Assembly: GCA_903823025.1 (NCBI GenBank)
Contig: CAIJRK010000023.1
Span: 1-64,000, forward strand
Length of the DNA stretch: 64,000 bases
Source of the DNA: an uncultured beta proteobacterium
GTDB taxonomy: Bacteria > Pseudomonadota > Gammaproteobacteria > Burkholderiales > Burkholderiaceae_C
Direction of reading: 5' to 3'
Positions 1 to 64,000 of the stretch are shown piece after piece. The notes below the pieces were generated by a model that did no database searches, had not been told where the DNA came from, and was given only the letters and a program-made list of their open reading frames with translations. Position 1 is the stretch's first letter. Every line of letters starts with the position of its first letter. The translations under genes and the position numbers were made by a program.

Positions 1-184
1 GATCGGGTTCACCTCCAAATTCGACTAAACGGCAGTTCCAGGCAACGAGGCAATCCGAGAACGCTTCCTTGAGGTAGTCCAGCACTTCGGCGGTGAGTGT
101 TTTACGCCGGTACTTGGTCACAAAAACAACGTGCAGCTTAAGGTTAAAAACAGCGTGAGAACTAGACCTATTGTTGTTTTCCAT
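1..184 (-). CDS. tnpA: IS200/IS605-family Y1 transposase TnpA, partial
   Basis: Read on the minus strand from the ATG at 184, the protein has the family's first beta strand, HVVFVTKYRRK at residues 18-28, followed by a region with LKEAFSD and CRLVEFGGEPD. TnpA cuts and rejoins single-stranded element ends through a catalytic tyrosine. Only 61 codons are visible. The HUH metal-binding pair and the catalytic tyrosine should lie just left of base 1, so activity cannot be judged. It is divergent from tnpB. Confidence 0.85.
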   Translation of the reverse strand, partial: MENNNRSSSHAVFNLKLHVVFVTKYRRKTLTAEVLDYLKEAFSDCLVAWNCRLVEFGGEPD

Positions 185-220
185 GCTTGCGCCTTAAATA
201 GAAAAAACTATAATAGCAGG

Positions 221-1666
221 ATGCAAATCGGCAACCGCTTCCGTTGTTATCCAACACCTGCACAGGCCCAAGTTCTGTTGCAGTGGATCGGTTGCCAGCG
301 CTACATCTACAACGCCAAGGTGGGCGAAGATCAGTATTTCCGTAGCTTTGCGCGCAAGTCACTTACCCACACGGGCGAGTTCGCGCCGATTGATCAGCAG
401 TACAGCCAGTTCAAGACCGAACTCACGCCGTGGTTATCCGAGGTGCCCAGTATCGTTTTGCGCAACGGGACGGTGTTGTGGAAACAAGCCTACAGCCGGT
501 ACTTTTCCAAGTTGGGCGGCAGACCCAACTTTCACAAAAAGCACGGCAAACAATCGGTGTGGCTAACGTCCGAGTTGTTCGAGTTCACACCGGTCGTGGA
601 TGCTGAGACTGGCGAAATCACCGGTCACCAGCTTCACATCGGCAGCAAGAAATATCCGGTTGGGTTTGTCGAGTTCAAGGCGCATAAAGACTACAAACCA
701 CCAGCGTCATTGCATATCAGCATTCACGCCGGTCATTGGCACATCTCATTCAACTACGACGACAAAACCATTGAGCCAAGCGACAAGGACACAACGGCTT
801 GGCTGATGCAATTCGATGCCGCCGAGTTGCGGGAAATGACCGTGGGCCTTGATCGTGGCGTGGCCTTGCCACTGGCAGGTAGCGACGGGCAGCAATTCGA
901 CTTCACACCAGTGCAGGACAAGCGGCTGGCCGCTCAGGAAAAACACAAAAAACGCTGGCAGAAACGCCAATCTCGCAGAACCAAAGGTTCCAAAAACTGG
1001 CTTAAAGCCAAACGCAAAGTGGCCCGCTATCAGCGCTATGGGGCCGACGTGCGGCGCGACGTGGCCCACAAAACCAGCTGCACGTTAGCGCTTGACCAAC
1101 GCTACAAGCTGTATGTCTTTGAGGCACTCAAGGTCAAGAACATGACCAAGAAAGCGAAGCCCAAACAGGACGAACAAGGCCGCTGGATGCGCAATGGTGC
1201 AGCCGCCAAGTCCGGGCTTAACAAAGCGATTCTGGCGTCCACCTGGGGCCAGACTCAAGTCTTCTTGCAGTACAAAGCACGCCGACAAGGCAAGCTGGTG
1301 ATCGAAGTGCCCGCTCATTACTCTTCGCAGGAATGTGCCGCGTGCGGCCACATTCACAAGGACAACCGGGTTTCCCAATCCGTGTTTGTCTGCCAAAGCT
1401 GCCAACACACCGACCATGCAGACCACAACGCAGGCAAAGTGATTGCCGGGCGGGGCGTCAAGCAATTGCTGGCGGGCAAAGGTGTCAAGAAAGAGAAAAA
1501 GCGGTGCGGGATTTTAAGAAACAAGGTAGGGGCGGTAGGCTCCGAACCGGGTGCAGCAATGCATTCAACGCTTGGTGAGACTGAGGTAAGTCGTTTGGGT
1601 GGTAACACCCCGGCGCTCTGGTCGCTGACCCAAGAAACCACCGCTAGAACGCCTTCAGGCGTTTAG
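221..1666 (+). CDS. tnpB: TnpB, RNA-guided RuvC-type nuclease of the IS605 element
   Basis: TnpB proteins are ancestors of Cas12; they use an RNA copied from the element's right end (omega RNA) to cut matching DNA. The RuvC triad appears intact: D211 in GLDRG, E301 in FEALKVKNM and D401 in DHADHNAG. A zinc finger lies between (C372/C375 and C391/C394). The N-terminus FRCYPTPAQ is typical of the family. The frame is open upstream to 131, but ATG 221 follows a GCAGG motif and gives the usual N-terminus, so it is chosen, giving about 481 residues. The stop codon lies inside the right-end hairpin, as expected when the omega RNA overlaps the 3' end of the gene. Confidence 0.93.
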   Translation: MQIGNRFRCYPTPAQAQVLLQWIGCQRYIYNAKVGEDQYFRSFARKSLTHTGEFAPIDQQYSQFKTELTPWLSEVPSIVLRNGTVLWKQAYSRYFSKLGGRPNFHKKHGKQSVWLTSELFEFTPVVDAETGEITGHQLHIGSKKYPVGFVEFKAHKDYKPPASLHISIHAGHWHISFNYDDKTIEPSDKDTTAWLMQFDAAELREMTVGLDRGVALPLAGSDGQQFDFTPVQDKRLAAQEKHKKRWQKRQSRRTKGSKNWLKAKRKVARYQRYGADVRRDVAHKTSCTLALDQRYKLYVFEALKVKNMTKKAKPKQDEQGRWMRNGAAAKSGLNKAILASTWGQTQVFLQYKARRQGKLVIEVPAHYSSQECAACGHIHKDNRVSQSVFVCQSCQHTDHADHNAGKVIAGRGVKQLLAGKGVKKEKKRCGILRNKVGAVGSEPGAAMHSTLGETEVSRLGGNTPALWSLTQETTARTPSGV

Positions 1667-1672
1667 CGGTGG
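1638..1672 (+). repeat. Right-end hairpin of the IS element / putative omega RNA 3' scaffold
   Basis: CCACCGCT (1638-1645) pairs with AGCGGTGG (1665-1672), and inside this an inner stem pairs ACGCC with GGCGT around a TTCA loop. It is followed by GGAGTCTTCAT. This nested hairpin at the tnpB stop codon is where IS605-type elements carry the right-end structure recognised by TnpA and the scaffold of the TnpB guide RNA. The guide would be the first bases after the element, about 1681 onward. That this copy is expressed is inference. Confidence 0.75.
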
Positions 1673-1689
1673 GAGTCTTCATTGGGGCG

Positions 1690-1779
1690 GTGTCGCACAC
1701 CGGAGAAACCATCAAGGAATTGCGCGCTAATCGGGCGTTTGCCATCGCGTATCTTAAGGCTGCGCTGGAGGAGCAATAA
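1690..1779 (+). pseudogene. Small gene remnant next to the IS right end
   Basis: One frame from GTG 1690 reads VSHTGETIKELRANRAF and then AIAYLKAALEEQ before a stop. The IKELRANRAFAIAYLKAALEE pattern resembles the start of small HTH/addiction-module antidote proteins (compare the common form FAIEYLKAALEE). It stops after 29 codons and begins right at the IS boundary, so it looks like a broken gene end. Family assignment is tentative. Confidence 0.4.
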
Positions 1780-1823
1780 ACAGGGCAAAGTGATCAATGG
1801 GTTGCTGGATAAAATCCAGTGCC

Positions 1824-2117
1824 ATGAGCACAATTACTTTTGATACCCTGAAATTCGTCGAACGACTTGAAAAGGCGGGGATGCCGCGTGAGCAGGCATC
1901 AGCCTTGGCAGAGGCACAGCGTGAGGTGTTTGCAGAGGCGCTTGATTCAACCTTGGCTACCAAATCCGACATCCGTGATGTGCGTGATGTGCGTGATGAT
2001 GTGGCAAAGCTCGATAAAGAGGTGGCATTGGTACGGGCTGATATAGGGCTTGTGAAGTGGATGATGGGCGCTCTCATTGCCTTGGCTGCAGCCAACTTTG
2101 CCAAGCAGTTTTTCTAA
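1824..2117 (+). CDS. DUF1640-like coiled-coil membrane-anchored protein
   Basis: A 97-residue protein with an N-terminal TFDTLKFVERLEKAG and MPREQASALAEAQREVF, the hallmark of DUF1640 (CCDC90-like) proteins. A charged heptad-like region (about residues 40-72) follows, then one C-terminal membrane segment (MMGALIALAAANFAKQFF). Family members form trimeric coiled coils anchored in a membrane; no enzymatic role is known. ATG 1824 is preferred over the upstream start at 1797 because it begins at the conserved part. DVRDVRD near residues 52-58 comes from a small in-frame repeat of GATGTGCGT. It sits alone between the IS remnant and the riboswitch of the next gene. Confidence 0.72.
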   Translation: MSTITFDTLKFVERLEKAGMPREQASALAEAQREVFAEALDSTLATKSDIRDVRDVRDDVAKLDKEVALVRADIGLVKWMMGALIALAAANFAKQFF

Positions 2118-2187
2118 CAAAGTGGAATGTGGTTTAGGGCGGTTCCCAATGGAATTGAAATAGCGTTAAATTTAGGTGAGAATACCC

Positions 2188-2276
2188 ACCAGATCAAAGG
2201 CAAACTAAGGGTAACTTTAGGTACGCAAAGCCATGGACCCGAACCTGCACACAGGAGGGTTGCCAGGTTGCATCGA
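2188..2276 (+). ncRNA. Cyclic-di-GMP-I (GEMM-I) riboswitch upstream of the RTX protease
   Basis: The leader shows the GEMM-I signature in order: GGCAAAC (2199-2205), a short stem CTAAGG/CTTTAG capped by a GTAA tetraloop (GNRA type), then ACGCAAAGCC (2223-2232). A second arm follows, with GACCC pairing to GGGTT and an apical CCTG/CAGG helix as the tetraloop receptor side. GEMM-I aptamers bind cyclic di-GMP through these two arms. It lies about 60 bases before the protease start, so it should link protease production to c-di-GMP. Whether it acts on transcription or translation is not clear from the sequence. Confidence 0.85.
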
Positions 2277-2338
2277 ATAGCCGGGCATGGTGCTCGACAT
2301 CGTTCTTTCAGTTTGCTCTGGTCGTACAGGAGTTCGAT

Positions 2339-5299
2339 ATGGCGTTGACAAACTGGTCTACTCAACAAATCCTTAATCAATTGTTGACGGGCGCAAGCTG
2401 GTCAGCAAGCGTTATTACTTACGCGTTTCCGACCCTTTCTTCAGGCCTGTATGGCACCACCGAACTCACCGGGTTTAAGGCGCTCAGTGCCGCACAACAG
2501 GCCACCGCCGAATTGTCGCTATGGACCTGGGACGACCTGATGACGGCGGACCTGCAAAAAACCACAGCAAGCTCATCCAACATCGAATTCGGCTTTTCCA
2601 GTACCGGCGTCAGTTACGCCCACACCTACTTGCCCTCTGTAGGGAGCCTCTGGATGAACAGTGCGTACAGCGACCTCACTTCAGCGCCAATCGGTCAGCA
2701 TGGATTTTTGACCTATATGCATGAAGAAGGCCACGCATTAGGGCTGGATCATATGGGCAACTACAACGGTTCCGGCAACTGGACGCCGTCTAGTTATCAA
2801 GACAGTTCGGTCTATTCGATCATGTCTTATTTTGGCCCGAACTGGGGTTTTGGCACCGCAGCCGGTGAAGGCTTAGTCGCCTGGGCCGACTGGATTGGCG
2901 CCGATGGAAGGTTGTATGCCCCACAAACGCCCATGCTCAACGACATCATGGCGATTCAGTCGCTCTATGGCGTAGAGACAACCACACGAACCGGGGACAC
3001 AACGTATGGTTTTCATTGCAATATTACTGGTGCCGCTGCACAGCTGTATGACTTTTCGGCCAATAAAAACCCAATCATGGCCTTGTTTGACTCCACCGGC
3101 AACGACACGCTGGATCTGAGCGGCTGGAGTACCAACAGCATCATCAGTTTGGTGGCCGGTAGTTTTTCTTCATGCAACAGCATGACCAACAACATTTCCA
3201 TCGCCTACACCTGTGACATCGAAAATGCCGTGGGCGGCGCGGGCGCCGACCAGATCACCGGCAACAACTTGAACAACCGGCTTGATGGCGGCGCGGGCGC
3301 AGATATGCTTAATGGCGGCAACGGTGACGATATTCTGATTGGTGGGGCTGGCAACGACACCATGGACGGCGGTGTCGGCAACGATCAGGTCAATTTTTCT
3401 GAAAGCTTCACCAGCTACACCTATAACTACAACACCACCTTGCAAAGCTGGACGTTCATCAACGCCATTTCCGGCACTGATGTGGTCAAGAACGTGGAGT
3501 TGTTCAGTTTTTTAGATGGCGTCAAAACCGTCAGCCAGTTGACCGGAACTACCCCGGCGCCAATCCTTCCTGCGGTCTCAATCACGACCACCACGGCCAT
3601 CCTTGCCGAGGGCAACAGCGCCAGTACGGCGTTCAATTTCACGCTCAGCCTGAGCAAGGCCAGCACCACAGCACAGACTGTTCAGTGGACAGTCGCCGGG
3701 ACCGGTTCAAATGCTGCCGCTGCCAACGATTTCGCCAGTGCCTTGACGGGCACAGCCACCATTGCCGTGGGCCAGACCAGCGCCATCGTCAAAGTGCTGG
3801 TGGCAGGCGACACCACGGTTGAAACCGACGAAACCTTCGCCGTTACCCTGTCAGCACCCAGCACCGGTTTGACCCTGGGCACGGCCAGCGCCACGGCGAC
3901 TATCCGCAACGATGACGCCGCCCCGGTCATACCCGCCGATGACTACCTCAACAGCACCGCCACGACCGGAATAGTGCGGGTCAATGGCGTGGCTACCAAA
4001 GGCGTTATCGAAAAGGCGAACGACTGCGACCTGTTTAAAGTGACCCTCAAGGCGGGCACCAGTTACAGCTTTGACCTGGTCAGTACGGGCGGCTCTCTCA
4101 ACCCCTACCTGGAACTCTACAACCCCGGCTTGGTCAGTGTGGCATTGAACGACAACGCCAGTGGCACCACCACCAACGCCAAAATTATTTATACAGCACC
4201 CGCCAGCGGCATCTACTACCTGGCCGCTTGGGATTTGGTCGTGGGAACGGGTTCCTACACGCTGGCCGCCAAGGTCGTCACGTCACTGAACCTGACAGGC
4301 GATGCCGACAACAATATCCTCACAGGCGCCAGCTACGACGATGTTCTATCAGGCCTGGGCGGTGACGATATGCTGATTGGCAATGCCGGCAAAGACACCC
4401 TGAATGGCGGTACGGGCGCTGACTACATGGATGGCGGTGCTGGCAACGACACCTACGTGGTGGATAACGTTGGCGACCAGGTGATTGAGAGCAGCGCAAC
4501 AGGGGGCACCGATCTGGTTCAAGCCAGCGTCTCTTACGTTTTAGCCACTAATGTTGAAAATCTCACCTTGACCGGAACCGCAGCGATCAATGGCACGGGC
4601 AATACTTTAGCCAACCTACTGCTCGGAAACGCCGCCAACAATGTGCTTGACGGCGGTTCGGGCAAGGACACATTGGTCGGCGGCAATGGCAACGACACCT
4701 ACGTGGTGGATAACGTTGGCGACCAGGTGATTGAGAGCAGCGCAGCAGGGGGCACCGATTGGGTTCAAGCCAGCGTCTCTTACGTTTTAGCCACCAATGT
4801 TGAAAATCTCACCTTGACCGGAACCGCAGCGATCAATGGCACGGGCAATACCCTGGCCAACCTACTGCTTGGCAACGCCGCCAACAATGTGCTTAATGGC
4901 GGTTCGGGCAACGACACACTAGTCGGCGGCAACGGCAACGATGTTCTTTATGGCGGTGCTGGCTCGGACGTATTTGTATTCAACTTCACGCCCAACGCCA
5001 CGAGTAATGTGGACACCATTGGGGATTTTCAGACAGGCGTTGACAAGATGCAACTCAGCAAAGCCATTTTTTTAGCCTTAGGTGCGTCGGGCACCAGCTT
5101 GGAAAAGGGTCAATTTTGGTCCGGTGCCGGTGTTGTCAAAGGCCACGACGCCGATGATCGCATTGTCTATAACACCACCACGGGTGTGCTGTATTACGAC
5201 GCTGACGGTAGCGCAAGCACCGCCGCTGTCCAGATTGCCCTCATCGGATCGAAAACACACAGCAGCTTGCAGTTTCTGGATTTCCAGGTTATTTCCTGA
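2339..5299 (+). CDS. Secreted serralysin-like RTX metalloprotease with Calx-beta and PPC domains
   Basis: Predicted zinc endopeptidase of the M10B (serralysin) type. The zinc motif HEEGHALGLDH is at residues 128-138 and the Met-turn MSY at 162-164. Glycine-rich RTX calcium repeats of the GGxGxD kind follow at about 315-350, a Calx-beta domain at about 410-525, a PPC-like domain at about 555-645, and further RTX blocks to a C-terminal M10-type end (DVFVFNF, TIGDFQTGVDKMQL). No N-terminal signal peptide is seen; this and the RTX tail point to type I secretion, but no type I transporter genes are in the window. The start follows CAGGAG. Unusually long at 986 residues versus about 480 for classical serralysins. 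A c-di-GMP riboswitch precedes it. Confidence 0.9.
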   Translation: MALTNWSTQQILNQLLTGASWSASVITYAFPTLSSGLYGTTELTGFKALSAAQQATAELSLWTWDDLMTADLQKTTASSSNIEFGFSSTGVSYAHTYLPSVGSLWMNSAYSDLTSAPIGQHGFLTYMHEEGHALGLDHMGNYNGSGNWTPSSYQDSSVYSIMSYFGPNWGFGTAAGEGLVAWADWIGADGRLYAPQTPMLNDIMAIQSLYGVETTTRTGDTTYGFHCNITGAAAQLYDFSANKNPIMALFDSTGNDTLDLSGWSTNSIISLVAGSFSSCNSMTNNISIAYTCDIENAVGGAGADQITGNNLNNRLDGGAGADMLNGGNGDDILIGGAGNDTMDGGVGNDQVNFSESFTSYTYNYNTTLQSWTFINAISGTDVVKNVELFSFLDGVKTVSQLTGTTPAPILPAVSITTTTAILAEGNSASTAFNFTLSLSKASTTAQTVQWTVAGTGSNAAAANDFASALTGTATIAVGQTSAIVKVLVAGDTTVETDETFAVTLSAPSTGLTLGTASATATIRNDDAAPVIPADDYLNSTATTGIVRVNGVATKGVIEKANDCDLFKVTLKAGTSYSFDLVSTGGSLNPYLELYNPGLVSVALNDNASGTTTNAKIIYTAPASGIYYLAAWDLVVGTGSYTLAAKVVTSLNLTGDADNNILTGASYDDVLSGLGGDDMLIGNAGKDTLNGGTGADYMDGGAGNDTYVVDNVGDQVIESSATGGTDLVQASVSYVLATNVENLTLTGTAAINGTGNTLANLLLGNAANNVLDGGSGKDTLVGGNGNDTYVVDNVGDQVIESSAAGGTDWVQASVSYVLATNVENLTLTGTAAINGTGNTLANLLLGNAANNVLNGGSGNDTLVGGNGNDVLYGGAGSDVFVFNFTPNATSNVDTIGDFQTGVDKMQLSKAIFLALGASGTSLEKGQFWSGAGVVKGHDADDRIVYNTTTGVLYYDADGSASTAAVQIALIGSKTHSSLQFLDFQVIS
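4441..4932 (+). repeat. Two near-identical 246-base tandem repeats inside the RTX gene
   Basis: Bases 4441-4686 and 4687-4932 are nearly identical copies of an 82-codon unit that begins GNDTYVVDNVGDQVIESSA and carries VENLTLTGTAAINGTGN. The unit length keeps the frame, so copy number can change by recombination without breaking the protein. Only a few substitutions separate the copies, which suggests a recent duplication. Confidence 0.9.
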
Positions 5300-5347
5300 C
5301 TGACTGGCCGCACGCCTCAACACGCCCTGGCGTAGCCACCCACCAAT

Positions 5348-5370
5348 AACAAAAGAGCAGCTCTTGTTTG
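5348..5370 (+). terminator. Possible weak terminator after the RTX gene
   Basis: AACAAAAGAGC pairs imperfectly with GCTCTTGTTT and is followed by only a short T-rich stretch. It lies about 50 bases after the protease stop and could end that transcript. Confidence 0.3.
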
Positions 5371-5431
5371 CTTCAACGGCAGCCCCACATCGTAAAATTA
5401 CAAATTATCATTTTTTATCAAAGAGGGCCGC

Positions 5432-6727
5432 ATGGTTCCACATCTTGTCACCGCGCTAACTGGCCCTATCAACGAACTTGAGCAGCGTGTGCTGGACTCC
5501 ATGCCCGCCATCGAGCGCTGGTTCCGCCTGGAATGGATGGAACACACACCGCCGTTTTACAGTTCGGTTGATGTGCGCAATGCCGGTTTTAAACTGGCCC
5601 CGGTCAACACCAATTTGTTTCCCGGAGGCTGGAACAACCTGACCCCCGAGATGCTGCCGCTTGCCGTGCAGGCCGCCATGGCCTCGATTGAGAAAATCTG
5701 TCCCGAAGCCCGCAACTTGTTGTTGATTCCCGAAAATCACTCGCAAAACACGTTTTATCTCTCCAACGTGGCGCAATTGCGGCGCATTTTTCACATGGCC
5801 GGCCTGAATGTGCGCATTGGCTCGATTGACCCGGCTATCAAGAAAATAACCCGGGTTGAACTGCCCGACGGCGAAAGTGTGACGCTGGAGCCTGTGATTC
5901 GCGACAAGCGCCGCTTGGGGGTGAAAGACTTTGACCCCTGCACGATTTTGCTCAACAGCGATTTGCGCGCAGGCGTGCCCGGCATTCTTGAAGACATTAA
6001 CGAGCAATACCTGCTGCCCCCGCTGCACGCGGGCTGGGCGACGCGGCGCAAGAGCAAGCATTTCAAGTGTTACGAAGAGGTCTCCAAACGCCTGGGCAAG
6101 CTGTTGGGCGTGGATCCGTGGCTGATCAATCCGATGTTTGAAAAATGCGGCGATGTCAATTTGGCGGAGAGCGCCGGTATGGAAAGTCTCAGCACCAATG
6201 TGGACACCTTATTAGGAAAAATCCGTCGCAAATACAAAGAATACGGCATCAAGGAAAAGCCTTTTGTGGTGGTCAAGGCCGACAACGGCACGCACGGCAT
6301 GGGCATTGTCACGATCCGCGATGCCAAAGACCTTGAAGCCTTGCGCCAACGTGCCCAAAGTCCCGTCAGCAGTTCGCAAGACAGCCAACAAACCCACGGC
6401 ATCCTGATTCAGGAGGGCGTGCTCACCAAAGAGCGGATGCACGACGCCGTGGCTGAACCCGTGGTTTACATGATGGATCGCTACGTGGTGGGTGGTTTCT
6501 ACCGAATCCATGCTGACCGGGGTATGGATGAAAATCTCAACGCGCCGGGGTCCAGCTTTGTGCCCTTGGCGTTTGAGCAAAGCACCCATTTGCCCCAGCC
6601 CGGCGTTCGCCCCGGTGCCAGTGCCCCCAATCGGTTTTATATGTATGGCGTGATCGGGCGTTTGGCCATGCTGGCCGCCAGCTATGAACTCGAAGCCACC
6701 GACCCGGATGCCGAGGTTTACGACTAA
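5432..6727 (+). CDS. gshA: Glutamate--cysteine ligase, betaproteobacterial GshA type
   Basis: First enzyme of glutathione synthesis: ATP-dependent joining of L-glutamate and L-cysteine to gamma-glutamylcysteine in the cytoplasm. The 431-residue length and conserved stretches such as NTNLFPGGWNNL and VVKADNGTHGMGIVT (an ATP-grasp-like core near residue 285) match the GshA family found in beta- and some other proteobacteria, which is distinct from the enterobacterial enzyme. The start follows AGAGGG. The partner gshB lies about 3 kb downstream; the DNA between holds a TA pair with IS remnants and kup, suggesting later insertion into an older glutathione gene group. Confidence 0.93.
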   Translation: MVPHLVTALTGPINELEQRVLDSMPAIERWFRLEWMEHTPPFYSSVDVRNAGFKLAPVNTNLFPGGWNNLTPEMLPLAVQAAMASIEKICPEARNLLLIPENHSQNTFYLSNVAQLRRIFHMAGLNVRIGSIDPAIKKITRVELPDGESVTLEPVIRDKRRLGVKDFDPCTILLNSDLRAGVPGILEDINEQYLLPPLHAGWATRRKSKHFKCYEEVSKRLGKLLGVDPWLINPMFEKCGDVNLAESAGMESLSTNVDTLLGKIRRKYKEYGIKEKPFVVVKADNGTHGMGIVTIRDAKDLEALRQRAQSPVSSSQDSQQTHGILIQEGVLTKERMHDAVAEPVVYMMDRYVVGGFYRIHADRGMDENLNAPGSSFVPLAFEQSTHLPQPGVRPGASAPNRFYMYGVIGRLAMLAASYELEATDPDAEVYD

Positions 6728-6773
6728 ACCAGCCAAATCAACAACTGTTGAATGGCGATTGGGTCGGGCATTG

Positions 6774-6830
6774 GGAGGGCCATCAGAGCAGTTCGTGGAA
6801 GTCACGGCTGGTTTCTGATGTATTCAACAA
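6774..6830 (-). repeat. Left arm of a 57-base inverted repeat (IS-end remnant)
   Basis: The reverse complement of this stretch matches 7511-7567 with about 3-4 mismatches and begins TTGTTGAATA. TTGTTGAATAAATC is a typical terminus of IS5-family (IS903-like) elements. The tip of the IS end faces right, toward the toxin-antitoxin genes. Confidence 0.75.
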
Positions 6831-6877
6831 TGCCTGAAGACCCGTAAAAACATGTGCCAACTATCCCGGTAAACGCT

Positions 6878-6903
6878 TATAGTGTTAGACACGTATAACG
6901 TGT
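6878..6903 (+). promoter_or_regulatory. Promoter -10 and palindromic operator of the MazEF-type pair
   Basis: A perfect palindrome ACACGT-ATA-ACGTGT (6889-6903) sits just 3' of a TATAGT -10-like hexamer (6878-6883) and 15 bases before the antitoxin start, with an AAGGAGAAAG ribosome site between. Such palindromes are where ribbon-helix-helix antitoxins bind their own promoter. No convincing -35 was found. Confidence 0.6.
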
Positions 6904-6918
6904 TTAAGGAGAAAGGCT

Positions 6919-7149
6919 ATGCACAAAAAAATGACGATTACCCTTGATGAGGCCGTTTACGAAGGGCTTTACCGCACGATTGGCAAACGAAAGATGAGCC
7001 AGTTCATCGAGGACTTGGTAAGGCCTCACGTCATGGATACCGCGCTTGACGATGGCTACCGCGCCATGGCTGCCGATAGCCAGCGCGAGGCCGAGGCGAC
7101 GGAGTGGTGCAACGCCATTGCAGGAGATATGTCCAATGAAGCGCGGTGA
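6919..7149 (+). CDS. MazE-like ribbon-helix-helix antitoxin
   Basis: A 76-residue protein starting MHKKMTITLDEAVYEGLYRT, the beta strand and first helix of a ribbon-helix-helix DNA-binding domain, followed by KMSQFIEDLVRPHV. The C-terminal half is acidic and probably the toxin-binding tail. It should neutralise the downstream MazF/PemK-type toxin and repress the operon through the palindrome at 6889-6903. The toxin ATG lies inside the antitoxin gene, so the two are translationally coupled. The family is inferred from fold-like pattern and partner rather than strong sequence identity. Confidence 0.8.
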   Translation: MHKKMTITLDEAVYEGLYRTIGKRKMSQFIEDLVRPHVMDTALDDGYRAMAADSQREAEATEWCNAIAGDMSNEAR

Positions 7150-7462
7150 AGTGTGGTGGGTTGAATTTGATCCCTCCGTGGGGAGCGAGATTCGCAAGAC
7201 GCGCCCGGCGGTCATCGTGAGCAACGACGCCGCCAACAGAAATTTGGCCCGGGTGGTGGTGGTGCCGCTGACCAGCAGCACAGGTCGCCAATATCCAGGA
7301 GAGGCGCTGGTGACGCTGACCGGCAAGCCCAGTAAAGCGATGGCAGATCAGATCATGGCCGCAGACAAGGCCCGCCTTAAAAGCCAAGTCGGCACCTTGT
7401 CCAAGGCCGACATGCTGGCTTTGGAAGAGGCCATTTTGGTTCACTTGGGAATGCCCAAGTAA
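7136..7462 (+). CDS. mazF: MazF/PemK-family endoribonuclease toxin
   Basis: Predicted sequence-specific mRNA interferase. KRGEVWWVEFDPSVGSEIRK, then TRPAVIVSNDAANR, VVVVPLTSS and ADQIMAADKARL are the core of the PemK/MazF beta-barrel, with the conserved arginine and threonine/serine used in RNA cleavage. The length of 108 residues is typical. ATG 7136 follows CAGGAGAT and overlaps the end of the antitoxin gene; the frame is open back to 7046, but that would add residues unlike the family. The pair is framed by inverted IS-end remnants. Confidence 0.9.
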   Translation: MKRGEVWWVEFDPSVGSEIRKTRPAVIVSNDAANRNLARVVVVPLTSSTGRQYPGEALVTLTGKPSKAMADQIMAADKARLKSQVGTLSKADMLALEEAILVHLGMPK

Positions 7463-7507
7463 GCGGCCAATCAATTTAAACAACAACCAAAAATGGCGCC
7501 ATAAGAG

Positions 7508-7661
7508 GCGTTGTTGAATAAATCAGAAACCAGCCGTGACTTCCGCGAACTGCTCTGATGGCCCGCCTGATTCCCGCTCCCAAAACATCCCGTTCCCTAC
7601 AAACACAAGTGCAAGCCGTCGCCACACGCGCACCAAGCCCAACGACAAGGTGATCCACTGG
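7508..7661 (+). pseudogene. Remnant of an IS5-family element end and transposase N-terminus
   Basis: From the IS-like tip GCGTTGTTGAATAAATCAG, about 90 bases further in, one frame reads NTSASRRHTRTKPNDKVIHW. This resembles the N-terminus of IS5-family transposases, which commonly read NADRRHxIPKxxxKVTNW. The frame then runs into unrelated sequence, so only the first part remains. The resemblance is short and the call is tentative. Confidence 0.42.
7511..7567 (+). repeat. Right arm of the 57-base inverted repeat (IS-end remnant)
   Basis: Partner of the arm at 6774-6830. Its tip faces left, again toward the TA genes. The TA module therefore lies between two outward IS ends and is not inside one element. 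Confidence 0.75.
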
Positions 7662-7744
7662 CTTAGGGGAGTTGTTGCGCTGCAACAACCTGAAGCTTTA
7701 ATCAAATTCAGGGTCAACCCGTCAGTTGCAAGTCCGGCTGGCGG

Positions 7745-9676
7745 GTGCAAAATGGCGAGCCTCAATCAAATGGAACCCTGCTTGTTTCAAGTCGGGGTGA
7801 ACTTGTGTCTGCATCCTCCAAATCGTCTCTCTCGGCGCTCACGTTAGGCGCCATCGGTGTTGTTTATGGCGATATTGGGACCAGTGTCCTGTACGCGGTC
7901 AAAGAGGTGTTTGGCTCAGGCCATGTGCCCTTCACGCCGGATAACGTGTATGGCATTTTGTCCATCTTCTTTTGGACCCTGACGGTTATCGTCTCCCTCA
8001 AATATGTGATTTTGGTGCTGCGGGCCGACAACAACGGCGAGGGCGGTCTGGTCGCCATGCTGGCGCTGGCCTCCCAGTCGGTCAAAGACAAACCCCGCTT
8101 GCGACGCGCTTTGTTGATGATCGGTATTTTTGGTACCTGCTTGTTTTACGGTGACGGCGTCATTACCCCGGCAATTTCCGTGTTGTCAGCGGTTGAAGGG
8201 CTGGAGGTGATTTCGCCCGCGTTCAAGAAATACGTGATTCCCCTGACGCTGGTGATTTTGTTCGGGCTGTTTGCGCTGCAAAAGCACGGCACCAGCGGCA
8301 TTGGCAAGTTTTTTGGCCCGATTACTGTGGTCTGGTTTGTTTGCATTGCGGTGCTGGGCGTCTCGCACATCATCACCAACCCGTCTATTTTGTGGGCCAT
8401 CAGTCCGCATTACGCGCTGGGTTTTATGTGGCGCAATCCGGGCATTACTTTCATTATTCTGGGCGCGGTGGTGTTGTGCGTGACCGGCGGCGAGGCGCTC
8501 TATGCGGACATGGGGCATTTTGGTAAAAAGCCGATTCGTATGGCTTGGTTTGCCGTCGTGATGCCCGCGCTGACGCTCAATTATTTTGGGCAGGGCGCCA
8601 TGTTGCTCAACAACCCGGAGGCGGTTAAAAACCCGTTCTTCATGATGGCCCCGGATTGGGCGCTGGTGCCGCTGGTCGGCTTGGCCACCATGGCGACGGT
8701 GATCGCTTCGCAGGCTCTGATTTCGGGCGCGTTTTCAGTCACTAAACAAGTCATTCAGCTAGGCTACCTGCCACGCTTGCAAATCATGCACACCAGCGTG
8801 AAAGACACCGGTCAGGTTTATTTGCCGTTTGTTAACTGGGGTTTGTTTGTGGCGATTGTGTTGGCGGTGGTGCTGTTCAAGTCGTCCAGCAATCTGGCTG
8901 GGGCTTATGGCATTGCAGTTTGCACCGATATGCTCATCACCACCATCCTCACCTTTTATGTGATTCGCTACAACTGGAAGTACCCGCTGGCCTTGTGCAT
9001 TGCCGCCACGAGCTTCTTCTTTGTGGTGGACTTTGCGTTTTGGGCCTCCAACCTGCTCAAGCTGTTTGATGGCGGCTGGTTCCCGCTTTTGATTGGCGGC
9101 GCTATCTTTACCCTCATGATTACCTGGAAAGATGGCCGGCATCTGTTAAACGAAAAGCTGCGCGAAGACGCCATTGACCTGACCAGCTTTTTAACCGCCG
9201 TGTTTGTCAGCCCGCCGGTGCGGGTGGAGGGCACTGCCGTGTTCTTGACCGCCGAACCCGGCACCGTGCCGAACGCTTTGCTGCACAACCTTAAGCACAA
9301 CAAGGTGCTGCACGCCAACAATTTGTTTGTCACCGTGCGCAACCATGAAGTGCCCTGGATCGGCATGGATAAGCGCCTGCAGATTGAATCTCTGGGTCAT
9401 GATTGCTGGCAGGTGGTGATTCACTATGGCTTTAAAAATGACCCCGATATTCCCAAGGCGCTGCAATCCATCAAGGCACGGGGATGCGAGTTGGAGGCCA
9501 TGAGCACCAGTTATTTTCTGTCGCGTGACACGATTGTTCCCACCATCGGCAGTGGTATGTCGCACTGGCGCGAAAAGCTTTTTGCGCAAATGCACCACAA
9601 TGCCAGCGGCGCGGCAGCCTTTCTCAAACTACCCAATAATTCGGTCGTCGAACTAGGCTCGAAGATCGAGATCTAG
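7745..9676 (+). CDS. kup: Kup-family potassium transporter
   Basis: Inner-membrane K+ uptake protein, probably a K+/H+ symporter, with about 12 membrane segments over the first 450 residues and a cytoplasmic C-terminal domain. [25 protein letters not shown] near the start and [17 protein letters not shown] are hallmark Kup sequences. There is no ATG at the start: the frame opens with GTG 7745, and a second GTG at 7805 gives about 623 residues beginning [15 protein letters not shown], the usual Kup N-terminus. The later start is more likely, so about 20 residues may be spurious. An IS remnant ends just upstream and may have changed the original leader. Confidence 0.94.
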
Positions 9677-9704
9677 GTCCGGCGGCCATAACCCGAGTTA
9701 ACTC

Positions 9705-10664
9705 ATGCACATTCTTTTTATTACCGATCCTCTGGCGTCATTCAAGATTTACAAAGACACCACTTTTGCCATGATGCGCGAGGCGCAAGCCCGGGGCCAC
9801 ACGGTTTCGGCCTGCGAACCCGCGCAAATGTCGTGGGGGTCGGGCGGGCAGGTTGAAGCCGATGTGCAGGCCATCACGCTCACCGGCGAACCCTTGACCT
9901 GGTACAAAGTTGACCACACGGCCCGCCAACCCCTGCACAGTTTCGACGCGATTGTGATGCGCAAAGACCCGCCCTTTGATGCCGAGTTTTTCTACGCCAC
10001 GCACCTGCTGACGCAAGCCGCGCGCGAGGGCGCCAAAGTCTTTAACAAACCCGACGCCTTGCGCGAGCACCCAGAAAAGCTGGCTATTTTGGAGTTCCCT
10101 CAATTCATTGGCCCCACGCTGGTCACGCGCGATGCTGCCGAGATTCGGCGCTTTCATGCCACGCACCAGGACATCATCCTCAAGCCGCTGGATGGCATGG
10201 GCGGCATGGGCATTTTTCGGGTCAAGGCAGACGGGTTGAATCTGGGCAGCATCATTGAGACGCTTAACAAAGACGGCGCCGAGACCGTGATGGTGCAAAA
10301 GTTTTTGCCTGCCATCGCGCAAGGCGACAAACGGGTGCTGGTGATTGGTGGCAAACCCGTGCCCTACAGTCTGGCGCGTATTCCGCAGGGTGGCGAGGTG
10401 CGCGGCAATCTGGCCGCCGGTGGCAAAGGTGTGGCGCAACCCTTGACCGAGCGCGACCGTTTCATTGCCGAGTCGTTAGGCCCGATTTTGCACAGCCGAG
10501 GTTTGTTGTTGGTCGGGTTGGACGTGATTGGCGACAGCCTGACCGAGATCAACGTCACCAGCCCCACCTGCTTTCAGGAAATCTTTGATCAGACCGGTTT
10601 TGACGTGGCCGCCATGTTTGTGGACGCCCTCGAAGAAGCCCTTCAAGCCAGCCTCAAAGGTTGA
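9705..10664 (+). CDS. gshB: Glutathione synthetase
   Basis: Second enzyme of glutathione synthesis: ATP-dependent addition of glycine to gamma-glutamylcysteine. The 319-residue ATP-grasp protein starts MHILFITDPLASFKIYKDTT, has the GshB sequence RKDPPFDAEFFYATHLL near 85-101, the ATP-binding loop LKPLDGMGGMGIFR near 158-171, and ends with DVIGDSLTEINVTSPTCFQEI. It begins 28 bases after kup and probably shares its transcript. Its 3' end overlaps the convergent amidotransferase gene by 11 bases. Confidence 0.96.
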   Translation: MHILFITDPLASFKIYKDTTFAMMREAQARGHTVSACEPAQMSWGSGGQVEADVQAITLTGEPLTWYKVDHTARQPLHSFDAIVMRKDPPFDAEFFYATHLLTQAAREGAKVFNKPDALREHPEKLAILEFPQFIGPTLVTRDAAEIRRFHATHQDIILKPLDGMGGMGIFRVKADGLNLGSIIETLNKDGAETVMVQKFLPAIAQGDKRVLVIGGKPVPYSLARIPQGGEVRGNLAAGGKGVAQPLTERDRFIAESLGPILHSRGLLLVGLDVIGDSLTEINVTSPTCFQEIFDQTGFDVAAMFVDALEEALQASLKG

Positions 10665-11496
10665 TTCGCTGTGCGGGGATGCGCGTTGAGTTGGCGCAGC
10701 CTGCGATGGCGCCATCCACAAACACCTGAAGCTCGCCGGGCGCCATCGCCACCCATTCTTCATTGGTGGTCAGCGGCTCGGTCACCACAATCGCCAATCG
10801 GTCTTGCGGACTGTTGAAGGCGGCCAGATCGACGCTGACATCGTCGTCCTTGAGATGCACGTAGGTAAAAGGATGCTGGCGCAACACGTAATAAAGCTGG
10901 GTGCTGGCGTGCGCCCACAGCGCCTGCCCGTTGCTCAACAGAAAATTGAAGGTGCCATGTTTGGCAATGTGCGGCACCAGCTCGGCCAGCGTGAGCGTCA
11001 GCTCTTCAACCGTGGGCACACCGGCATGGGACTTGGCCAGCTCTTGCAGCAACCAGCAAAACGCCAGTTCACTGTCCGTGGTGCCCACCGGCCTGAAGCT
11101 GCCGTGCAGCGCGGGGGCGTAGTTTTTAAGGTCACCATTGTGGGCAAACACCCAGTAACGCCCCCACAGTTCACGCACAAATGGATGACAGTTTTCAAGA
11201 TTAACGGCGCCGACCGTGGCCTTGCGAACATGGGCCACCACGTTATGACTTTTGATTGGGTAGCTGCGTAACATTTTGGCGATGGGCGATGTCGCTGCGC
11301 CTTCTTTGTCAACGAAGTAGCGCACGCCTTTGCCCGGATTGCCGGGGTTGCCAGGCGAGGCATTTTCGCTCTCGAAAAAAGCAATGCCCCAACCATCGCT
11401 GTGGTGATCGGTGCAGCCACCCCGCTGCGAAAACCCGCTAAAACTCAGCGTCAAGCTGGCGGGGAGGTGGCTGTTCATTCCAAGTAATTGACACAT
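10654..11496 (-). CDS. Class II glutamine amidotransferase (YafJ-like)
   Basis: The N-terminal nucleophile cysteine is residue 2 (MCQLLGMNS) after removal of Met. RGGCTDHHSDGWGIAFFE near 26-43 and VVAHVRKATVG and VFAHNGDL further on are the class II (Ntn-type) glutaminase motifs that bind and hydrolyse glutamine. No synthetase domain follows, so the acceptor of the ammonia is unknown; YafJ-like stand-alone proteins remain poorly characterised. Length 280 residues. Transcribed opposite to gshB, with a 144-base divergent spacer to the NERD-helicase gene. Confidence 0.88.
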   Translation of the reverse strand: MCQLLGMNSHLPASLTLSFSGFSQRGGCTDHHSDGWGIAFFESENASPGNPGNPGKGVRYFVDKEGAATSPIAKMLRSYPIKSHNVVAHVRKATVGAVNLENCHPFVRELWGRYWVFAHNGDLKNYAPALHGSFRPVGTTDSELAFCWLLQELAKSHAGVPTVEELTLTLAELVPHIAKHGTFNFLLSNGQALWAHASTQLYYVLRQHPFTYVHLKDDDVSVDLAAFNSPQDRLAIVVTEPLTTNEEWVAMAPGELQVFVDGAIAGCANSTRIPAQRINL

Positions 11497-11640
11497 GGGT
11501 CAAGTTTACTGCCGCAGGGGGCGACAACAGCGTCAAAAAGACCTTGTCGGCCTTGCCTTGGGTTTGCCTGCCATAGTTTCCAATAGATTGCTTTGCGGTT
11601 AGCCCATAATGGCCGCAAATAACCTCAGGGACGGAAAAAT

Positions 11641-13461
11641 ATGGCAACCCTTATTCCGGCAATTGGCACTTGTGTGTCACGCATGACGCCGGGCGAAAAG
11701 CGTTTAGCCGAACGACTGGCACAAAAGCTCGACGACGACTACCTCGCTTGGTACGACGTGCCGGTCGGTCCCAAACAATCGCATCCTGACTTCATCGTGC
11801 TGCACCCCCGGCGCGGCCTGCTGATTCTGGAGGTGAAGGACTGGCGACTCAGCACCCTTCACAGCGTTGACAAACAGACCTGGGAAATCATTCCCAACGG
11901 CAAACGCACCTCCGTGCCCAACCCTGCCGTGCAAGCCCGCCACTACGCGCATCAAGTGGTGGATGCCCTCAAGCGCGACCCGCAACTGATTCACGCCGAA
12001 GGTCGTTACCAAGGCCACTTGGCATTTCCGTGGAGCCACGGCGTTGTGTTGACAAACATCACGCGCCAACAATTCACCACTGCCGAACTGGGCCAGGCCA
12101 TTGAGCCGAGCCGCGTGATCTGCGCCGATGAAATGACCGAAGCCGTGGACGCCGAAGATTTTCAAAGCCGCCTGTGGGGTATGTTTCCGTACATGATGGG
12201 CGGCGTGATGTCGCTGCCGCAACTTGACCGCGTGCGCTGGATTTTGTTCCCCGAAGTGCGCGTGCAAACGCAAGGCGCGCTGTTTGACGACAACGATCTG
12301 GACGCCGAGTTGCCCGACCTCATGCGCGTGATGGACTTGCAGCAAGAGCAACTGGCGCGCAGTTTGGGCGACGGCCACCGCGTGATTCACGGCGTGGCAG
12401 GCTCCGGCAAAACCATGATTTTGGGCTACCGCGCCGAGTATCTGGCCAAGGCGCACACGCAGGCCAGCAAACCGATTCTGATCCTTTGCTACAACGAGCC
12501 GCTGGCTGTGAAACTGGCCTCGGTGATGGACGCCAAAGGGCTGGCCAACCGCGTCCATGCGCGGCATTTTCACAAATGGTGCCGCGACCAGCTGGTCGCC
12601 TTTGGGCAAACCTTGCCTGCGCACAACATGCCCGTGGATGCCAAGATGATTGAGATGGTTCAGCGCGTTATTCAAGGCGTGGACCGCAAGCAAATCCCCA
12701 GTGGGCAATACCAGGCGGTGCTGATTGACGAAGGCCACGACTTTGCCCCCGAGTGGCTTCGATTGGTCACGCAAATGGTGGACCCGAGCACCAACAGTTT
12801 GCTGGTGCTGTATGACGATGCACAAAGCATTTATGAGCGCAGCCGCTCCAAACAATTCAGCTTTAAAAGCGTGGGCATTCAGGCGCAAGGCCGCACCACG
12901 ATTCTGAAAATCAACTACAGAAATACAAAGCAGATTCTGCAAATTGCCAGCCTGATTGCCGCTGACCTGCTGACCGCCGACGACAAAGACGACGACGGCA
13001 TTCCGCTGCTCAAACCCATTAGCTGCGGGCGCGACGGACAAGCGCCGCTGATCATCCGGCTGCCCAGCCTGCGCGCCGAAGCGTTTGCCATTGCCGACCA
13101 CCTGAACAACGCGCACAAAGAAGGCTACGCCTGGAGCGACATGGCCGTGCTGTGCGCCGACTGGAAAACGCGCGACCTGTGCGCCCAAGTACTGAACCAG
13201 CGCCAAATGCCGCTGGAAATGCGCCGCAGCCCCGGCGACTTTGACCCGGTCAGCGACACCATCAAAGTGATGACCATGCATGTCAGTAAAGGTCTGGAGT
13301 TTTCCGTTGTGGCGCTGCCCGGCGTTGGGCACATGCCCGCTGCGGGGGAGGATGAAGCTGACGCAGCCCGGTTGTTTTATGTGGCGGCGACGAGGGCGAC
13401 GCAGAGGTTGGTGATTGGGGTGGGTGGGGATGGGGGGTTTGGACGGAGGTTGTTGAGTTAA
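11641..13461 (+). CDS. NERD-domain superfamily I helicase (UvrD-like)
   Basis: The N-terminal NERD domain (about residues 15-160) has a PD-(D/E)xK-like nuclease pattern: D50 in HPDFIVL and E64-V-K66 in LEVKDW. A superfamily I ATPase follows: Walker A AGSGKT near 253-258, Walker B DEGHDF at 363-368, motif III-like LYDDAQSIYE, motif V MTMHVSKGLEF and motif VI FYVAATRAT. It would use ATP to move on DNA and perhaps cut it. 606 residues, divergent from the amidotransferase gene; the DUF3883 nuclease-like gene begins 76 bases downstream in the same direction. Defence or repair roles are both possible. Confidence 0.85.
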   Translation: MATLIPAIGTCVSRMTPGEKRLAERLAQKLDDDYLAWYDVPVGPKQSHPDFIVLHPRRGLLILEVKDWRLSTLHSVDKQTWEIIPNGKRTSVPNPAVQARHYAHQVVDALKRDPQLIHAEGRYQGHLAFPWSHGVVLTNITRQQFTTAELGQAIEPSRVICADEMTEAVDAEDFQSRLWGMFPYMMGGVMSLPQLDRVRWILFPEVRVQTQGALFDDNDLDAELPDLMRVMDLQQEQLARSLGDGHRVIHGVAGSGKTMILGYRAEYLAKAHTQASKPILILCYNEPLAVKLASVMDAKGLANRVHARHFHKWCRDQLVAFGQTLPAHNMPVDAKMIEMVQRVIQGVDRKQIPSGQYQAVLIDEGHDFAPEWLRLVTQMVDPSTNSLLVLYDDAQSIYERSRSKQFSFKSVGIQAQGRTTILKINYRNTKQILQIASLIAADLLTADDKDDDGIPLLKPISCGRDGQAPLIIRLPSLRAEAFAIADHLNNAHKEGYAWSDMAVLCADWKTRDLCAQVLNQRQMPLEMRRSPGDFDPVSDTIKVMTMHVSKGLEFSVVALPGVGHMPAAGEDEADAARLFYVAATRATQRLVIGVGGDGGFGRRLLS

Positions 13462-13537
13462 GTGAACAGAATGCAAGCAACTCCAATTGTTCCCGCACGC
13501 ATATTGCTGGAACACTCAAGCACAACTCAGGGAAAAA

Positions 13538-14686
13538 ATGACGACTCACCCGAAATTTGAAGATAGCAAGCTACAAGCTTTTGAACAGACTTACGACACG
13601 AAACATGAAGATACTGCGGCCCACGTACGCGGGGAATTTTTGCAAAACTTCCCGCTTAGCCATCTTCCGCACATCAATCGGGATGATTATGTGATTGGTC
13701 TGCAAAGTCCAACCTTTTGCGCCCATGTGGAGGCAAGAACACGGTCATGGGCCAATATTCAAGGTGCCACCTCAAACAAGTTCGGAATCTATTTTGGAAA
13801 GACCAAATCCGACCCGCGAAAGATCTACCGATTTACTCGTAAATTTGGCGAAACGGAGGATGACGCATTTAGTTCAGTCAAGGCCGCATTGTTGGCGTTG
13901 GTTCGTTTAGGCGAAGCGCCAATTTTAGATTTTGTGAAAATCGATGGCAACCCACTTTCTCAGATGTTCAAGGCGAAAATTCTGAGCCTATATTTTCCCG
14001 AAAAATTTCTGAATATCTGTAGTGCTGATCATTTGGAAATGCTTGGCTGTGAGCTTGGTTACCCCAATGGGAGGCCGATTAGCGAGTATCAGCATCTATT
14101 GCTAAAGGCCAAGCTTTCAAACGCCAGTACGCAGAAGTGGAGCAATCCAAAATTCATGGAATTCCTGTACGACGTTTACGTGCGCGCCGATATCACAGCG
14201 ACAAACACTGTACAAAAACCTCGACAAAAGGCACATCAAAAAGTGAATTTTGAAGACATCCAAGGGCAGAGGGATGCAATCGGAAAAGCTGCAGAGGCGT
14301 TTGCACTCAAATGGGAAAGGCTACGGCTTGTGGGCGCCGAGCTTTCCCACCTGATTTCAAAGATTGAGGATCGGCGTGATCGACCTGGGTATGGGTATGA
14401 CTTTCTTTCACATACATCGCCGACACAGCAGCGGTACATTGAAGTCAAATCAGTCGGCAAACTTCCCGGCGGACAAGGCCACCGTTTCTTTCTTTCCGAC
14501 AACGAGCACACGATTTCAAAATCTTCCGATCATCGTGGCGCTTATTTCTTTTACTTGGTGTTCTTCAACGGCAACGGTCAGCCCATTGAATTGCAGCCAA
14601 TTCGCGCAGACGTGCTTTATGAACTGGGCGAAATGACGCCTGCTTCATATGTAGTTCGTTTTGACTTCGGACGCGCAGGAAAGTAG
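13538..14686 (+). CDS. DUF3883-domain nuclease-like protein
   Basis: About 382 residues. The C-terminal DUF3883 domain shows a PD-(D/E)xK pattern: D288 in GYGYDFLS, E302-V-K304 in YIEVKSV, followed by FFLSDNE. DUF3883 domains occur in restriction and phage-defence proteins. The N-terminal 220 residues (FGIYFGKTKSD, KIDGNPLSQMFKAKILSLYFPEKF) are not assigned; they could be a recognition domain. ATG 13538 follows CAGGGA. Sampled lines of this gene are about 43-47% GC against about 60% in the gene before it, a sign of separate origin. It may act with the NERD-helicase just upstream. Confidence 0.75.
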   Translation: MTTHPKFEDSKLQAFEQTYDTKHEDTAAHVRGEFLQNFPLSHLPHINRDDYVIGLQSPTFCAHVEARTRSWANIQGATSNKFGIYFGKTKSDPRKIYRFTRKFGETEDDAFSSVKAALLALVRLGEAPILDFVKIDGNPLSQMFKAKILSLYFPEKFLNICSADHLEMLGCELGYPNGRPISEYQHLLLKAKLSNASTQKWSNPKFMEFLYDVYVRADITATNTVQKPRQKAHQKVNFEDIQGQRDAIGKAAEAFALKWERLRLVGAELSHLISKIEDRRDRPGYGYDFLSHTSPTQQRYIEVKSVGKLPGGQGHRFFLSDNEHTISKSSDHRGAYFFYLVFFNGNGQPIELQPIRADVLYELGEMTPASYVVRFDFGRAGK

Positions 14687-14829
14687 CATTCGGGCGCTAT
14701 CGCATCACCTATGCGCCCAACGCCGCATGGCAGGGTGAATTCAAATTGCTGGGCGAGGCGCGGGAAGGCATTGAACCGCTGGAGTTTTACCGCACGGGCA
14801 ATCAGTGCTGGGGCATCGTATCGACCTGA
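14686..14829 (+). other. Unassigned open stretch, possible gene tail
   Basis: A frame different from the preceding gene reads FGRYRITYAPNAAWQGEF and then LLGEAREGIEPLEFYRTGNQCWGIVST before TGA. The composition looks protein-like, and it has no start codon of its own. It may be the C-terminal end of a lost gene. No family recognised. Confidence 0.25.
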
Positions 14830-14893
14830 ACGGGCACCTCAACGGCAACCTCAAAACCCGCCGTGCCAGTTTTTTCTGAAACATAAACTTGAC

Positions 14894-15370
14894 ATGCACA
14901 TCCGAACCTTCCGCAACGGCGACGAGCCTGCGCTTCGCGCCGTCTTCCACTCGTCGGTGCATGCCTTGGCCTACAAAGACTACACAGCCGAGCAGTTGGA
15001 TGCCTGGGCGCCGCGCCAGTACGATGCGGCGCAATGGGGCGAGCGGGTTCGCGGCAACCAACCGTTTATCGCCGAGATCGAGGGTCACATCGCGGCTTAT
15101 GCCGACCTTCAGGCGTCCGGCTATATCGACCATTTTTTTGTCGCGGGCGCGTATGCGGGTCGGGGTGTGGCAAAGGCGCTCATGATGCATATTCATCAGG
15201 CGGCCGCCAGCCGTGGCATCAGCCAACTGTTCGCCGATGTCAGTCTCACCGCCGAGCCATTTTTCACAAAGAGCGGCTTTGTGGTCGAGGCGCGTCAGCG
15301 GGTTGAGGTGCGCGGCGTCGTTCTGGCAAACGCGCGGATGTGCAAGGAACTATCGTTTCAAGTCGCCTAA
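14894..15370 (+). CDS. GNAT-family N-acetyltransferase
   Basis: A 158-residue acetyl-CoA-dependent N-acetyltransferase. MHIRTFRNGDEPALRAVFHSS is a typical GNAT opening; HFFVAGAYAGRGVAKALM carries the acetyl-CoA pyrophosphate-binding loop (R/Q-x-x-G-x-G/A type), followed by FFTKSGFVVEARQRVEVRGV near the end. The substrate is unknown. ATG 14894 is chosen because the open frame upstream to 14711 has no family-like sequence. A decayed partial copy of this gene lies at 16974-17176. Confidence 0.85.
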   Translation: MHIRTFRNGDEPALRAVFHSSVHALAYKDYTAEQLDAWAPRQYDAAQWGERVRGNQPFIAEIEGHIAAYADLQASGYIDHFFVAGAYAGRGVAKALMMHIHQAAASRGISQLFADVSLTAEPFFTKSGFVVEARQRVEVRGVVLANARMCKELSFQVA

Positions 15371-15390
15371 CCCGGCTACCTTTGACAACA

Positions 15391-15452
15391 CCCTCGCTGG
15401 CTGAGCCACGCGCCGAATTGGCCGCTGGCCGAGCGTTGCAAGAGTCGCCTAC
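15391..15452 (+). pseudogene. Remnant of a Phd-type antitoxin C-terminus
   Basis: The frame reads PSLAEPRAELAAGRALQESP, which matches the end of the intact antitoxin at 15975-16229 (LAETRADLAAGRAVQESP). The rest of the gene is missing. It sits directly after the GNAT gene and before the VOC gene. Confidence 0.6.
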
Positions 15453-15502
15453 CATGGGCTTGGTTCAATATCGCCCAATCAAGGGCTTCAACGGAGAAAG
15501 CT

Positions 15503-15883
15503 ATGTTCAATCATGTGATGCTGGGTGTGAATGATCTTGAGGCCTCAAAGAAGTTTTACGACGCGCTTTTGGGAACGCTTGGCATCGGCCCGGGGGTTGC
15601 CAACAAGAACCGGTATTTCTACAGCAGCCCCACCGGCACCTTTGGCATCACAACGCCCATCAACGGCGAGCCCGCTACGCACGGCAATGGCAGCACCATC
15701 GGGTTTGCTATGCAGTCGCCCGAGCAAGCGAACGCTTTCCATGCGGCGGGCGTTGCCAACGGCGGCACCCCTTGTGAAGACCCGCCGGGGTTTCGTGAGG
15801 TCTCGACGGGTCAGGTTTACCTGGCGTATGTGCGTGACCCGGACGGCAACAAGATCTGCGCGGTACACCGGCCCGCCAATTAA
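15503..15883 (+). CDS. VOC-family (glyoxalase/bleomycin-resistance-like) protein
   Basis: A 126-residue protein of the vicinal-oxygen-chelate fold. MFNHVMLGVNDLEASKKFYD is the usual start with the metal-binding histidine at residue 4, and VRDPDGNKICAVH is the usual end. Family members include glyoxalases, dioxygenases and resistance proteins; which reaction this one performs cannot be told. GGAGAAAG precedes the start. Its 3' neighbour is a TA pair on the same strand. Confidence 0.85.
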   Translation: MFNHVMLGVNDLEASKKFYDALLGTLGIGPGVANKNRYFYSSPTGTFGITTPINGEPATHGNGSTIGFAMQSPEQANAFHAAGVANGGTPCEDPPGFREVSTGQVYLAYVRDPDGNKICAVHRPAN

Positions 15884-15974
15884 GTCAGGCCGCGGCGCGC
15901 AGGCGGGTCACCTGCTCAAGCGCGGCATATGTCGTACCATCAATCGCACTATTAACCGCATTTAAGAGGCCGCC

Positions 15975-16229
15975 ATGACGCACATCAGCGCCAACGATTT
16001 AAAGACTAAAGGTATTGCCGCCATCGAGTTCGCGCTCAGCACGGCGCCCGAAGCTATTGTTTCTGTGCGGGGCAAAGACCGGTTTGTGGTGATGGATATG
16101 GCGCATTACCACTATCTGCGCGAATGTGAGCTGGATGCCGCGCTGGCCGAAACCCGCGCCGACCTGGCCGCTGGCCGCGCAGTGCAAGAGTCGCCCGAGG
16201 CCCACCTGGCGCGGCTGGACGCGCTGTGA
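15975..16229 (+). CDS. Phd/YefM-type antitoxin
   Basis: An 84-residue antitoxin. THISANDLKTKGIAAIEFAL and VSVRGKDRFVVMDMAHYHYL match the Phd/YefM N-terminal DNA-binding fold; the tail LAETRADLAAGRAVQESPEA is the toxin-binding region seen in many RelB/Phd proteins. It is preceded by AAGAGGCC and overlaps the toxin start by four bases. A decayed copy of its tail is at 15391-15452. Confidence 0.85.
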   Translation: MTHISANDLKTKGIAAIEFALSTAPEAIVSVRGKDRFVVMDMAHYHYLRECELDAALAETRADLAAGRAVQESPEAHLARLDAL

Positions 16230-16516
16230 GCGCAGCGCCGATGCCGTTTGCCCTGCTGTTTACCGAGCAATACAACCGTCGGGCCGCCAGGTTTTTGAAG
16301 CAGCACCCGGAGTTGCGCAGCACTTATCTCAAGACGCTCCAGTTGCTGGAGGCGAACCCCGCGCACCCTTCTCTGCGTTTGCATGCCTTGCGTGGCAAGT
16401 TTGACGGCCTGCATTCGGTGTCGATCAGCTTGTCATACCGCATTACGTTGGAGCTGCTGATTCAAGACCAACAGATCATCCCGGTGAATGTGGGTGACCA
16501 TGACGCGGTTTACTGA
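16226..16516 (+). CDS. RelE/YafQ-type ribonuclease toxin
   Basis: Predicted ribosome-dependent mRNA endonuclease toxin of the RelE/ParE fold, about 96 residues. FTEQYNRRAARFLKQHPEL, LRLHALRGKFDGLHSVSIS, SYRITLEL and the C-terminal VNVGDHDAVY fit the YafQ/RelE group, in which a late histidine is catalytic. It starts at GTG 16226, overlapping the antitoxin TGA; ATG 16241 is an alternative. A piece of a second toxin gene with nearly the same end lies at 18053-18118. Confidence 0.83.
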   Translation: MSAAPMPFALLFTEQYNRRAARFLKQHPELRSTYLKTLQLLEANPAHPSLRLHALRGKFDGLHSVSISLSYRITLELLIQDQQIIPVNVGDHDAVY

Positions 16517-16603
16517 TTAGTTGACGCGACTGGCCGTGAGTAGCTCTTTAATTGATAGCTTCTCACGAAGGTATTACGCTGGCCAGAGCCTGATTTGGCT
16601 TGA

Positions 16604-16918
16604 GTTTTCAGTTTTTCCCGTTTTCAGCGCCTTCTTGAATTTCTTCAAATCCGCAGCACTGAATCCGCAAGACAAGCATGGCTTGCTGAAGTCACCCACG
16701 TCTCGAAACACGGGTTCTGGCTGCTCCTGAATGAAGAGGAGCTATTGGTTCCCTTTGAGCATTTTCCGTGGTTCAAACACGCCAGCATCGAGCAGCTGAC
16801 CGATGTTCTATGGCCTACGCCCGATTACCTCTATTGGCCTCAACTTGACGCGGATCTGTCAGTCGAGTCCATTCGCGATCCATCGGCGTTTCCGCTGGTG
16901 TCGCAGGCCGCGAATTAG
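16604..16918 (+). pseudogene. DUF2442-type protein without a start codon
   Basis: From about 16688 the frame reads EVTHVSKHGFWLLLNEEELL, then VPFEHFPWFKHASIEQL and ends YLYWPQLDADLSVESIRDP, a clear DUF2442-type protein. The frame is open from 16604 but holds no ATG, GTG or TTG before the conserved region, so the gene's beginning is lost or frameshifted. DUF2442 genes commonly pair with DUF4160 genes in TA-like operons; no DUF4160 gene is present here. Confidence 0.68.
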
Positions 16919-16973
16919 GACTGTGTCCTTCTCTGTCCTCCAATGAGCATCGCTGGTTAAAGCGTACTCGTAG

Positions 16974-17176
16974 TCGAGGGTCACATCGCGGCTTATGCTC
17001 ATCACGCGGCCGCCAGCCGTGGCATTGCCCAACTGTTCGCCGATGTCAGTCTCACCGCCGAGCCATTTTTCACAAAGAGCGGCTTTGTGGTCGCGGCGCG
17101 TCAGCGGGTTGAGGTACGCGGCGTCGTTCTGGCAAACGCGCGGATGTGCAAGGAACTGGCTGCTTGTTACTCTTGA
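16974..17176 (+). pseudogene. Decayed partial copy of the GNAT gene
   Basis: The sequence TCGAGGGTCACATCGCGGCT onward matches the intact GNAT gene from 15078. It then skips about 90 bases and continues, almost identical, from the region around 15193 to the end (TGCAAGGAACT), with a new tail and stop at 17174-17176. The N-terminal half and the acetyl-CoA loop are missing, so it is nonfunctional. Confidence 0.85.
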
Positions 17177-17180
17177 TTTA

Positions 17181-17206
17181 ATTATTACGGCAGATTGCCG
17201 GATAAT
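17181..17206 (+). promoter_or_regulatory. Imperfect inverted repeat, likely operator of the TacA/TacT pair
   Basis: ATTATTACGGCA and TGCCGGATAAT form an inverted repeat with one gap around GAT. It lies just before the AAGGAG ribosome site of the antitoxin gene, where DUF1778 antitoxins usually bind. Confidence 0.5.
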
Positions 17207-17227
17207 GACGTTTTGAAGGAGTTCGCC

Positions 17228-17506
17228 ATGCCACCAGTAGCCACCGCACGACTTGAAGCGCGGATCAGCGTTGATCTGCACGCCACCCTCAAACGCGCCG
17301 CCGAGTTGCAGGGGCGAACGATGACGGATTTTGTGATTACTGCGGTGCAAGAGGCGGCGCAGAAAGCCATTGAACAGGCTGACATCATCCGCTTGTCATT
17401 GGCCGACCAAGCGTGTTTTGCGCAAGCGCTGCTGTCGCCACCTGAACCAACGCCCGCGTTGCAGCGCGCCTTTGCCCGTCGTCAAAAGCTCTTGCAGTCC
17501 CAATGA
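17228..17506 (+). CDS. DUF1778 (TacA-like) antitoxin
   Basis: A 92-residue ribbon-helix-helix antitoxin: ARLEARISVDLHATLKRAA, then GRTMTDFVITAVQEAAQKAI, the DUF1778 signature. The C-terminal part binds the partner acetyltransferase toxin. ATG 17228 follows AAGGAG at good spacing; the frame open back to 17195 crosses the operator. The stop codon overlaps the toxin start (ATGA). Confidence 0.88.
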   Translation: MPPVATARLEARISVDLHATLKRAAELQGRTMTDFVITAVQEAAQKAIEQADIIRLSLADQACFAQALLSPPEPTPALQRAFARRQKLLQSQ

Positions 17507-18015
17507 GCGCACCGTTTGCGCTGGCCCGATTACAGAGTTCACATGACCGCACGGTATTCAAAAGTGGCTCGGAGTCGCTGGACTACTATTTCAGGCAGCA
17601 GGTCACGCAAGACGTTCGTCGCCGCGTGACGGCCTGCTATGTGGCGCTCACGGCAGAGCCGCGCATTGCCGGGTTTTACACGCTGGCATCGGCGGGTTTG
17701 CTGCTTTCGGATTTGCCCGCGAGTGTGAGCAAAAAGCTTCCGCGCTATCCCAGCGTCCCGGCTGTGCGCATGGGGCGTCTGGCCGTTGATGTGGATTTCA
17801 AGGGTTTGGGCTTGGGCGGCGCCTTGCTGGCCGACGCGCTGGACCGGGCCATTCGCTCCGACATTGCCGCTTATGCCCTGGTAGTGGATGCCAAGGACGA
17901 GTCAGCGGCCGCTTTTTATCGGCACCATGGCTTGATTGCCTTGCCTGACCAACCCATGACCTTGTTTGTGCCGCTGGCAACTGCACGTCGCGCAGGCGCG
18001 GGTCTGGCAAGGTAG
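17503..18015 (+). CDS. TacT-like GNAT toxin
   Basis: A 170-residue GNAT protein of the TA class that acetylates the amino group of charged tRNAs and blocks translation. HDRTVFKSGSESLDYYFRQQ is the characteristic start, VRMGRLAVDVDFKGLGLGG holds the acetyl-CoA loop, and ESAAAFYRHHGLIALPDQPMTL ends the fold. It overlaps the antitoxin gene by four bases. Its role as toxin follows from family and partner. The last 15 residues (ATARRAGAGLAR) look like extra sequence added at a junction. Confidence 0.87.
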   Translation: MSAPFALARLQSSHDRTVFKSGSESLDYYFRQQVTQDVRRRVTACYVALTAEPRIAGFYTLASAGLLLSDLPASVSKKLPRYPSVPAVRMGRLAVDVDFKGLGLGGALLADALDRAIRSDIAAYALVVDAKDESAAAFYRHHGLIALPDQPMTLFVPLATARRAGAGLAR

Positions 18016-18052
18016 CCTTGAGGTGTTCAAAATGCTTGGCACCACGGCTTCG

Positions 18053-18118
18053 GCGCTGCTGATTCAGGCGCAGCAGATCATCCCGGTGAACGTGGGTGAC
18101 CCTGACACGGTTTATTGA
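18053..18118 (+). pseudogene. Remnant of a RelE/YafQ toxin C-terminus
   Basis: The frame reads ALLIQAQQIIPVNVGDPDTVY and stop, matching the end of the intact toxin at 16226-16516 (ELLIQDQQIIPVNVGDHDAVY). Only the last 21 codons remain, and the late histidine is replaced by proline. Confidence 0.72.
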
Positions 18119-18225
18119 TGTAGTCAACCGTTGCCCGACCGTGTGTGTTCCAGCTTTGCCGTTCAAGGCGGCGACAATCGTCCCTTCACGGATGACCGAC
18201 CCCAAGGCCACCCCTTCTTAACCTA

Positions 18226-18495
18226 ATGAGCAGCAACATGACCCAAGATTTGAATTCACAGAACGACGTTAAACAGCCTGAGCTTTGCGATTCGTGTGCG
18301 GGCATCCAGCGCAACTGGCGCGGTGCCCCCGGCCATCCCGAACTCATGCAAGGCACCAACCGCACAGAACCGCGTAACCACGGTCAGGCCGTCATTACCC
18401 AGTACCGCTGCGAACGTTGCGGCACCGTGTGGGCATACGAGAACAACAAGATTGATCTCCACGCCGGTTGGTCCGTGGTGGGGCAATCCGAATGA
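18226..18495 (+). CDS. Small zinc-ribbon-like protein of unknown function
   Basis: An 89-residue protein with two CxxC pairs, C21-D-S-C24 and C62-E-R-C65, spaced as in a zinc ribbon. The second is followed by GTVWAYENNKIDLHAGWSV. A start at the internal ATG 18238 is also possible. The stop overlaps the ATG of the following glutathione S-transferase gene (ATGA), so the two are co-translated. No family with a known function was recognised. Confidence 0.65.
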   Translation: MSSNMTQDLNSQNDVKQPELCDSCAGIQRNWRGAPGHPELMQGTNRTEPRNHGQAVITQYRCERCGTVWAYENNKIDLHAGWSVVGQSE

Positions 18496-19181
18496 CCGCT
18501 TTAAACGCCTTTGCGATCACCCACAAGTGGCCCGCCCTGCATCCTGAGCGACTGCAGCTTTACTCGCTGCCCACGCCGAATGGCGTCAAGGTGTCGATCA
18601 TGCTGGAAGAAACCGGCCTGCCTTATGAGCTGCATACCGTCAGCTTTGAGGCCCGCGAGCAACTGTCGCCAGAGTTTCTCTCACTCAATCCCAACAACAA
18701 AATTCCGGCGATTCTCGACCCAAACGGGCCGGGTGGTGAACCACTGGCGCTTTTCGAGTCCGGTGCAATTTTGCTTTATCTGGCTGAAAAGACCGGCCAG
18801 TTTCTCCCGCAGGCAGGGGCGGCGCGGTACGAGACGATTCAGTGGCTGATGTTTCAAATGGGCGGCATTGGCCCGATGTTTGGTCAGGTGGGTTTTTTCT
18901 ACAAATACGCAGGCAAAGACTTTGAGGACAAGCGCCCGCTTGCGCGTTACGTGGCCGAGTCCCAGCGTCTGCTTGGCGTGCTGGACCAGCGGCTTGCCAG
19001 TCGCGACTGGCTGATGGGTGACACCTACACCGTGGCTGATATCGCCATCTTCCCGTGGGTGCGCTGTCTGACCGAGTTTTACGAAGCGGGTGATTTGGTG
19101 GGTTTGCAGGATTTCCCGCATGTGACGCGGGCGCTGGCGGCGTTTGTGGCGCGGCCAGCGGTGGTGAGGGGGCTTGCCTGA
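18492..19181 (+). CDS. Glutathione S-transferase, YfcG/YghU-like
   Basis: A 229-residue cytoplasmic glutathione transferase. LYSLPTPNGVKVSIMLEET near the start carries the Asn used by the Ure2p/YfcG-type class for glutathione activation; NPNNKIPAI holds the cis-proline, and FESGAILLYLAEKTG completes the glutathione site. The all-helical C-terminal domain includes WLMGDTYTVADIAIFPWV. Members often act as disulfide-bond reductases. ATG 18492 overlaps the preceding stop. The host makes glutathione through gshA and gshB in this window. Confidence 0.9.
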   Translation: MTALNAFAITHKWPALHPERLQLYSLPTPNGVKVSIMLEETGLPYELHTVSFEAREQLSPEFLSLNPNNKIPAILDPNGPGGEPLALFESGAILLYLAEKTGQFLPQAGAARYETIQWLMFQMGGIGPMFGQVGFFYKYAGKDFEDKRPLARYVAESQRLLGVLDQRLASRDWLMGDTYTVADIAIFPWVRCLTEFYEAGDLVGLQDFPHVTRALAAFVARPAVVRGLA

Positions 19182-19198
19182 AGCCCTCCTGACTGTTT

Positions 19199-19420
19199 TT
19201 AGGCAGCGACGCTGGCTTTGAGCAAGATGGCGTGAAGCTGGTCTTTTAATTGCAGCTTTTCTTTCTTGATAATTTCAATTTCTTCAGGCGTGCCCATTTC
19301 AATGCCTGCTTCCAGGTTTTTGACTTTTTGATCCAGCTCATTGTGTTTGTCAAACAAACGAATGAAATGGTTGTCAGTGGTCTTCAGTTGTGTGATGAGG
19401 TCGCGGTATTCAGGAAACAT
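19199..19420 (-). CDS. YdcH-family (DUF465) small protein
   Basis: A 73-residue, highly charged, helical protein: MFPEYRDLITQLKTTDNHF, then IRLFDKHNELDQKVKNLE and EEIEIIKKEKLQLKDQLHAIL. This matches DUF465/YdcH, short coiled-coil proteins with no known enzymatic role. AAGGAG precedes the start on the minus strand. It is convergent with the glutathione transferase gene. Confidence 0.85.
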   Translation of the reverse strand: MFPEYRDLITQLKTTDNHFIRLFDKHNELDQKVKNLEAGIEMGTPEEIEIIKKEKLQLKDQLHAILLKASVAA

Positions 19421-19768
19421 GGAAACTCCTTGTTGATGGGTTGAGATTTTTTGATTTCAGGGTTAGATCAGCCTTGGCCGATCACGCCTCACATGATACT
19501 AAAACCGGGTTCAACAGCAGCCCGTGGAATTCCCGATAGAACTGTTGGGCGAAAGGATTTCTTCTCCCCTTTCTCCTTTTCTTCTCCTTTTCGCGTCTAA
19601 GTGTTTCCCCTAGGTTTGTCATGTTTGAGTCAGCTTGGCTGGTTTTATAAGTTAACTGTAAGGCGCTGTTGCAATAGTTACCCCGCAATGCCGCAACACT
19701 GATTGCGAAATGTCACGTTGTAGCGATTTATTTCGCTGCTGTCTCATTCCTACATTCAAGGAGGTTTC
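19421..19768. other. Intergenic region before the symporter operon
   Basis: 348 bases without a credible gene. It separates the minus-strand YdcH-like gene from the plus-strand symporter operon and must hold both promoters. A polypyrimidine stretch (CTTCTCCCCTTTCTCC, about 19559) is conspicuous. The last bases carry a strong AAGGAGGT ribosome site. No riboswitch-like structure was recognised. Confidence 0.5.
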
Positions 19769-20029
19769 ATGAAGGAAGACTTAAGCAGTCAGGCCTACTG
19801 GAAAGCAACAATTCGCTTGCTGACCAAAATTCTCATTATCTGGTTCGTCATGTCATACGGGGCGGGCATTCTGTTCGCTCCCTTGCTCAACAACTTCTCA
19901 CTGGGCGGTTATCCGTTAGGTTTTTGGTTTGCCCATCAGGGCTCTATGTACATCTTTGTAATACTGATTTTTTATTACGCCAAAAAGATGAATGATCTTG
20001 ACCGTCGGTTCGACGTACATGAAGACTAA
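19769..20029 (+). CDS. DUF4212 small subunit of a Na+/solute symporter
   Basis: An 86-residue protein with two membrane segments (about 18-40 and 53-72), containing WFVMSYGAGILFAPLLN and PLGFWFAHQGSMYIFVILIF, the DUF4212 pattern. These small proteins are encoded directly before the VC_2705-type Na+/solute symporters and are thought to be their partner subunit. A strong AAGGAGGT site precedes the ATG. The symporter gene starts 10 bases after its stop. Confidence 0.9.
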   Translation: MKEDLSSQAYWKATIRLLTKILIIWFVMSYGAGILFAPLLNNFSLGGYPLGFWFAHQGSMYIFVILIFYYAKKMNDLDRRFDVHED

Positions 20030-20039
20030 GGACTAAATC

Positions 20040-21845
20040 ATGGATCTTCAAACCACTATCTACATCGGTGTCGGTCTGAGCTTTGCGCTCTACATCGCCA
20101 TCGCTATCTGGGCGCGTGCCGGGTCAACCAGTGAGTTCTATGCCGCAGGCGGCAGCGTGCACCCGGTGGCCAACGGCATGGCCACGGCGGCTGACTGGAT
20201 GTCGGCGGCCTCCTTCATTTCCATGGCGGGTTTAATCGCCAACATGGGGTATGGCGGCGGCTTGTTTTTGATGGGCTGGACCGGCGGCTACGTGCTGCTG
20301 GCCATGTTGCTGGCTCCCTACTTGCGCAAGTTCGGCAAGTTCACGGTGCCGCAATTCATTGGCGACCGCTTCTACTCCAAGAGTGCCAGCATGGTGGCGG
20401 TGTTCTGCTTGCTCACCGCTTCGCTGACCTACATCATTGGTCAGATGACGGGCGTGGGCGTGGCCTTCTCGCGTTTCTTGGGTGTCTCCAGCGAAACCGG
20501 TATTTATGTCGGCATGGGCATTGTGTTTTTGTACGCCGTGTTTGGTGGCATGAAAGGCATCACCTACACCCAGGTGGCGCAATACGTGGTGCTGATTCTG
20601 GCCTACACGGTGCCCGCTATCTTCATCTCGCTGCAACTCACGGGCAATGCAATTCCGCAACTGGGTCTTGGCTCCACCATGAGCGGCACTGACGTTTCGT
20701 TGCTGACCAAGCTTGACATGGTTGTCACGGATCTGGGCTTTGGCCAATACACCACCACCACGGCGGGCAGTACCTTGAACATGTTCATGTACACCTTGTC
20801 GCTGATGATTGGGACGGCTGGCTTGCCACACGTCATCATGCGATTCTTTACCGTGCCAACGGTCAAGGACGCCCGTTCTTCCGCTGGCTGGGCGCTGGTT
20901 TTCATTGCCATTCTCTACACCACGGCACCCGCTGTGGCCGCTATGGCGAAGATCAACCTGCACAGCACGGTTAACACCGCCGTGATGACAGGTGGCGACT
21001 TGTACGCCGCTGATGCCAGCATCAAGGCTGAAGATCGTCCTGCTTGGATGCTGCGTTGGGAAAAAACCGGTTTGCTCAAGTTTGAAGACAAAAACGGCGA
21101 TGGTCGCATTCAGTACTACAACGATGCCACGACCAATGAAGTCGCCAAGGCCAAGGCCGAAGCGGCTGGCTGGCAAGGCAACGAGTTGAGCGTGAATCCC
21201 GACATCATCGTGCTGGCCAACCCTGAAATCGCGATGTTGCCCAACTGGGTGATTGCGCTGGTTGCAGCGGGCGGTATGGCGGCGGCGTTGTCCACAGCGG
21301 CGGGTTTGCTGATGGCTATTTCTTCAGCGGTTTCACACGATTTGATCAAGAAAATCTTCGTTCCTGAAATTAGCGAAACGAATGAGTTGCGCGCTGGCAA
21401 GATATCCATGGCGGTGGCGATTGTGGTGGCGGGCTGGCTGGGCTTGAATCCTCCGGGATTTGCCGCAGGCACGGTGTCGCTGGCCTTCGGGATTGCCGCG
21501 AGTTCGCTGTTCCCGGCGATCATGATGGGCATTTTCAGCAAAACGATGAACAAAGAGGGCGCGATTGCCGGCATGTTGGCAGGCCTGTTTATCACGCTCT
21601 TCTATGTGTTTGCACACAAGGGTCTGTTCTTTGTGGCGGGCACCAGCTTCTTGCCGCTGATCGGTGGCGCCAATAGCTTCTTTGGCATCACGCCAGAGGC
21701 CTTTGGTGCAGTGGGTGCCATGTTTAACTTCCTGGTGGCGTTTATCGTCTTCAAGATGACCAAGGCAGCCCCTGACTACATTCACGACATGGTGGAGGCG
21801 GTTCGCATTCCACGCGGTTCCAAATTGGTGGATGGATCGCATTAA
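20040..21845 (+). CDS. Na+/solute symporter, VC_2705-type (ActP-like)
   Basis: A 601-residue SSS-family transporter with about 13 membrane segments, probably taking up acetate or another small carboxylate with sodium; the exact substrate is inferred. AAGGSVHPVANGMATAADWMS near 35-55 is the typical Na+/substrate region. An unusual loop at residues 350-362 reads DKNGDGRIQYYND, an EF-hand-like calcium-binding pattern, inside a hydrophilic insertion of about 100 residues (300-400). It is downstream of its DUF4212 partner and upstream of two hairpins that may partly end the transcript before the signalling genes. Confidence 0.9.
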   Translation: MDLQTTIYIGVGLSFALYIAIAIWARAGSTSEFYAAGGSVHPVANGMATAADWMSAASFISMAGLIANMGYGGGLFLMGWTGGYVLLAMLLAPYLRKFGKFTVPQFIGDRFYSKSASMVAVFCLLTASLTYIIGQMTGVGVAFSRFLGVSSETGIYVGMGIVFLYAVFGGMKGITYTQVAQYVVLILAYTVPAIFISLQLTGNAIPQLGLGSTMSGTDVSLLTKLDMVVTDLGFGQYTTTTAGSTLNMFMYTLSLMIGTAGLPHVIMRFFTVPTVKDARSSAGWALVFIAILYTTAPAVAAMAKINLHSTVNTAVMTGGDLYAADASIKAEDRPAWMLRWEKTGLLKFEDKNGDGRIQYYNDATTNEVAKAKAEAAGWQGNELSVNPDIIVLANPEIAMLPNWVIALVAAGGMAAALSTAAGLLMAISSAVSHDLIKKIFVPEISETNELRAGKISMAVAIVVAGWLGLNPPGFAAGTVSLAFGIAASSLFPAIMMGIFSKTMNKEGAIAGMLAGLFITLFYVFAHKGLFFVAGTSFLPLIGGANSFFGITPEAFGAVGAMFNFLVAFIVFKMTKAAPDYIHDMVEAVRIPRGSKLVDGSH

Positions 21846-21870
21846 GGGTGCTGTGCCCCTTTGACTAGAC

Positions 21871-21938
21871 CGCCCGCCGCTTGACTGTGGCGGGCGTGAC
21901 AATCAAAGCCCTGCCAGCTATGCTGACGGGGCTTTTTT
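21871..21938 (+). terminator. Two hairpins, the second a rho-independent terminator
   Basis: CGCCCGCC (21871-21878) pairs perfectly with GGCGGGCG (21889-21896). A second hairpin (AAAGCCC with GGGGCTT, 21905-21934) is followed by six Ts. Together they probably end or attenuate the symporter transcript before the downstream membrane and kinase genes. Confidence 0.8.
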
Positions 21939-21957
21939 ACTGAAATAGGAGATTCGC

Positions 21958-22311
21958 ATGGTATTTGATGTCAGTGTCGCTTTGACATGGATTCTGTTTT
22001 TAGCGTTATTTCCCATTGCCTTTTTCTGGCTGCGCCGGGCTTGGCGCATTGTGTCGCAACGCGATTTCTCTGAAGTCGGCCTCAAGCATGGCCGGCACCC
22101 GCCTCATCCGGAAAAGTTTGCCCCTTATGAGATGGCTATCAATTTGGTCGCTGGCGTGGTGGTGGTTTCAGTGATTGCAGCGGTGCTGCTGGGTGAGCTG
22201 GATTACAGCACCTGGAGCGCCATCGCAGGCAGCACGATCTGGTGCAAGTTCTTCGCCAGCTTTGCGCTGTCACGTCACGCCCATGCGGGTTTGGCCAAGT
22301 CGAAGGCCTAA
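21958..22311 (+). CDS. Small inner-membrane protein of unknown function
   Basis: 117 residues with two membrane segments (about 7-27 and 61-82), a basic first loop (RRAWRIVSQRDFSEVGLKHG) and a hydrophilic end. AATAGGAGATTCGC precedes the start. It lies between the symporter terminator and the CbrA-like kinase gene, so a role in that sensing module is a guess from context only. No family recognised. Confidence 0.65.
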   Translation: MVFDVSVALTWILFLALFPIAFFWLRRAWRIVSQRDFSEVGLKHGRHPPHPEKFAPYEMAINLVAGVVVVSVIAAVLLGELDYSTWSAIAGSTIWCKFFASFALSRHAHAGLAKSKA

Positions 22312-22322
22312 GAGTTTTCATC

Positions 22323-22535
22323 GTGTTCAAAGGACTGGGGGCACAGCGTCGGGTGGCTTTGTTTGTGGGCGGCTGGTTGCTGTTTAACTTTCCGCTGCTG
22401 GGGCTGTGGGACCGCGAAACCACCTTGCTGGGCGTGCCGTTATTTCCGGCGGCCCTGTTCCTGCTTTGGGGTGGGTTGATTGCCGTCTTGGCCTGGCTGA
22501 TGGAGCGCCCCGGTCAGCCGCTGCAGGACGACTAA
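22323..22535 (+). CDS. Very small membrane protein before the sensor kinase
   Basis: 70 residues from GTG 22323: VFKGLGAQRRVALFVGGWLL, with two hydrophobic segments (about 12-26 and 32-57) and a short polar tail. It ends two bases before the kinase ATG, so it is probably co-translated with it. Small two-helix proteins often precede SSS-type transporters and kinases in this position. The GTG start is the only plausible one after the previous stop. Confidence 0.6.
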   Translation: MFKGLGAQRRVALFVGGWLLFNFPLLGLWDRETTLLGVPLFPAALFLLWGGLIAVLAWLMERPGQPLQDD

Positions 22536-22537
22536 CC

Positions 22538-25306
22538 ATGCTCTCGCCCGTGGTCGTCATCGGTGCCTCGTTTGCTTATCTGCTGCTGCTTTTTGCGGTG
22601 GCTTACTTTGGCGATTGGCGGGCCACACAGGGCCGCTCGGTCATTGCAAACCCCTGGACTTATGCGCTCTCGCTGGCGGTGTACTGCACTGCGTGGACAT
22701 ATTTTGGCAGCGTCGGGCGGGCCGCCTCGGGCGGTATTTGGTTCTTGCCCATTTATCTGGGGCCGACGCTGGCGATGGTGATGGGCTGGATGGTGCTACG
22801 CAAGATGATCCGCATTGCCAAGGCCTACCGCATCACCTCGATTGCCGACTTCATTGCCAGTCGCTACGGCAAAAGCCCATTGCTGGCCGGGCTGGTCACG
22901 TTGATTGCGGTGGTCGGCATCCTGCCTTATATTGCGCTGCAACTCAAGGCCGTGTCGGCGGGTTATGGCTTGCTCACGGCCCCCGGCGGCTTGTTGGCGC
23001 CGACCCCGCCGCTGCACTGGAGCCGTGACAGCACCTTTTATATGTCACTGGCGCTGGCCGGGTTTGCCATGGTGTTTGGCGCTCGCCATCTCGACACCAC
23101 CGAGCGCCACGAAGGCATGGTGGCCGCGATTGCCTTCGAGTCGGTCGTCAAACTGGTCGCCTTTATGGCGGTGGGTTTGTTTGTGGTGTATGGCCTGTTT
23201 GACGGGCTGACCGACTTGTTTGCCCAAGCCCAGGCCGTGCCCGATATTGCCAGGCTGTTGCGTCTGGATCAGGGCGGTGGCTTTGCCTGGGCGCAGTGGT
23301 TTGCCATGATTTTGTTGTCGATGCTGTCGGTGATTTTTTTGCCACGCCAGTTTCAGGTGATGGTGGTTGAGAACGTGCATGAACGTCATTTGCGGCGCGC
23401 CGTTTGGGTCTTTCCGCTGTACCTGCTGCTGATCAATTTGTTTGTGTTGCCGATTGCTTTAGGCGGCTTGCTGTATTTTGGGACGGGCACGATGAATGCC
23501 GACAACTTTGTGCTGTCGCTGCCGCTGGCGGCAGACCAGCACGCGCTGGCCTTGTTTGCTTTTATTGGTGGCCTGTCGGCGGCCACCGGCATGGTGATTG
23601 TGGAGACCATTGCGGTGTCCACCATGGTCAGCAACGAACTGGTGATGCCGCTGTTGCTACGCACTCGCCACTTTCACCCCAACGCCGGGCGCGACTTCAG
23701 CGGCGTGCTGCTGGGAATTCGCCGGGCGACCATTCTGGGTGTGCTGGTGTTGGGTTACGTGTATTTTCATTTAGCGGGCGAAGCCTACGCGCTGGTCAGC
23801 ATCGGGCTGATCAGTTTTGCGGCGGTGGCGCAATTTGCCCCGGCGGTGCTGGGCGGACTGTACTGGAAAGGCGGCACCCGGCGCGGCGCGCTGGCCGGTT
23901 TGCTGGCCGGTTTTCTGATGTGGATTTACACCTTGATGCTGCCCTCGATTGCCAAGTCGGGCTGGTTGGCCACCGATTTTTTAACACAAGGGCCGTGGGG
24001 TTTGACGCTGCTGCGCCCTGAACAGTTGCTGGGCTTGCAAGGGCTGGACGGGTTGACGCACTCTCTGTTCTGGAGTTTGCTGGTGAATGTGGTCGCCTAT
24101 GTTGGCTTGTCACTCTGGCGCGCGCCCTCTGGACAAGAGGCCAGCCAGGCGCTGCTGTTTGTGGATGTATTTCAGCGCAAGACGGCCTCCAGTCCGGTGT
24201 TCTGGCGCGGTCAGGCCAAAGTGCCCGACCTGATGCGCTTGTGTGAGCGCTTTTTAGGCGCCGCCAAAGCACGCACCTTGTTTGAGACCTATGCCCGCCA
24301 ACGCGGCTTGCGTCAGGTTGAGTCGATTCGGGCGGACGCGCATTTGGTGCAATTTGTTGAAACCCAGTTGGCCGGCGCCATGGGCAGCGCCTCGGCGCGG
24401 GTGCTGGTGGCCTCGGCGGTAGAGGAAGAAGCGCTGACGCCTGAAGATGTGCTGCGTATTCTGGACGAAGCCTCGCAGGTGCGCGCTCATTCCCGCGAGA
24501 TCGAAGAAAAATCGCATTCGCTGGAGCGGGCCACAGCGGAGCTGCGCCAAGCCAACGAGCAACTCAAAAGCCTGGACCACCTCAAAGACGATTTCATGTC
24601 CTCCGTCACGCACGAACTGCGCACGCCGCTGACCTCCATCCGGGCACTGGCCGAGTTGATGCGGGACGAGGTGGCCATGCCTTTGCCACAGCGCCAGCAG
24701 TTTCTTGACATCATCGTCGCCGAAGCCGAGCGCCTGTCGCGGTTAGTCAATCAGGTGCTGGATTTGGCCAAGATTGAATCGGGTCACGCCGAGTGGCACA
24801 CCACCGAGGTGGATTTGCCCGCGCTGGTGAAACAGGCCGTGACCACCACGGCGGAGATGTTCCGTGAGCGTCAAACCACGGTTGAGGTGTCGCTGCCCGC
24901 CCAGGCGCCACCGCTAATGGCCGATGCTGACCGTTTGATGCAAGTCATGCTGAATCTGCTCTCCAACGCGGCCAAGTTTGTGCCCGTGCCCGGTGGTCGG
25001 GTCGGTGTAAGTTTGACCTGTGACGATGCAGGGTTCACGGTGGCGGTGCAAGACAATGGCCCAGGTGTGACGCAGGCGCAACAAGGCTTGGTTTTTGACC
25101 GGTTTTGTCAGGGTGGGGATGCCGCCAACCGACCTCAGGGCACGGGGTTGGGACTGCCTATCAGTCGCCAGATAGTTGAGCATTTTGGAGGCCGCCTGTG
25201 GCTGGAATCACAACCGGGGCAAGGCGCCTGCTTTAAGTTTCAACTGCCGCGCGATGGCACGCCAGCCGCCCAGATCGTCCAACAAGACCTACAAAAAACA
25301 ATTTAA
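22538..25306 (+). CDS. CbrA-like sensor histidine kinase with an N-terminal Na+/solute-symporter domain
   Basis: About 922 residues. Residues 1-490 form an SSS-family symporter domain of about 13 helices (CTAWTYFGSVGRAASGG, ITSIADFIASRYG). A linker and coiled coil (about 640-685) lead to HisKA with the phospho-accepting H692 in SVTHELRTPLTSIR. HATPase_c has an N-box near 805 (MLNLLSNAAKF) and G-box GTGLGLPIS near 868. CbrA-type kinases couple solute transport or binding to control of carbon use. ATG 22538 is chosen because the frame upstream overlaps the small gene before it. A response regulator gene begins 14 bases downstream. Confidence 0.92.
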   Translation: MLSPVVVIGASFAYLLLLFAVAYFGDWRATQGRSVIANPWTYALSLAVYCTAWTYFGSVGRAASGGIWFLPIYLGPTLAMVMGWMVLRKMIRIAKAYRITSIADFIASRYGKSPLLAGLVTLIAVVGILPYIALQLKAVSAGYGLLTAPGGLLAPTPPLHWSRDSTFYMSLALAGFAMVFGARHLDTTERHEGMVAAIAFESVVKLVAFMAVGLFVVYGLFDGLTDLFAQAQAVPDIARLLRLDQGGGFAWAQWFAMILLSMLSVIFLPRQFQVMVVENVHERHLRRAVWVFPLYLLLINLFVLPIALGGLLYFGTGTMNADNFVLSLPLAADQHALALFAFIGGLSAATGMVIVETIAVSTMVSNELVMPLLLRTRHFHPNAGRDFSGVLLGIRRATILGVLVLGYVYFHLAGEAYALVSIGLISFAAVAQFAPAVLGGLYWKGGTRRGALAGLLAGFLMWIYTLMLPSIAKSGWLATDFLTQGPWGLTLLRPEQLLGLQGLDGLTHSLFWSLLVNVVAYVGLSLWRAPSGQEASQALLFVDVFQRKTASSPVFWRGQAKVPDLMRLCERFLGAAKARTLFETYARQRGLRQVESIRADAHLVQFVETQLAGAMGSASARVLVASAVEEEALTPEDVLRILDEASQVRAHSREIEEKSHSLERATAELRQANEQLKSLDHLKDDFMSSVTHELRTPLTSIRALAELMRDEVAMPLPQRQQFLDIIVAEAERLSRLVNQVLDLAKIESGHAEWHTTEVDLPALVKQAVTTTAEMFRERQTTVEVSLPAQAPPLMADADRLMQVMLNLLSNAAKFVPVPGGRVGVSLTCDDAGFTVAVQDNGPGVTQAQQGLVFDRFCQGGDAANRPQGTGLGLPISRQIVEHFGGRLWLESQPGQGACFKFQLPRDGTPAAQIVQQDLQKTI

Positions 25307-25320
25307 AAAGGAGACACATC

Positions 25321-25695
25321 ATGCGTCAAAAAATACTGGTAGCCGACGACGAACCCAATATCGTGATCTCGCTGGAATACCTGTTCAAGCGCGAAGGCTA
25401 CACCGTCCTGTTAGCCCGCGACGGCCAGGAGGCGCTGGACATGATTGCCAGCGAAAAGCCCGATTTGGTGTTGCTGGACGTGATGATGCCTAAAAAAACA
25501 GGCTTTGAGGTCTGCCAGGCGGTACGGGCCAATGAGGTCTTGCAGGCGACAAAAATTCTCATGCTCACCGCCAAAGGGCGCGACACCGACATCAGCAAAG
25601 GGCTGGCGCTGGGCGCTGACGCCTACATGACCAAGCCGTTTTCAACCCGCGAGTTGGTGCAAAAAGTAGCCGCCATGTTGGCGGGCCAGCCATGA
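25321..25695 (+). CDS. Receiver-only response regulator
   Basis: A 124-residue CheY-like receiver with no output domain. The acidic pair is D9/D10 (VADDEPN), the phosphorylated aspartate is D53 in LVLLDVMMP, T83-region LMLTAKGRD carries the switch Thr, and K105-region YMTKPFS the conserved lysine. It should take phosphate from the CbrA-like kinase just upstream and act by protein contact. Its stop overlaps the ATG of the following pseudokinase-exonuclease gene (ATGA), which makes that protein an obvious candidate partner. AAAAAGGAGA precedes the start. Confidence 0.94.
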   Translation: MRQKILVADDEPNIVISLEYLFKREGYTVLLARDGQEALDMIASEKPDLVLLDVMMPKKTGFEVCQAVRANEVLQATKILMLTAKGRDTDISKGLALGADAYMTKPFSTRELVQKVAAMLAGQP

Positions 25696-27869
25696 AAGTG
25701 GATCGCCGACTACTTCTGTCCATTGCGGGCGTGGGGCTGGGACTGGCCGCCTGGCTGGGCTTTACCGTCGCGATGGTTTGGTCCACGCTGGCGCTGGCTG
25801 AACGCGAGGCGGTGGGCGCCATACTCAACTCCCGGCTGGCGTTGCTGGGCTTGAGTTGGGCGCTGGCCCTGATGCTGGCGGCCTCGGTGTTGCGCGTGCT
25901 CTATTACCGCTATGCAGGCGCCCCGGCGCGCTTGCTGGAAGAAACCCGCGTCTTGCTGGCGGCCACGCAGCCGCAGCAATTGGTGCCGCGCGGCAGTGCT
26001 GAAATTCAGGCGCTCACGCAAGCGATTAACGACCTGGCAGCCCAGCGCGACCACCTGCGTCAAGACGTGAGCCAAAAAATCGCGCAAGCCAACCTGAGCG
26101 TGCAGCAAGAAAAAAACCGACTCGCCGCGCTGATGTCCGAACTCACCCAAAGCGTCGTGGTGTGCAATCTGGATGGCCGGATTTTGCTCTACAACAGCCG
26201 CGCCAAACTACAGTTTCGGGCTTTGTCCAATGCGCCCGCGTTGGCCGATGGTGCCGAGTTGATTGGCATTGGACGCTCGATTTATGCCGTGTTTGATCGT
26301 CAGTTGGTCGCGCACGCGCTGGAGACCATTCATCAGCGCATGGGGCGTGGCTTGGCTAGTCCGTCAGCGCAGTTTGTGACCACCACCCGCAGCGGTCAAT
26401 TGCTGCGCGTGCAAATGGCTCCGGTGCGAACCGGCGAGGACGAGGTGCCTTTGTCGGCAGGCGTCAGTGGCGTCAGCGGCTTTGTGCTGATGCTCGACAA
26501 CGTGACGCAGGCCTTTGAAGAGGAGAGTTTGCGTGACCAGTTGCTGCACGGCCTGACCGAACGCAGTCGCTCCTCGCTGGCCAATATGCAGGCCGCCGTG
26601 GACATGCTCGCCTATCCCGATCTGGACGCCGATATGCGCACCCGTTTTCTGACGGTGGTGCGTGAAGAGGTCAGCGCGATGAGCCTGCGAATCACCGATT
26701 TAGCGCAACGGGCCACGCTCGGTCTCAAGACCCGCTGGCCGCTGGAAGAAATGCTTGGCGCCGACTTTTTGTTGGCCGCGCAACAACGCATCAAAACCGA
26801 AAGCCAGCGGCCAGTCTCGCTCACCGACGTGGCGACTTCGGTCTGGTTGCGCGTGGACAGCTACAGCTTGATTCAGGTTTTGAGCTATCTGGCCTGTCGG
26901 CTGGTGGATGAGTTTGATGTCAGGTTTTTGCAATTGCGCCTGCAAGTGGTGGGCGAACGCGCCCAGCTGGATCTGATCTGGAGCGGCCACGTCATGAGCA
27001 CCGAAACTGTGATGTCCTGGGAGATGGATGCCATGCGCTTTGGCGCTGAGAGTACACCGCTGACGGTGCGCGACGTGGTGGCGCGTCATGGCGGCGAGAT
27101 GTGGTTTGAGCGCGAGCGCACCCGCCACGAAGCCTTCTTTCGCTTTTTGCTGCCGCTGGCCGATGCGCAAGCGCAGTTGGCGGCGACCCAACTCATGCAA
27201 ATTGACAGCCGTCCCGAGTACTACGACTTTGACTTGTTCAAAGTGACGGAGCAGGGCAGTGTGCTCGATGACCAGTTGCTCACTGCCTTGTCCTACACCG
27301 TGTTTGACACCGAAACCACGGGCCTGAATCCTTCGGACGGCGACGAGATTATTCAAATTGGTGCGGCGCGCATTGTGAATGGCAAGTTGCGTCGGCAAGA
27401 AAGTTTTGAACAACTGGTGGACCCGGAGCGGTTGATTCCGGCGGCCTCCATTCCGATTCACGGCATCACGCAAGAGATGGTTCAGGGCAAGCCGTGCATC
27501 GGTGAAGTGCTGCCGTCGTTTCACACGTTTGTGCAAGACACGGTGCTGGTGGCACACAACGCCGCCTTTGATATGAAGTTTTTGCAGCTCAAGGAGGCGC
27601 AAACCGGTCTGGTTTTTTACCAGCCGGTGCTTGACACCTTGTTGTTATCAGCAGTGGTGCATCCCAATCAAACCTCGCACCGGCTGGAAGCCATTGCCGA
27701 GCGGTTAAACATCACGGTGTTGGGGCGACACACCGCGTTAGGCGACGCTATCGTGACCGCCGAGGTGTGGCTGCGGCTGATTCCGCTGCTCAACGAGATG
27801 GGCATTCACACCCTGCGGCAAGCGCGGGAAGCGGCGCAAAAAACCTATTACGCCCGCATTAAATACTGA
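25692..27869 (+). CDS. Membrane protein with degenerate histidine kinase fused to a DEDDh 3'-5' exonuclease
   Basis: 725 residues. Two membrane segments (about 7-30 and 48-68) are followed by a helical linker, a PAS-like region (about 145-265), a region that aligns with HisKA-HATPase_c (about 280-495), and a DnaQ-like exonuclease (about 535-705). The kinase part has lost key residues: the usual histidine position is E290 (TERSRSSLANMQAAV), the N-box reads VLSYLACRLVDE without Asn, and the glycine box is gone. The exonuclease set is complete: D539 and E541 in FDTETTG, D627 in AAFDMKF, H680 and D685 in HTALGDA. It overlaps the response regulator stop. Substrate DNA or RNA is unknown. Confidence 0.88.
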   Translation: MKVDRRLLLSIAGVGLGLAAWLGFTVAMVWSTLALAEREAVGAILNSRLALLGLSWALALMLAASVLRVLYYRYAGAPARLLEETRVLLAATQPQQLVPRGSAEIQALTQAINDLAAQRDHLRQDVSQKIAQANLSVQQEKNRLAALMSELTQSVVVCNLDGRILLYNSRAKLQFRALSNAPALADGAELIGIGRSIYAVFDRQLVAHALETIHQRMGRGLASPSAQFVTTTRSGQLLRVQMAPVRTGEDEVPLSAGVSGVSGFVLMLDNVTQAFEEESLRDQLLHGLTERSRSSLANMQAAVDMLAYPDLDADMRTRFLTVVREEVSAMSLRITDLAQRATLGLKTRWPLEEMLGADFLLAAQQRIKTESQRPVSLTDVATSVWLRVDSYSLIQVLSYLACRLVDEFDVRFLQLRLQVVGERAQLDLIWSGHVMSTETVMSWEMDAMRFGAESTPLTVRDVVARHGGEMWFERERTRHEAFFRFLLPLADAQAQLAATQLMQIDSRPEYYDFDLFKVTEQGSVLDDQLLTALSYTVFDTETTGLNPSDGDEIIQIGAARIVNGKLRRQESFEQLVDPERLIPAASIPIHGITQEMVQGKPCIGEVLPSFHTFVQDTVLVAHNAAFDMKFLQLKEAQTGLVFYQPVLDTLLLSAVVHPNQTSHRLEAIAERLNITVLGRHTALGDAIVTAEVWLRLIPLLNEMGIHTLRQAREAAQKTYYARIKY

Positions 27870-27886
27870 GGTGCCGCGAGCCAAAA

Positions 27887-27906
27887 GGCCGGTGTTAAAA
27901 CCGGCC
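27887..27906 (-). terminator. Hairpin at the end of two convergent genes
   Basis: GGCCGGT pairs with ACCGGCC around a short loop; on the minus strand it is followed by TTTT. It lies over the stop codon of the minus-strand CBS-DUF294 gene and 18 bases after the plus-strand exonuclease gene. Confidence 0.5.
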
Positions 27907-29349
27907 CGACTGGTAGCGTCCACCCAGCACGCCTTGCAGGGTTTGAACCACTGAGAAAGCATTTTTAAGGTGACTGCGTTCCAGATTGGAGAGTTCGTCG
28001 AGCGCCAGAAAGTTGTCAGGCGCCTGACCTTTGGCGGTTTGGCGCGCTTGGTGGGCAATGCGCAGTTTGCCTAAAAACTCCAGTGCATCGCGCAAGTCGC
28101 GCGCGCTTTGTGCGCTCACCTCGCCCTCATTGGCCACGCCTTCGAGCCGGTCATGCGTGTTGACCGCCGCCACGCCACCGGCCAGCGCATAAACCCGGGC
28201 CAAGTCAACGATAGGCACGATGCCAGTGTGCTTGAGATCAATGGTGCGGGGGTTTTCACCGCCGCGCGTAGGAGAAATGCTGCCAAACAGACCCAGTGGC
28301 GGGCGGTGTTTGAGCGCATTGTTGACCATGTGCGCCAGAAAAAGACTGTTGCCCTTAGTGCGCGAGAGCACCTCTTGACGCAGTGAGTCCAGCAGCGCGG
28401 TTTTGCCATAAATGGCGCGCTGGTCAAAGAACACGCAGGTCAGCATCAGCGCTGTCGGCTCGGGGACAGTCACCCACTTTAAAAAATACTGTGCCCATTG
28501 CTGGCGCGGCTGGCGCCAGGTGTCAGTCATGGCCATCATCTCGCCGGGACAGTGGATGTAGCCGCAATCGGCTAGCCCGTCGCAGACAAACTTTGAAAAA
28601 ACGCGGAAGTAGTCGCCGTGCAAGACCGGGTCAAAGGTGTCATCGAGAATCAGGCAGTTGTCCTGGTCGGTTTTGGCGCTTTGTTCGCTGCGCGCCTGCG
28701 ACCCGGCGGCCACCCAGACATAGTCAATCGGGGCCGGGCCAAACTTGAGTTCAGCGAGTTGGATGAGGCGCACGGTGATCGCATCGGTGATGGCGGTGAC
28801 GATGTGCCCGGTGCTGTAGGCGCTGGTGTCAGCGGCGGCCAGATTTTGCTGCAACTGCGCGACTTTGGCGCTGATGCGGGCCAAGCCCTCAACCGTGGTT
28901 TGCTTGTAAATGTCGCCCACCAGATAAACGGCGGAGGTGCTGTGTTGCTCGGTCAGGTCGGTGGCGGTGATCATGCCCAGCAGGCGCTGGCCGTCCATCA
29001 CCGGCACATGATGAATGTTGTGGCGCGCCATGAGCAGCAGGGCTTCAAAGGCGGGGCTGTTGGCGGCTACGGTCATGGGGTTCAGGGTGGCAATGTCGGC
29101 CACCGCGCGCGCACTGTCCAACCCTTGCGCCACCACCCGATTGCGCAAATCGCGGTCGGTGACCAGTCCGACCAGCCGGTCCTGCGCCACCAGCAACACC
29201 GAGGACACCCGCAAGTCACGCATCAATTCGGCGGCGGCGCGAATGGAGGTGGTGGGCGCCAGAGTAATCGGTTCGCGCCTGATCAGGGTGCGAATCGGCG
29301 TGCCCAGCAGATTGACGGCTGTCGTGTCGGAAAGTGGATTCAGAGTCAT
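27895..29349 (-). CDS. CBS-pair protein with DUF294 nucleotidyltransferase-like domains
   Basis: 484 residues. Two CBS motifs (about 15-135: PITLAPTTSIRAAAELMRD, IHHVPVMDGQRLLGMITATD) form an adenine-nucleotide-binding module. Then comes a DUF294-type nucleotidyltransferase-like domain with GSQARSEQSAKTDQDNCLI near 220-238, where the DQD acids are the presumed metal ligands, and a helical C-terminal domain. Many relatives also have an N-terminal cyclic-nucleotide-binding domain; here it is absent. Such genes are often near VC_2705-type symporters and DnaQ-like exonucleases, as here. The target of nucleotidyl transfer, if any, is unknown. Confidence 0.88.
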   Translation of the reverse strand: MTLNPLSDTTAVNLLGTPIRTLIRREPITLAPTTSIRAAAELMRDLRVSSVLLVAQDRLVGLVTDRDLRNRVVAQGLDSARAVADIATLNPMTVAANSPAFEALLLMARHNIHHVPVMDGQRLLGMITATDLTEQHSTSAVYLVGDIYKQTTVEGLARISAKVAQLQQNLAAADTSAYSTGHIVTAITDAITVRLIQLAELKFGPAPIDYVWVAAGSQARSEQSAKTDQDNCLILDDTFDPVLHGDYFRVFSKFVCDGLADCGYIHCPGEMMAMTDTWRQPRQQWAQYFLKWVTVPEPTALMLTCVFFDQRAIYGKTALLDSLRQEVLSRTKGNSLFLAHMVNNALKHRPPLGLFGSISPTRGGENPRTIDLKHTGIVPIVDLARVYALAGGVAAVNTHDRLEGVANEGEVSAQSARDLRDALEFLGKLRIAHQARQTAKGQAPDNFLALDELSNLERSHLKNAFSVVQTLQGVLGGRYQSGRF

Positions 29350-29372
29350 CGGAATTTCTCAGTAAGAATGGC

Positions 29373-29816
29373 CTAGTAACGACCAAATTTAAGAATCCGG
29401 GTGGCCAGCAGCGTCTCGGTCAAAAAGCATAGGAGAGCCAGTAAAAAGCTGCTAACGCCGGTCAGAAAAGAGATAGTAGCAATACGCGGCGTGGGCAGGA
29501 CCGTGGTCTCACCCAAAAACAGCACCACGATGGTCGTCCCAATCAGCAAAGCGCACAAAGTGAGCAGCGCAATGCAGATGTTGACCAAGGCTGCGCGCTG
29601 TCTGAGCAGCTTTAACTCGGTGTAGGCCTGCGTCATTAAGTTGTCCGGCGTGGCCGCTTCAACCCGGCCTTCGAGCACGCGGGCGCGGTCGATGATGCGG
29701 GCCAGTCGCCCGGCCACCGTGCCAATCATCGCGGCCACCGCCGTCAGGAAGAAAACCGGGGCCACGGCGAGCTGAATGGCGTGGGTGACGGTCGCAAGAT
29801 CAAGGGCAAAGAACAT
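29373..29816 (-). CDS. DUF2721 membrane protein
   Basis: 147 residues with three membrane segments (about 15-35, 75-100 and 115-138). VAPVFFLTAVAAMIGTVAGR followed by LARIIDRARVLE is the DUF2721 pattern. The function is unknown. It lies between prfC and the CBS-DUF294 gene on the same strand with short spacers (18 and 23 bases), so the three could share a transcript. Confidence 0.85.
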   Translation of the reverse strand: MFFALDLATVTHAIQLAVAPVFFLTAVAAMIGTVAGRLARIIDRARVLEGRVEAATPDNLMTQAYTELKLLRQRAALVNICIALLTLCALLIGTTIVVLFLGETTVLPTPRIATISFLTGVSSFLLALLCFLTETLLATRILKFGRY

Positions 29817-29834
29817 AAAACCGCCTGAAAGTTT

Positions 29835-31466
29835 TTAACCTGCTGATTGCAGCGCCAAGCCGGCGTGTTCGCGCAAGGGATGGAAGTGAATTTTAGGGAA
29901 CCGTTCTTGCGCTAAACGGACATCGTATTGCGAGGTGGTCAGATACGCCAGCGTGTTGGCCGCGTCGCGTGCCATGCGCATCGGGTAGGCATCGCAAAAA
30001 GTTTTGAGTTCGGCGGGCGTGTCGGCGGTGATCCAGCGCGCGCCGGTGTATTGGCTGCCTTCGAGTCGAATGTCGGCGTCGTATTCACCTTTGAGGCGGT
30101 GTTGCACCACTTCAAACTGGAGTTGCCCAATCGCGCCCAGCAGCATGTTGCCGCCAATCTCGGGGCGGAACACCTGAATCGCGCCTTCTTCACCCAACTG
30201 CGCCAACCCTTGCTGGAGTTGCTTGGTGCGCAACGGGTTGCGCAGTACCACGGTCATGAACAGTTCAGGCGCAAAGAAGGGCAGGCCGGTGAACTGCAGA
30301 GCCACGCTGCCGTCGGTAATGGTGTCGCCCAACTGCACGCCGCCGTGGGTGGTAAAGCCCACAATGTCGCCCGCATAGGCTTCTTCCACCGCCTCGCGGC
30401 GCTGGCTCATGAAGGTGACCACGCTGGTCGGGCGCATCTCTTTGCTGGTGCGCATGACTTTGAGTTTCAGGCCCGGCGTGTATTTGCCGGAACAAATGCG
30501 CACAAAGGCAATGCGGTCGCGGTGGTTGGCATCCATATTGGCCTGCACTTTGAACACGACGCCCGAAAACGCCTGATCTTCGGGTCGCACTTCTTTGATC
30601 ACCGGCTGCTTGTTGACGACCAGCGAACTGGTGCGCGGTTGCGGCGACGGGGCCAGATCGACCAGCGCGTCCAGCACTTCCATCACGCCAAAGTTGTTCA
30701 CGCCGGAACCGAAGAAAACCGGGGTTTGTTTGCCGGCCAAAAAGGCTTCGCGGTCCCAAGTGGGCGAGGCACCTACGGCCAATTCCATGCTGTCCATGGC
30801 TGACTCGAACTCATAGCCAAAGCGCTGGGTTAGCGCCTCTTTATCGGACAAGGGGATGGCGTCAAAGTCTTGTGGCAAGCGGGCGCTGCCCGACTCGAAA
30901 ACCGTCATGGACTGCGTGCGCAAATTCACGATGCCGCCAAATGTTTTGCCTTGACCAACGGGCCAAGTCATCGGCACGCAGGGCATTCCTAACTCGCGCT
31001 CAATCTCATCGAGAATGTCCAGCGGCTCGCGCACCTCGCGGTCCATCTTGTTGACAAAGGTGATGATCGGCGTGTTGCGCTGGCGGCACACTTCAATCAG
31101 GCGGCGCGTTTGCGCTTCAACCCCATTGGCCGCGTCAATCACCATCAGCGCTGAATCGACAGCGGTCAGCACGCGGTAGGTGTCTTCTGAGAAGTCTTTG
31201 TGGCCGGGCGTGTCCAGCAAGTTGATGACATGGTCGCGGTACAGCATTTGCATCACGCTGGACGCCACGGAAATACCCCGTTGTTTCTCGATTTCCATCC
31301 AGTCAGAGGTGGCGTGGCGGGTGGCTTTGCGCGCCTTGACGGAGCCTGCAATCTGGATCGCGCCCGAGAACAGCAAGAGCTTTTCGGTCAGCGTGGTTTT
31401 ACCCGCGTCCGGGTGGGAGATGATGGCGAACGTGCGGCGACGGTGGGTTTCGGCTTGATAGGACAT
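29835..31466 (-). CDS. prfC: Peptide chain release factor 3
   Basis: Translational GTPase that recycles class I release factors RF1/RF2 from the ribosome. The G1 motif SHPDAGKTT is at about 19-27, the switch region EIEKQRGISVASS at about 60-72, DTPGHKDFSED is the G3 motif and FVNKMDRE the G4 motif, followed by domains II and III. 543 residues, close to the normal length. The frame continues upstream to 31592, but ATG 31466 gives the standard start MSYQAETHRRRTFAIISHP. It is divergent from ahcY; the region between holds the SAH riboswitch. Confidence 0.96.
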   Translation of the reverse strand: MSYQAETHRRRTFAIISHPDAGKTTLTEKLLLFSGAIQIAGSVKARKATRHATSDWMEIEKQRGISVASSVMQMLYRDHVINLLDTPGHKDFSEDTYRVLTAVDSALMVIDAANGVEAQTRRLIEVCRQRNTPIITFVNKMDREVREPLDILDEIERELGMPCVPMTWPVGQGKTFGGIVNLRTQSMTVFESGSARLPQDFDAIPLSDKEALTQRFGYEFESAMDSMELAVGASPTWDREAFLAGKQTPVFFGSGVNNFGVMEVLDALVDLAPSPQPRTSSLVVNKQPVIKEVRPEDQAFSGVVFKVQANMDANHRDRIAFVRICSGKYTPGLKLKVMRTSKEMRPTSVVTFMSQRREAVEEAYAGDIVGFTTHGGVQLGDTITDGSVALQFTGLPFFAPELFMTVVLRNPLRTKQLQQGLAQLGEEGAIQVFRPEIGGNMLLGAIGQLQFEVVQHRLKGEYDADIRLEGSQYTGARWITADTPAELKTFCDAYPMRMARDAANTLAYLTTSQYDVRLAQERFPKIHFHPLREHAGLALQSAG

Positions 31467-31530
31467 GAGTTTTAGCGTGAGGCGACCGGGTTGCGCGACT
31501 GTGAAAGGCTGGAAAAAGGTAGAATTATCG

Positions 31531-31628
31531 CCTTCCGAGGAGCGATGCAGTTCAGTCCAATTGAACGAGGCTCGGATCGCGTGAATTGGCATGGGCCACT
31601 CACCGCATCAACTGCGCTCACCCACGGC
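31531..31628 (+). ncRNA. SAH riboswitch in the ahcY leader
   Basis: The conserved SAH aptamer elements appear in order: CCTTCCGAGGAGCG (31531-31544), GAGGCTCGG (31567-31575) pairing back with CCGAG as the pseudoknot-type helix, a variable arm, and TGCGCTCACCCACGGC (31613-31628) closing P1 with GAGCG. SAH riboswitches sense S-adenosylhomocysteine and turn on its recycling, which fits the downstream ahcY gene. Confidence 0.93.
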
Positions 31629-31681
31629 TCTGTGAGGTGAGGCTTTCTTAAAAGTTTCCCCTTTGCAAGCCGTGGTTTTTT
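31622..31681 (+). terminator. Terminator-like hairpin overlapping the SAH aptamer (expression platform)
   Basis: CCACGGCT (31622-31629) pairs perfectly with AGCCGTGG (31668-31675), followed by six Ts. Its left arm is part of the aptamer's 3' end, so ligand binding and terminator formation could exclude each other. This would explain transcription-level control. The long loop makes it less certain. Confidence 0.6.
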
Positions 31682-31704
31682 CAAATTAACTTTTTGAGCG
31701 AGCT

Positions 31705-33201
31705 ATGAGCACTGTATTAAAACCCATCAAAAAACAAGCCAAGACCAGCGTTAAAACCAACGTCAACGTTGAGGTTAAAACGCAAGATTACGTGATTGCC
31801 GACTTGGCCCTCGCCGCCTGGGGCCGCAAAGAGTTGAACATTGCCCAAACCGAAATGCCCGGTCTGATGGCGATTCGTGAAGAATTTGCCAAGGCGCAAC
31901 CGCTCAAAGGCGCGCGCATCACCGGCTCGCTTCACATGACGATTCAAACCGGCGTGCTGGTCGAAACCTTGCAAGCCCTGGGCGCTGAAGTGCGTTGGGC
32001 GTCGTGCAACATTTTCTCGACCCAAGACCACGCCGCCGCTGCGCTGGTTGAAGCGGGCACGCCCGTGTTTGCCTACAAAGGCGAAAACCTGACCGACTAC
32101 TGGGACTACACCCACCGCATTTTTGAGTTTGGCAAAAAGGGCACCAAAACCGAAGGCCCGAACATGATTCTGGACGACGGCGGCGATGCGACGTTGCTGA
32201 TGCACTTGGGTGCCAAGGCTGAGAAAGACATCACCTTGCTGGCCAATCCCGGCAGCGAAGAAGAAGTTTGCCTGTTTGCCGCCATCAAGGCCAAGCTGCT
32301 GGTGGACGCCACTTGGTACAGCCGTCGCTTGAAAAACATCATCGGCGTGACCGAAGAAACCACCACCGGCGTGCTGCGTTTGAACGAAATGTCGGCCAAG
32401 GGTGAGCTGGCTTTTCGCGCCATCAACGTCAACGATTCCGTGACCAAAAGCAAGTTTGACAACCTGTACGGTTGCCGCGAATCCTTGGTGGACGCCATCA
32501 AGCGCGCCACCGATGTGATGATTGCTGGCAAGGTGGCTTGCGTGGCCGGTTATGGCGACGTTGGCAAGGGTTCCGCCCAAGCCTTGCGCGCCCTGTCCGC
32601 CCAAGTCTGGGTGACCGAGGTGGACCCGATCAATGCGCTGCAAGCCGCGATGGAAGGCTACAAAGTGGTCACCATGGAATATGCCGCTGACAAGTGCGAT
32701 ATTTTTGTCTCTGCTACGGGCAACAAAAACGTCATCACCTACAAGCACATGGCGGCCATGAAAGACCAGGCCATCGTTTGCAACATTGGTCACTTTGACA
32801 ATGAAATCGATGTGGCGTCGCTGTCCAAATGCAAGTGGGAAGAGATCAAGCCGCAAGTGGACCACGTCATCTTTCCGGCCAAAGGCAAAACGCCTGCCAA
32901 GCGCATCATCTTGCTGGCCAAAGGCCGCTTGGTGAACCTGGGTTGCGGCACAGGCCACCCCAGCTTTGTGATGTCGTCAAGCTTTGCCAACCAGACGATT
33001 GCCCAGATCGAACTGTTCACCAAGCCTAAAGACTACAAGTCGGGCCAGGTTTATGTGTTGCCCAAGCATTTGGATGAAAAAGTGGCTCGTTTGCACCTGA
33101 GCAAAGTTGGCGCGATGTTGAGCGAACTCACCGACGAACAAGCCGCCTACATTGGCGTGAGCAAAAACGGCCCTTACAAAGCCGACAGCTACCGCTATTA
33201 A
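31705..33201 (+). CDS. ahcY: Adenosylhomocysteinase (SAH hydrolase)
   Basis: NAD-dependent cytoplasmic enzyme splitting S-adenosylhomocysteine into adenosine and homocysteine, which removes the product of methylations. Conserved sequences include [29 protein letters not shown] and NAD-binding [14 protein letters not shown] near 280, and the C-terminus [10 protein letters not shown]. 498 residues, with an N-terminal extension of about 25 basic and polar residues ([19 protein letters not shown]) compared with many homologues. It is controlled by the SAH riboswitch in its leader and followed by tlyA and metF. Confidence 0.98.
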
Positions 33202-33222
33202 AAACCGCTCGCTACCTGCTAC

Positions 33223-33255
33223 TCGGCATCCCGTGGCGCAAGTCCGGGATGCCGA
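33223..33255 (+). repeat. Perfect 11-base hairpin between ahcY and tlyA
   Basis: TCGGCATCCCG and CGGGATGCCGA pair perfectly around an 11-base loop with no T-run after it. It could be an mRNA processing or stabilising structure that sets different levels for ahcY and the downstream genes, or a weak terminator. Confidence 0.6.
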
Positions 33256-33295
33256 ACAAGAACAGCCACTAACCAACCTATGACCACGATTCAAA

Positions 33296-34219
33296 ATGCG
33301 CGCTGACCAACTCCTAGTCCAACGAAACCTCGCCAGCACCCGCTCACAAGCCCAGCGGCTCATCGCCAACGGCGTGCAGTGGCTCAAAGGCGTGGAATGG
33401 AAAACTGTCACCAAAAACGGCGACGACATTCCGCTTGACGCCGACATCAAACTGCTTGACGACTCGGAGGCGCGCTACGTGTCGCGCGGCGGCCTGAAGC
33501 TGGAGGCGGCCTTGAAACAAGTCGGCTTGAATGTGACCGGTCTGGCGTGTCTGGACGTGGGCCAATCCACCGGCGGTTTTACCGATTGCTTGTTGCAACA
33601 CGGCGCCGCCTCGGTGGTCGGCGTGGACGTGGGCAGCGCCCAGTTGCACCCCAAACTGCGCGCCGACCCGCGTGTGTTGTGCGTTGAAAAAGTTAACGCC
33701 CGCGCACTGGTCGCCGACGATTTAGTCGCCGCCTATGAACAAAGCATCGGCGAGGACGGCCAATTTAGCCGTGTTTCAATCCACGCCCCTTTCGGAGCGA
33801 ATTTAGAAGAGGTTAACCCTCTCCCAAATGAATTTTATGCCCCTGAAGGGGGCGGTTTCAAACCGGATTTGGTTTTAGATGAAGATGACCAAGTCGTCGA
33901 GTCAGAATTCAAGCCTGAATTTGACTTGATCGTGGCCGACCTGTCCTTCATCTCGCAAACGCTGGTGTTGCCTGCCGTGGTGCCCTTGCTGAAAAGCGGC
34001 GGCACTTTGCTGACCCTGGTCAAGCCCCAGTTTGAGCTGCAGCCCGGCCAAGTGGGCAAGGGTGGCATTGTGAAAGACGCCAGCTTTTATCCGTTGATCG
34101 AGAAGCGTCTGCGCGAGGCCTGCGAAGCGCTCGGCCTCAACGTCACCGCATGGTTCAACTCGCCCATTGACGGCGGCGACGGCAACCGCGAATTCTTTAT
34201 TTGCGCCCGCAAGCCATGA
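33296..34219 (+). CDS. tlyA: TlyA-family rRNA 2'-O-methyltransferase with an extra insert
   Basis: Predicted SAM-dependent ribose methyltransferase. An S4 RNA-binding domain (MRADQLLVQRNLASTRSQAQ, about 1-60) precedes an FtsJ-like domain with the SAM motif CLDVGQSTGGFTDCLL near 82-97 and DLIVADLSFISQTLVLP near 210-226. It is 307 residues, about 40-50 longer than usual; the extra part is about 155-205, between two conserved strands, and begins with VSIHAPFGANLEE. The insert stays in frame and is acidic. The stop overlaps the metF ATG. Its product SAH is removed by the ahcY enzyme encoded just upstream. Confidence 0.9.
   Translation: MRADQLLVQRNLASTRSQAQRLIANGVQWLKGVEWKTVTKNGDDIPLDADIKLLDDSEARYVSRGGLKLEAALKQVGLNVTGLACLDVGQSTGGFTDCLLQHGAASVVGVDVGSAQLHPKLRADPRVLCVEKVNARALVADDLVAAYEQSIGEDGQFSRVSIHAPFGANLEEVNPLPNEFYAPEGGGFKPDLVLDEDDQVVESEFKPEFDLIVADLSFISQTLVLPAVVPLLKSGGTLLTLVKPQFELQPGQVGKGGIVKDASFYPLIEKRLREACEALGLNVTAWFNSPIDGGDGNREFFICARKP
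33773..33802 (+). other. Single CRISPR-repeat-like sequence inside tlyA
   Basis: GTTTCAATCCACGC followed by CCCTTTCGGAGCGA resembles one type I-C CRISPR repeat in 5' sequence, hairpin position and GCGA near the end. In-frame translation gives VSIHAP, the peptide commonly produced by spurious frames across such arrays. No second copy and no spacers are present, so this is not an array. Confidence 0.4.
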
Positions 34220-35091
34220 CCGATATAACTGCTACCCCGCCGATGACGCCTACCGCCTCGCCCGCATCCTCGTGCCCTGTGAGCTTTGAGTTCTTTCCAC
34301 CTAAAACGCCTGAAGGGGCTGAAAAGCTGCGGCTGGTGCGTCAGCAGTTGTATGGGTTGAAGCCCGAGTTTTGCTCCGTCACATTTGGCGCGGGCGGCTC
34401 GACGCAAGAGGGCACGTTCAACACCGTGCGCGATATTCTGGCCGAAGGCGTGAGCGCCGCTTCGCACTTCTCATGCATCGGCGCCACCCGTGACACGGTG
34501 CGGGCACAGTTGGCCACGCTTAAAGCCATGGGCGTGAAACGTTTGGTGGCCTTGCGTGGCGACTTGCCCAGCGGCTTTGGCGTAGGTGGTGAGTTTCAAT
34601 ACGCCAGCGATTTGGTGGCATTCATCCGCACGGAAACCGGCGATGACTTCTACATTGAAGTCGCGGCCTACCCCGAAATGCACCCCCAAGCCAAGTCGCC
34701 AGCGGCTGACCTGCAAGCCTTTGCCGCCAAAGTCAACGCCGGGGCCAACAGCGCGATTACCCAATATTTCTATAACGCTGATGCCTACTTCAGATTTGTA
34801 GAAGAGGCCAGCGCGCTAGGCCTGAACGTGCCGGTGGTGCCCGGCGTCATGCCGATAACCAGCTCGACCCAACTCATGCGCTTTAGCGATGCCAGCGGCG
34901 CCGAAATCCCGCGCTGGATTCGACTGCGCCTGCAAAGCTTTGGCGACGATGTGGCCTCCATCAAAGCCTTCGGTCTGGATGTGGTGACGAACCTGTGCGC
35001 GCAACTCAAAGCCGGTGGCGCGCCAAGCCTGCACTTCTACAGCATGAACCAGAGTGCCGCCACGCTGGAGATTTGTAGAAGGCTGGGCTGA
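34216..35091 (+). CDS. metF: 5,10-methylenetetrahydrofolate reductase
   Basis: Reduces methylene-tetrahydrofolate to methyl-tetrahydrofolate, the methyl donor for remaking methionine from homocysteine. Signature stretches: SFEFFPPKTPEGAEKL near 23-38, CSVTFGAGGSTQEGT, VALRGDLPSGFG and AEIPRWIRLRLQSFGDD. 291 residues. ATG 34216 overlaps the tlyA stop (ATGA); the frame open to 34201 is inside tlyA. With ahcY it forms a SAM-cycle operon probably governed by the SAH riboswitch. Confidence 0.97.
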   Translation: MTDITATPPMTPTASPASSCPVSFEFFPPKTPEGAEKLRLVRQQLYGLKPEFCSVTFGAGGSTQEGTFNTVRDILAEGVSAASHFSCIGATRDTVRAQLATLKAMGVKRLVALRGDLPSGFGVGGEFQYASDLVAFIRTETGDDFYIEVAAYPEMHPQAKSPAADLQAFAAKVNAGANSAITQYFYNADAYFRFVEEASALGLNVPVVPGVMPITSSTQLMRFSDASGAEIPRWIRLRLQSFGDDVASIKAFGLDVVTNLCAQLKAGGAPSLHFYSMNQSAATLEICRRLG

Positions 35092-35121
35092 TTATTCAAG
35101 CGTCTGGCAAGGCGCTTAAAC

Positions 35122-35149
35122 ACTGTCGGATTTTTTGACAGTTTTTTCT
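35122..35149 (+). terminator. Rho-independent terminator after metF
   Basis: ACTGTC and GACAGT form a six-base stem followed directly by TTTTTT, 30 bases after the metF stop. Confidence 0.75.
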
Positions 35150-35259
35150 CAAAAAAAAGAAGTTTTTAGAACTTCCTAATGATCTCGAATCAACGATTGG
35201 TTTACGAACTGCCTGGCATTACTCTGAAAACGAGAAGAAACTCAGTCTTGCCGTCAGTA

Positions 35260-35290
35260 GAAATAGCCGAAGGTCCGTTTCGGCTATTTC
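35260..35290. repeat. Perfect 12-base hairpin between convergent genes
   Basis: GAAATAGCCGAA and TTCGGCTATTTC pair perfectly around a 7-base loop. It lies between metF and the minus-strand PEP-CTERM gene and may end that gene's transcript, although no clear T-run follows on either strand. Confidence 0.6.
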
Positions 35291-35314
35291 GGAACCAGAA
35301 AATCTTGGGTTGTT

Positions 35315-36139
35315 TTATTTTGCTTTGTACCGGCGTGTGAAGCCCATCCCAGCCAACGCAGCGCCTAGCAGAAGCATTGAGCCAGGTTCTGGTATTGTTG
35401 TTGTGCTCTTGGCGATGCCTTGGCCTTGAGAGGCCAGTGATGCACCGGCCACAAGAACGAAATCTGTCCCCAGCGTCATGGAATACTGGGCGCCATCGGG
35501 GAAAGTCAATAAACCATTATTGGTAAACGCGAACGAATCGAGGATGTTACCGGTTGCAATGCTATTGACGCTGTTGACCAGATTACCGGGTCGGTCGAGC
35601 GCATCTTCAGCCCCTTGGTTATTTTCAGGATCGTTGTAGAAAGTCATCAGTGAGCTTGAACCAGTTGTTGAGCTTCCGACGCCACCCACTGTTCCCCATG
35701 TGCCACTTCCTGTTGTCGTCCACGAAGTAGAAGGACCGACATAGTTAACGTCGCCAAATGCCGTGTGAATCGTAACGAAACCTGCAACCGGGGCAACCAC
35801 ATTTGTCAAAGCACCATAGGTCGCAATCAACGAGCCACCAAGTAACGTATTCACGCCCCCAGGACCCGGAGAAATGGTAGAAGTTGTACCCAGGTTGGTG
35901 ATGATCAAGCCGGGGAGTGGATTAATCAGCGTCAAGGGATTCAGAGCGATGGTTCCTGTGAGGATGTTCGTGTCGCACGCAGCGCCGTCCTGGCAGGCGC
36001 CTGCGAAACTGTTGGTGCCGTCTGTTCCCGAGTACGCCATCCACAGGTTGGCTTGGGCGCTGGTCGCCGCCCCGAATGCCAACACGGAAGCAGTTAGCGC
36101 TGACACGAGAATTTTTCGCTTGATACTGTCTTTTTTCAT
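35315..36139 (-). CDS. PEP-CTERM surface protein
   Basis: 274 residues with an N-terminal signal peptide (basic MKKDSIKRK, hydrophobic core, cleavage likely after SAQA), a low-complexity Gly/Thr/Ser-rich middle, and the C-terminal sorting tag IPEPGSMLLLGAALAGMGF followed by RRYKAK. Exosortase A (encoded at 52574) is expected to recognise and process the PEP tag after export. No catalytic motif was seen in the middle. AGGAGAAC precedes the start on the minus strand. Confidence 0.9.
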   Translation of the reverse strand: MKKDSIKRKILVSALTASVLAFGAATSAQANLWMAYSGTDGTNSFAGACQDGAACDTNILTGTIALNPLTLINPLPGLIITNLGTTSTISPGPGGVNTLLGGSLIATYGALTNVVAPVAGFVTIHTAFGDVNYVGPSTSWTTTGSGTWGTVGGVGSSTTGSSSLMTFYNDPENNQGAEDALDRPGNLVNSVNSIATGNILDSFAFTNNGLLTFPDGAQYSMTLGTDFVLVAGASLASQGQGIAKSTTTIPEPGSMLLLGAALAGMGFTRRYKAK

Positions 36140-36695
36140 AGTAGTTCTCCTACGTAAAACTGAGTTTAAGAAAATGACGTCACCGAGTTAATGGCGGGTT
36201 TCTGTTTGCCAAAATTGGATTGTCCATTCAGTTTTAGCAAAAAGTGTGCCTTAAAAAAAACCATATTAATATCAATGAGTTAGCTTAACTTAAGAGATTT
36301 CAGAATATTTTTATGTAATAAATTTCGACACAATAAGCAAGAATCTTATTGCTTGCAATAGAGGTTACAGTGAATTAGGTCTGTAGCAATAGCGAATAAA
36401 AATGCAGAATTTTTATTCATTTTTTCTATAGCTACGTGGCTGCATCTTGATGCGCGATTGCTATATATAAACAGGCGAGACTTGATACGAAAGTCATTCG
36501 CTACAGTGACCTCTCGACCGGCCTTCGTTCCCAGCCTCGCAGGCTGAGCGGGACAACATTTCAAGCACCCCTGTCAAGTCGGATTTCGTGAGAAATTTAT
36601 TTCTGACTAAAGTCACTGTTGTTGATAACTCTCCTGATTGATTGAGCATTGGCCTCCTAAGATCATCCCGAATTAACGGGCTTAAACGGCGATCT
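36140..36695. other. AT-rich divergent intergenic region
   Basis: About 555 bases without a credible gene, clearly more AT-rich than the surroundings. It must hold the promoters of the PEP-CTERM gene (minus) and the epimerase gene (plus). Short AT stretches such as CATATTAATATC and TATATATAAAC are seen; no riboswitch or long repeat was recognised. Confidence 0.5.
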
Positions 36696-37703
36696 ATGAA
36701 AATATTGGTAACGGGTGCGGCGGGTTTTATTGGTATGACGACCGCCTTACGTCTCCTCGCGCGGGGCGACGAGGTGGTCGGGCTGGACAACCTCAATGAC
36801 TACTATGAGGTAACGTTAAAAACCAATCGACTCCAGCAACTCGCCTCTCATAAAAGTTTTCGCTTTATCAAAGCCGATGTCGCTGATAAAGTCGGCATGG
36901 CGCAGTTGTTTGCCACCGAGAAGTTTGAGCGCGTCATTCACCTCGCCGCACAAGCCGGGGTGCGCTACTCCTTGCAAAATCCGCACGCCTACATTGAGAG
37001 CAATATCGTCGGTTTCACGAATATTCTGGAAGGCTGCCGTCACCAGGCCGTGCAGCATTTGGTTTACGCCTCCAGCTCCAGCGTTTATGGCGGTAACACC
37101 CAAATGCCGTTTTCAGAACACGACAGCGTCGATCACCCGATAAGCCTGTATGCGGCGACTAAAAAAGCGAACGAGTTAATGGCGCATACCTACAGCCATC
37201 TCTATGGTTTGCCGACGACGGGTTTGCGTTTTTTCACTGTGTATGGCCCGTGGGGGCGCCCCGACATGGCCTTGTTCTTGTTCACCCAGGCTATTTTGGC
37301 GGGGCGACCGATTGACGTTTTTAACCACGGCCAGATGCAGCGTGACTTCACGTTTATCGACGATATTGTGGAAGGGTTGGTGCGTGTGTTGGACCGAACA
37401 GCTAGCGCCAATCCGCACTATGATGCCGCGCTGGCTGACCCGGCCACCAGCCAGGCGCCTTACCGGATTTTCAACATTGGCAACAATAATCCGGTCGCTT
37501 TGCTCGACTTTATTCGCTGCCTCGAAGATGCCTTGGGCAAACCGGCTATCAAGCGCCTGCTGCCTCTACAGCAGGGCGATGTGCCGGCCACCTATGCCAA
37601 TACCGATGCCTTGAGAGACTGGGTTGGTTTTGTACCGACCACCCGCATCGAGTCAGGTATTGCTCGCTTTGTGGCGTGGTACCGAGACTACTACCGGACG
37701 TGA
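36696..37703 (+). CDS. NAD-dependent epimerase, UDP-glucuronate 4-epimerase type
   Basis: A 335-residue short-chain dehydrogenase-type sugar epimerase. The NAD loop is GAAGFIG at residues 7-13, the catalytic area SSSSVYGGN and the YAATK pair follow, and [19 protein letters not shown] and [16 protein letters not shown] are typical of UDP-glucuronate/UDP-galacturonate epimerases (CapI/WcaG group). It probably supplies a uronic acid precursor for the exopolysaccharide. ATG 36696 gives the standard start [13 protein letters not shown]. Its last 51 bases overlap the end of the convergent acyltransferase gene. Confidence 0.9.
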
Positions 37704-38438
37704 ATCCGGCGCTTCACGGTAGGCGTAGGCGAGGTTTTTCATGCGCGTCTGATCGGGCTGTTGTAGCCAGGCCAGCAAGTCAGGGTCGCGCACGCCGAGT
37801 TGACTCTCCAACGTTTGTAGGTGCGCCAGATAAGGAGCCACCGGGCCGTAGTAGTCCGTTTGTGGGCCAATAGCGTTGAAGCCAAAGTGCAAGCGTTGCA
37901 GCGAACGTGCCAATGCCCGCTCCATGGCGGCATACCAATAACCAATGCCGTGGGTACGGCTGTAGGCATACATTTGGCGGTACAAACCGAGCATGACTTG
38001 CAAGGCCTCATGACGGCGCTCACCTGCAACCGGGTTGCCGCGCAAGCGCCGATAGTCATGACGCACCATCAGTCGGCTGATCTCGCCTGCTCTGCCGGGC
38101 AGGGGCAGGGTCGCCTTGTCTGTGGATGTGTGGCAGTGGTCTTGAAACGGAAACCGCTGTTTTGTATCCGGGCGAATCAGTCGCACATAACCGACCAATT
38201 CATTTTTTTCGTCATAGGCATAGAAGTGTGCCGCTGTGGCGTCATAGGCATCGCTTTCCAGTCCATCGGGATAGTCGTCAGGGGACAAAAATTGGCACTC
38301 CAGACAATAAACCTGGTAGCGCAAGGCCTGCGCACGCCTTAACTCCTGATTCGGAAAACAGGGGGGCAGTGGCTTGATCAGACAAGCGCCAGCGCTGAAC
38401 AGGCGTGTGTTGTGGTGCGGGTTTTGGGTGTTAGGCAT
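37653..38438 (-). CDS. PEP-CTERM/exosortase-associated acyltransferase (FeeM/AHL-synthase-like), copy 1
   Basis: 261 residues. [32 protein letters not shown] (about 33-64, in parts) and [16 protein letters not shown] are typical of the exosortase-associated acyltransferase group, which has the same fold as LuxI autoinducer synthases and FeeM N-acyl amino acid synthases. The acyl group and acceptor are unknown. It is convergent with the epimerase gene and about 36% of its length resembles the second copy at 40997-41818 by eye (shared YCLE, SRLMV/SRLVV and YWYAAME blocks). A terminator lies between it and the PEP-CTERM gene upstream of its start. Confidence 0.87.
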
Positions 38439-38487
38439 GACAGAATCGCGCGCGGCTCAAGCGCTCAATTAATGCGACTGAGAAATA

Positions 38488-38521
38488 AAAAACCGGGTGC
38501 CTGCAAAGTACCCGGTTTTTA
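38488..38521. terminator. Rho-independent terminator, usable in both directions
   Basis: AAAAACCGGGT and ACCCGGTTTTT form a perfect stem around a 10-base loop, with T-runs on both strands. It ends the PEP-CTERM gene (38548-39432) on the minus strand. Confidence 0.88.
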
Positions 38522-38547
38522 AAACGACTGAGAAAAGATTTTCCTGG

Positions 38548-39432
38548 TTACACCTGACGACGGCGCGTGACGGCACCAACCCCTAACAAGCCAAGCGCCA
38601 ACAAGGCCAGTGAGCCGGGTTCAGGAATAACATTGCCGGTAATGTCGCCAGTTGAAATAAGCGACCAGCCCATAGCCGTTGTCGCTGCATTAGGGCGGAA
38701 GGTATAGGAGGCCAGCAGGTCGTGTATTTCACCGTTAAGACCAATTTCACCATCCGTGTCGAACTGTGTTTGCCACAGGCCACCGGTGATATCAAGATAG
38801 CCACCGCTGCCACCGACAATCGAGTTGCTGTTGTAGGTGGTTATGAAAGTAGTCGTGCTGTCACCAAACACAATGCCAGGCGCAAACACGCCGGAAAGTA
38901 CCAGGGTGCCCCCACTGATGCCGGGGTACAAGGCGTTATTAAGATCTTTGGTGCCTGCTGAGAACAGCGGACCTAAGGCCGGGTTGTAGTTGGCGTTGTT
39001 CAGGAAAAGATCAAAGGTTCCGTTCTGCGCCAGGATAGAGGTCAAAGGATTGCTGCCCACGATAGCCACATCCACTTTGTAATCCCGCAAGTTACCGAAG
39101 ATGCCCGTCAGATAGCCATCGACACCGCGCGTGAACCAATCCGAGCCATCGGAGATTCGGCTAATGGATGAGACCGAGAAAATACCCATCGTGTCAGCGG
39201 ATGTATTGGCAGAGCCAACGCTGCCTGTCGCGGGGGTGGCCGCCGTATCACAGGTGGCGATAGTCGTGCATTTGTTGCCCGCAGTTGAGCCGTAGCTGGT
39301 GGTTGCCGAGTCATAGTTGTCGATGGTTAACTTGAAGTCGCCTGATGCCAGGGTTAACGCATGGGCAGACCCGGCGGTACCCAGTGTGAAGAGAGTGGCA
39401 GCCATCACGGCGCCAAGTTTTGACTTAATCAT
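38548..39432 (-). CDS. PEP-CTERM surface protein
   Basis: 294 residues: signal peptide (MIKSKLGAVMAATLFTLGT, cleavage near AHA), a middle region rich in Gly, Ser, Thr and Asn with a cysteine pair (CTTIATC), and the C-terminal tag VIPEPGSLALLALGLLGVG followed by RRRQV. It is expected to be exported and processed by the exosortase A encoded at 52574. No enzyme domain recognised; such proteins are often matrix or surface components. Confidence 0.92.
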   Translation of the reverse strand: MIKSKLGAVMAATLFTLGTAGSAHALTLASGDFKLTIDNYDSATTSYGSTAGNKCTTIATCDTAATPATGSVGSANTSADTMGIFSVSSISRISDGSDWFTRGVDGYLTGIFGNLRDYKVDVAIVGSNPLTSILAQNGTFDLFLNNANYNPALGPLFSAGTKDLNNALYPGISGGTLVLSGVFAPGIVFGDSTTTFITTYNSNSIVGGSGGYLDITGGLWQTQFDTDGEIGLNGEIHDLLASYTFRPNAATTAMGWSLISTGDITGNVIPEPGSLALLALGLLGVGAVTRRRQV

Positions 39433-39583
39433 AAAAATCCCTTTTGAAATGAGTGAGTACGTTTGTGTGACTCCTAATGCATGATTTATGCCTCAAGATA
39501 ATTTATTTTTAAGTCCTTGATTTGTATTGTGTTAATTTTAAAAACACTTTTAAAGGCATCAGGCCTGTCAAGAGAATCGACAC

Positions 39584-40990
39584 CTAATCAGGTTTTACAG
39601 CGAGGTAAGAAAACTTTCTTTCATGATCGAGTAGCGGCCGATAAGGAAACTCGAAGGCGTCTAAAAGTTCAAGTTCTAGTGGATTCAATTGATAGTGCGC
39701 AATGAGTTGTTGCAGTTGATCATGTAGCGCATCATTTTCTAGCGTTACCGACCTCTGTTTTTGAAGCGTGAGTTGCGCGACACCTTGCGCGTTTTTGGCA
39801 AGACGAAAAGCGCCTGTCAGTTGATCTGCAATGTGGGGGTGGGTGTAGAGCAGTGTCTTGATGGCTTCCACGCTAGGCAGGTCGGTGGGGTGGTCATGAA
39901 GGCGTCCTTTGAGAGCGACTACCGGCAACCAGGGTGGGCTGATGCCCGCCCGTTGAGCCGCTTCAAGCGTCTCTTGTCGGGTCAGTTGTTTGCCCAGATC
40001 ACCCGTGCTGTAGCGGGGCAGTGAAATGAGAGCCTGTGGGTCGTTCATCGTGAAACAAAGCTCGCCAAAACCCTCCGAGTCTGGCGCCAAAATCTCCAGG
40101 TAGCAGCGCATGGGGTTGTAGCAAAACAGCGCTGGGGTCGTTGCCGGGTTGGGCATGGCGCGCTGCATTTGCAGAGTCTCACGAGTTTCAAACAACAAGT
40201 TAAGCCCCAGCTCTCCGACGCCATAAGAACTGCCAATGAAGCGGGTTGAGTCCGACGTTAAGTCGATACCCATGCGAGTCGCCAAGTAGTCGCGCTGGGC
40301 TGGCACCAGCATTTCTTCGCCCATGATGACGCTGGTGTTGAGCGCCTGCCAATCCACGCCAGTGGCGCGGGCTTCGTCCAGCAGGCGCCGGATAAATAAG
40401 GGGTCGGTGCACAGCAGGGTTTGCTTGAAAGACGGCCCAACATCACGAAGAATAGCGCACGCCATGTCCTCGCGCACGCTTACATTAGCCACCGTTACCG
40501 CCCGTGACCGAAAGGCCACGCCCATAGGCAAACAGTTGACTAGCAGGGTGGAGAATTGATCAACATTGAAGGCTTCTTGCAAGCCCAGGTCAATGTCAAA
40601 CCATGAGGTTTCAAGCTGCGCCCGGGATGTGAGTTTGAAGCCAAAGCTGCGTCCACTGCGCCCGGAACTGGTTAATACATCCGCTATTTTTTCAGGCGAT
40701 GAGGCTCGGGCCAGTTGTGCCAGGGTGAAGCGTTCAAAAGTATTTTTTTTGGTAAGAACAGGCAAACTGGTCAGCTTGGTTTTCATATTCAAACTGAAGA
40801 TGTCAATCTTATTTTCTTGTAGCAGGGTGCAGTAGGCAGCGCTGTTGCTGGCCGCTTGAAGCGCTGTGCGTAGAGCGCGGTGTTGTGCGTGTTCAAGCAA
40901 GTCTGCCACGCTCATACGTTTGGTGTAGCGAAGCAAGAGTTTTCGCATAAGCCGCAAGGCGGGAGCGGGTAGGAGCGAGAGTAGCGCCAT
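39584..40990 (-). CDS. PaaK-like adenylate-forming enzyme, XrtA-region copy 1
   Basis: 468 residues related to phenylacetate-CoA ligase/coenzyme F390 synthetase-like proteins. LTSSGRSGRSFGFKLTSRAQ near 107-126 corresponds to the nucleotide-binding loop, IGSSYGVGELGLN to the acid-binding region and LPRYSTGDLGKQLT to the conserved adenylate motif RYxTGD. It would activate a carboxylic acid with ATP. It lies directly between the PEP-CTERM gene and acyltransferase copy 2 on the same strand (6 bases to the latter), so it may provide the activated acyl group; this is inference. Confidence 0.8.
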   Translation of the reverse strand: MALLSLLPAPALRLMRKLLLRYTKRMSVADLLEHAQHRALRTALQAASNSAAYCTLLQENKIDIFSLNMKTKLTSLPVLTKKNTFERFTLAQLARASSPEKIADVLTSSGRSGRSFGFKLTSRAQLETSWFDIDLGLQEAFNVDQFSTLLVNCLPMGVAFRSRAVTVANVSVREDMACAILRDVGPSFKQTLLCTDPLFIRRLLDEARATGVDWQALNTSVIMGEEMLVPAQRDYLATRMGIDLTSDSTRFIGSSYGVGELGLNLLFETRETLQMQRAMPNPATTPALFCYNPMRCYLEILAPDSEGFGELCFTMNDPQALISLPRYSTGDLGKQLTRQETLEAAQRAGISPPWLPVVALKGRLHDHPTDLPSVEAIKTLLYTHPHIADQLTGAFRLAKNAQGVAQLTLQKQRSVTLENDALHDQLQQLIAHYQLNPLELELLDAFEFPYRPLLDHERKFSYLAVKPD

Positions 40991-40996
40991 CTCACA

Positions 40997-41818
40997 CTAC
41001 CGTAAATCAGTTTTTCTGAAGAAGCGGGGGATGTAGTTTTTAACCATCGCCATGAGGAGAACAGGCAGCGCAATGGGTTCATCATTAAACCAGGCTGCTA
41101 AAAAAGGGTTGTCGTGATGCAGGCGCTGGTTAGCCTCGGACAGGCTCACGATAAAGGGTGTGACTGGCCCGTAGTAATCCGTTTCAGGGCCTATGGGTAT
41201 AAAGAAGAAGCCCATTTTTTCAAGCGAACGGGCCAATGTTTTTTCCATGGCGGCATACCAATATTGAATGCCTTGCTGACGGCTGTAGCGGTACATTTCG
41301 CGGTAAAGACCGAGCTGCAGCAGCGGACTGTGGCCCTCTCGGTGATGGCGTGCGCTATGCGGTTGAATCACCGGGTGAGCGTCCGGGTCAAGAAAAACCG
41401 GGTCAACGCCCTCCTTGGAGTCGCCATAACGCCGACGATAGGTTTTTTTAACCACCAGTCGGGACACTTCGCCAGCTTGCGCACGCGGGGGCATCAGGTT
41501 GTGCTTAAACACAGAACAATGCTGTTCAAACGGATAGACCTGATCGCGTTCAGGCTGCACCAGTCGGACAGATCCGACGAGTTTGTCATCCAAAGAAAAA
41601 GCTGAAAAATGGGTAGAACAGGCATCGTATTCATCCGTCTCCAGCCCATTTTTAAAGGCGTCGGGGGCCAGGTAATGAAACTCAAGACAATAAATTTCAT
41701 ACCGGAGTTTGAATATCTCGCTGAGTTGCGCTGACACCTTGGGCTGCTTTAATTCATGACTGAATTTAAAGTAAGGTGTCAGCACATCCTGGTGACTAAA
41801 AAGCTGCTTCAATAACAT
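40997..41818 (-). CDS. PEP-CTERM/exosortase-associated acyltransferase (FeeM/AHL-synthase-like), copy 2
   Basis: 273 residues with the family blocks IFKLRYEIYCLEFHYLAPD, AGEVSRLVVKKTYRRRYGD, QGIQYWYAAMEKTLARSLE and PIGPETDYYGPVTPFIVSL. Compared with copy 1 it has an insertion of about 15-20 residues after KKTYRRRYGD. Its start overlaps the end of the phosphatase gene by 23 bases and its stop lies 6 bases before the PaaK-like gene, so the three form a minus-strand operon. AHL-synthase-like fold members transfer acyl chains to amino groups; the substrate here is unknown. Confidence 0.88.
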   Translation of the reverse strand: MLLKQLFSHQDVLTPYFKFSHELKQPKVSAQLSEIFKLRYEIYCLEFHYLAPDAFKNGLETDEYDACSTHFSAFSLDDKLVGSVRLVQPERDQVYPFEQHCSVFKHNLMPPRAQAGEVSRLVVKKTYRRRYGDSKEGVDPVFLDPDAHPVIQPHSARHHREGHSPLLQLGLYREMYRYSRQQGIQYWYAAMEKTLARSLEKMGFFFIPIGPETDYYGPVTPFIVSLSEANQRLHHDNPFLAAWFNDEPIALPVLLMAMVKNYIPRFFRKTDLR

Positions 41819-42281
41819 GGCGACTCCCTGGTGACATCAAACCTTCAACACTCGCTTCACATAAATCCAGTACCCGTTCAAAACCGGCGGCATTGCCGTA
41901 ATAGGGGTCGGGTATCTCTGTCGCGTCAAGTCCCTGGGCAAACGAGATCAGCAGTTTTAGCTTGGGCCAGTGCACCGGAGGCGCGCGTTGTTTTAACGCG
42001 AGCAGGTTGCTATTGTCCATTGCCAAAATGAGATCGTAGTGTTCAAAATCATCCAGCCTGACTTGACGGGAGCGCTGATTTCCTACGAAATAGCCTCGAC
42101 GGTTCAGGCTAAGAACAGCCCGGCTATCGAGTGATTCACCGGCATGGCTGACATGGGTTCCAGCTGAATCAAAGATTAGTTGACCTGATAGTTGTGCCTC
42201 TATTGCTGCGCGTTGCGCCACAATTTTCGCCATCGGAGAGCGACAGATATTGCCCATACAAACCATTAGCAGCTTAGTCAT
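41796..42281 (-). CDS. Low-molecular-weight protein tyrosine phosphatase
   Basis: 161 residues with the phosphatase loop C8-MGNIC-R14-S near the start and the general acid D125 in EIPDPYYG. Enzymes of this group (Wzb/EpsP-like) remove phosphate from the tyrosine tails of polysaccharide co-polymerase kinases. Here it faces the export operon that encodes a tyrosine autokinase (44733-45686), its likely target. The gene starts 155 bases from the export lipoprotein start, sharing a divergent promoter region. Confidence 0.94.
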   Translation of the reverse strand: MTKLLMVCMGNICRSPMAKIVAQRAAIEAQLSGQLIFDSAGTHVSHAGESLDSRAVLSLNRRGYFVGNQRSRQVRLDDFEHYDLILAMDNSNLLALKQRAPPVHWPKLKLLISFAQGLDATEIPDPYYGNAAGFERVLDLCEASVEGLMSPGSRHVIEAAF

Positions 42282-42435
42282 AGCGCCAGATTCTAGTGCT
42301 TTTCAGCACTTAAACAAGGTGCTTGTTTTCTTGAGAAATATCAATTTATTTAGGGCCATTCAAGGCAGACTCCGCTACGTGATTTGTACTAAGCCGGACT
42401 CAATCAATAAATTAAATTTGCTCAGGGAATTTGTT

Positions 42436-43071
42436 TTGAAAAACTACTTTGTCATCGTTAAGCGTGCGTTTCTCTGGCTTGCGTCAGGGTTGCTCCTAAG
42501 TCTGACATCAGCTTGTTCTGGTTTGACTTCATCCTATCCACCCGCACCTGTAACCGCCGCTACAACGGACTATAACTACATAGTCGGTGCGGGCGACTCT
42601 CTCAATATTATTGTTTGGCGCAACCCTGAACTGTCGTTGTCGGTGCCCGTGCGTCCTGACGGCAAGGTTTCCACGCCACTGGTTGATGAGTTGGTAGCTC
42701 AAGGAAAAACTTCAACCGAGATTGCCCGTGATGTCGAAAAAGCACTCAGTAAGTTAGTGCGAGACCCGGTCGTCACTATTATTGTGACCGGATTCATTGG
42801 CCCCTATAGCGAACAAATTCGGGTCGTAGGAGAAGCGGCTAAACCGCAGTCCTTGCCCTATAAACAGAATATGACCGTGCTTGATGTGATGATTGCTGTC
42901 GGGGGGTTAACCGACTTTGCCGATGGCAATAACGCCTCCATTACCCGCGCCTCCGAAGGTGACAAGCGTTACTCGGTGCGGCTTAAAGACTTGGTCAAGC
43001 GCGGCGATATTTCGGCCAATGTTGAGATGAAGCCGGGCGACATTCTCATTATTCCCCAGGGCTGGTTTTAA
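42436..43071 (+). CDS. XrtA-type polysaccharide export lipoprotein
   Basis: An outer-membrane Wza-like export protein. From TTG 42436 the product has a lipoprotein signal with lipobox LTSAC (lipidated C27), then a polysaccharide export domain starting DYNYIVGAGDSLNIIVWRN and a SLBB-like part IRVVGEAAKPQSLPY, ending PGDILIIPQGWF. About 211 residues, the usual size for the XrtA-associated form. TTG is chosen because CAGGG lies at the right distance and the upstream frame to 42250 crosses the divergent promoter region. It is the first gene of the plus-strand exopolysaccharide operon. Confidence 0.9.
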   Translation: MKNYFVIVKRAFLWLASGLLLSLTSACSGLTSSYPPAPVTAATTDYNYIVGAGDSLNIIVWRNPELSLSVPVRPDGKVSTPLVDELVAQGKTSTEIARDVEKALSKLVRDPVVTIIVTGFIGPYSEQIRVVGEAAKPQSLPYKQNMTVLDVMIAVGGLTDFADGNNASITRASEGDKRYSVRLKDLVKRGDISANVEMKPGDILIIPQGWF

Positions 43072-43153
43072 AACTGGTCCCCTCTGTGGTTGCTGTGCCC
43101 CTGGTCAAGGGCGTGTGGCAGCGTTCGCACTCTTACCGTAAAGAACCCTTCTG

Positions 43154-44728
43154 ATGGATGAGCTGATTAGTCAATTCGCCACGATTGCCAAAGGCATGTG
43201 GAAACACCGCTGGCTGGGCCTTCTAGTCGCCTGGATCGGCACGGGTATCGGGTCTGTAGCGGTGCTGTCTGTGCCCGATAAATACGAGGCCACAGCCCGG
43301 ATTTTTGTCGATACCCAGTCTATTTTGAAGCCGCTAATGTCGGGGCTGGCGGTGCAGCCTAATGTCGATCAGCAAGTGATGATGTTGAGTCGAACGCTCA
43401 TTAGTCGCCCCAACATTGAAAAGCTGATTCGCATGGCTGATCTTGATTTACAAAATCAGTCAAAAACAGAACAAGAGGCCTTGATTGACCGCTTAATGAA
43501 AACACTGGAGATTAAAAACGAGGGGCGCGATAACCTGTATGTGTTGTCCTACCGGGCAGCCAGCCCCGAAAAAGCTAAAAAAGTAGTGCAGTCGCTGGTT
43601 TCAATTTTTATTGAATCCAGTCTGGGTGATAACCGCAAGGACTCCAACACGGCCAGAAAGTTTATTGATGACCAGATCAAGTCCTATGTTGTCAAGCTGG
43701 AAGAAGCCGAGACACGGTTAAAAGATTTCAAGGTTAGAAGTATTGAACTTCAAACCGGAGATGGCAAAGATATGGTGGATCAGCTGGGCGGCGTGAGTAA
43801 TCAACTGCGGCAAGCCAGGCTGGAATTGCGCGAGGCAGAAAATGCACGCGATGCAGCCCGGCAGCAGCTGGAAATTGAAAAAAATCAAAATCTGGATATT
43901 TCCTCACGGAGTCTGATGCAAGAGTCGGCGACCTCCATCGCGACTCCTGAAATTGACAGCCGGATTGAATTCCAGCGACGCAACCTGGATGCCTTGTTGC
44001 AACGCTTTACCGAGGCGCATCCTGATGTATCGGGCGCCCGGCGTCTGATTCAGGAGCTGGAGGTTCTCAAGCGAAAAGAGGTTGACATTCTTCGCCAAAA
44101 TGCGATGGCTAACCCGGCCTCTACCTCCAGCAATAGTCTGGTTTATCAGGAGTTGAACCGTTTGCTGGCGGGTTCAGAGGTGCAAGTGGCTTCGCTACAG
44201 GCGCGCGTGAGTGAGTATGAATTGCGGTTTCAAAAAGCGCGTGAGTTGATGAAAACGTCACCGCAAGTTGAAGCTGAGTTTGCCCAGTTGAACCGTGACT
44301 ACGACAACAACAAGAAAAACTACAACGACTTGGTGAGTCGGCGCGAGTCCGCCGCGATGTCGGGCGAGCTGGATAGTGCGGCGGGTATGGCGGACTTTCG
44401 TTTGATTGATCCGCCCCGTGCCTCCTCCAAACCGGTGGCGCCAAATCGTCTTTTGCTCATGCCGTTGGCTTTGTTTTTAGCCTTGGGTGCCGGGCTGGCT
44501 GTGGCTTTTATGGCAAGTCAATTACGGGCTGTTTTTTATGATGCCCGTTCCTTGAAAAATGCCGTAGATCTGCCTTTGCTGGGGGTTGTGACATTTGTCA
44601 TGGGTGCCGGAGCCGTCCGCAAAGAAAGGTCGAACCTCACCCGTTTTCTGGTCGCTTTTGGCGGGTTGATTGGCATCTTTATAGCCGGGATGATTGTCTT
44701 ATCTTTAATGTCGGGTTGGGCGGGATAA
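43154..44728 (+). CDS. XrtA-type polysaccharide chain-length determinant
   Basis: A 524-residue inner-membrane Wzz/GumC-like co-polymerase. It has a first membrane segment near 17-38 (WLGLLVAWIGTGIGSVAVL), a long periplasmic coiled-coil region (about 150-420, many Glu/Arg/Gln), and C-terminal membrane segments near 430-455 and 490-512. DPPRASSKPVAPNRLLLMP before the second segment is the conserved proline-rich stretch. It sets chain length together with the kinase encoded four bases downstream. Confidence 0.92.
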   Translation: MDELISQFATIAKGMWKHRWLGLLVAWIGTGIGSVAVLSVPDKYEATARIFVDTQSILKPLMSGLAVQPNVDQQVMMLSRTLISRPNIEKLIRMADLDLQNQSKTEQEALIDRLMKTLEIKNEGRDNLYVLSYRAASPEKAKKVVQSLVSIFIESSLGDNRKDSNTARKFIDDQIKSYVVKLEEAETRLKDFKVRSIELQTGDGKDMVDQLGGVSNQLRQARLELREAENARDAARQQLEIEKNQNLDISSRSLMQESATSIATPEIDSRIEFQRRNLDALLQRFTEAHPDVSGARRLIQELEVLKRKEVDILRQNAMANPASTSSNSLVYQELNRLLAGSEVQVASLQARVSEYELRFQKARELMKTSPQVEAEFAQLNRDYDNNKKNYNDLVSRRESAAMSGELDSAAGMADFRLIDPPRASSKPVAPNRLLLMPLALFLALGAGLAVAFMASQLRAVFYDARSLKNAVDLPLLGVVTFVMGAGAVRKERSNLTRFLVAFGGLIGIFIAGMIVLSLMSGWAG

Positions 44729-44732
44729 ATCA

Positions 44733-45686
44733 ATGAAAAATAGTTTGATTGAGCAGGCGGCACAACGCCTGGAACAGCTGCGTCAGGCCGGTGCCGAGAT
44801 GGCGACTGCCGCCCCCGCTGATGCTGGCGTTCAAAGGGCCAGCCAGCCTGTAGAACAGGTCACACCAGCGCCTGAAGCTGAACTGACAACGCCGCTGCTA
44901 TCGCGCCGTGTCGAGATTGATCTTGAGGCGATAGCGCTGGCCGGCATTGTCAGTCCTAATGCGCCACGGTCCCAGATTGCCGATCAGTTTCGGGTCATCA
45001 AGCGCCCCCTCATCAGCAACGCGATGGGCAAGGGGCCGACCCCGATTGAGAACGGCAACTTGATTATGGTAACCAGTGCCCTGCCCGGCGAGGGCAAGAG
45101 CTTTACTGCGATTAATCTGGCCATGAGTATGGCTACCGAACTGGACTACACCGTGATGCTGGTGGATGCCGATGTGGCGCGTCCTTCCGTGATGTCGATG
45201 TTGGGACTGGTATCCGGGCCGGGCCTGCTTGATTTGGTGTTTGACGAATCCAAGGATTTGTCGGACATGCTGTTGAAAACCAATATTGAAAAACTCACAC
45301 TCCTACCCAGTGGCACGCCTCATGCCAAAGCGACTGAATTACTCGCCAGTGATTCGATGATTCGCTTGCTCAAAGATATGGCGAATCGTTATGCCGACCG
45401 CATCATTATTTTTGATTCACCGCCTTTGCTTCTCACGACCGAGGCCCGCGTGTTGGCCTCCCACATGGGGCAGATTGTGATGGTGGTGCAAGCTGAAAAA
45501 ACATTGCAGTCTGAGGTAAGACAGGCGCTCGCGACGATTGAATCTTGCCCGGTTAAATTGATGTTGCTGAATCAGGCTAAAACCTTCTCGCATGGCAAGT
45601 ATGGTTACGGGTATGGTTACGGGTATGGCTACGGCTATGGGGGCGGCTATGGGGGCGGCTATGGGTCTGTGCAGCCGGCACTTTAG
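44733..45686 (+). CDS. XrtA-type tyrosine autokinase with a Tyr-Gly-repeat tail
   Basis: A 317-residue cytoplasmic BY-kinase. Walker A is ALPGEGKSFTAINLA near 112-126, Walker A' VMLVDADVARPSVM near 142-155, and Walker B IIIFDSPPLLL near 225-235. The C-terminus is a tail of alternating Tyr and Gly (about residues 290-312), the autophosphorylation cluster, encoded by short repeats at 45600-45665. Phosphorylation would control assembly of the polysaccharide machine; the phosphatase at 41796-42281 is the likely opponent. The following gene begins inside this tail. Confidence 0.93.
   Translation: MKNSLIEQAAQRLEQLRQAGAEMATAAPADAGVQRASQPVEQVTPAPEAELTTPLLSRRVEIDLEAIALAGIVSPNAPRSQIADQFRVIKRPLISNAMGKGPTPIENGNLIMVTSALPGEGKSFTAINLAMSMATELDYTVMLVDADVARPSVMSMLGLVSGPGLLDLVFDESKDLSDMLLKTNIEKLTLLPSGTPHAKATELLASDSMIRLLKDMANRYADRIIIFDSPPLLLTTEARVLASHMGQIVMVVQAEKTLQSEVRQALATIESCPVKLMLLNQAKTFSHGKYGYGYGYGYGYGYGGGYGGGYGSVQPAL
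45600..45665 (+). repeat. Short-period repeat read in two frames
   Basis: A tract built of TATGGTTACGGG-like 12-base units (then TATGGGGGCGGC) codes Tyr-Gly repeats of the kinase in one frame. In the next gene's frame it gives in-frame ATGs at 45601, 45613, 45625, 45637, 45649 and 45661. Gain or loss of 12 bases keeps both frames. Confidence 0.9.
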
Positions 45687-47163
45687 TCGGGTCGGCGGCT
45701 TGCTGATCCTGGGGTCGGCGGCGGTCTCGGCGCAGGTCATGACCGTGGTGCCACGGGTCTCGGTGAGCGAGATTTTCACGGACAACGTGCGGCTGACATC
45801 CACCGGAAAACAAGCCGAACAAGTGACTGAAATCAGTCCCGGTGTGACGATGAGCAGTAGCGCCGGGCGGCTCCAGGGCTACTTTGATTATTCGCTGATC
45901 GAATCGGGTTACGCGCAAAACTCGTCACCCCGGCGCACCCAACATGCGCTCACCACTTTCGGCACCCTGGAGGCGGTCGATAACTGGGCTTATCTTGATT
46001 TTGGTGGCTCTATTTCGCAGCAGGCGACCTCTGCTTTTGGCACACAGTCCATCGGCAATACGGCTTTGAATGCCAACAAATCCGAGGTCTCCAGCTACCG
46101 GTTGTCGCCTTATCTGCGTGGCCCGCTGGGCAACTTGGCCAACTACGAAGCGCGTTACAGCCAGACGCTCACACAAAGTGCTTCTATTGCGGATTCTCGC
46201 GTGACAGCGGCTGAAGCCTTGTTGCGCGTGAGCGCCAGCACGGCCTTTCGTCAACTGGGCTGGTCGGCCAGTGTCAACCAAAGCCGCGTGGACTACAGTG
46301 CGGGTCGCACCACGGATTCAGACCGGTTGAATCTGGGTCTGTCCTACTTGCTGACACCTCAACTCAGTGTGTCGGTCAATGGCGGGCGAGAAGCGACCAA
46401 CTACACCGGTTTCGACACACAAAGTGCGACCACGCATGGCGTTGGCATGAACTGGTCACCCTCGGATACGACCCGAATTTCAGCCTCAAAAGATAGCCGT
46501 CCATTTGGCGATACCCATAGCGTGCGCCTGGAACACCGCACCGCGCGCACCGCCTGGACTTTTACCGATACCCGGGATGTCTCGTCCACACCCAGCCAGT
46601 CCGGCTTGACCAGCATCGGCCCGATCTACGATATTTTGTACAGCCAGTTTGCCACGGTCGTCCCTGACCCGCTGGCCCGGGCGCAACTGGTGAATGCCTA
46701 CATGCAAGCCAATGGCATTCGTCCTGATCAGGTCGTTCTCAGTAGTTTCTTAACATCAGCCATGGCTGTTCAACGTCGGCAAGATTTGGTGTTTGCCGTC
46801 TTGGGCGTGCGCGACACGATCACTTTTATTGCCACCCGTACTGACAGTCACCGGCTTGATACGCTGTCCATCGCGCAGGATGATTTGACGTCCTCGTCGA
46901 GCGTTCGTCAACGCGGGTTCACGGCCAGTTATTCGCATCGGCTGACACCGGATTATTCATTGGGAATTTTTGCCTCCCAGCAAAACACATCGGATGGCAC
47001 GGGCTTGCAAGACAGCAAGTTGCGCTCTGTGAACGTCAATTTGAGTGGTCGGGTGGGCCAAAAATCCAGTGTCGCGCTGGGGCTTCGGCACACACGCTTT
47101 AGCAGCCCTCTGACCCCCTATGACGAGACGGCTGTCACCTTTAATCTAAACACGCAGTTTTGA
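45661..47163 (+). CDS. XrtA-associated outer-membrane beta-barrel protein (TIGR03016-like)
   Basis: About 500 residues. From ATG 45661 the protein has a signal peptide (RHFSRVGGLLILGSAAVSA) followed by a long run of alternating polar and hydrophobic strands ending in VTFNLNTQF, the aromatic-terminal strand expected of an outer-membrane barrel. Its position in the XrtA operon matches the TIGR03016 group, thought to act in polysaccharide export. The frame is open to 45592 with several ATGs in the repeat tract; 45661 is preferred because it gives a normal signal peptide. It overlaps the kinase gene by 26 bases. Confidence 0.85.
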   Translation: MGLCSRHFSRVGGLLILGSAAVSAQVMTVVPRVSVSEIFTDNVRLTSTGKQAEQVTEISPGVTMSSSAGRLQGYFDYSLIESGYAQNSSPRRTQHALTTFGTLEAVDNWAYLDFGGSISQQATSAFGTQSIGNTALNANKSEVSSYRLSPYLRGPLGNLANYEARYSQTLTQSASIADSRVTAAEALLRVSASTAFRQLGWSASVNQSRVDYSAGRTTDSDRLNLGLSYLLTPQLSVSVNGGREATNYTGFDTQSATTHGVGMNWSPSDTTRISASKDSRPFGDTHSVRLEHRTARTAWTFTDTRDVSSTPSQSGLTSIGPIYDILYSQFATVVPDPLARAQLVNAYMQANGIRPDQVVLSSFLTSAMAVQRRQDLVFAVLGVRDTITFIATRTDSHRLDTLSIAQDDLTSSSSVRQRGFTASYSHRLTPDYSLGIFASQQNTSDGTGLQDSKLRSVNVNLSGRVGQKSSVALGLRHTRFSSPLTPYDETAVTFNLNTQF

Positions 47164-47166
47164 CCT

Positions 47167-48231
47167 ATGTACGAAACGTTTTACGGTTTAACCAGCAAAC
47201 CCTTTCAACTCAACCCGGACCCCGGTTTCTACTTTAGTAGCAAACCGCACCGGCGCGCCAAAGCCTACCTGGACTACGGCGTCCAACGTAACGAAGGTTT
47301 TATTGTGATCACCGGGGAGGTGGGCGCGGGCAAGACCACGATTGTGCGTGGCTTGCTCGCTAACCTGAATCCGGATCAAGTCGTAAGCGCTCATTTGGTG
47401 ACCACGCAACTCGATGCCGAGGACACCTTGCGCATGGTCGGTGCCGCTTTTGGGGTGCGGGTTAAAGACCTCTCAAAAGCCGATGTCTTGATGGCGTTAG
47501 AGGCTTTTTTGGTCGAGCAGATATTGCTGGGAAAACGCTGTTTGTTGGTGGTCGATGAGGCCCAAAATTTAACCCCGCGTGCGGTAGAAGAACTGCGCAT
47601 GTTGTCTAACTTTCAGCACGGACAACAAGCGCTGTTACAGACTTTTTTAGTGGGTCAGCCCGAGTTCAGGACGATTCTGCAAAGCCCCACGATGCAGCAA
47701 CTCAAGCAACGTGTGACCGCCAGTTGCCATATTGGACCGCTCGACTTGAACGAGACGCAGGGCTACATCCTGCATCGCCTGAAATGTGTCGGTGCTACGC
47801 CGGAGCGGCCCAGTTTTGATGGCCCCGCGTTTGAGGCAATTTTCAAAGCCTCGGGCGGTATTCCGCGCCGCATTAACTTTCTTTGTGACCGTTTGTTATT
47901 GCTGGGATTTTTGAACGATAAACAGGCTTTTGGCCTTGAGGCGGTCAACGAAATTATCAGCGAGATGCGGGACGAAGTTGCCGCACCGCTGACTGGCGCC
48001 CCCACGCAACCTTTGCAAGCGGTTGATCTTGACAAGTTGCAAATCACGCCCGGTTTGGCCGCCGTGATGGTCAGTCAGATTGACACGCTGGGCGTTGAGC
48101 AGTACGACGCCCGTTTGCGGCGCATGGAGGGCAGCGTTCTGCGTCTGGAGCGCATCAATCTGGAGGTGCTGGTGATGCTGCAAAAACTTGTCTCAGTCGT
48201 TCAAAAAACCAGTCAGGAGCAACCGTTATGA
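47167..48231 (+). CDS. XrtA-associated ATPase (ExeA-like)
   Basis: A 354-residue AAA+ ATPase: MYETFYGLTSKPFQLNPDP is the standard start, Walker A GEVGAGKTT near 45-53, Walker B LLVVDEAQNL near 122-131, and the C-terminal region contains short helices. Proteins of this group are encoded in nearly all XrtA loci; the exact job is unknown but probably concerns the assembly of the export machinery. The gene follows the barrel gene by 3 bases and overlaps the next by 4. Confidence 0.93.
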   Translation: MYETFYGLTSKPFQLNPDPGFYFSSKPHRRAKAYLDYGVQRNEGFIVITGEVGAGKTTIVRGLLANLNPDQVVSAHLVTTQLDAEDTLRMVGAAFGVRVKDLSKADVLMALEAFLVEQILLGKRCLLVVDEAQNLTPRAVEELRMLSNFQHGQQALLQTFLVGQPEFRTILQSPTMQQLKQRVTASCHIGPLDLNETQGYILHRLKCVGATPERPSFDGPAFEAIFKASGGIPRRINFLCDRLLLLGFLNDKQAFGLEAVNEIISEMRDEVAAPLTGAPTQPLQAVDLDKLQITPGLAAVMVSQIDTLGVEQYDARLRRMEGSVLRLERINLEVLVMLQKLVSVVQKTSQEQPL

Positions 48232-49400
48232 GCCTCTTAAATCCCGTCATTTGCGTCGTCGGCGCCCGTCCTAATTTCATGAAGATGGCGCCTATTCTGC
48301 GGGCCATGGCCGCCCATGTGCCGCCCTTGCCGGTGCTCTTGGTACACACCGGTCAGCACTATGACAAAGACATGAGCGCGCGTTTGTTTGATGACCTGAA
48401 GCTGCCCGCGCCCGACTTTAATCTTGACGTTGGTTCAGGCACTCATGCGGTTCAAACTGCTGATGTGATGCGCCGTTTTGAGCCGGTAGTCGATGCCCAT
48501 TCACCGGCTTGTATCGCGGTTGTAGGCGACGTTAATTCAACCCTGGCTTGCGCCTTGGTCGCTGTTAAAAAAGGGATTCCGGTGGTGCATATCGAGGCGG
48601 GTTTGCGCAGCCACGACCGCACCATGCCGGAGGAGATCAACCGCATTCTGACCGACCAAATATCAGATCGGCTCTACACCACCGAGCGCAGTGCGCAAGA
48701 CAATTTGCTGCTTGAAGGTGTGCCGGCGAGCCATATCAGTTTTGTGGGTAATGTCATGATTGACTCGGTCTTTTTTGGCCGAACCAGTGCCCGGCGCGCG
48801 CAGACCACGCTGCAAGCTTATCAAGCCGACACGCGGGTTTTGAATGCCTCTGCCGGTTACGGCGTGGTGACCCTGCACCGCCCCGCCAATGTTGACGATC
48901 CCGATGTGTTGCGCGCTTTGCTGGGCGTGTTGCGCGATGTCGCCGCGCGCTTGCCGTTGGTGTTTGCCTTGCATCCGCGCACCCGCCACAACATCGACCG
49001 TTTTGGTTTGATGGGGTTGGTGGAGCCAGCGCGCATGGTGTTGTTACCGCCCCAAGGCTACCTCGATATGCTGGGTTTGATGGCCGGAGCCACCGTGGTG
49101 TTGACCGACTCCGGCGGCTTGCAGGAAGAAACCACGGCGCTAGGCGTGCCCTGCCTGACGCTACGCGAGAACACCGAGCGCCCGATCACGGTCGAGCAAG
49201 GCACCAACCTCTTGGTCGGGCGTGACCGCGTCGCGATTCTGAGCGCGGTGCAAGATATTTTGGCCGGACGCGGCAAGCGCGGGCGCGTGCCTGAACTGTG
49301 GGACGGCCATGCGGGCGAGCGCATTGCCGCTGATTTGTACGCCTGGCTCAAGCAGCGTCAAACCAGCACGGACAAGGCCACGACCTTGTTGGCGGCGTAA
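48228..49400 (+). CDS. wecB: UDP-N-acetylglucosamine 2-epimerase (non-hydrolysing)
   Basis: Interconverts UDP-GlcNAc and UDP-ManNAc for polysaccharide synthesis. VVGARPNFMKMAPILRAM, HTGQHYDKDMSARLFDDL, VVHIEAGLRSHDRTMPEE and LTDSGGLQEETTALG are conserved blocks, with the catalytic Asp, Glu and His region near 95-215. 390 residues, slightly above the usual 370-380, with a short Thr-rich tail. The start overlaps the preceding ATPase stop by four bases. Confidence 0.95.
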   Translation: MSLLNPVICVVGARPNFMKMAPILRAMAAHVPPLPVLLVHTGQHYDKDMSARLFDDLKLPAPDFNLDVGSGTHAVQTADVMRRFEPVVDAHSPACIAVVGDVNSTLACALVAVKKGIPVVHIEAGLRSHDRTMPEEINRILTDQISDRLYTTERSAQDNLLLEGVPASHISFVGNVMIDSVFFGRTSARRAQTTLQAYQADTRVLNASAGYGVVTLHRPANVDDPDVLRALLGVLRDVAARLPLVFALHPRTRHNIDRFGLMGLVEPARMVLLPPQGYLDMLGLMAGATVVLTDSGGLQEETTALGVPCLTLRENTERPITVEQGTNLLVGRDRVAILSAVQDILAGRGKRGRVPELWDGHAGERIAADLYAWLKQRQTSTDKATTLLAA

Positions 49401-49412
49401 GGCACGCGCGGC

Positions 49413-50276
49413 ATGGCTGATTTCCCTGTGACCAATGCGCTGACGATTGATGTCGAGGACTACTTTCAGGTCTCTGCTTTTGCGCCTCATATTGCCCGTG
49501 ACGAATGGGGCACTCGTGAATGTCGGGTGGAGCGCAACGTGGAGGCCATTCTTGAAATGCTGGCGGCGAGCGACACCAAGGCGACTTTTTTTACGCTGGG
49601 CTGGATCGCCGAACGTTATCCGCAGTTGGTGTGCGCCATCGTCAATCAGGGGCATGAGCTGGCCAGCCACGGCTATGCGCATGAGCGCGTCAGTGATCAG
49701 ACAGCCGCTATTTTTCTAGCTGACATTCAGCGTGCCAAAAGTGTTCTCGAAGACCTGTCCGGTTGTGAGGTGAAGGGCTATCGGGCGCCTAGTTTTTCAA
49801 TCGGCAGCGGCAATCTTTGGGCCTTTGATTGTCTGGCCCAAGCCGGTTACCGCTACAGCTCCAGCGTCTATCCGATTCGCCATGACCACTACGGAATGCC
49901 AAACTCGCCCCGCTTTGCCTATGAAGTTCGCCCCGGTTTGCTGGAGATTCCGATCACCACCTTGCGGGTGTTTAACCGCAACCTGCCCTCCAGCGGCGGC
50001 GGCTACTTTCGGTTGTTGCCCTATGCGGTGTCGCGTTGGATGTTAGGCCGGGTTAATCGACAGGACGGCGAGGCGGGGGTGTTCTATTTCCACCCGTGGG
50101 AGATTGATACGGAGCAGCCGCGCGTGCCGGGCATCAGCCTCAAAACGCAGTTTCGGCATTACGTCAACCTTGACCGCATGGTCCCGCGTTTGAATCAACT
50201 CCTTGATGATTTCAAGTGGGGCCGGGTCGATCATGTTTTTTTAGCCAAACTGGCGCCCCTTGCGGTGGCCGCTTAG
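49413..50276 (+). CDS. XrtA-type polysaccharide deacetylase
   Basis: A 287-residue carbohydrate esterase family 4 enzyme (NodB-like) with DUF3473 end. ALTIDVEDYFQV near 10-21 holds the first metal/catalytic aspartates, KATFFTLGWIAERYP follows, GHELASHGYAHERV near 80-93 the histidine pair, and GYRAPSFSIG the last motif. It would remove acetyl groups from N-acetyl sugars of the polysaccharide. Thirteen bases separate it from wecB, and its end overlaps the open region before the FemAB-like gene. Confidence 0.94.
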   Translation: MADFPVTNALTIDVEDYFQVSAFAPHIARDEWGTRECRVERNVEAILEMLAASDTKATFFTLGWIAERYPQLVCAIVNQGHELASHGYAHERVSDQTAAIFLADIQRAKSVLEDLSGCEVKGYRAPSFSIGSGNLWAFDCLAQAGYRYSSSVYPIRHDHYGMPNSPRFAYEVRPGLLEIPITTLRVFNRNLPSSGGGYFRLLPYAVSRWMLGRVNRQDGEAGVFYFHPWEIDTEQPRVPGISLKTQFRHYVNLDRMVPRLNQLLDDFKWGRVDHVFLAKLAPLAVAA

Positions 50277-50283
50277 GACTTCC

Positions 50284-51321
50284 ATGCTGACCGTTAAACG
50301 CTTGTCGAGTCAAGATGCAGCCCTAGCGGCGCGCTGGGATGCGTTTGTCATGGCGTGTCCCGAGGCTACATTTTTTCATCGGGCGGGCTGGCAAAAAATT
50401 ATGCGCGAGGTGTTTCGCCATGACACCTACTTTTTGTATGTCGAGCAAGACGGCGATTGGCAGGGTGTGCTGCCGCTGGGTCATGTCAAGAGCTGGCTGT
50501 TTGGCAATGCGTTGGTGGGCCTGCCGTTTGCGGTCTATGGCGGCGTGGCGGCCCTTAATCCACAGGCTGCCGAAGCACTGGAACACGAGGCGCAACAAAT
50601 TGCCCGCCAGTTAGGCGTGGCACATCTTGAAACCCGCAATGTGCGCGCGCGTCATGCCGACTGGCCAACGCAAGACTTGTATGTCACCTTTCGCAAAGCT
50701 ATTCAGCCCGAGGAAGCAGCCAATTTACAGGCTATTCCGCGCAAGCAACGCGCCATGGTGCGCAAAGGTATCAAGCAAGGTCTGGTGAGCGCGTTGGATG
50801 GCGGGGTTGAACGCTTTTTTGCGCTCTATGCCGACAACGTCCATCGCCACGGCACACCCGCTATGCCCAAGCGCTACTTCAGCGCCCTGCGTGCTGAGTT
50901 TGGCGCGGACTGCGAGGTGTTGACCGTCTCCAGCGCCGAGGGGCGACCCTTGAGCAGCGTGCTGAGTTTCTACTTTCGTGATGAGGTGTTGCCCTACTAC
51001 GCGGGCGACGATGAAGCCGCGCGTGACCTCGCCGCCAACGATTTCAAATACTGGGAGCTGATGCGCCTGGCCTGCCAGCGCGGCCTGAAGGTGTTCGACT
51101 ATGGCCGAAGCAAACAAGGCACAGGCTCCTATGCATTCAAAAAAAACTGGGGTTTTGAGCCTGAAACGCTGCACTACGAGTACTGCCTCTACAAGCGTGA
51201 TGGCATTCCGCAAAACAACCCCTCCAACGCCAAATACAAATTACTGATAGAGACCTGGCGCCGCTTGCCATTAGGTCTGGCGAATTGGTTAGGTCCTTTT
51301 GTCGTTCGCAACCTGGGGTGA
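50284..51321 (+). CDS. FemAB-like XrtA-associated protein
   Basis: A 345-residue GNAT-fold protein of the FemAB type. WDAFVMACPEATFFHRAGW near 15-33 opens the first domain; FYFRDEVLPYYAGDDEAARD and YGRSKQGTGSYAFKKNWGF belong to the second. FemAB enzymes transfer amino acids from charged tRNAs; XrtA-associated members may decorate the polysaccharide with amino acids, which is unproven. ATG 50284 is preferred because the open frame to 50260 lies inside the deacetylase gene. Confidence 0.92.
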   Translation: MLTVKRLSSQDAALAARWDAFVMACPEATFFHRAGWQKIMREVFRHDTYFLYVEQDGDWQGVLPLGHVKSWLFGNALVGLPFAVYGGVAALNPQAAEALEHEAQQIARQLGVAHLETRNVRARHADWPTQDLYVTFRKAIQPEEAANLQAIPRKQRAMVRKGIKQGLVSALDGGVERFFALYADNVHRHGTPAMPKRYFSALRAEFGADCEVLTVSSAEGRPLSSVLSFYFRDEVLPYYAGDDEAARDLAANDFKYWELMRLACQRGLKVFDYGRSKQGTGSYAFKKNWGFEPETLHYEYCLYKRDGIPQNNPSNAKYKLLIETWRRLPLGLANWLGPFVVRNLG

Positions 51322-51329
51322 AAACACCG

Positions 51330-52577
51330 ATGAGTAACCTGCTTTTTCTGGTTCACCGCCTGCCTTTTCCGCCGAACAAGGGCGACAAGGTGCGCTCCTA
51401 TCATTTGCTCAAACACTTGACTGCCCGGCATCGCGTTTTTCTGGGCACCTTTGTCGATGATCCGCAGGATGAGGCCTATGTGCAGGACGTGCGTGATATG
51501 TGCCCTGATTTGCATGTAGTGCGGCTACACCCCCGCCTTGCCAAATTGCGCAGTCTCACGGGCTTGTTCACGCAACAGGCCTTGAGTCTGCGTTACTACC
51601 AGAATGCCGATATGCAACGCTGGGTAACCCAAATGCTGGCCGAAAATACGATAGATGCCATCGTCATTTTTTCATCCGTCATGGCGCAGTATGTCGAACC
51701 CTTGCCGGGTCAATCAAGTTCAAATCAGCCGCCTTTGCTGGTTGATTTTGTTGATGTCGATTCCGTCAAGTGGCTGCAATATGCCCACACGCACCGCTGG
51801 CCGTTGTCGTGGCTGTACCGGCGCGAAGGTGAACGGCTCAAAGCGTTTGAGCGTCATGTCGCCGCCCGTGCGACAAAGTCATTTTTTGTGACAGAAAACG
51901 AGGCAGCGCTATTTCAGGAGTTGGCGCCTGAATCAGCCCAAACGGTCGAGGCCATGAGCAATGGTGTTGATACCGATTACTTTGCGCCCGACCCGGCCAG
52001 GGTCTCGCCCTTTGCGGCGATTGCGCAAGCGGGCGGGCAGGCGCCGCTGGTATTTACCGGGGCGATGGACTACTGGCCCAACATGGATGCCGTCACCTGG
52101 TTTGTACGAGATATTTTTCCGCGTCTGCTGAAAAGTCGGCCACAACTTTGTTTCTATATTGTGGGTCGAAATCCGCCGCCCTCGATCTTGGCGTTGGCCT
52201 CGGCATCGGTGGTCGTCACTGGCACGGTCGTGGATGTGCGGCCTTATTTGCAATATGCGTCGGTTGTGGTTGCGCCGTTGCGCGTCGCCCGTGGTCTGCA
52301 AAACAAGATTCTTGAAGCGATGGCGATGGCGCGTCCGGTGGTGGCCTCGCAGTCTTGCGCCTATTCTATTAATGCCGGGCGCAGTGAACTCGTCAGCGCC
52401 TCCGGGGTGACCGGTTTTGTCCGCGAGATCGAAGCCTTGCTGAACGTACCAGCGCGTGCCGCCGCCGTTGGACAAGCGGCTCGACAACGGGTGCTTGAAC
52501 GCTACAGCTGGACCGCGCATTTGGGCCGCATTGACCGCTATCTGGTGGCCCCCTCTACCGAACAGGAGCACGGATGA
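51330..52577 (+). CDS. XrtA-system glycosyltransferase (TIGR03087-like)
   Basis: A 415-residue GT-B glycosyltransferase. LLFLVHRLPFPPNKGDKVR near the start is the hallmark of this XrtA group; VFTGAMDYWPNMDAVTWFV and VVAPLRVARGLQNKILEAM form the donor-binding half with the usual Glu. The sugar it adds is unknown. ATG 51330 is used; the frame to 51285 overlaps the FemAB gene. It overlaps the exosortase gene by four bases. Confidence 0.92.
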   Translation: MSNLLFLVHRLPFPPNKGDKVRSYHLLKHLTARHRVFLGTFVDDPQDEAYVQDVRDMCPDLHVVRLHPRLAKLRSLTGLFTQQALSLRYYQNADMQRWVTQMLAENTIDAIVIFSSVMAQYVEPLPGQSSSNQPPLLVDFVDVDSVKWLQYAHTHRWPLSWLYRREGERLKAFERHVAARATKSFFVTENEAALFQELAPESAQTVEAMSNGVDTDYFAPDPARVSPFAAIAQAGGQAPLVFTGAMDYWPNMDAVTWFVRDIFPRLLKSRPQLCFYIVGRNPPPSILALASASVVVTGTVVDVRPYLQYASVVVAPLRVARGLQNKILEAMAMARPVVASQSCAYSINAGRSELVSASGVTGFVREIEALLNVPARAAAVGQAARQRVLERYSWTAHLGRIDRYLVAPSTEQEHG

Positions 52578-54133
52578 AAACGTTACCAAACCCCTGGCGC
52601 CAAGCGCTGCCCGCCTTGGTTTTGTTGTGGTTGTGGACGCTTGTTTTGTACCGCGACACCAGCCTTGGCATGGTGCAAATTTGGGCGCGTTCCGACACTT
52701 TTACCCACGGATTTTTGGTGCTGCCGATTGTGCTCTGGCTGGTCTGGCGGGCGCGTCAGACGCTGGCGCTGCAAACCCCCTATTCGAGCGTTAGCCCTCT
52801 GGTGTTGGTGGCTGGAGTGGCCGCGCTTTGGCTGCTGGCGGACTGGGTTTCGGTGAACGCCGTGACACAAATCGCGGTGGTTGCCCTGCTTGTTTTGACC
52901 GTGCCCACCGTGTTGGGCTGGGCGGTGGCCCGCGTGATTATTTTTCCACTTTTCTTTTTATTTTTTGCCGTGCCTATGGGTGAATTTCTACTGCCTCAGT
53001 TCATGGCGTGGACGGCTGATTTCACGATCATGGCCTTGCGTTTGAGTGGCATTCCTGTTTATCGAGAGGGGCTTCAATTTGTGATTCCTTCTGGCAACTG
53101 GTCGGTGGTTGAAGCGTGTAGTGGCATCCGCTACCTGATTGCTTCCTTGACAGTCGGTACTTTGTTTGCCTACCTGAACTTTCAGTCCCGTACTCGCCGC
53201 GCGTTGTTCGTCTTGGCTTCGGTGCTGGTGCCGATTGCGGCTAACTGGGTTCGCGCTTATCTCATCGTTATGCTGGGGCATCTCTCGGGTAACAAACTGG
53301 CCGCCGGGGTGGACCACCTGATTTACGGCTGGCTCTTTTTTGGCCTGGTGATGTTGCTGATGTTTTATTTGGGCGCGCGTTGGGCGGAGCCTGCGCCAGT
53401 CACCACAACAACGCCGAACGTCGATGCCTCCGTGCCACGGTCTGCCCTGACGGCGACCCGGCTTTGGACTCTGACGGCGAGTTGTGCCGTGTTGGTCGCC
53501 GTGCCGCAAGTGGTTCAGTGGCAGTTTTCGCAACAAACAACCGGTCTGGCCTTGCATTTGGTTGCCCCTCCAGTCTTGACCGCTGACTGGCTCAGTACAC
53601 CGCCCGGTGACTTTAATTTCAAACCTTCTTTTCAACACCCTGCCGCTGAAATAAACCAGCACTACACCCGTCAAGGCGCCCCGGTCGGGCTGTATGTGGG
53701 GTACTACACGCATCAAAACTACCAAAGCAAGTTGGTGAGTTCTTCCAACGTGCTGGTCGGTAGTCATGACGATCTGTGGGCGCAACTGAACCGTAGCAGC
53801 CGCCCGCTGACTTTGGCGGCGCAGTCGCTGGCGGTACAGCGCGCCGAACTGCGTGGCGGTGCATCGCACGGCTCAACGACGGCACCGCGCCTGTTGGTGT
53901 GGCAACTTTATTGGATTAACGGTACGTTGACCAGCAACGACTATCTTGCCAAAGTTTATGGCGCGTTTGACCGCTTGCTGGGGCGGGGCGATGACGCTGC
54001 CGTCATCGTGATCTACACGCCTCAAGCCTTGACGGGTGAGGTGGCCTCGGATGCACTCTTGGCATCCTTCTTGTCCACCAATTACGCCGCCATCCACAAG
54101 CTCTTGCTGACGACCCGGCAAGGCCGGTCATAG
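52574..54133 (+). CDS. xrtA: Exosortase A with fused EpsI domain
   Basis: A 519-residue membrane cysteine peptidase/transpeptidase that processes PEP-CTERM proteins. About eight membrane segments cover residues 1-275. The active-site triad is present: C182 in EACSGIRYL, R227 in NWVRAYL and H248 in GVDHLIYGW. The remaining part (about 300-510) is a periplasmic EpsI-type domain (PVGLYVGYYTHQ), as in exosortase A but not in smaller exosortases. Substrates in the window are the PEP-CTERM proteins at 35315-36139 and 38548-39432. It overlaps the previous glycosyltransferase gene by four bases. Confidence 0.95.
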   Translation: MKTLPNPWRQALPALVLLWLWTLVLYRDTSLGMVQIWARSDTFTHGFLVLPIVLWLVWRARQTLALQTPYSSVSPLVLVAGVAALWLLADWVSVNAVTQIAVVALLVLTVPTVLGWAVARVIIFPLFFLFFAVPMGEFLLPQFMAWTADFTIMALRLSGIPVYREGLQFVIPSGNWSVVEACSGIRYLIASLTVGTLFAYLNFQSRTRRALFVLASVLVPIAANWVRAYLIVMLGHLSGNKLAAGVDHLIYGWLFFGLVMLLMFYLGARWAEPAPVTTTTPNVDASVPRSALTATRLWTLTASCAVLVAVPQVVQWQFSQQTTGLALHLVAPPVLTADWLSTPPGDFNFKPSFQHPAAEINQHYTRQGAPVGLYVGYYTHQNYQSKLVSSSNVLVGSHDDLWAQLNRSSRPLTLAAQSLAVQRAELRGGASHGSTTAPRLLVWQLYWINGTLTSNDYLAKVYGAFDRLLGRGDDAAVIVIYTPQALTGEVASDALLASFLSTNYAAIHKLLLTTRQGRS

Positions 54134-54185
54134 AACAAGTCATAGATCAGGTCATTCAGTTTAAAAATACTCGGGAGGTTTTGTC

Positions 54186-55466
54186 ATGTGTGTTGTTGCT
54201 GTAATTGGGTTGGGTTATGTGGGGCTGCCGCTGGTGGTGGAATTTGGCAAGCATTTCAGGACAATTGGCTTTGATATTTCAGAGCACAAAGTGGCCTCTT
54301 GCCTGCGGGGTGTCGATCCCTCCAGAGAGTTGTCTGATGCTGAGATGCAGGCCTCGCCACAAGCGTTCTATACGGCTGACCCGGCATTGTTGGCTGAGGC
54401 CGATATCGTTGTCATTGCTGTGCCGACGCCGGTCGATAACGCGCATATTCCTGACTTCAGACCCTTGATTGGCGCCAGTGCCAGCGTGGCCCGGCACATG
54501 AAGAAAGGCGTCATCGTGGTTTATGAATCGACGGTTTATCCCGGCGCGACCGAGGAGGTGTGTATTCCGGTGCTGGCGCGCGAGTCGGGCTTCACCTGGA
54601 AGAAAGACTTCTTTGTGGGCTACTCACCCGAGCGCATCAATCCCGGTGACAAAGAACATACGCTGACCAAGATTTTAAAAATTGTGTCGGGCGACACATC
54701 GCAGACGCTGGACCAGGTCGCCCAGCTCTACGAAACTATTATTTCGCCAGGCGTGCACCGCGCCTCCAGCATCAAGGCCGCCGAGGCCGCCAAGGTGATC
54801 GAGAACACGCAGCGTGATTTGAATATCTCGTTGATGAACGAGCTGGCCATCATCTTTGACAAGCTCGGCATCGACACCACGGAGGTGCTGCAGGCCGCTG
54901 GCACCAAGTGGAATTTTCTTAACTTTAAACCGGGGCTGGTCGGCGGCCATTGCATCGGTGTGGATCCCTACTACCTCACGCACAAAGCCGAGATGCTGGG
55001 CTACAACCCACAAGTTATTCTGGCCGGGCGGCGCATCAACGACGGCATGGGCAAGTTCATTGCCGAGCAGACCATCAAGCACATGATTGCAGCAGGTAGT
55101 TACATCAAAGGCGCCCGCGTAAATGTGCTGGGCCTGACCTTCAAGGAGGACTGCGGCGACCTGCGTAACTCTAAGGTAATCGACATCATTCATGAACTCA
55201 AGTCCTATGGGGTAGAGGTGTTTGTGACCGACCCCCGCGCCGAGTCTGACGAGGCCATGCGCGAGTATGGCGTGCCGCTGTTGTCGTGGGAGGCATTGCC
55301 TCGGGCCGATGCGATTGTGGCGGCCGTGGCACACAAGGAGTTTGCCGGTTTAACGGTCGAAGACTTCAGTAAAAAGATGGTCAAAGGCGGCGCCTTCATT
55401 GATGTGAAAGCTGCTTTTGACCGCACCGCTATCGAGGCGGCAGGTTACAAACTCTGGCGTCTGTGA
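54186..55466 (+). CDS. Nucleotide-sugar dehydrogenase (UDP-HexNAc 6-dehydrogenase type)
   Basis: A 426-residue NAD-dependent enzyme that oxidises a UDP-N-acetylhexosamine to its uronic acid (WbpO/TviB/VipA group). VIGLGYVGLPLVVEFGK at the start binds NAD, YSPERINPGDKEHTL is conserved, and the catalytic cysteine is in GGHCIGVDPYYL near residue 258. It probably feeds acidic sugars into the exopolysaccharide together with the epimerases in this region. GGGAGG precedes the start. The stop overlaps the next gene by four bases. Confidence 0.93.
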   Translation: MCVVAVIGLGYVGLPLVVEFGKHFRTIGFDISEHKVASCLRGVDPSRELSDAEMQASPQAFYTADPALLAEADIVVIAVPTPVDNAHIPDFRPLIGASASVARHMKKGVIVVYESTVYPGATEEVCIPVLARESGFTWKKDFFVGYSPERINPGDKEHTLTKILKIVSGDTSQTLDQVAQLYETIISPGVHRASSIKAAEAAKVIENTQRDLNISLMNELAIIFDKLGIDTTEVLQAAGTKWNFLNFKPGLVGGHCIGVDPYYLTHKAEMLGYNPQVILAGRRINDGMGKFIAEQTIKHMIAAGSYIKGARVNVLGLTFKEDCGDLRNSKVIDIIHELKSYGVEVFVTDPRAESDEAMREYGVPLLSWEALPRADAIVAAVAHKEFAGLTVEDFSKKMVKGGAFIDVKAAFDRTAIEAAGYKLWRL

Positions 55467-56653
55467 GGTCCACTATGCAAGTCGATGAACGCCCCCTGGT
55501 GCTGCATGTGATGTACCGCTTTGACGTCGGCGGGTTGGAGAACGGGGTGGTCAATCTGATCAACCACATGCCTGCCCACGCCTACCGCCATGCGGTGCTG
55601 GCCTTGACTGAAATCACTGATTTCAAACAGCGCATTGAACGCGACGATGTCGATTTTTTTGCGCTCAATAAACCGCCTGGCCAAGGCGTTTGGCAGTTCG
55701 CCAAACTCTTCAAATTGTTTCGCCAACTGCGTCCAGCGATTGTTCATAGCCGCAACCTCGCCAGTCTTGAAGTGCAGGCACCCGCGTGGGCGGCGGGCGT
55801 GCCGGTGCGTATTCATGGCGAGCATGGCCGTGATCTTGATGATGTCGCGGGCCATAACGTCACCTACCAGCGTGTGCGTCGTTTCTACAAACCTTTTGTG
55901 CATCACTACATGGCCTTGTCGCGTGATTTGTCTTCCTATCTGGTGGACAAAATACAAGTGCCTGAATCGGCCATCACCCAGTCCTACAACGGGGTCGATA
56001 CTGAAAAATTTAAACCCGCGCCTCGCGGCCCGCAGCGCATGGCCGGTTGCCCGTTTGACCCAGCGCAGCATTGGTTGGTAGGCACGGTAGGACGAATGCA
56101 GGCGATCAAAGATCAAGTCATGCTCGCTCATGCTTTCGTGCAGGCACTGACCTTAATGCCCGCTTTGCGAGCGCGTCTGCGGCTGGTCATGGTCGGCGAC
56201 GGGCCGTTGCGTGCTCAAGTGCAAGCGGTGCTGGGCGCCGCCGGGATGGAGCGTCTGGCCTGGCTGCCGGGCGAGCGCGGGGATGTGGCTGACATTTTTC
56301 GGGGCTTGCACACGTTTGCCCTGCCCTCCTTGTCCGAAGGTATTTCCAACGTCATTCTGGAGGCGATGGCGAGCGGTTTGCCAGTGATCGCCACCGCCGT
56401 GGGGGGCAATGCGGACTTGGTGCTGCCGGGACAAACCGGTTATCTGGTGCCCGCCGCCGACCCGCTGGCGATGGCGCATCAGTTGCTCGCGCTGGCGAGT
56501 CATCCCGAGCGCGCGCGCCGCATGGGCTGGGCCGGGCGTCAGCGGGTGCAGTCCACGTTCAGTCTGCAGGCCATGGTGAGCACTTATCAGGCGGTCTATG
56601 ACCAGCAGTTGCAGGCACATCTAGCCTTGCCAGCTTTGCAAAAACCGGCTTGA
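55463..56653 (+). CDS. XrtA-system glycosyltransferase (TIGR03088-like)
   Basis: A 396-residue GT-B (family 4) glycosyltransferase. VLHVMYRFDVGGLENGVVNL near 13-32 and HSRNLASLEVQAPAWAAGV match the XrtA TIGR03088 group; LPSLSEGISNVILEAMASGL is the donor-nucleotide region. GTG 55463 overlaps the preceding stop, and ATG 55475 is an alternative start. The transferred sugar is unknown. Confidence 0.92.
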   Translation: MRSTMQVDERPLVLHVMYRFDVGGLENGVVNLINHMPAHAYRHAVLALTEITDFKQRIERDDVDFFALNKPPGQGVWQFAKLFKLFRQLRPAIVHSRNLASLEVQAPAWAAGVPVRIHGEHGRDLDDVAGHNVTYQRVRRFYKPFVHHYMALSRDLSSYLVDKIQVPESAITQSYNGVDTEKFKPAPRGPQRMAGCPFDPAQHWLVGTVGRMQAIKDQVMLAHAFVQALTLMPALRARLRLVMVGDGPLRAQVQAVLGAAGMERLAWLPGERGDVADIFRGLHTFALPSLSEGISNVILEAMASGLPVIATAVGGNADLVLPGQTGYLVPAADPLAMAHQLLALASHPERARRMGWAGRQRVQSTFSLQAMVSTYQAVYDQQLQAHLALPALQKPA

Positions 56654-56657
56654 AATC

Positions 56658-58592
56658 ATGTGCGGTATCACTGGTATTTTTGACACCCAAGGCACCCGCG
56701 AGATCAGCCGTGCCGTGTTGCAGCGCATGAACGATTCGCAGTGGCACCGAGGCCCGGACGAGGGGCGTTTGCATCTGGCGCCGGGGCTGGGTTTGGGCCA
56801 TCGGCGCCTGGCCGTTATCGACATTGCCACCGGCCAGCAACCGTTGTTTAACGAGGACGGCTCGGTGGTGGTGGTCTTTAATGGCGAGATTTATAACTAC
56901 CCACAATTGATGACCGAGTTGAAGGGCTTGGGCCATGTCTTTCAGACGCAAAGTGACACCGAGGTCATTGTTCACGCTTGGGAGGCTTGGGGCGTGGACT
57001 GCGTCAAACGCTTTCGCGGCATGTTTGCCTTTGCGCTGTGGGACAACCGCCAGCAAACCTTTTTCATGGCGCGTGACCGGCTGGGCGTCAAGCCGCTCTA
57101 CTACGCGCTGCTTGACGATGGCTACTTGCTATTCGGCTCTGAACTCAAGGCCTTGCTGGCCCACGGCGGCCTGCGTCGCGAGATAGATCCGCAGGCCGTC
57201 GAGACCTATTTTTCATTAGGCTATGTGGCCGAACCACGTACTATATTCAAGGCCGCCAGCAAGCTCGAACCGGCGCACACCTTGACGATTTGTCGGGGTC
57301 AGCCGATGGCGCAGCCGCAGGCTTATTGGGCGGTTCACTTCAGCCTGGATAACCCGATAGCACAGGCCGACGCGCAAGTCGAATTGCTGCAGCGTTTAAA
57401 AGAATCGGTGCGTTTACGCATGGTGGCTGAAGTGCCGCTGGGTGCTTTTCTCTCCGGCGGGGTCGATAGCAGCGCGGTCGTGGCCGTGATGGCGGGCTTG
57501 TCGCCCGCGCCAGTCAACACCTGCTCGATTGGGTTTGATGACCCGGCTTTTAACGAGTCGGCGTTTGCGCAGCAGGTGGCTGACCGCTACCACACGCGGC
57601 ACCATCTGGAGGTCGTCAAGCGTGAGGACTTTGACCTGATCGACACCTTGGCACGCCTGTATGACGAGCCGTTTGCCGACAGCTCGGCGCTGCCGACCTA
57701 CCGGGTTTGTCAGTTAGCCCGTCAGCATGTGACGGTGGCTTTGTCGGGCGATGGCGCGGATGAGATTTTTGGTGGTTATCGCCGTTATCGCACGCACTTG
57801 AAAGAAGAGCGCTGGCGCGCCACACTGCCGCAAACCGTGCGGGGTCCGGTGTTTGGCACCTTGGGCAAACTCTACCCGAAAGCCGATTGGGCACCGCGCG
57901 TGTTGCGTGCCAAAACGACGTTTGAGGGGCTGGCCCGGACATCGGTTGAGTCCTACTTTCATACCGTCTCTATTTTTCGAGGCCCGATGCGCGACGCCTT
58001 GTTCAGCTCCCGTTTTAAGACCGATCTGGCGGGTTACAACGCGCAAGAAGTTTTCAATCGCCATGCCGCCCAGGCCAACACCACTGACCCGCTGGCTCTG
58101 ATTCAGTACCTCGATTTAAAAACTTATTTGGTGGGGGATATCAACACCAAGGTGGATCGGGCCAGCATGGCGCATTCGCTCGAAGTGCGCGAGCCATTGA
58201 TGGACCATGAACTCGTCGAGTGGCTGGCTACGTTGCCGTCGAGCCTCAAGATTCATGGCCATGAGGGCAAGTCTTTGTTGAAGAAAACCATGCAGCCCTA
58301 CTTGCCCCAAGACATCTTGTACCGACCCAAGATGGGGTTTGCTGTTCCGTTGGCGCGCTGGTTTCGGGGACCCTTGCGTCAGCGTGTGCAAGACGCGGTG
58401 TTGGGCGAGCGCTTGCAGGCGACGGGTTGGTTTAACCCGGACTATTTGCAGCATTTGGTGGGCGCCCATCAGTCCGGGCGGTGCGATTACAGCGCGCCGT
58501 TGTGGGCACTGTTGATGTTTGAGTCGTTTTTGCGCCAGACCGACTTGTCACTTGAATTAAAGACAGAAGGAGCGCCAGATGGCCGACACTGA
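56658..58592 (+). CDS. XrtA-system amidotransferase (asparagine-synthetase-like)
   Basis: 644 residues. The N-terminal glutaminase domain has the nucleophile C2 (MCGITGIFD), and the C-terminal part is an AsnB-type ATP pyrophosphatase with FLSGGVDSSAVVAVM near 264-278. XrtA loci often encode this paralogue of asparagine synthetase; it may amidate a sugar acid or another product of the pathway, although this is unproven. RPKMGFAVPLARW near the end is conserved in the family. The next gene starts 14 bases before its stop. Confidence 0.94.
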   Translation: MCGITGIFDTQGTREISRAVLQRMNDSQWHRGPDEGRLHLAPGLGLGHRRLAVIDIATGQQPLFNEDGSVVVVFNGEIYNYPQLMTELKGLGHVFQTQSDTEVIVHAWEAWGVDCVKRFRGMFAFALWDNRQQTFFMARDRLGVKPLYYALLDDGYLLFGSELKALLAHGGLRREIDPQAVETYFSLGYVAEPRTIFKAASKLEPAHTLTICRGQPMAQPQAYWAVHFSLDNPIAQADAQVELLQRLKESVRLRMVAEVPLGAFLSGGVDSSAVVAVMAGLSPAPVNTCSIGFDDPAFNESAFAQQVADRYHTRHHLEVVKREDFDLIDTLARLYDEPFADSSALPTYRVCQLARQHVTVALSGDGADEIFGGYRRYRTHLKEERWRATLPQTVRGPVFGTLGKLYPKADWAPRVLRAKTTFEGLARTSVESYFHTVSIFRGPMRDALFSSRFKTDLAGYNAQEVFNRHAAQANTTDPLALIQYLDLKTYLVGDINTKVDRASMAHSLEVREPLMDHELVEWLATLPSSLKIHGHEGKSLLKKTMQPYLPQDILYRPKMGFAVPLARWFRGPLRQRVQDAVLGERLQATGWFNPDYLQHLVGAHQSGRCDYSAPLWALLMFESFLRQTDLSLELKTEGAPDGRH

Positions 58593-59214
58593 AGAGCAGT
58601 TCCAGCAACACATCCATGTGTTTCGGGGCATCGCCATTATCTTGATTGCCTGTGCGCACACCGTGCCTTCGCTTGACTGGTCAAACCACTGGGTGCTAGG
58701 CAAAGTCATTGACACGCTGGCGAATGAAAGTTCTATCTTTTTTTTCTTCATCGCGGGTTACTGGCTCATTCTTCCGTTGCTGCTGGTGTCGACTTATTTG
58801 GGACGTGACAAACCGTTAGGACTGCTGGATAAGGCTTTGTATTTATTGCCGGTTTATCTGTTGGGGTGGTCGCATCCTCCTTATTGGAAAATGCCTTTGA
58901 AGGTGTCGTTGGTGATGCTGCTGACCTGGCTTCTCTGGCGTTATCACGGGGTGTTTGGCAACAAACTTAACTACATTGCAGAAGTCAGTTTTGGCATCTT
59001 CTTTATTCATGCCTATTTTATTTCAGCCATCAAGGTTCTGGTTGTTTATGCCACCTCGGGTCGGTTCTACAACGGCGAAGGATCAGAGGACATTGTGGGT
59101 AATGCCCTTACTTTTTCTTTGTATGTGGCGATGGTTTTGACGGCCTCAGTCGCCTTGATTTGGCTCACCAGAAAGCTGCTTGGCAAATACAGCCGAATGG
59201 TCATAGGGGCCTAA
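58579..59214 (+). CDS. Shortened acyltransferase-3-like membrane protein
   Basis: 211 residues with about six membrane segments. The start HVFRGIAIILIACAHTVPS resembles acyltransferase family 3 (OafA-like) proteins, which modify polysaccharides with acetyl groups, and SFGIFFIHAYFISAIKVL near 140-157 fits a later segment. Usual length is 330-350; FFFFIAGYWLILPLLLVS near 54-71 looks like a join of two parts, suggesting an internal in-frame deletion of over 100 residues. Activity is doubtful. AGAAGGAGCG precedes ATG 58579. Confidence 0.62.
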   Translation: MADTEEQFQQHIHVFRGIAIILIACAHTVPSLDWSNHWVLGKVIDTLANESSIFFFFIAGYWLILPLLLVSTYLGRDKPLGLLDKALYLLPVYLLGWSHPPYWKMPLKVSLVMLLTWLLWRYHGVFGNKLNYIAEVSFGIFFIHAYFISAIKVLVVYATSGRFYNGEGSEDIVGNALTFSLYVAMVLTASVALIWLTRKLLGKYSRMVIGA

Positions 59215-59215
59215 G

Positions 59216-60436
59216 ATGAAACTGCTGCATATTCTTGACCATGCCCTTCCTCTGCACAGTGGCTACACCTTTCGCACCCTGTCTATTTTGCGTGAGCAGC
59301 GCAAGCGGGGCTGGCAAACTTTTCACCTGACCGGCCCCAAGCAAGGTGGCGCCCCAGCGCTTGAAGAGGCGGTGGACGGTTGGCATTTCTACCGCACGCC
59401 AGCGACCCCTTCATCAAGCCGGGCGTCAGGCTGGCGTAGTCAGGTGGCCATGATGCGTCAGCTTGAGCGGCGTTTGCTGCAAGTCGTGCAACAGGTCAAG
59501 CCCGATATCTTGCATGTGCACTCGCCTGTTCTTAATGCGTGGCCCGCGCTGCGGGTAGGTAAAAAACTGGGCATTCCGGTGGTGTATGAAGTGCGTGCTT
59601 TTTGGGAAGATGCGGCGGTCGATCACGGCACCACCACCGAGGGTAGTTTGCGTTATGACCTGACGCGCTGGTTTGAGACATGGGCGCTTCAACGAGCCGA
59701 CCATGTATTCACGATTTGCGAGGGTTTGCGCCGCGACATGGTGGCGCGTGGCTTGGCACAGGCTCGCATCACCGTCATTCCTAATGCGGTTGATGTGGCA
59801 TCGTTCGAGCCGGGTGGTATGCCGGATGCCGCGCTTAAAAACCGGTTGGGTCTGCAAGGTGCGCGCATTATCGGATTCATTGGTTCTTTTTATGCCTATG
59901 AAGGGCTGGACTTGTTGTTACAAGCGCTCCCTGCTATTTTGAAAACACAGCCGCAAGTGCGGGTTTTGCTGGTCGGGGGCGGCGTGCAAGAGGCCGCGCT
60001 CAAGGCCCAGGCCTTGCGGTTGGGTCTGGCCGATCAGGTTGTTTTTGCCGGTCGTGTGCCACACGACCAAGTGCCGCATTACTACGACTTGATGGACGTC
60101 TTGGTTTATCCGCGCCACGCCATGCGACTAACCGAACTAGTCACGCCATTGAAGCCGCTGGAGGCTATGGCGCAGGGGCGGTTGCTGGTGGCCTCGGACG
60201 TGGGCGGTCATCAGGAATTGATTCGCCACGGTGAGACCGGTTGGCTGTTCAAAGCGGGTAGCGCCGACGCTTTGGCGCAGGCCGTGACCCATTTGTTGAG
60301 TCACCCTGATAGCTGGCCCGCTCTGCGTCAGGCGGGGCGGCGGTTTGTCGAGTCTGAGCGCAACTGGTCGGCCAGCGTGGCGCGTTATGCCCCGATTTAT
60401 AGCCGCCTTTGTCCTCAAGAAAGGGGCGTGTCATGA
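59216..60436 (+). CDS. XrtA-system glycosyltransferase (TIGR04063-like)
   Basis: A 406-residue GT-B enzyme. HILDHALPLHSGYTFRTLSI near 5-24 is the hallmark of this exosortase A-associated group; DVLVYPRHAMRLTELVTPLK and EAMAQGRLLVASDVGGHQEL form the donor side with the catalytic Glu. It probably adds one sugar of the repeat unit. The start follows the preceding stop by one base, and the stop overlaps the next gene by four bases. Confidence 0.93.
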   Translation: MKLLHILDHALPLHSGYTFRTLSILREQRKRGWQTFHLTGPKQGGAPALEEAVDGWHFYRTPATPSSSRASGWRSQVAMMRQLERRLLQVVQQVKPDILHVHSPVLNAWPALRVGKKLGIPVVYEVRAFWEDAAVDHGTTTEGSLRYDLTRWFETWALQRADHVFTICEGLRRDMVARGLAQARITVIPNAVDVASFEPGGMPDAALKNRLGLQGARIIGFIGSFYAYEGLDLLLQALPAILKTQPQVRVLLVGGGVQEAALKAQALRLGLADQVVFAGRVPHDQVPHYYDLMDVLVYPRHAMRLTELVTPLKPLEAMAQGRLLVASDVGGHQELIRHGETGWLFKAGSADALAQAVTHLLSHPDSWPALRQAGRRFVESERNWSASVARYAPIYSRLCPQERGVS

Positions 60437-61548
60437 CGCCTTCCAGTGGCGTCGGTTCATGCGTGTTGACTGGCTTGCGCATTGGTCTGGTCGGCCCGTT
60501 GCCACCCCCTTCGGGCGGCATGGCGAACCTGACCCGCCAATTAGCCGAGTTGTTGGCAGCAGAAGATGCCGTCGTGACTTGGGTACCCGTGAACGCCCCC
60601 TATCGGCCACGCTGGGTCGCTCGCGTGCCCGTGTTGCGGGCTGTCTTTCGACTGCTACCTTATTGGGTGGCTTTATGGCGCGTGGCCGGGCAGTGCGATA
60701 TTTTTCATGTGATGGCCAACTCCGGCTGGTCGTGGCATTTGTGGGCGGCCCCGGCCATTTGGGTGGCGCATTGGCGGGGCGTGGCGGTGGTGGTGAACTA
60801 CCACGGCGGCGAGGCTGCGCAATTCCTGCAACACGCGCACCGGGTGGTACGTTTGACCTTGCGCCAAAGGAGTGTTCTCGTCGTACCTTCGGAGTTTCTA
60901 GCAGACGTTTTTAATCGTTTCGACCTGGCCTCAGACATTGTTCCTAATGTGATTGATCTCGGTCGATTCCCGCCCCGGCACCCGGTGCGCGCCGGGGCGC
61001 CACATTTGCTGGTGGCGCGTAATCTGGAGCCTATTTATGACATCGACACAGCGCTTCGGGCGTTCCAGCTTGTCAGAGAAGACTTTGCGGACGCCCGACT
61101 CACTGTCGCTGGCAGCGGCCCCGAGGCGCAGCGTCTGCACCAGTGGGTTGACGCGCAAGGTTTGAGCGGCGTGGTGCATCTGACCGGTCGTCTGGAGCGC
61201 GAAGCCATGGCCGCGCTGTACCGCAGCGCCGACCTGGTGCTCAACCCGAGTCGGGTGGACAACATGCCGTTGTCTATTCTGGAGGCTTGGTCGAGTGGCG
61301 TGCCAGTGGTCAGCACCGATGTCGGGGGGATCGCTTATCTGGCGCAAGACGGGGTCAACGCGTCGCTGGTCGCACCCGCTGACCCGTCCGCCATGGCGCG
61401 TGCCTGCGTGGCCTTGTTGTCCGATGAGGCGCTTTGGCAACAGCGCGCCCAAGCGGGTTTGCAAGCGGTTCAGCGCTACACCTGGGCGCGCGTGCAGCCG
61501 GTTTTGAAAAGCGCTTATCAACGCGCACTCAAGCAGGCGCTGCATTGA
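60433..61548 (+). CDS. Glycosyltransferase family 4 protein
   Basis: A 371-residue GT-B enzyme. LVGPLPPPSGGMANLTRQLA near 17-36 is a typical acceptor-side loop; VVVNYHGGEAAQFLQHAHR and NPSRVDNMPLSILEAWSSGV mark the donor side, with the E-x7-E pattern around LEAW. ATG 60433 overlaps the previous stop (ATGA). Substrates unknown; it belongs to the polysaccharide operon by position. Confidence 0.9.
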   Translation: MTPSSGVGSCVLTGLRIGLVGPLPPPSGGMANLTRQLAELLAAEDAVVTWVPVNAPYRPRWVARVPVLRAVFRLLPYWVALWRVAGQCDIFHVMANSGWSWHLWAAPAIWVAHWRGVAVVVNYHGGEAAQFLQHAHRVVRLTLRQRSVLVVPSEFLADVFNRFDLASDIVPNVIDLGRFPPRHPVRAGAPHLLVARNLEPIYDIDTALRAFQLVREDFADARLTVAGSGPEAQRLHQWVDAQGLSGVVHLTGRLEREAMAALYRSADLVLNPSRVDNMPLSILEAWSSGVPVVSTDVGGIAYLAQDGVNASLVAPADPSAMARACVALLSDEALWQQRAQAGLQAVQRYTWARVQPVLKSAYQRALKQALH

Positions 61549-61598
61549 ATTTATGAATTCGCTAATCAGTTCAGTTCAGTTAAGTTAGGAGAGGTGCA

Positions 61599-62942
61599 AT
61601 GACGCTCTATTCATCCATGGTTTCTTCGCTGATCTTTCCGCTGCATGAGCGCCTCAAGCGCCACGATTCAGTCGCTTTGCTGCATGAGATGGAAGCGGTT
61701 CAATGGTGGGCGCCCGCGCGTTTGGCGGCGCTGCAGTTGCAACGCTTGCGTCATCTTTTGCAAGAGGTGGGTGTGAACGTGCCGTACTACAAGAACCTGT
61801 TTGAGAAAACCGGGTTTGACCCTCAAAGCGTGCAAAGCCTGGCGGATCTGCAACGGATCCCGCTGCTTACCAAACCGCTGATTCGCACCCATACCGAGGC
61901 GCTTAAAAACGAGCAGGCGCGAGGGCTTAAGCGCTTGACAACGGGCGGCTCATCCGGCGAGCCTTTAAGTTTTTGGCTAGGCAAGCAACGCATCAGTCAT
62001 GATGTCGCGGCCAAATGGCGTGCGACCCGCTGGTGGGGCGTCGATATTGGCGACCCCGAGATTGTGGTGTGGGGTTCTCCTATCGAGCTGGGCCAACAAG
62101 ACCGCCTCAAGCATTGGCGCGACAAGTTGTTGCGCACTCAGCTGCTGCCTGCGTTCGAGATGTCCGAGTCCAAACTGGATCAATTCATTGCCACCATTCT
62201 CACGGTCAAACCCCGCATGTTGTTTGGCTACCCTTCGGCGCTCACGCACATTGCCAGCCATGCGCAAAAACGCAAGGTGTGCTTGAGCGACTTGGGGATT
62301 CAGGTGGTTTTTGTCACCTCCGAGCGTCTTTACGAGGAGCAACGTCGCACGTTAAGTCAGGTGTTCGGGTGTGGCGTTGCCAACGGCTATGGCGGGCGTG
62401 ATGCCGGGTTTATTGCGCACGAATGTCCAGCGGGCGGGATGCACTTGACGGCAGATGACCTTGTGGTGGAAATCATCAACGAGGCCGGTCAGGTGCAAGC
62501 GCCGGGTGTGGCGGGTGAGATTGTCGTGACCCATCTTTCGACCCCGGAGTTTCCCTTCATTCGCTACCGCACGGGCGATATCGGCGCGCTGGGTTCTACC
62601 CCTTGTTCTTGCGGGCGCGGTCTGCCCTTGTTGCAATCTATTCAGGGGCGCAGCACCGACTTTGTTATCGCCGCTGACGGCACGGTGATGCACGGTCTGT
62701 CGCTGATTTATATCTTGCGTGATTTACCGGGAATCCAAGCCTTCAAAGTGATACAAGAAAGCCGCGCGCTGACCCAGGTTCTACTGGTCACTGAGGCGGG
62801 TTTTTTGCCCGATTCAGTCGCCCGGATTGTGCGTGGTTTCAAGCAGCGGCTAGGGGCTGATGTGTCGGTCGTCGTGAACTTGGTGGCGCACATTCCTGCT
62901 GAAAAATCCGGCAAATTCAGGTACATCATCAGCCATGCGTGA
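61599..62942 (+). CDS. PaaK/CapK-like adenylate-forming protein, XrtA-region copy 2
   Basis: 447 residues. TTGGSSGEPLSFWLG near 111-125 is the nucleotide-binding loop, ANGYGGRDAGFIAHE follows, and FPFIRYRTGDIGALG near 316-330 the RYxTGD motif. Members near polysaccharide loci are named CapK; their reaction is not known, and acyl activation for transfer to sugars is plausible. GTTAGGAGAGG precedes the start, and a 50-base gap separates it from the previous gene. It is distinct in sequence from the PaaK-like gene at 39584-40990. The next gene starts inside its last codons. Confidence 0.86.
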   Translation: MTLYSSMVSSLIFPLHERLKRHDSVALLHEMEAVQWWAPARLAALQLQRLRHLLQEVGVNVPYYKNLFEKTGFDPQSVQSLADLQRIPLLTKPLIRTHTEALKNEQARGLKRLTTGGSSGEPLSFWLGKQRISHDVAAKWRATRWWGVDIGDPEIVVWGSPIELGQQDRLKHWRDKLLRTQLLPAFEMSESKLDQFIATILTVKPRMLFGYPSALTHIASHAQKRKVCLSDLGIQVVFVTSERLYEEQRRTLSQVFGCGVANGYGGRDAGFIAHECPAGGMHLTADDLVVEIINEAGQVQAPGVAGEIVVTHLSTPEFPFIRYRTGDIGALGSTPCSCGRGLPLLQSIQGRSTDFVIAADGTVMHGLSLIYILRDLPGIQAFKVIQESRALTQVLLVTEAGFLPDSVARIVRGFKQRLGADVSVVVNLVAHIPAEKSGKFRYIISHA

Positions 62943-64000
62943 CCTCCTCATTATTAGCCTCACCCTGGTCGGTTCGTTGATGGCGTTACGCCGTCCCTGG
63001 ATTGGCATCATGCTGTGGACTTGGCTCAGCATCATGAATCCGCACCGCTACGCTTATGGCATGGCCGTTCATGCGCCGCTGGCGGCGATGGCCGCTATTA
63101 GTGTGCTGCTGGGTCTTCTAATGACGCAAGAACGTGCGTCCCCTTTTAAGGCCAGTCCGGTCGCCTGGCTGGCGCTATTTATGGTCTGGATCAGCCTGTC
63201 GTGGCTGGCCGGTCTGGACCCGGCGGGCGACTACGCACAGTGGAAAAAAGTCATGAAGATTGATGGCATGATTTTGGTGGCGCTCATGCTGTTGCACAGC
63301 AAAAAACATATCTTTGCGCTGATGTGGGTGTGCGCCGGGTCTCTCGCCTTGCTCGGCATCAAGGGCGGTATTTTTACCTTTGCCTCGGGAGGGAGTTACC
63401 ACGTCTGGGGGCCACCCGGCTCTTTTATTGAGGATAACAATGAGTTTGCGCTGGCCTTGGTGATGACGATTCCGCTGCTGCGGTTTTTGCAACTTCAGCT
63501 CCATCGCCAAGGCGCGCGCATGGCCCTGACAGTGGCCATGCTGTTGTGCGCTGCTGCTGCCCTGGGTTCTCAATCGCGAGGCGCCTTGCTGGCTATTTCA
63601 GCCATGCTGCTCTACCTGTGGTGGTACGGAAAAAACAAATTCAGCATTGGTTTTTTGATCCTCGTCGCCGCCGTCGTACTCCTCGCTTTTATGCCTGATA
63701 CGTGGATGAATCGCATGTCCAGCATTGGCGCCTATGAAGAAGATAGATCCGCGCTGGGGCGTTTTAGCGCTTGGTGGACGGCTTGGAATCTGGCTTGGCA
63801 CTACCCTTTTGGCGTCGGCTTTAATCCGGTTCGCCCTGAGTTGTTTGCCCTCTATTCGCCTTATCCCAGCTTTATTCACGCGGCCCATAGTATTTATTTT
63901 CAGGTGCTGGGTAATCATGGCTTTGTCGGACTCGCGTTATTTTTAGGTCTTTTTGTCACGACCTGGCGCTCGGCTAGCTGGCTTCGACGTCAAAAGTTTA
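62935..64000 (+). CDS. Exosortase A-associated putative O-glycosylation ligase, partial
   Basis: A Wzy_C/O-antigen-ligase-like membrane protein, cut by the right edge after about 355 codons. From ATG 62935 (overlapping the preceding stop by 8 bases) it reads MRDLLIISLTLVGSLMALRR, then RPWIGIMLWTWLSIMNPHRY; FIEDNNEFALALVMTIPLL and the periplasmic loop AAHSIYFQVLGNHGFVGLAL with its conserved histidine are typical of the group found in XrtA loci. It would polymerise repeat units or attach the polysaccharide to proteins. About nine or ten membrane segments are visible. Confidence 0.92.
   Translation, partial: MRDLLIISLTLVGSLMALRRPWIGIMLWTWLSIMNPHRYAYGMAVHAPLAAMAAISVLLGLLMTQERASPFKASPVAWLALFMVWISLSWLAGLDPAGDYAQWKKVMKIDGMILVALMLLHSKKHIFALMWVCAGSLALLGIKGGIFTFASGGSYHVWGPPGSFIEDNNEFALALVMTIPLLRFLQLQLHRQGARMALTVAMLLCAAAALGSQSRGALLAISAMLLYLWWYGKNKFSIGFLILVAAVVLLAFMPDTWMNRMSSIGAYEEDRSALGRFSAWWTAWNLAWHYPFGVGFNPVRPELFALYSPYPSFIHAAHSIYFQVLGNHGFVGLALFLGLFVTTWRSASWLRRQKF

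Follow-up and report, generated by a model that had tools for sequence, protein, structure and literature searches.

The VC_2705-type sodium/solute symporter encoded in the window (the whole 64,000-nucleotide stretch of DNA that was analysed) carries a near-invariant set of metal-ligand residues in the outer loop between core helices TM7 and TM8. The best explanation, and in our judgement probably the right one, is a Ca2+ clasp of the Dx[DN]xDG type on the periplasmic face that orders the EL4 lid. Its putative ligands are D350, N352, D354, the backbone carbonyl of R356, and E382, which would be brought back to the ion from 26 residues downstream. Bound Ca2+ would link the stretch that follows helix 335-343 with the one leading into TM8, and the lid would keep one shape while the transporter cycles. 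We infer Ca2+ as the metal, constitutive binding and a mechanical role. Sites of this kind are known, but the place is new; here the site is split, and in one branch a pair of cysteines appears to have replaced it naturally.

The large subunit (601 amino acids; positions 20,040-21,845, forward strand) matches the TIGR03648 profile with 795.7 bits against a curated cut-off of 320.75, which makes it a member of the family. The adjacent gene directly upstream, the second mark of that membership, encodes the small subunit (DUF4212/TIGR03647, 86 amino acids; 19,769-20,029, forward strand), which scores 110.9 bits with TIGR03647 (cut-off 26.05) and 115.1 bits with PF13937. The VC_2705 family, defined by TIGR03648 together with TIGR03647/DUF4212, is thus the protein's own. 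Within the full text of the open-licence literature, TIGR03648 was found only in riboswitch-candidate work on the region upstream of the small-subunit gene, and no description of a calcium loop in the VC_2705 family or in the SSS lid was found there; an account elsewhere is possible.

Nucleotides 21,087-21,125 (forward strand, as are all features below) translate as DKNGDGRIQYYND, residues 350-362 of the open reading frame 20,040-21,845. An earlier note had described this segment as an EF-hand-like loop with acidic or Asn side chains at positions 1, 3 and 5 and Gly at position 6, inside a hydrophilic insertion, and the translation bears out that pattern. D350-K-N352-G-D354-G355 (21,087-21,104), conserved by column in the alignment of close homologues, form calcium-loop positions 1-6, and R356, I357, Q358 and Y359 (21,105-21,116) form positions 7-10, with Ile, Val, Leu or Met at position 8. 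The loop is then split by a clade-specific insert, residues 360-380 (21,117-21,179), which is absent from relatives with a contiguous loop and holds a short helix (367-375) in the AF2 model. The order is consequently D350 to Y359, 21 extra residues, then N381-E382-L383. The conserved E382 (21,183-21,185) aligns with the Glu at position 12 of the contiguous loop DINKDGIVQLAE and is the candidate for the bidentate position-12 ligand. It stands 26 residues past the motif glycine, compared with a separation of 5 in the contiguous form, and thus outside the 13-mer described before. The 13-mer is not the whole site, and its D362 was rejected as a ligand, being Asp in just 60 of 77 close homologues. 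Around the site, the AF2 model has residues 383-385 (21,186-21,194) in a short strand just past E382 and, by DSSP, a helix before the loop (residues 335-343; 21,042-21,068) that contains W336 and W340, both invariant in the alignment.

The protein contains a single copy of the motif D-x-[DN]-x-[DN]-G, and 0.006 copies are expected per shuffled protein. A chance motif was rejected on this ground together with the conservation of the site and the control SSF proteins described below. Conservation is the stronger evidence for a real site than motif rarity. Among the window protein and 76 split-loop homologues that are 62-90% identical to it, 76 of the 77 sequences have Asp at 350, as many have Asn at 352 and Asp at 354, and all 77 share G355 and E382, so that the Dx[DN]xDG pattern is conserved. 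Position 357 (loop position 8) is Ile in 70, Val in 4, Leu in 2 and Met in 1. Mean entropy is 1.88 bits over the insert (residues 360-381) and 0.94 bits over the protein as a whole.

The wider sample was assembled by searching with TIGR03648 in 60 genomes, that of the window and those of relatives, and in 299 genomes of its phylum, with at least 30 loci from each search, and by a scan of named contigs. The latter contributed the best 80 of at least 592 confirmed matches (from at least 598 matching stretches) and leans to close relatives: 76 of the 80 are from Pseudomonadota, 3 from Thermodesulfobacteriota and 1 is unassigned. A first pattern search over 141 proteins (61 + 80, the window's included) recovered Asp or Glu at position 1, Asn or Asp at 3, Asp at 5 and Glu at 12 in 138, and the three that it missed (L094, L100 and L143) also carry the loop, L094 as DKDNSG. 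Of 20 loci picked as divergent, 14 have the loop (L163 among them, with Gly at position 12), 4 have a cysteine pair, L151 has none and L152, which falls below the family cut-off, retains a degenerate remnant (VDQNTDNLSIADLE). L005-L008, which are either second fragments of SSF proteins or different SSF proteins, and the partial L116 and L128 were removed before the combined alignment. The ActP-like L003 and L004, L148-L150 and L151, all without the loop, and the sub-cut-off L152 were set aside before the count that follows, which covers 157 family rows.

The earlier note had weighed its proposal against the prospect that ligand positions vary freely among relatives, and an alignment of VC_2705-type symporters finds that they do not. 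Asp or Glu at position 1, Asn or Asp at 3 and Asp or Ser at 5 are kept together in 153 of the 157 rows, and 152 of those also have Glu at 12. Four side-chain positions of an EF loop are thus preserved, which counts for the clasp. By position, the residues are 152 Asp, 1 Glu and 4 Gly at 1; 153 Asn, 2 Asp and 2 Ala at 3; 153 Asp, 1 Ser, 1 Ala and 2 Pro at 5; 149 Gly, 6 His and 2 Gln at 6; and 152 Glu, 3 Asp, 1 Asn and 1 Gly at 12. The four exceptions are L153-L156, whose letters in these columns include two of the Asn at position 3 and one of the Asp at position 5. When L151 and three haloarchaeal proteins without the loop are restored, the proportion becomes 153 of 161. The picture is similar in the 81 rows below 80% identity, with 78 Asp, 1 Glu and 2 Gly at position 1; 79 Asn, 1 Asp and 1 Ala at 3; 78 Asp, 1 Ser, 1 Ala and 1 Pro at 5; 77 Gly, 2 His and 2 Gln at 6; and 78 Glu, 2 Asp and 1 Gly at 12. 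One row, L077, comes from a contig titled Desulfuromonadales, and its symporter is 76% identical to the window's, closer than most gammaproteobacterial rows; either transfer or a mis-binned contig would account for this.

The split form falls in a single clade (support 100, in a tree built without the trait columns and with the clade thinned to 20 rows). Long-form relatives, the sister group, have an uninterrupted 12-residue EF loop, for example DINKDGIVQLAE or DVNKDGILQLAE. Of 153 rows, 27 have 5 residues between Gly-6 and position 12 and the other 126 have 10-68, with no values between 5 and 10. Among the 27 contiguous rows, 26 have Glu at position 12 and 18 read exactly DxNxDGxxQxxE. We also observed a contiguous-loop relative (L163, DVNGDGIVRWAG) that keeps positions 1, 3, 5 and 6 and has Gly at position 12. 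In the 126 rows with the longer separation, Glu at position 12 persists over 5 to 63 extra residues.

The AF2 model of the window protein (77 sequences, mean pLDDT 84.8, pTM 0.86) shows the helix set of an SSS protein, which comes to 13 when residues 151-201 are counted as two, as in the model of a relative with a shorter insert (L117). The best Foldseek matches are CHT1, SGLT1, SGLT2, SiaT, NIS and SMCT1 (SiaT 5nva, TMt 0.79). Both these matches and the aligned Na2 residues identify the SSS fold: phmmer aligns A415, S418 and T419 with A361, S364 and S365 of vSGLT, which we take to be the Na2 site. Since these residues lie in the next helix (residues 402-440; 21,243-21,359), that helix is core TM8, and the loop that forms the insertion links core TM7 to it. 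This outer loop, EL4 (residues 312-401; 20,973-21,242), lies between predicted helices 275-311 and 402-440 and holds the whole insertion.

With the N-terminus outside, as described for SSS transporters (PMC7918813), the TM7-TM8 loop is therefore extracytoplasmic. The charge distribution agrees overall with this placement: inside loops have 17 Lys and Arg and 11 Asp and Glu in 106 residues, and outside loops 11 and 19 in 178 residues. EL4 itself is acidic, yet not poor in basic residues (9 Lys and Arg, 14 Asp and Glu in 90 residues). In SSS transporters this loop contributes to closure of the outward pathway (PMC7918813), and a metal site there would therefore be mechanically meaningful. In PutP, SiaT and vSGLT the equivalent TM7-TM8 loop is EL4; here it runs to about 90 residues and has a metal-type site. 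The main text of the SSS review PMC7918813 contains none of the terms calcium, Ca2+ or EF-hand.

Locally, the model has helix 335-343 and strand 346-348 ahead of the loop, helix 367-375 within the insert that comes next, and then strand 383-385, with pLDDT of 85-92 over the blocks covering residues 341-390. The L117 model (52 sequences, pLDDT 84.2) has the same order, with helix 331-339, strand 342-344, the loop with a short strand at 352-353, and strand 364-367; the window model has one strand or bridge residue, at 356, where L117 has two. Structure prediction, which the earlier note had suggested for the loop, thus gives strand, loop, strand in both proteins and not helix-loop-helix.

The description "EF-hand-like" therefore survives for the ligand pattern and fails for the classical fold, and it had missed the position-12 ligand. 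As in the classical EF-hand of the calmodulin type, the ligands follow one another in the EF order, and 27 of the 153 rows, those of the sister group, have the uninterrupted 12-residue loop. In contrast, the window protein has 21 extra residues within the loop, a helix that ends at 343, strands (346-348 and 383-385) on either side of the loop, and one motif copy rather than a pair. Pfam EF-hand profiles match neither the window protein at E values up to 1, nor seven relatives up to 5, nor six fragments up to 10, bearing in mind that the HMMER filters drop most matches above about 0.1. A classical EF-hand was rejected on the split loop, the predicted flanking strands and the absence of a Pfam match.

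Because short strands flank the loop in the AF2 models, we assign it instead to the Dx[DN]xDG calcium loops. Sixteen structural contexts are described for such loops, with a strong bias towards the periplasm, the cell surface or secretion; known sites are completed by one or more additional acidic or amide ligands, which always follow the motif, at separations of 2-112 (PMC3123361). The window loop resembles them in its six-residue motif, in a later acidic ligand at a variable distance and in its inferred extracytoplasmic location. E382, present in 77 of 77 close homologues, is that later residue and would reach back to the ion; its separation of 26 falls within the published range, whereas in the sister group the spacing is 5, as in an EF-hand. 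A lid of the LeuT fold would be a further context beside those of PMC3123361, the main text of which uses neither "symporter" nor "transporter".

The other SSS proteins examined lack the loop, as the earlier note had supposed in saying that it is no general feature of these transporters. As a control we examined 31 SSF open reading frames, 28 from loci among the matches listed from 30 genomes (the window's own included, at least 30 loci) and 3 from further loci. Eight are family members, of which four have D.[DNS].[DNS]G and four, of a type with His or Gln in place of Gly-6, do not. In all 23 non-family frames examined the motif is absent from the transporter. A match at residue 13 of the 656-residue stop-to-stop frame of L189 was judged, by length, to lie ahead of the real start. 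The loop as a general SSS feature was accordingly rejected, on what is a narrow control.

Several variants within and near the family bear on what the site does. Substitution of Gly-6 by His or Gln marks a second paralogue within the window's genus (L002 and L031-L037, 8 of 8). In the copy from the window's own genome (L002, contig C26), the DUF4212 small subunit is fused to the N-terminal end (PF13937, 61.4 bits) and the motif DxNxDG reads DVNGDH. The loop is absent from L003 and L004, two ActP-like paralogues in the window's genome, from L151, which at 327.3 bits is just over the cut-off of 320.75, and from three plasmid-borne haloarchaeal relatives (L148-L150), each beside a DUF4212 gene. 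One of the latter (L148, 2,405-4,054) belongs to a Haloferax lucentense cluster with the order acs, DUF4212, symporter, usp, which by gene order alone matches that of the H. volcanii acetate transporter (SSF) (PMC7746861). The loopless haloarchaeal relatives and acetate uptake in H. volcanii together indicate that the ion is probably dispensable for the fold in general. L151, the haloarchaeal relatives, the lack of a Pfam EF-hand match and the Gly at position 12 of L163 count against the clasp.

A further variant replaces the motif altogether. In L153-L156, CG-x12-C (that is, C-x13-C) stands instead of DxNxDG. In the two taxonomic families to which these proteins belong (61 and 60 genomes), 15 and 7 genomes have over-cut-off members, one locus each. 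All 20 distinct over-cut-off Cys-loop proteins with a readable segment carry the C-x13-C pair (L153-L156, L209-L217, L219-L222 and L238-L240). The contig of L223 ends after the first cysteine and is not counted among them; L234 and L235, from the same families, have an ordinary split loop, and the sub-cut-off L241 and L256-L258 also have the pair. The cysteines presumably form a disulfide, which would fit as another way to tie the loop in an oxidising compartment. In a quick tree, the Cys form, with the long-branched L152, is nested within the contiguous group (SH-aLRT 97 and 95), with the caveat of long branches and odd composition for L152, L241 and L256-L258. This nesting led us to reject the Cys loop as an independent older lineage, and parsimony favours the calcium loop first and the cysteine pair later.

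That the clasp is kept by nearly all of the close family and apparently swapped for a disulfide in one branch suggests that calcium holds the shape of the lid. Alternatively, the calcium could be regulatory, as the earlier note proposed: the site would be weak and partly empty in nature, and external Ca2+ would alter the transport rate via the lid. We regard this as unlikely. It shares with the clasp the site and its position, the loop is a gate (PMC7918813), so that occupancy could change the rate, and 4 of the 81 non-redundant rows have His or Gln at Gly-6, which might shift affinity. Counter to this, the near-invariance of the site and a cysteine pair that is unable to sense calcium favour a fixed structural role. 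For a near-invariant site facing the periplasm, a structural ion is no worse an explanation than a regulatory ion.

Less probable again is that no metal binds, and that the conserved Asp, Asn, Gly and Glu form a hydrogen-bonded turn capping the strands in EL4. The absence of a Pfam EF-hand match is in keeping with such a turn, as is the fact that no metal has been observed. However, the exact EF spacing of positions 1, 3, 5 and 6, the hydrophobic residue at 8 and a Glu-12 kept across 5-63 extra residues are hard to explain without a shared ion, and the ligands are missing together in the Cys branch. Least plausible is another cation in the loop, whether Mg2+, Mn2+ or a third Na+, since Glu rather than Asp at position 12 (152 of 157 rows) is the Ca2+-type choice. 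One crystal structure does show a Dx[DN]xDG motif with Mn2+ bound, yet outside cells Ca2+ is the more common ion, a point that the same work raises against Mn2+ (PMC3123361).

Returning to the structural clasp, a bolder form of it is conceivable, although we hold it only tentatively. Ca2+ may be an obligatory gating cofactor of the whole symporter subfamily, such that closure of the lid needs the clasp and external Ca2+ sets Na+-driven uptake, with one branch made calcium-independent by its disulfide.

If the clasp is real, the well-studied outer lid of SSS (LeuT-fold) symporters has an ion-locked version in the VC_2705 subfamily. Homologues with contiguous, split, cysteine-pair and absent loops would then be natural controls for a direct test of lid stiffness in alternating access. 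The Dx[DN]xDG calcium class would gain a membrane-transporter context, and the VC_2705 family, so far little characterised, would acquire a biochemical property that can be tested.

The genomic neighbourhood of the symporter was also considered. Downstream lie a sensor kinase with an N-terminal SSS-like region (22,406-25,306; HisKA and HATPase_c, Pfam, given as 22,532-25,303) and a response-regulator receiver protein (25,321-25,695; PF00072, 102.4 bits). The SSS-like region gives a weak TIGR03648 match (C23, 23,477-23,944, E 1.4e-6), and PF00474 is not among the Pfam matches of the kinase (22,406-25,306) at E values up to 1. This arrangement at 22,406-25,695, a kinase with an SSS-like N-terminus and a lone receiver directly 3' of the symporter, resembles acetate regulation of the CrbS/CrbR type and may be analogous to it. 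Deducing the substrate from neighbouring genes was rejected, and no substrate is assigned: the genome's single over-cut-off acetyl-CoA synthetase lies on a different contig, and on the window's own contig a match below the cut-off is about 77 kb away.

On the other side, a long leader (19,182-19,768) precedes the small-subunit gene. A riboswitch candidate (the TIGR03647 motif) has been published for the position upstream of this gene in other bacteria (PMC6429828). Rfam gives no match at the gathering threshold within 16,000-28,000 and no credible match within 19,150-20,060, the region upstream of the symporter, a negative that covers Rfam families only. Further upstream (17,195-18,015), a small DUF1778-like gene is followed by a gene for a GNAT-like acetyltransferase, and by eye the two look like an acetyltransferase toxin-antitoxin pair.
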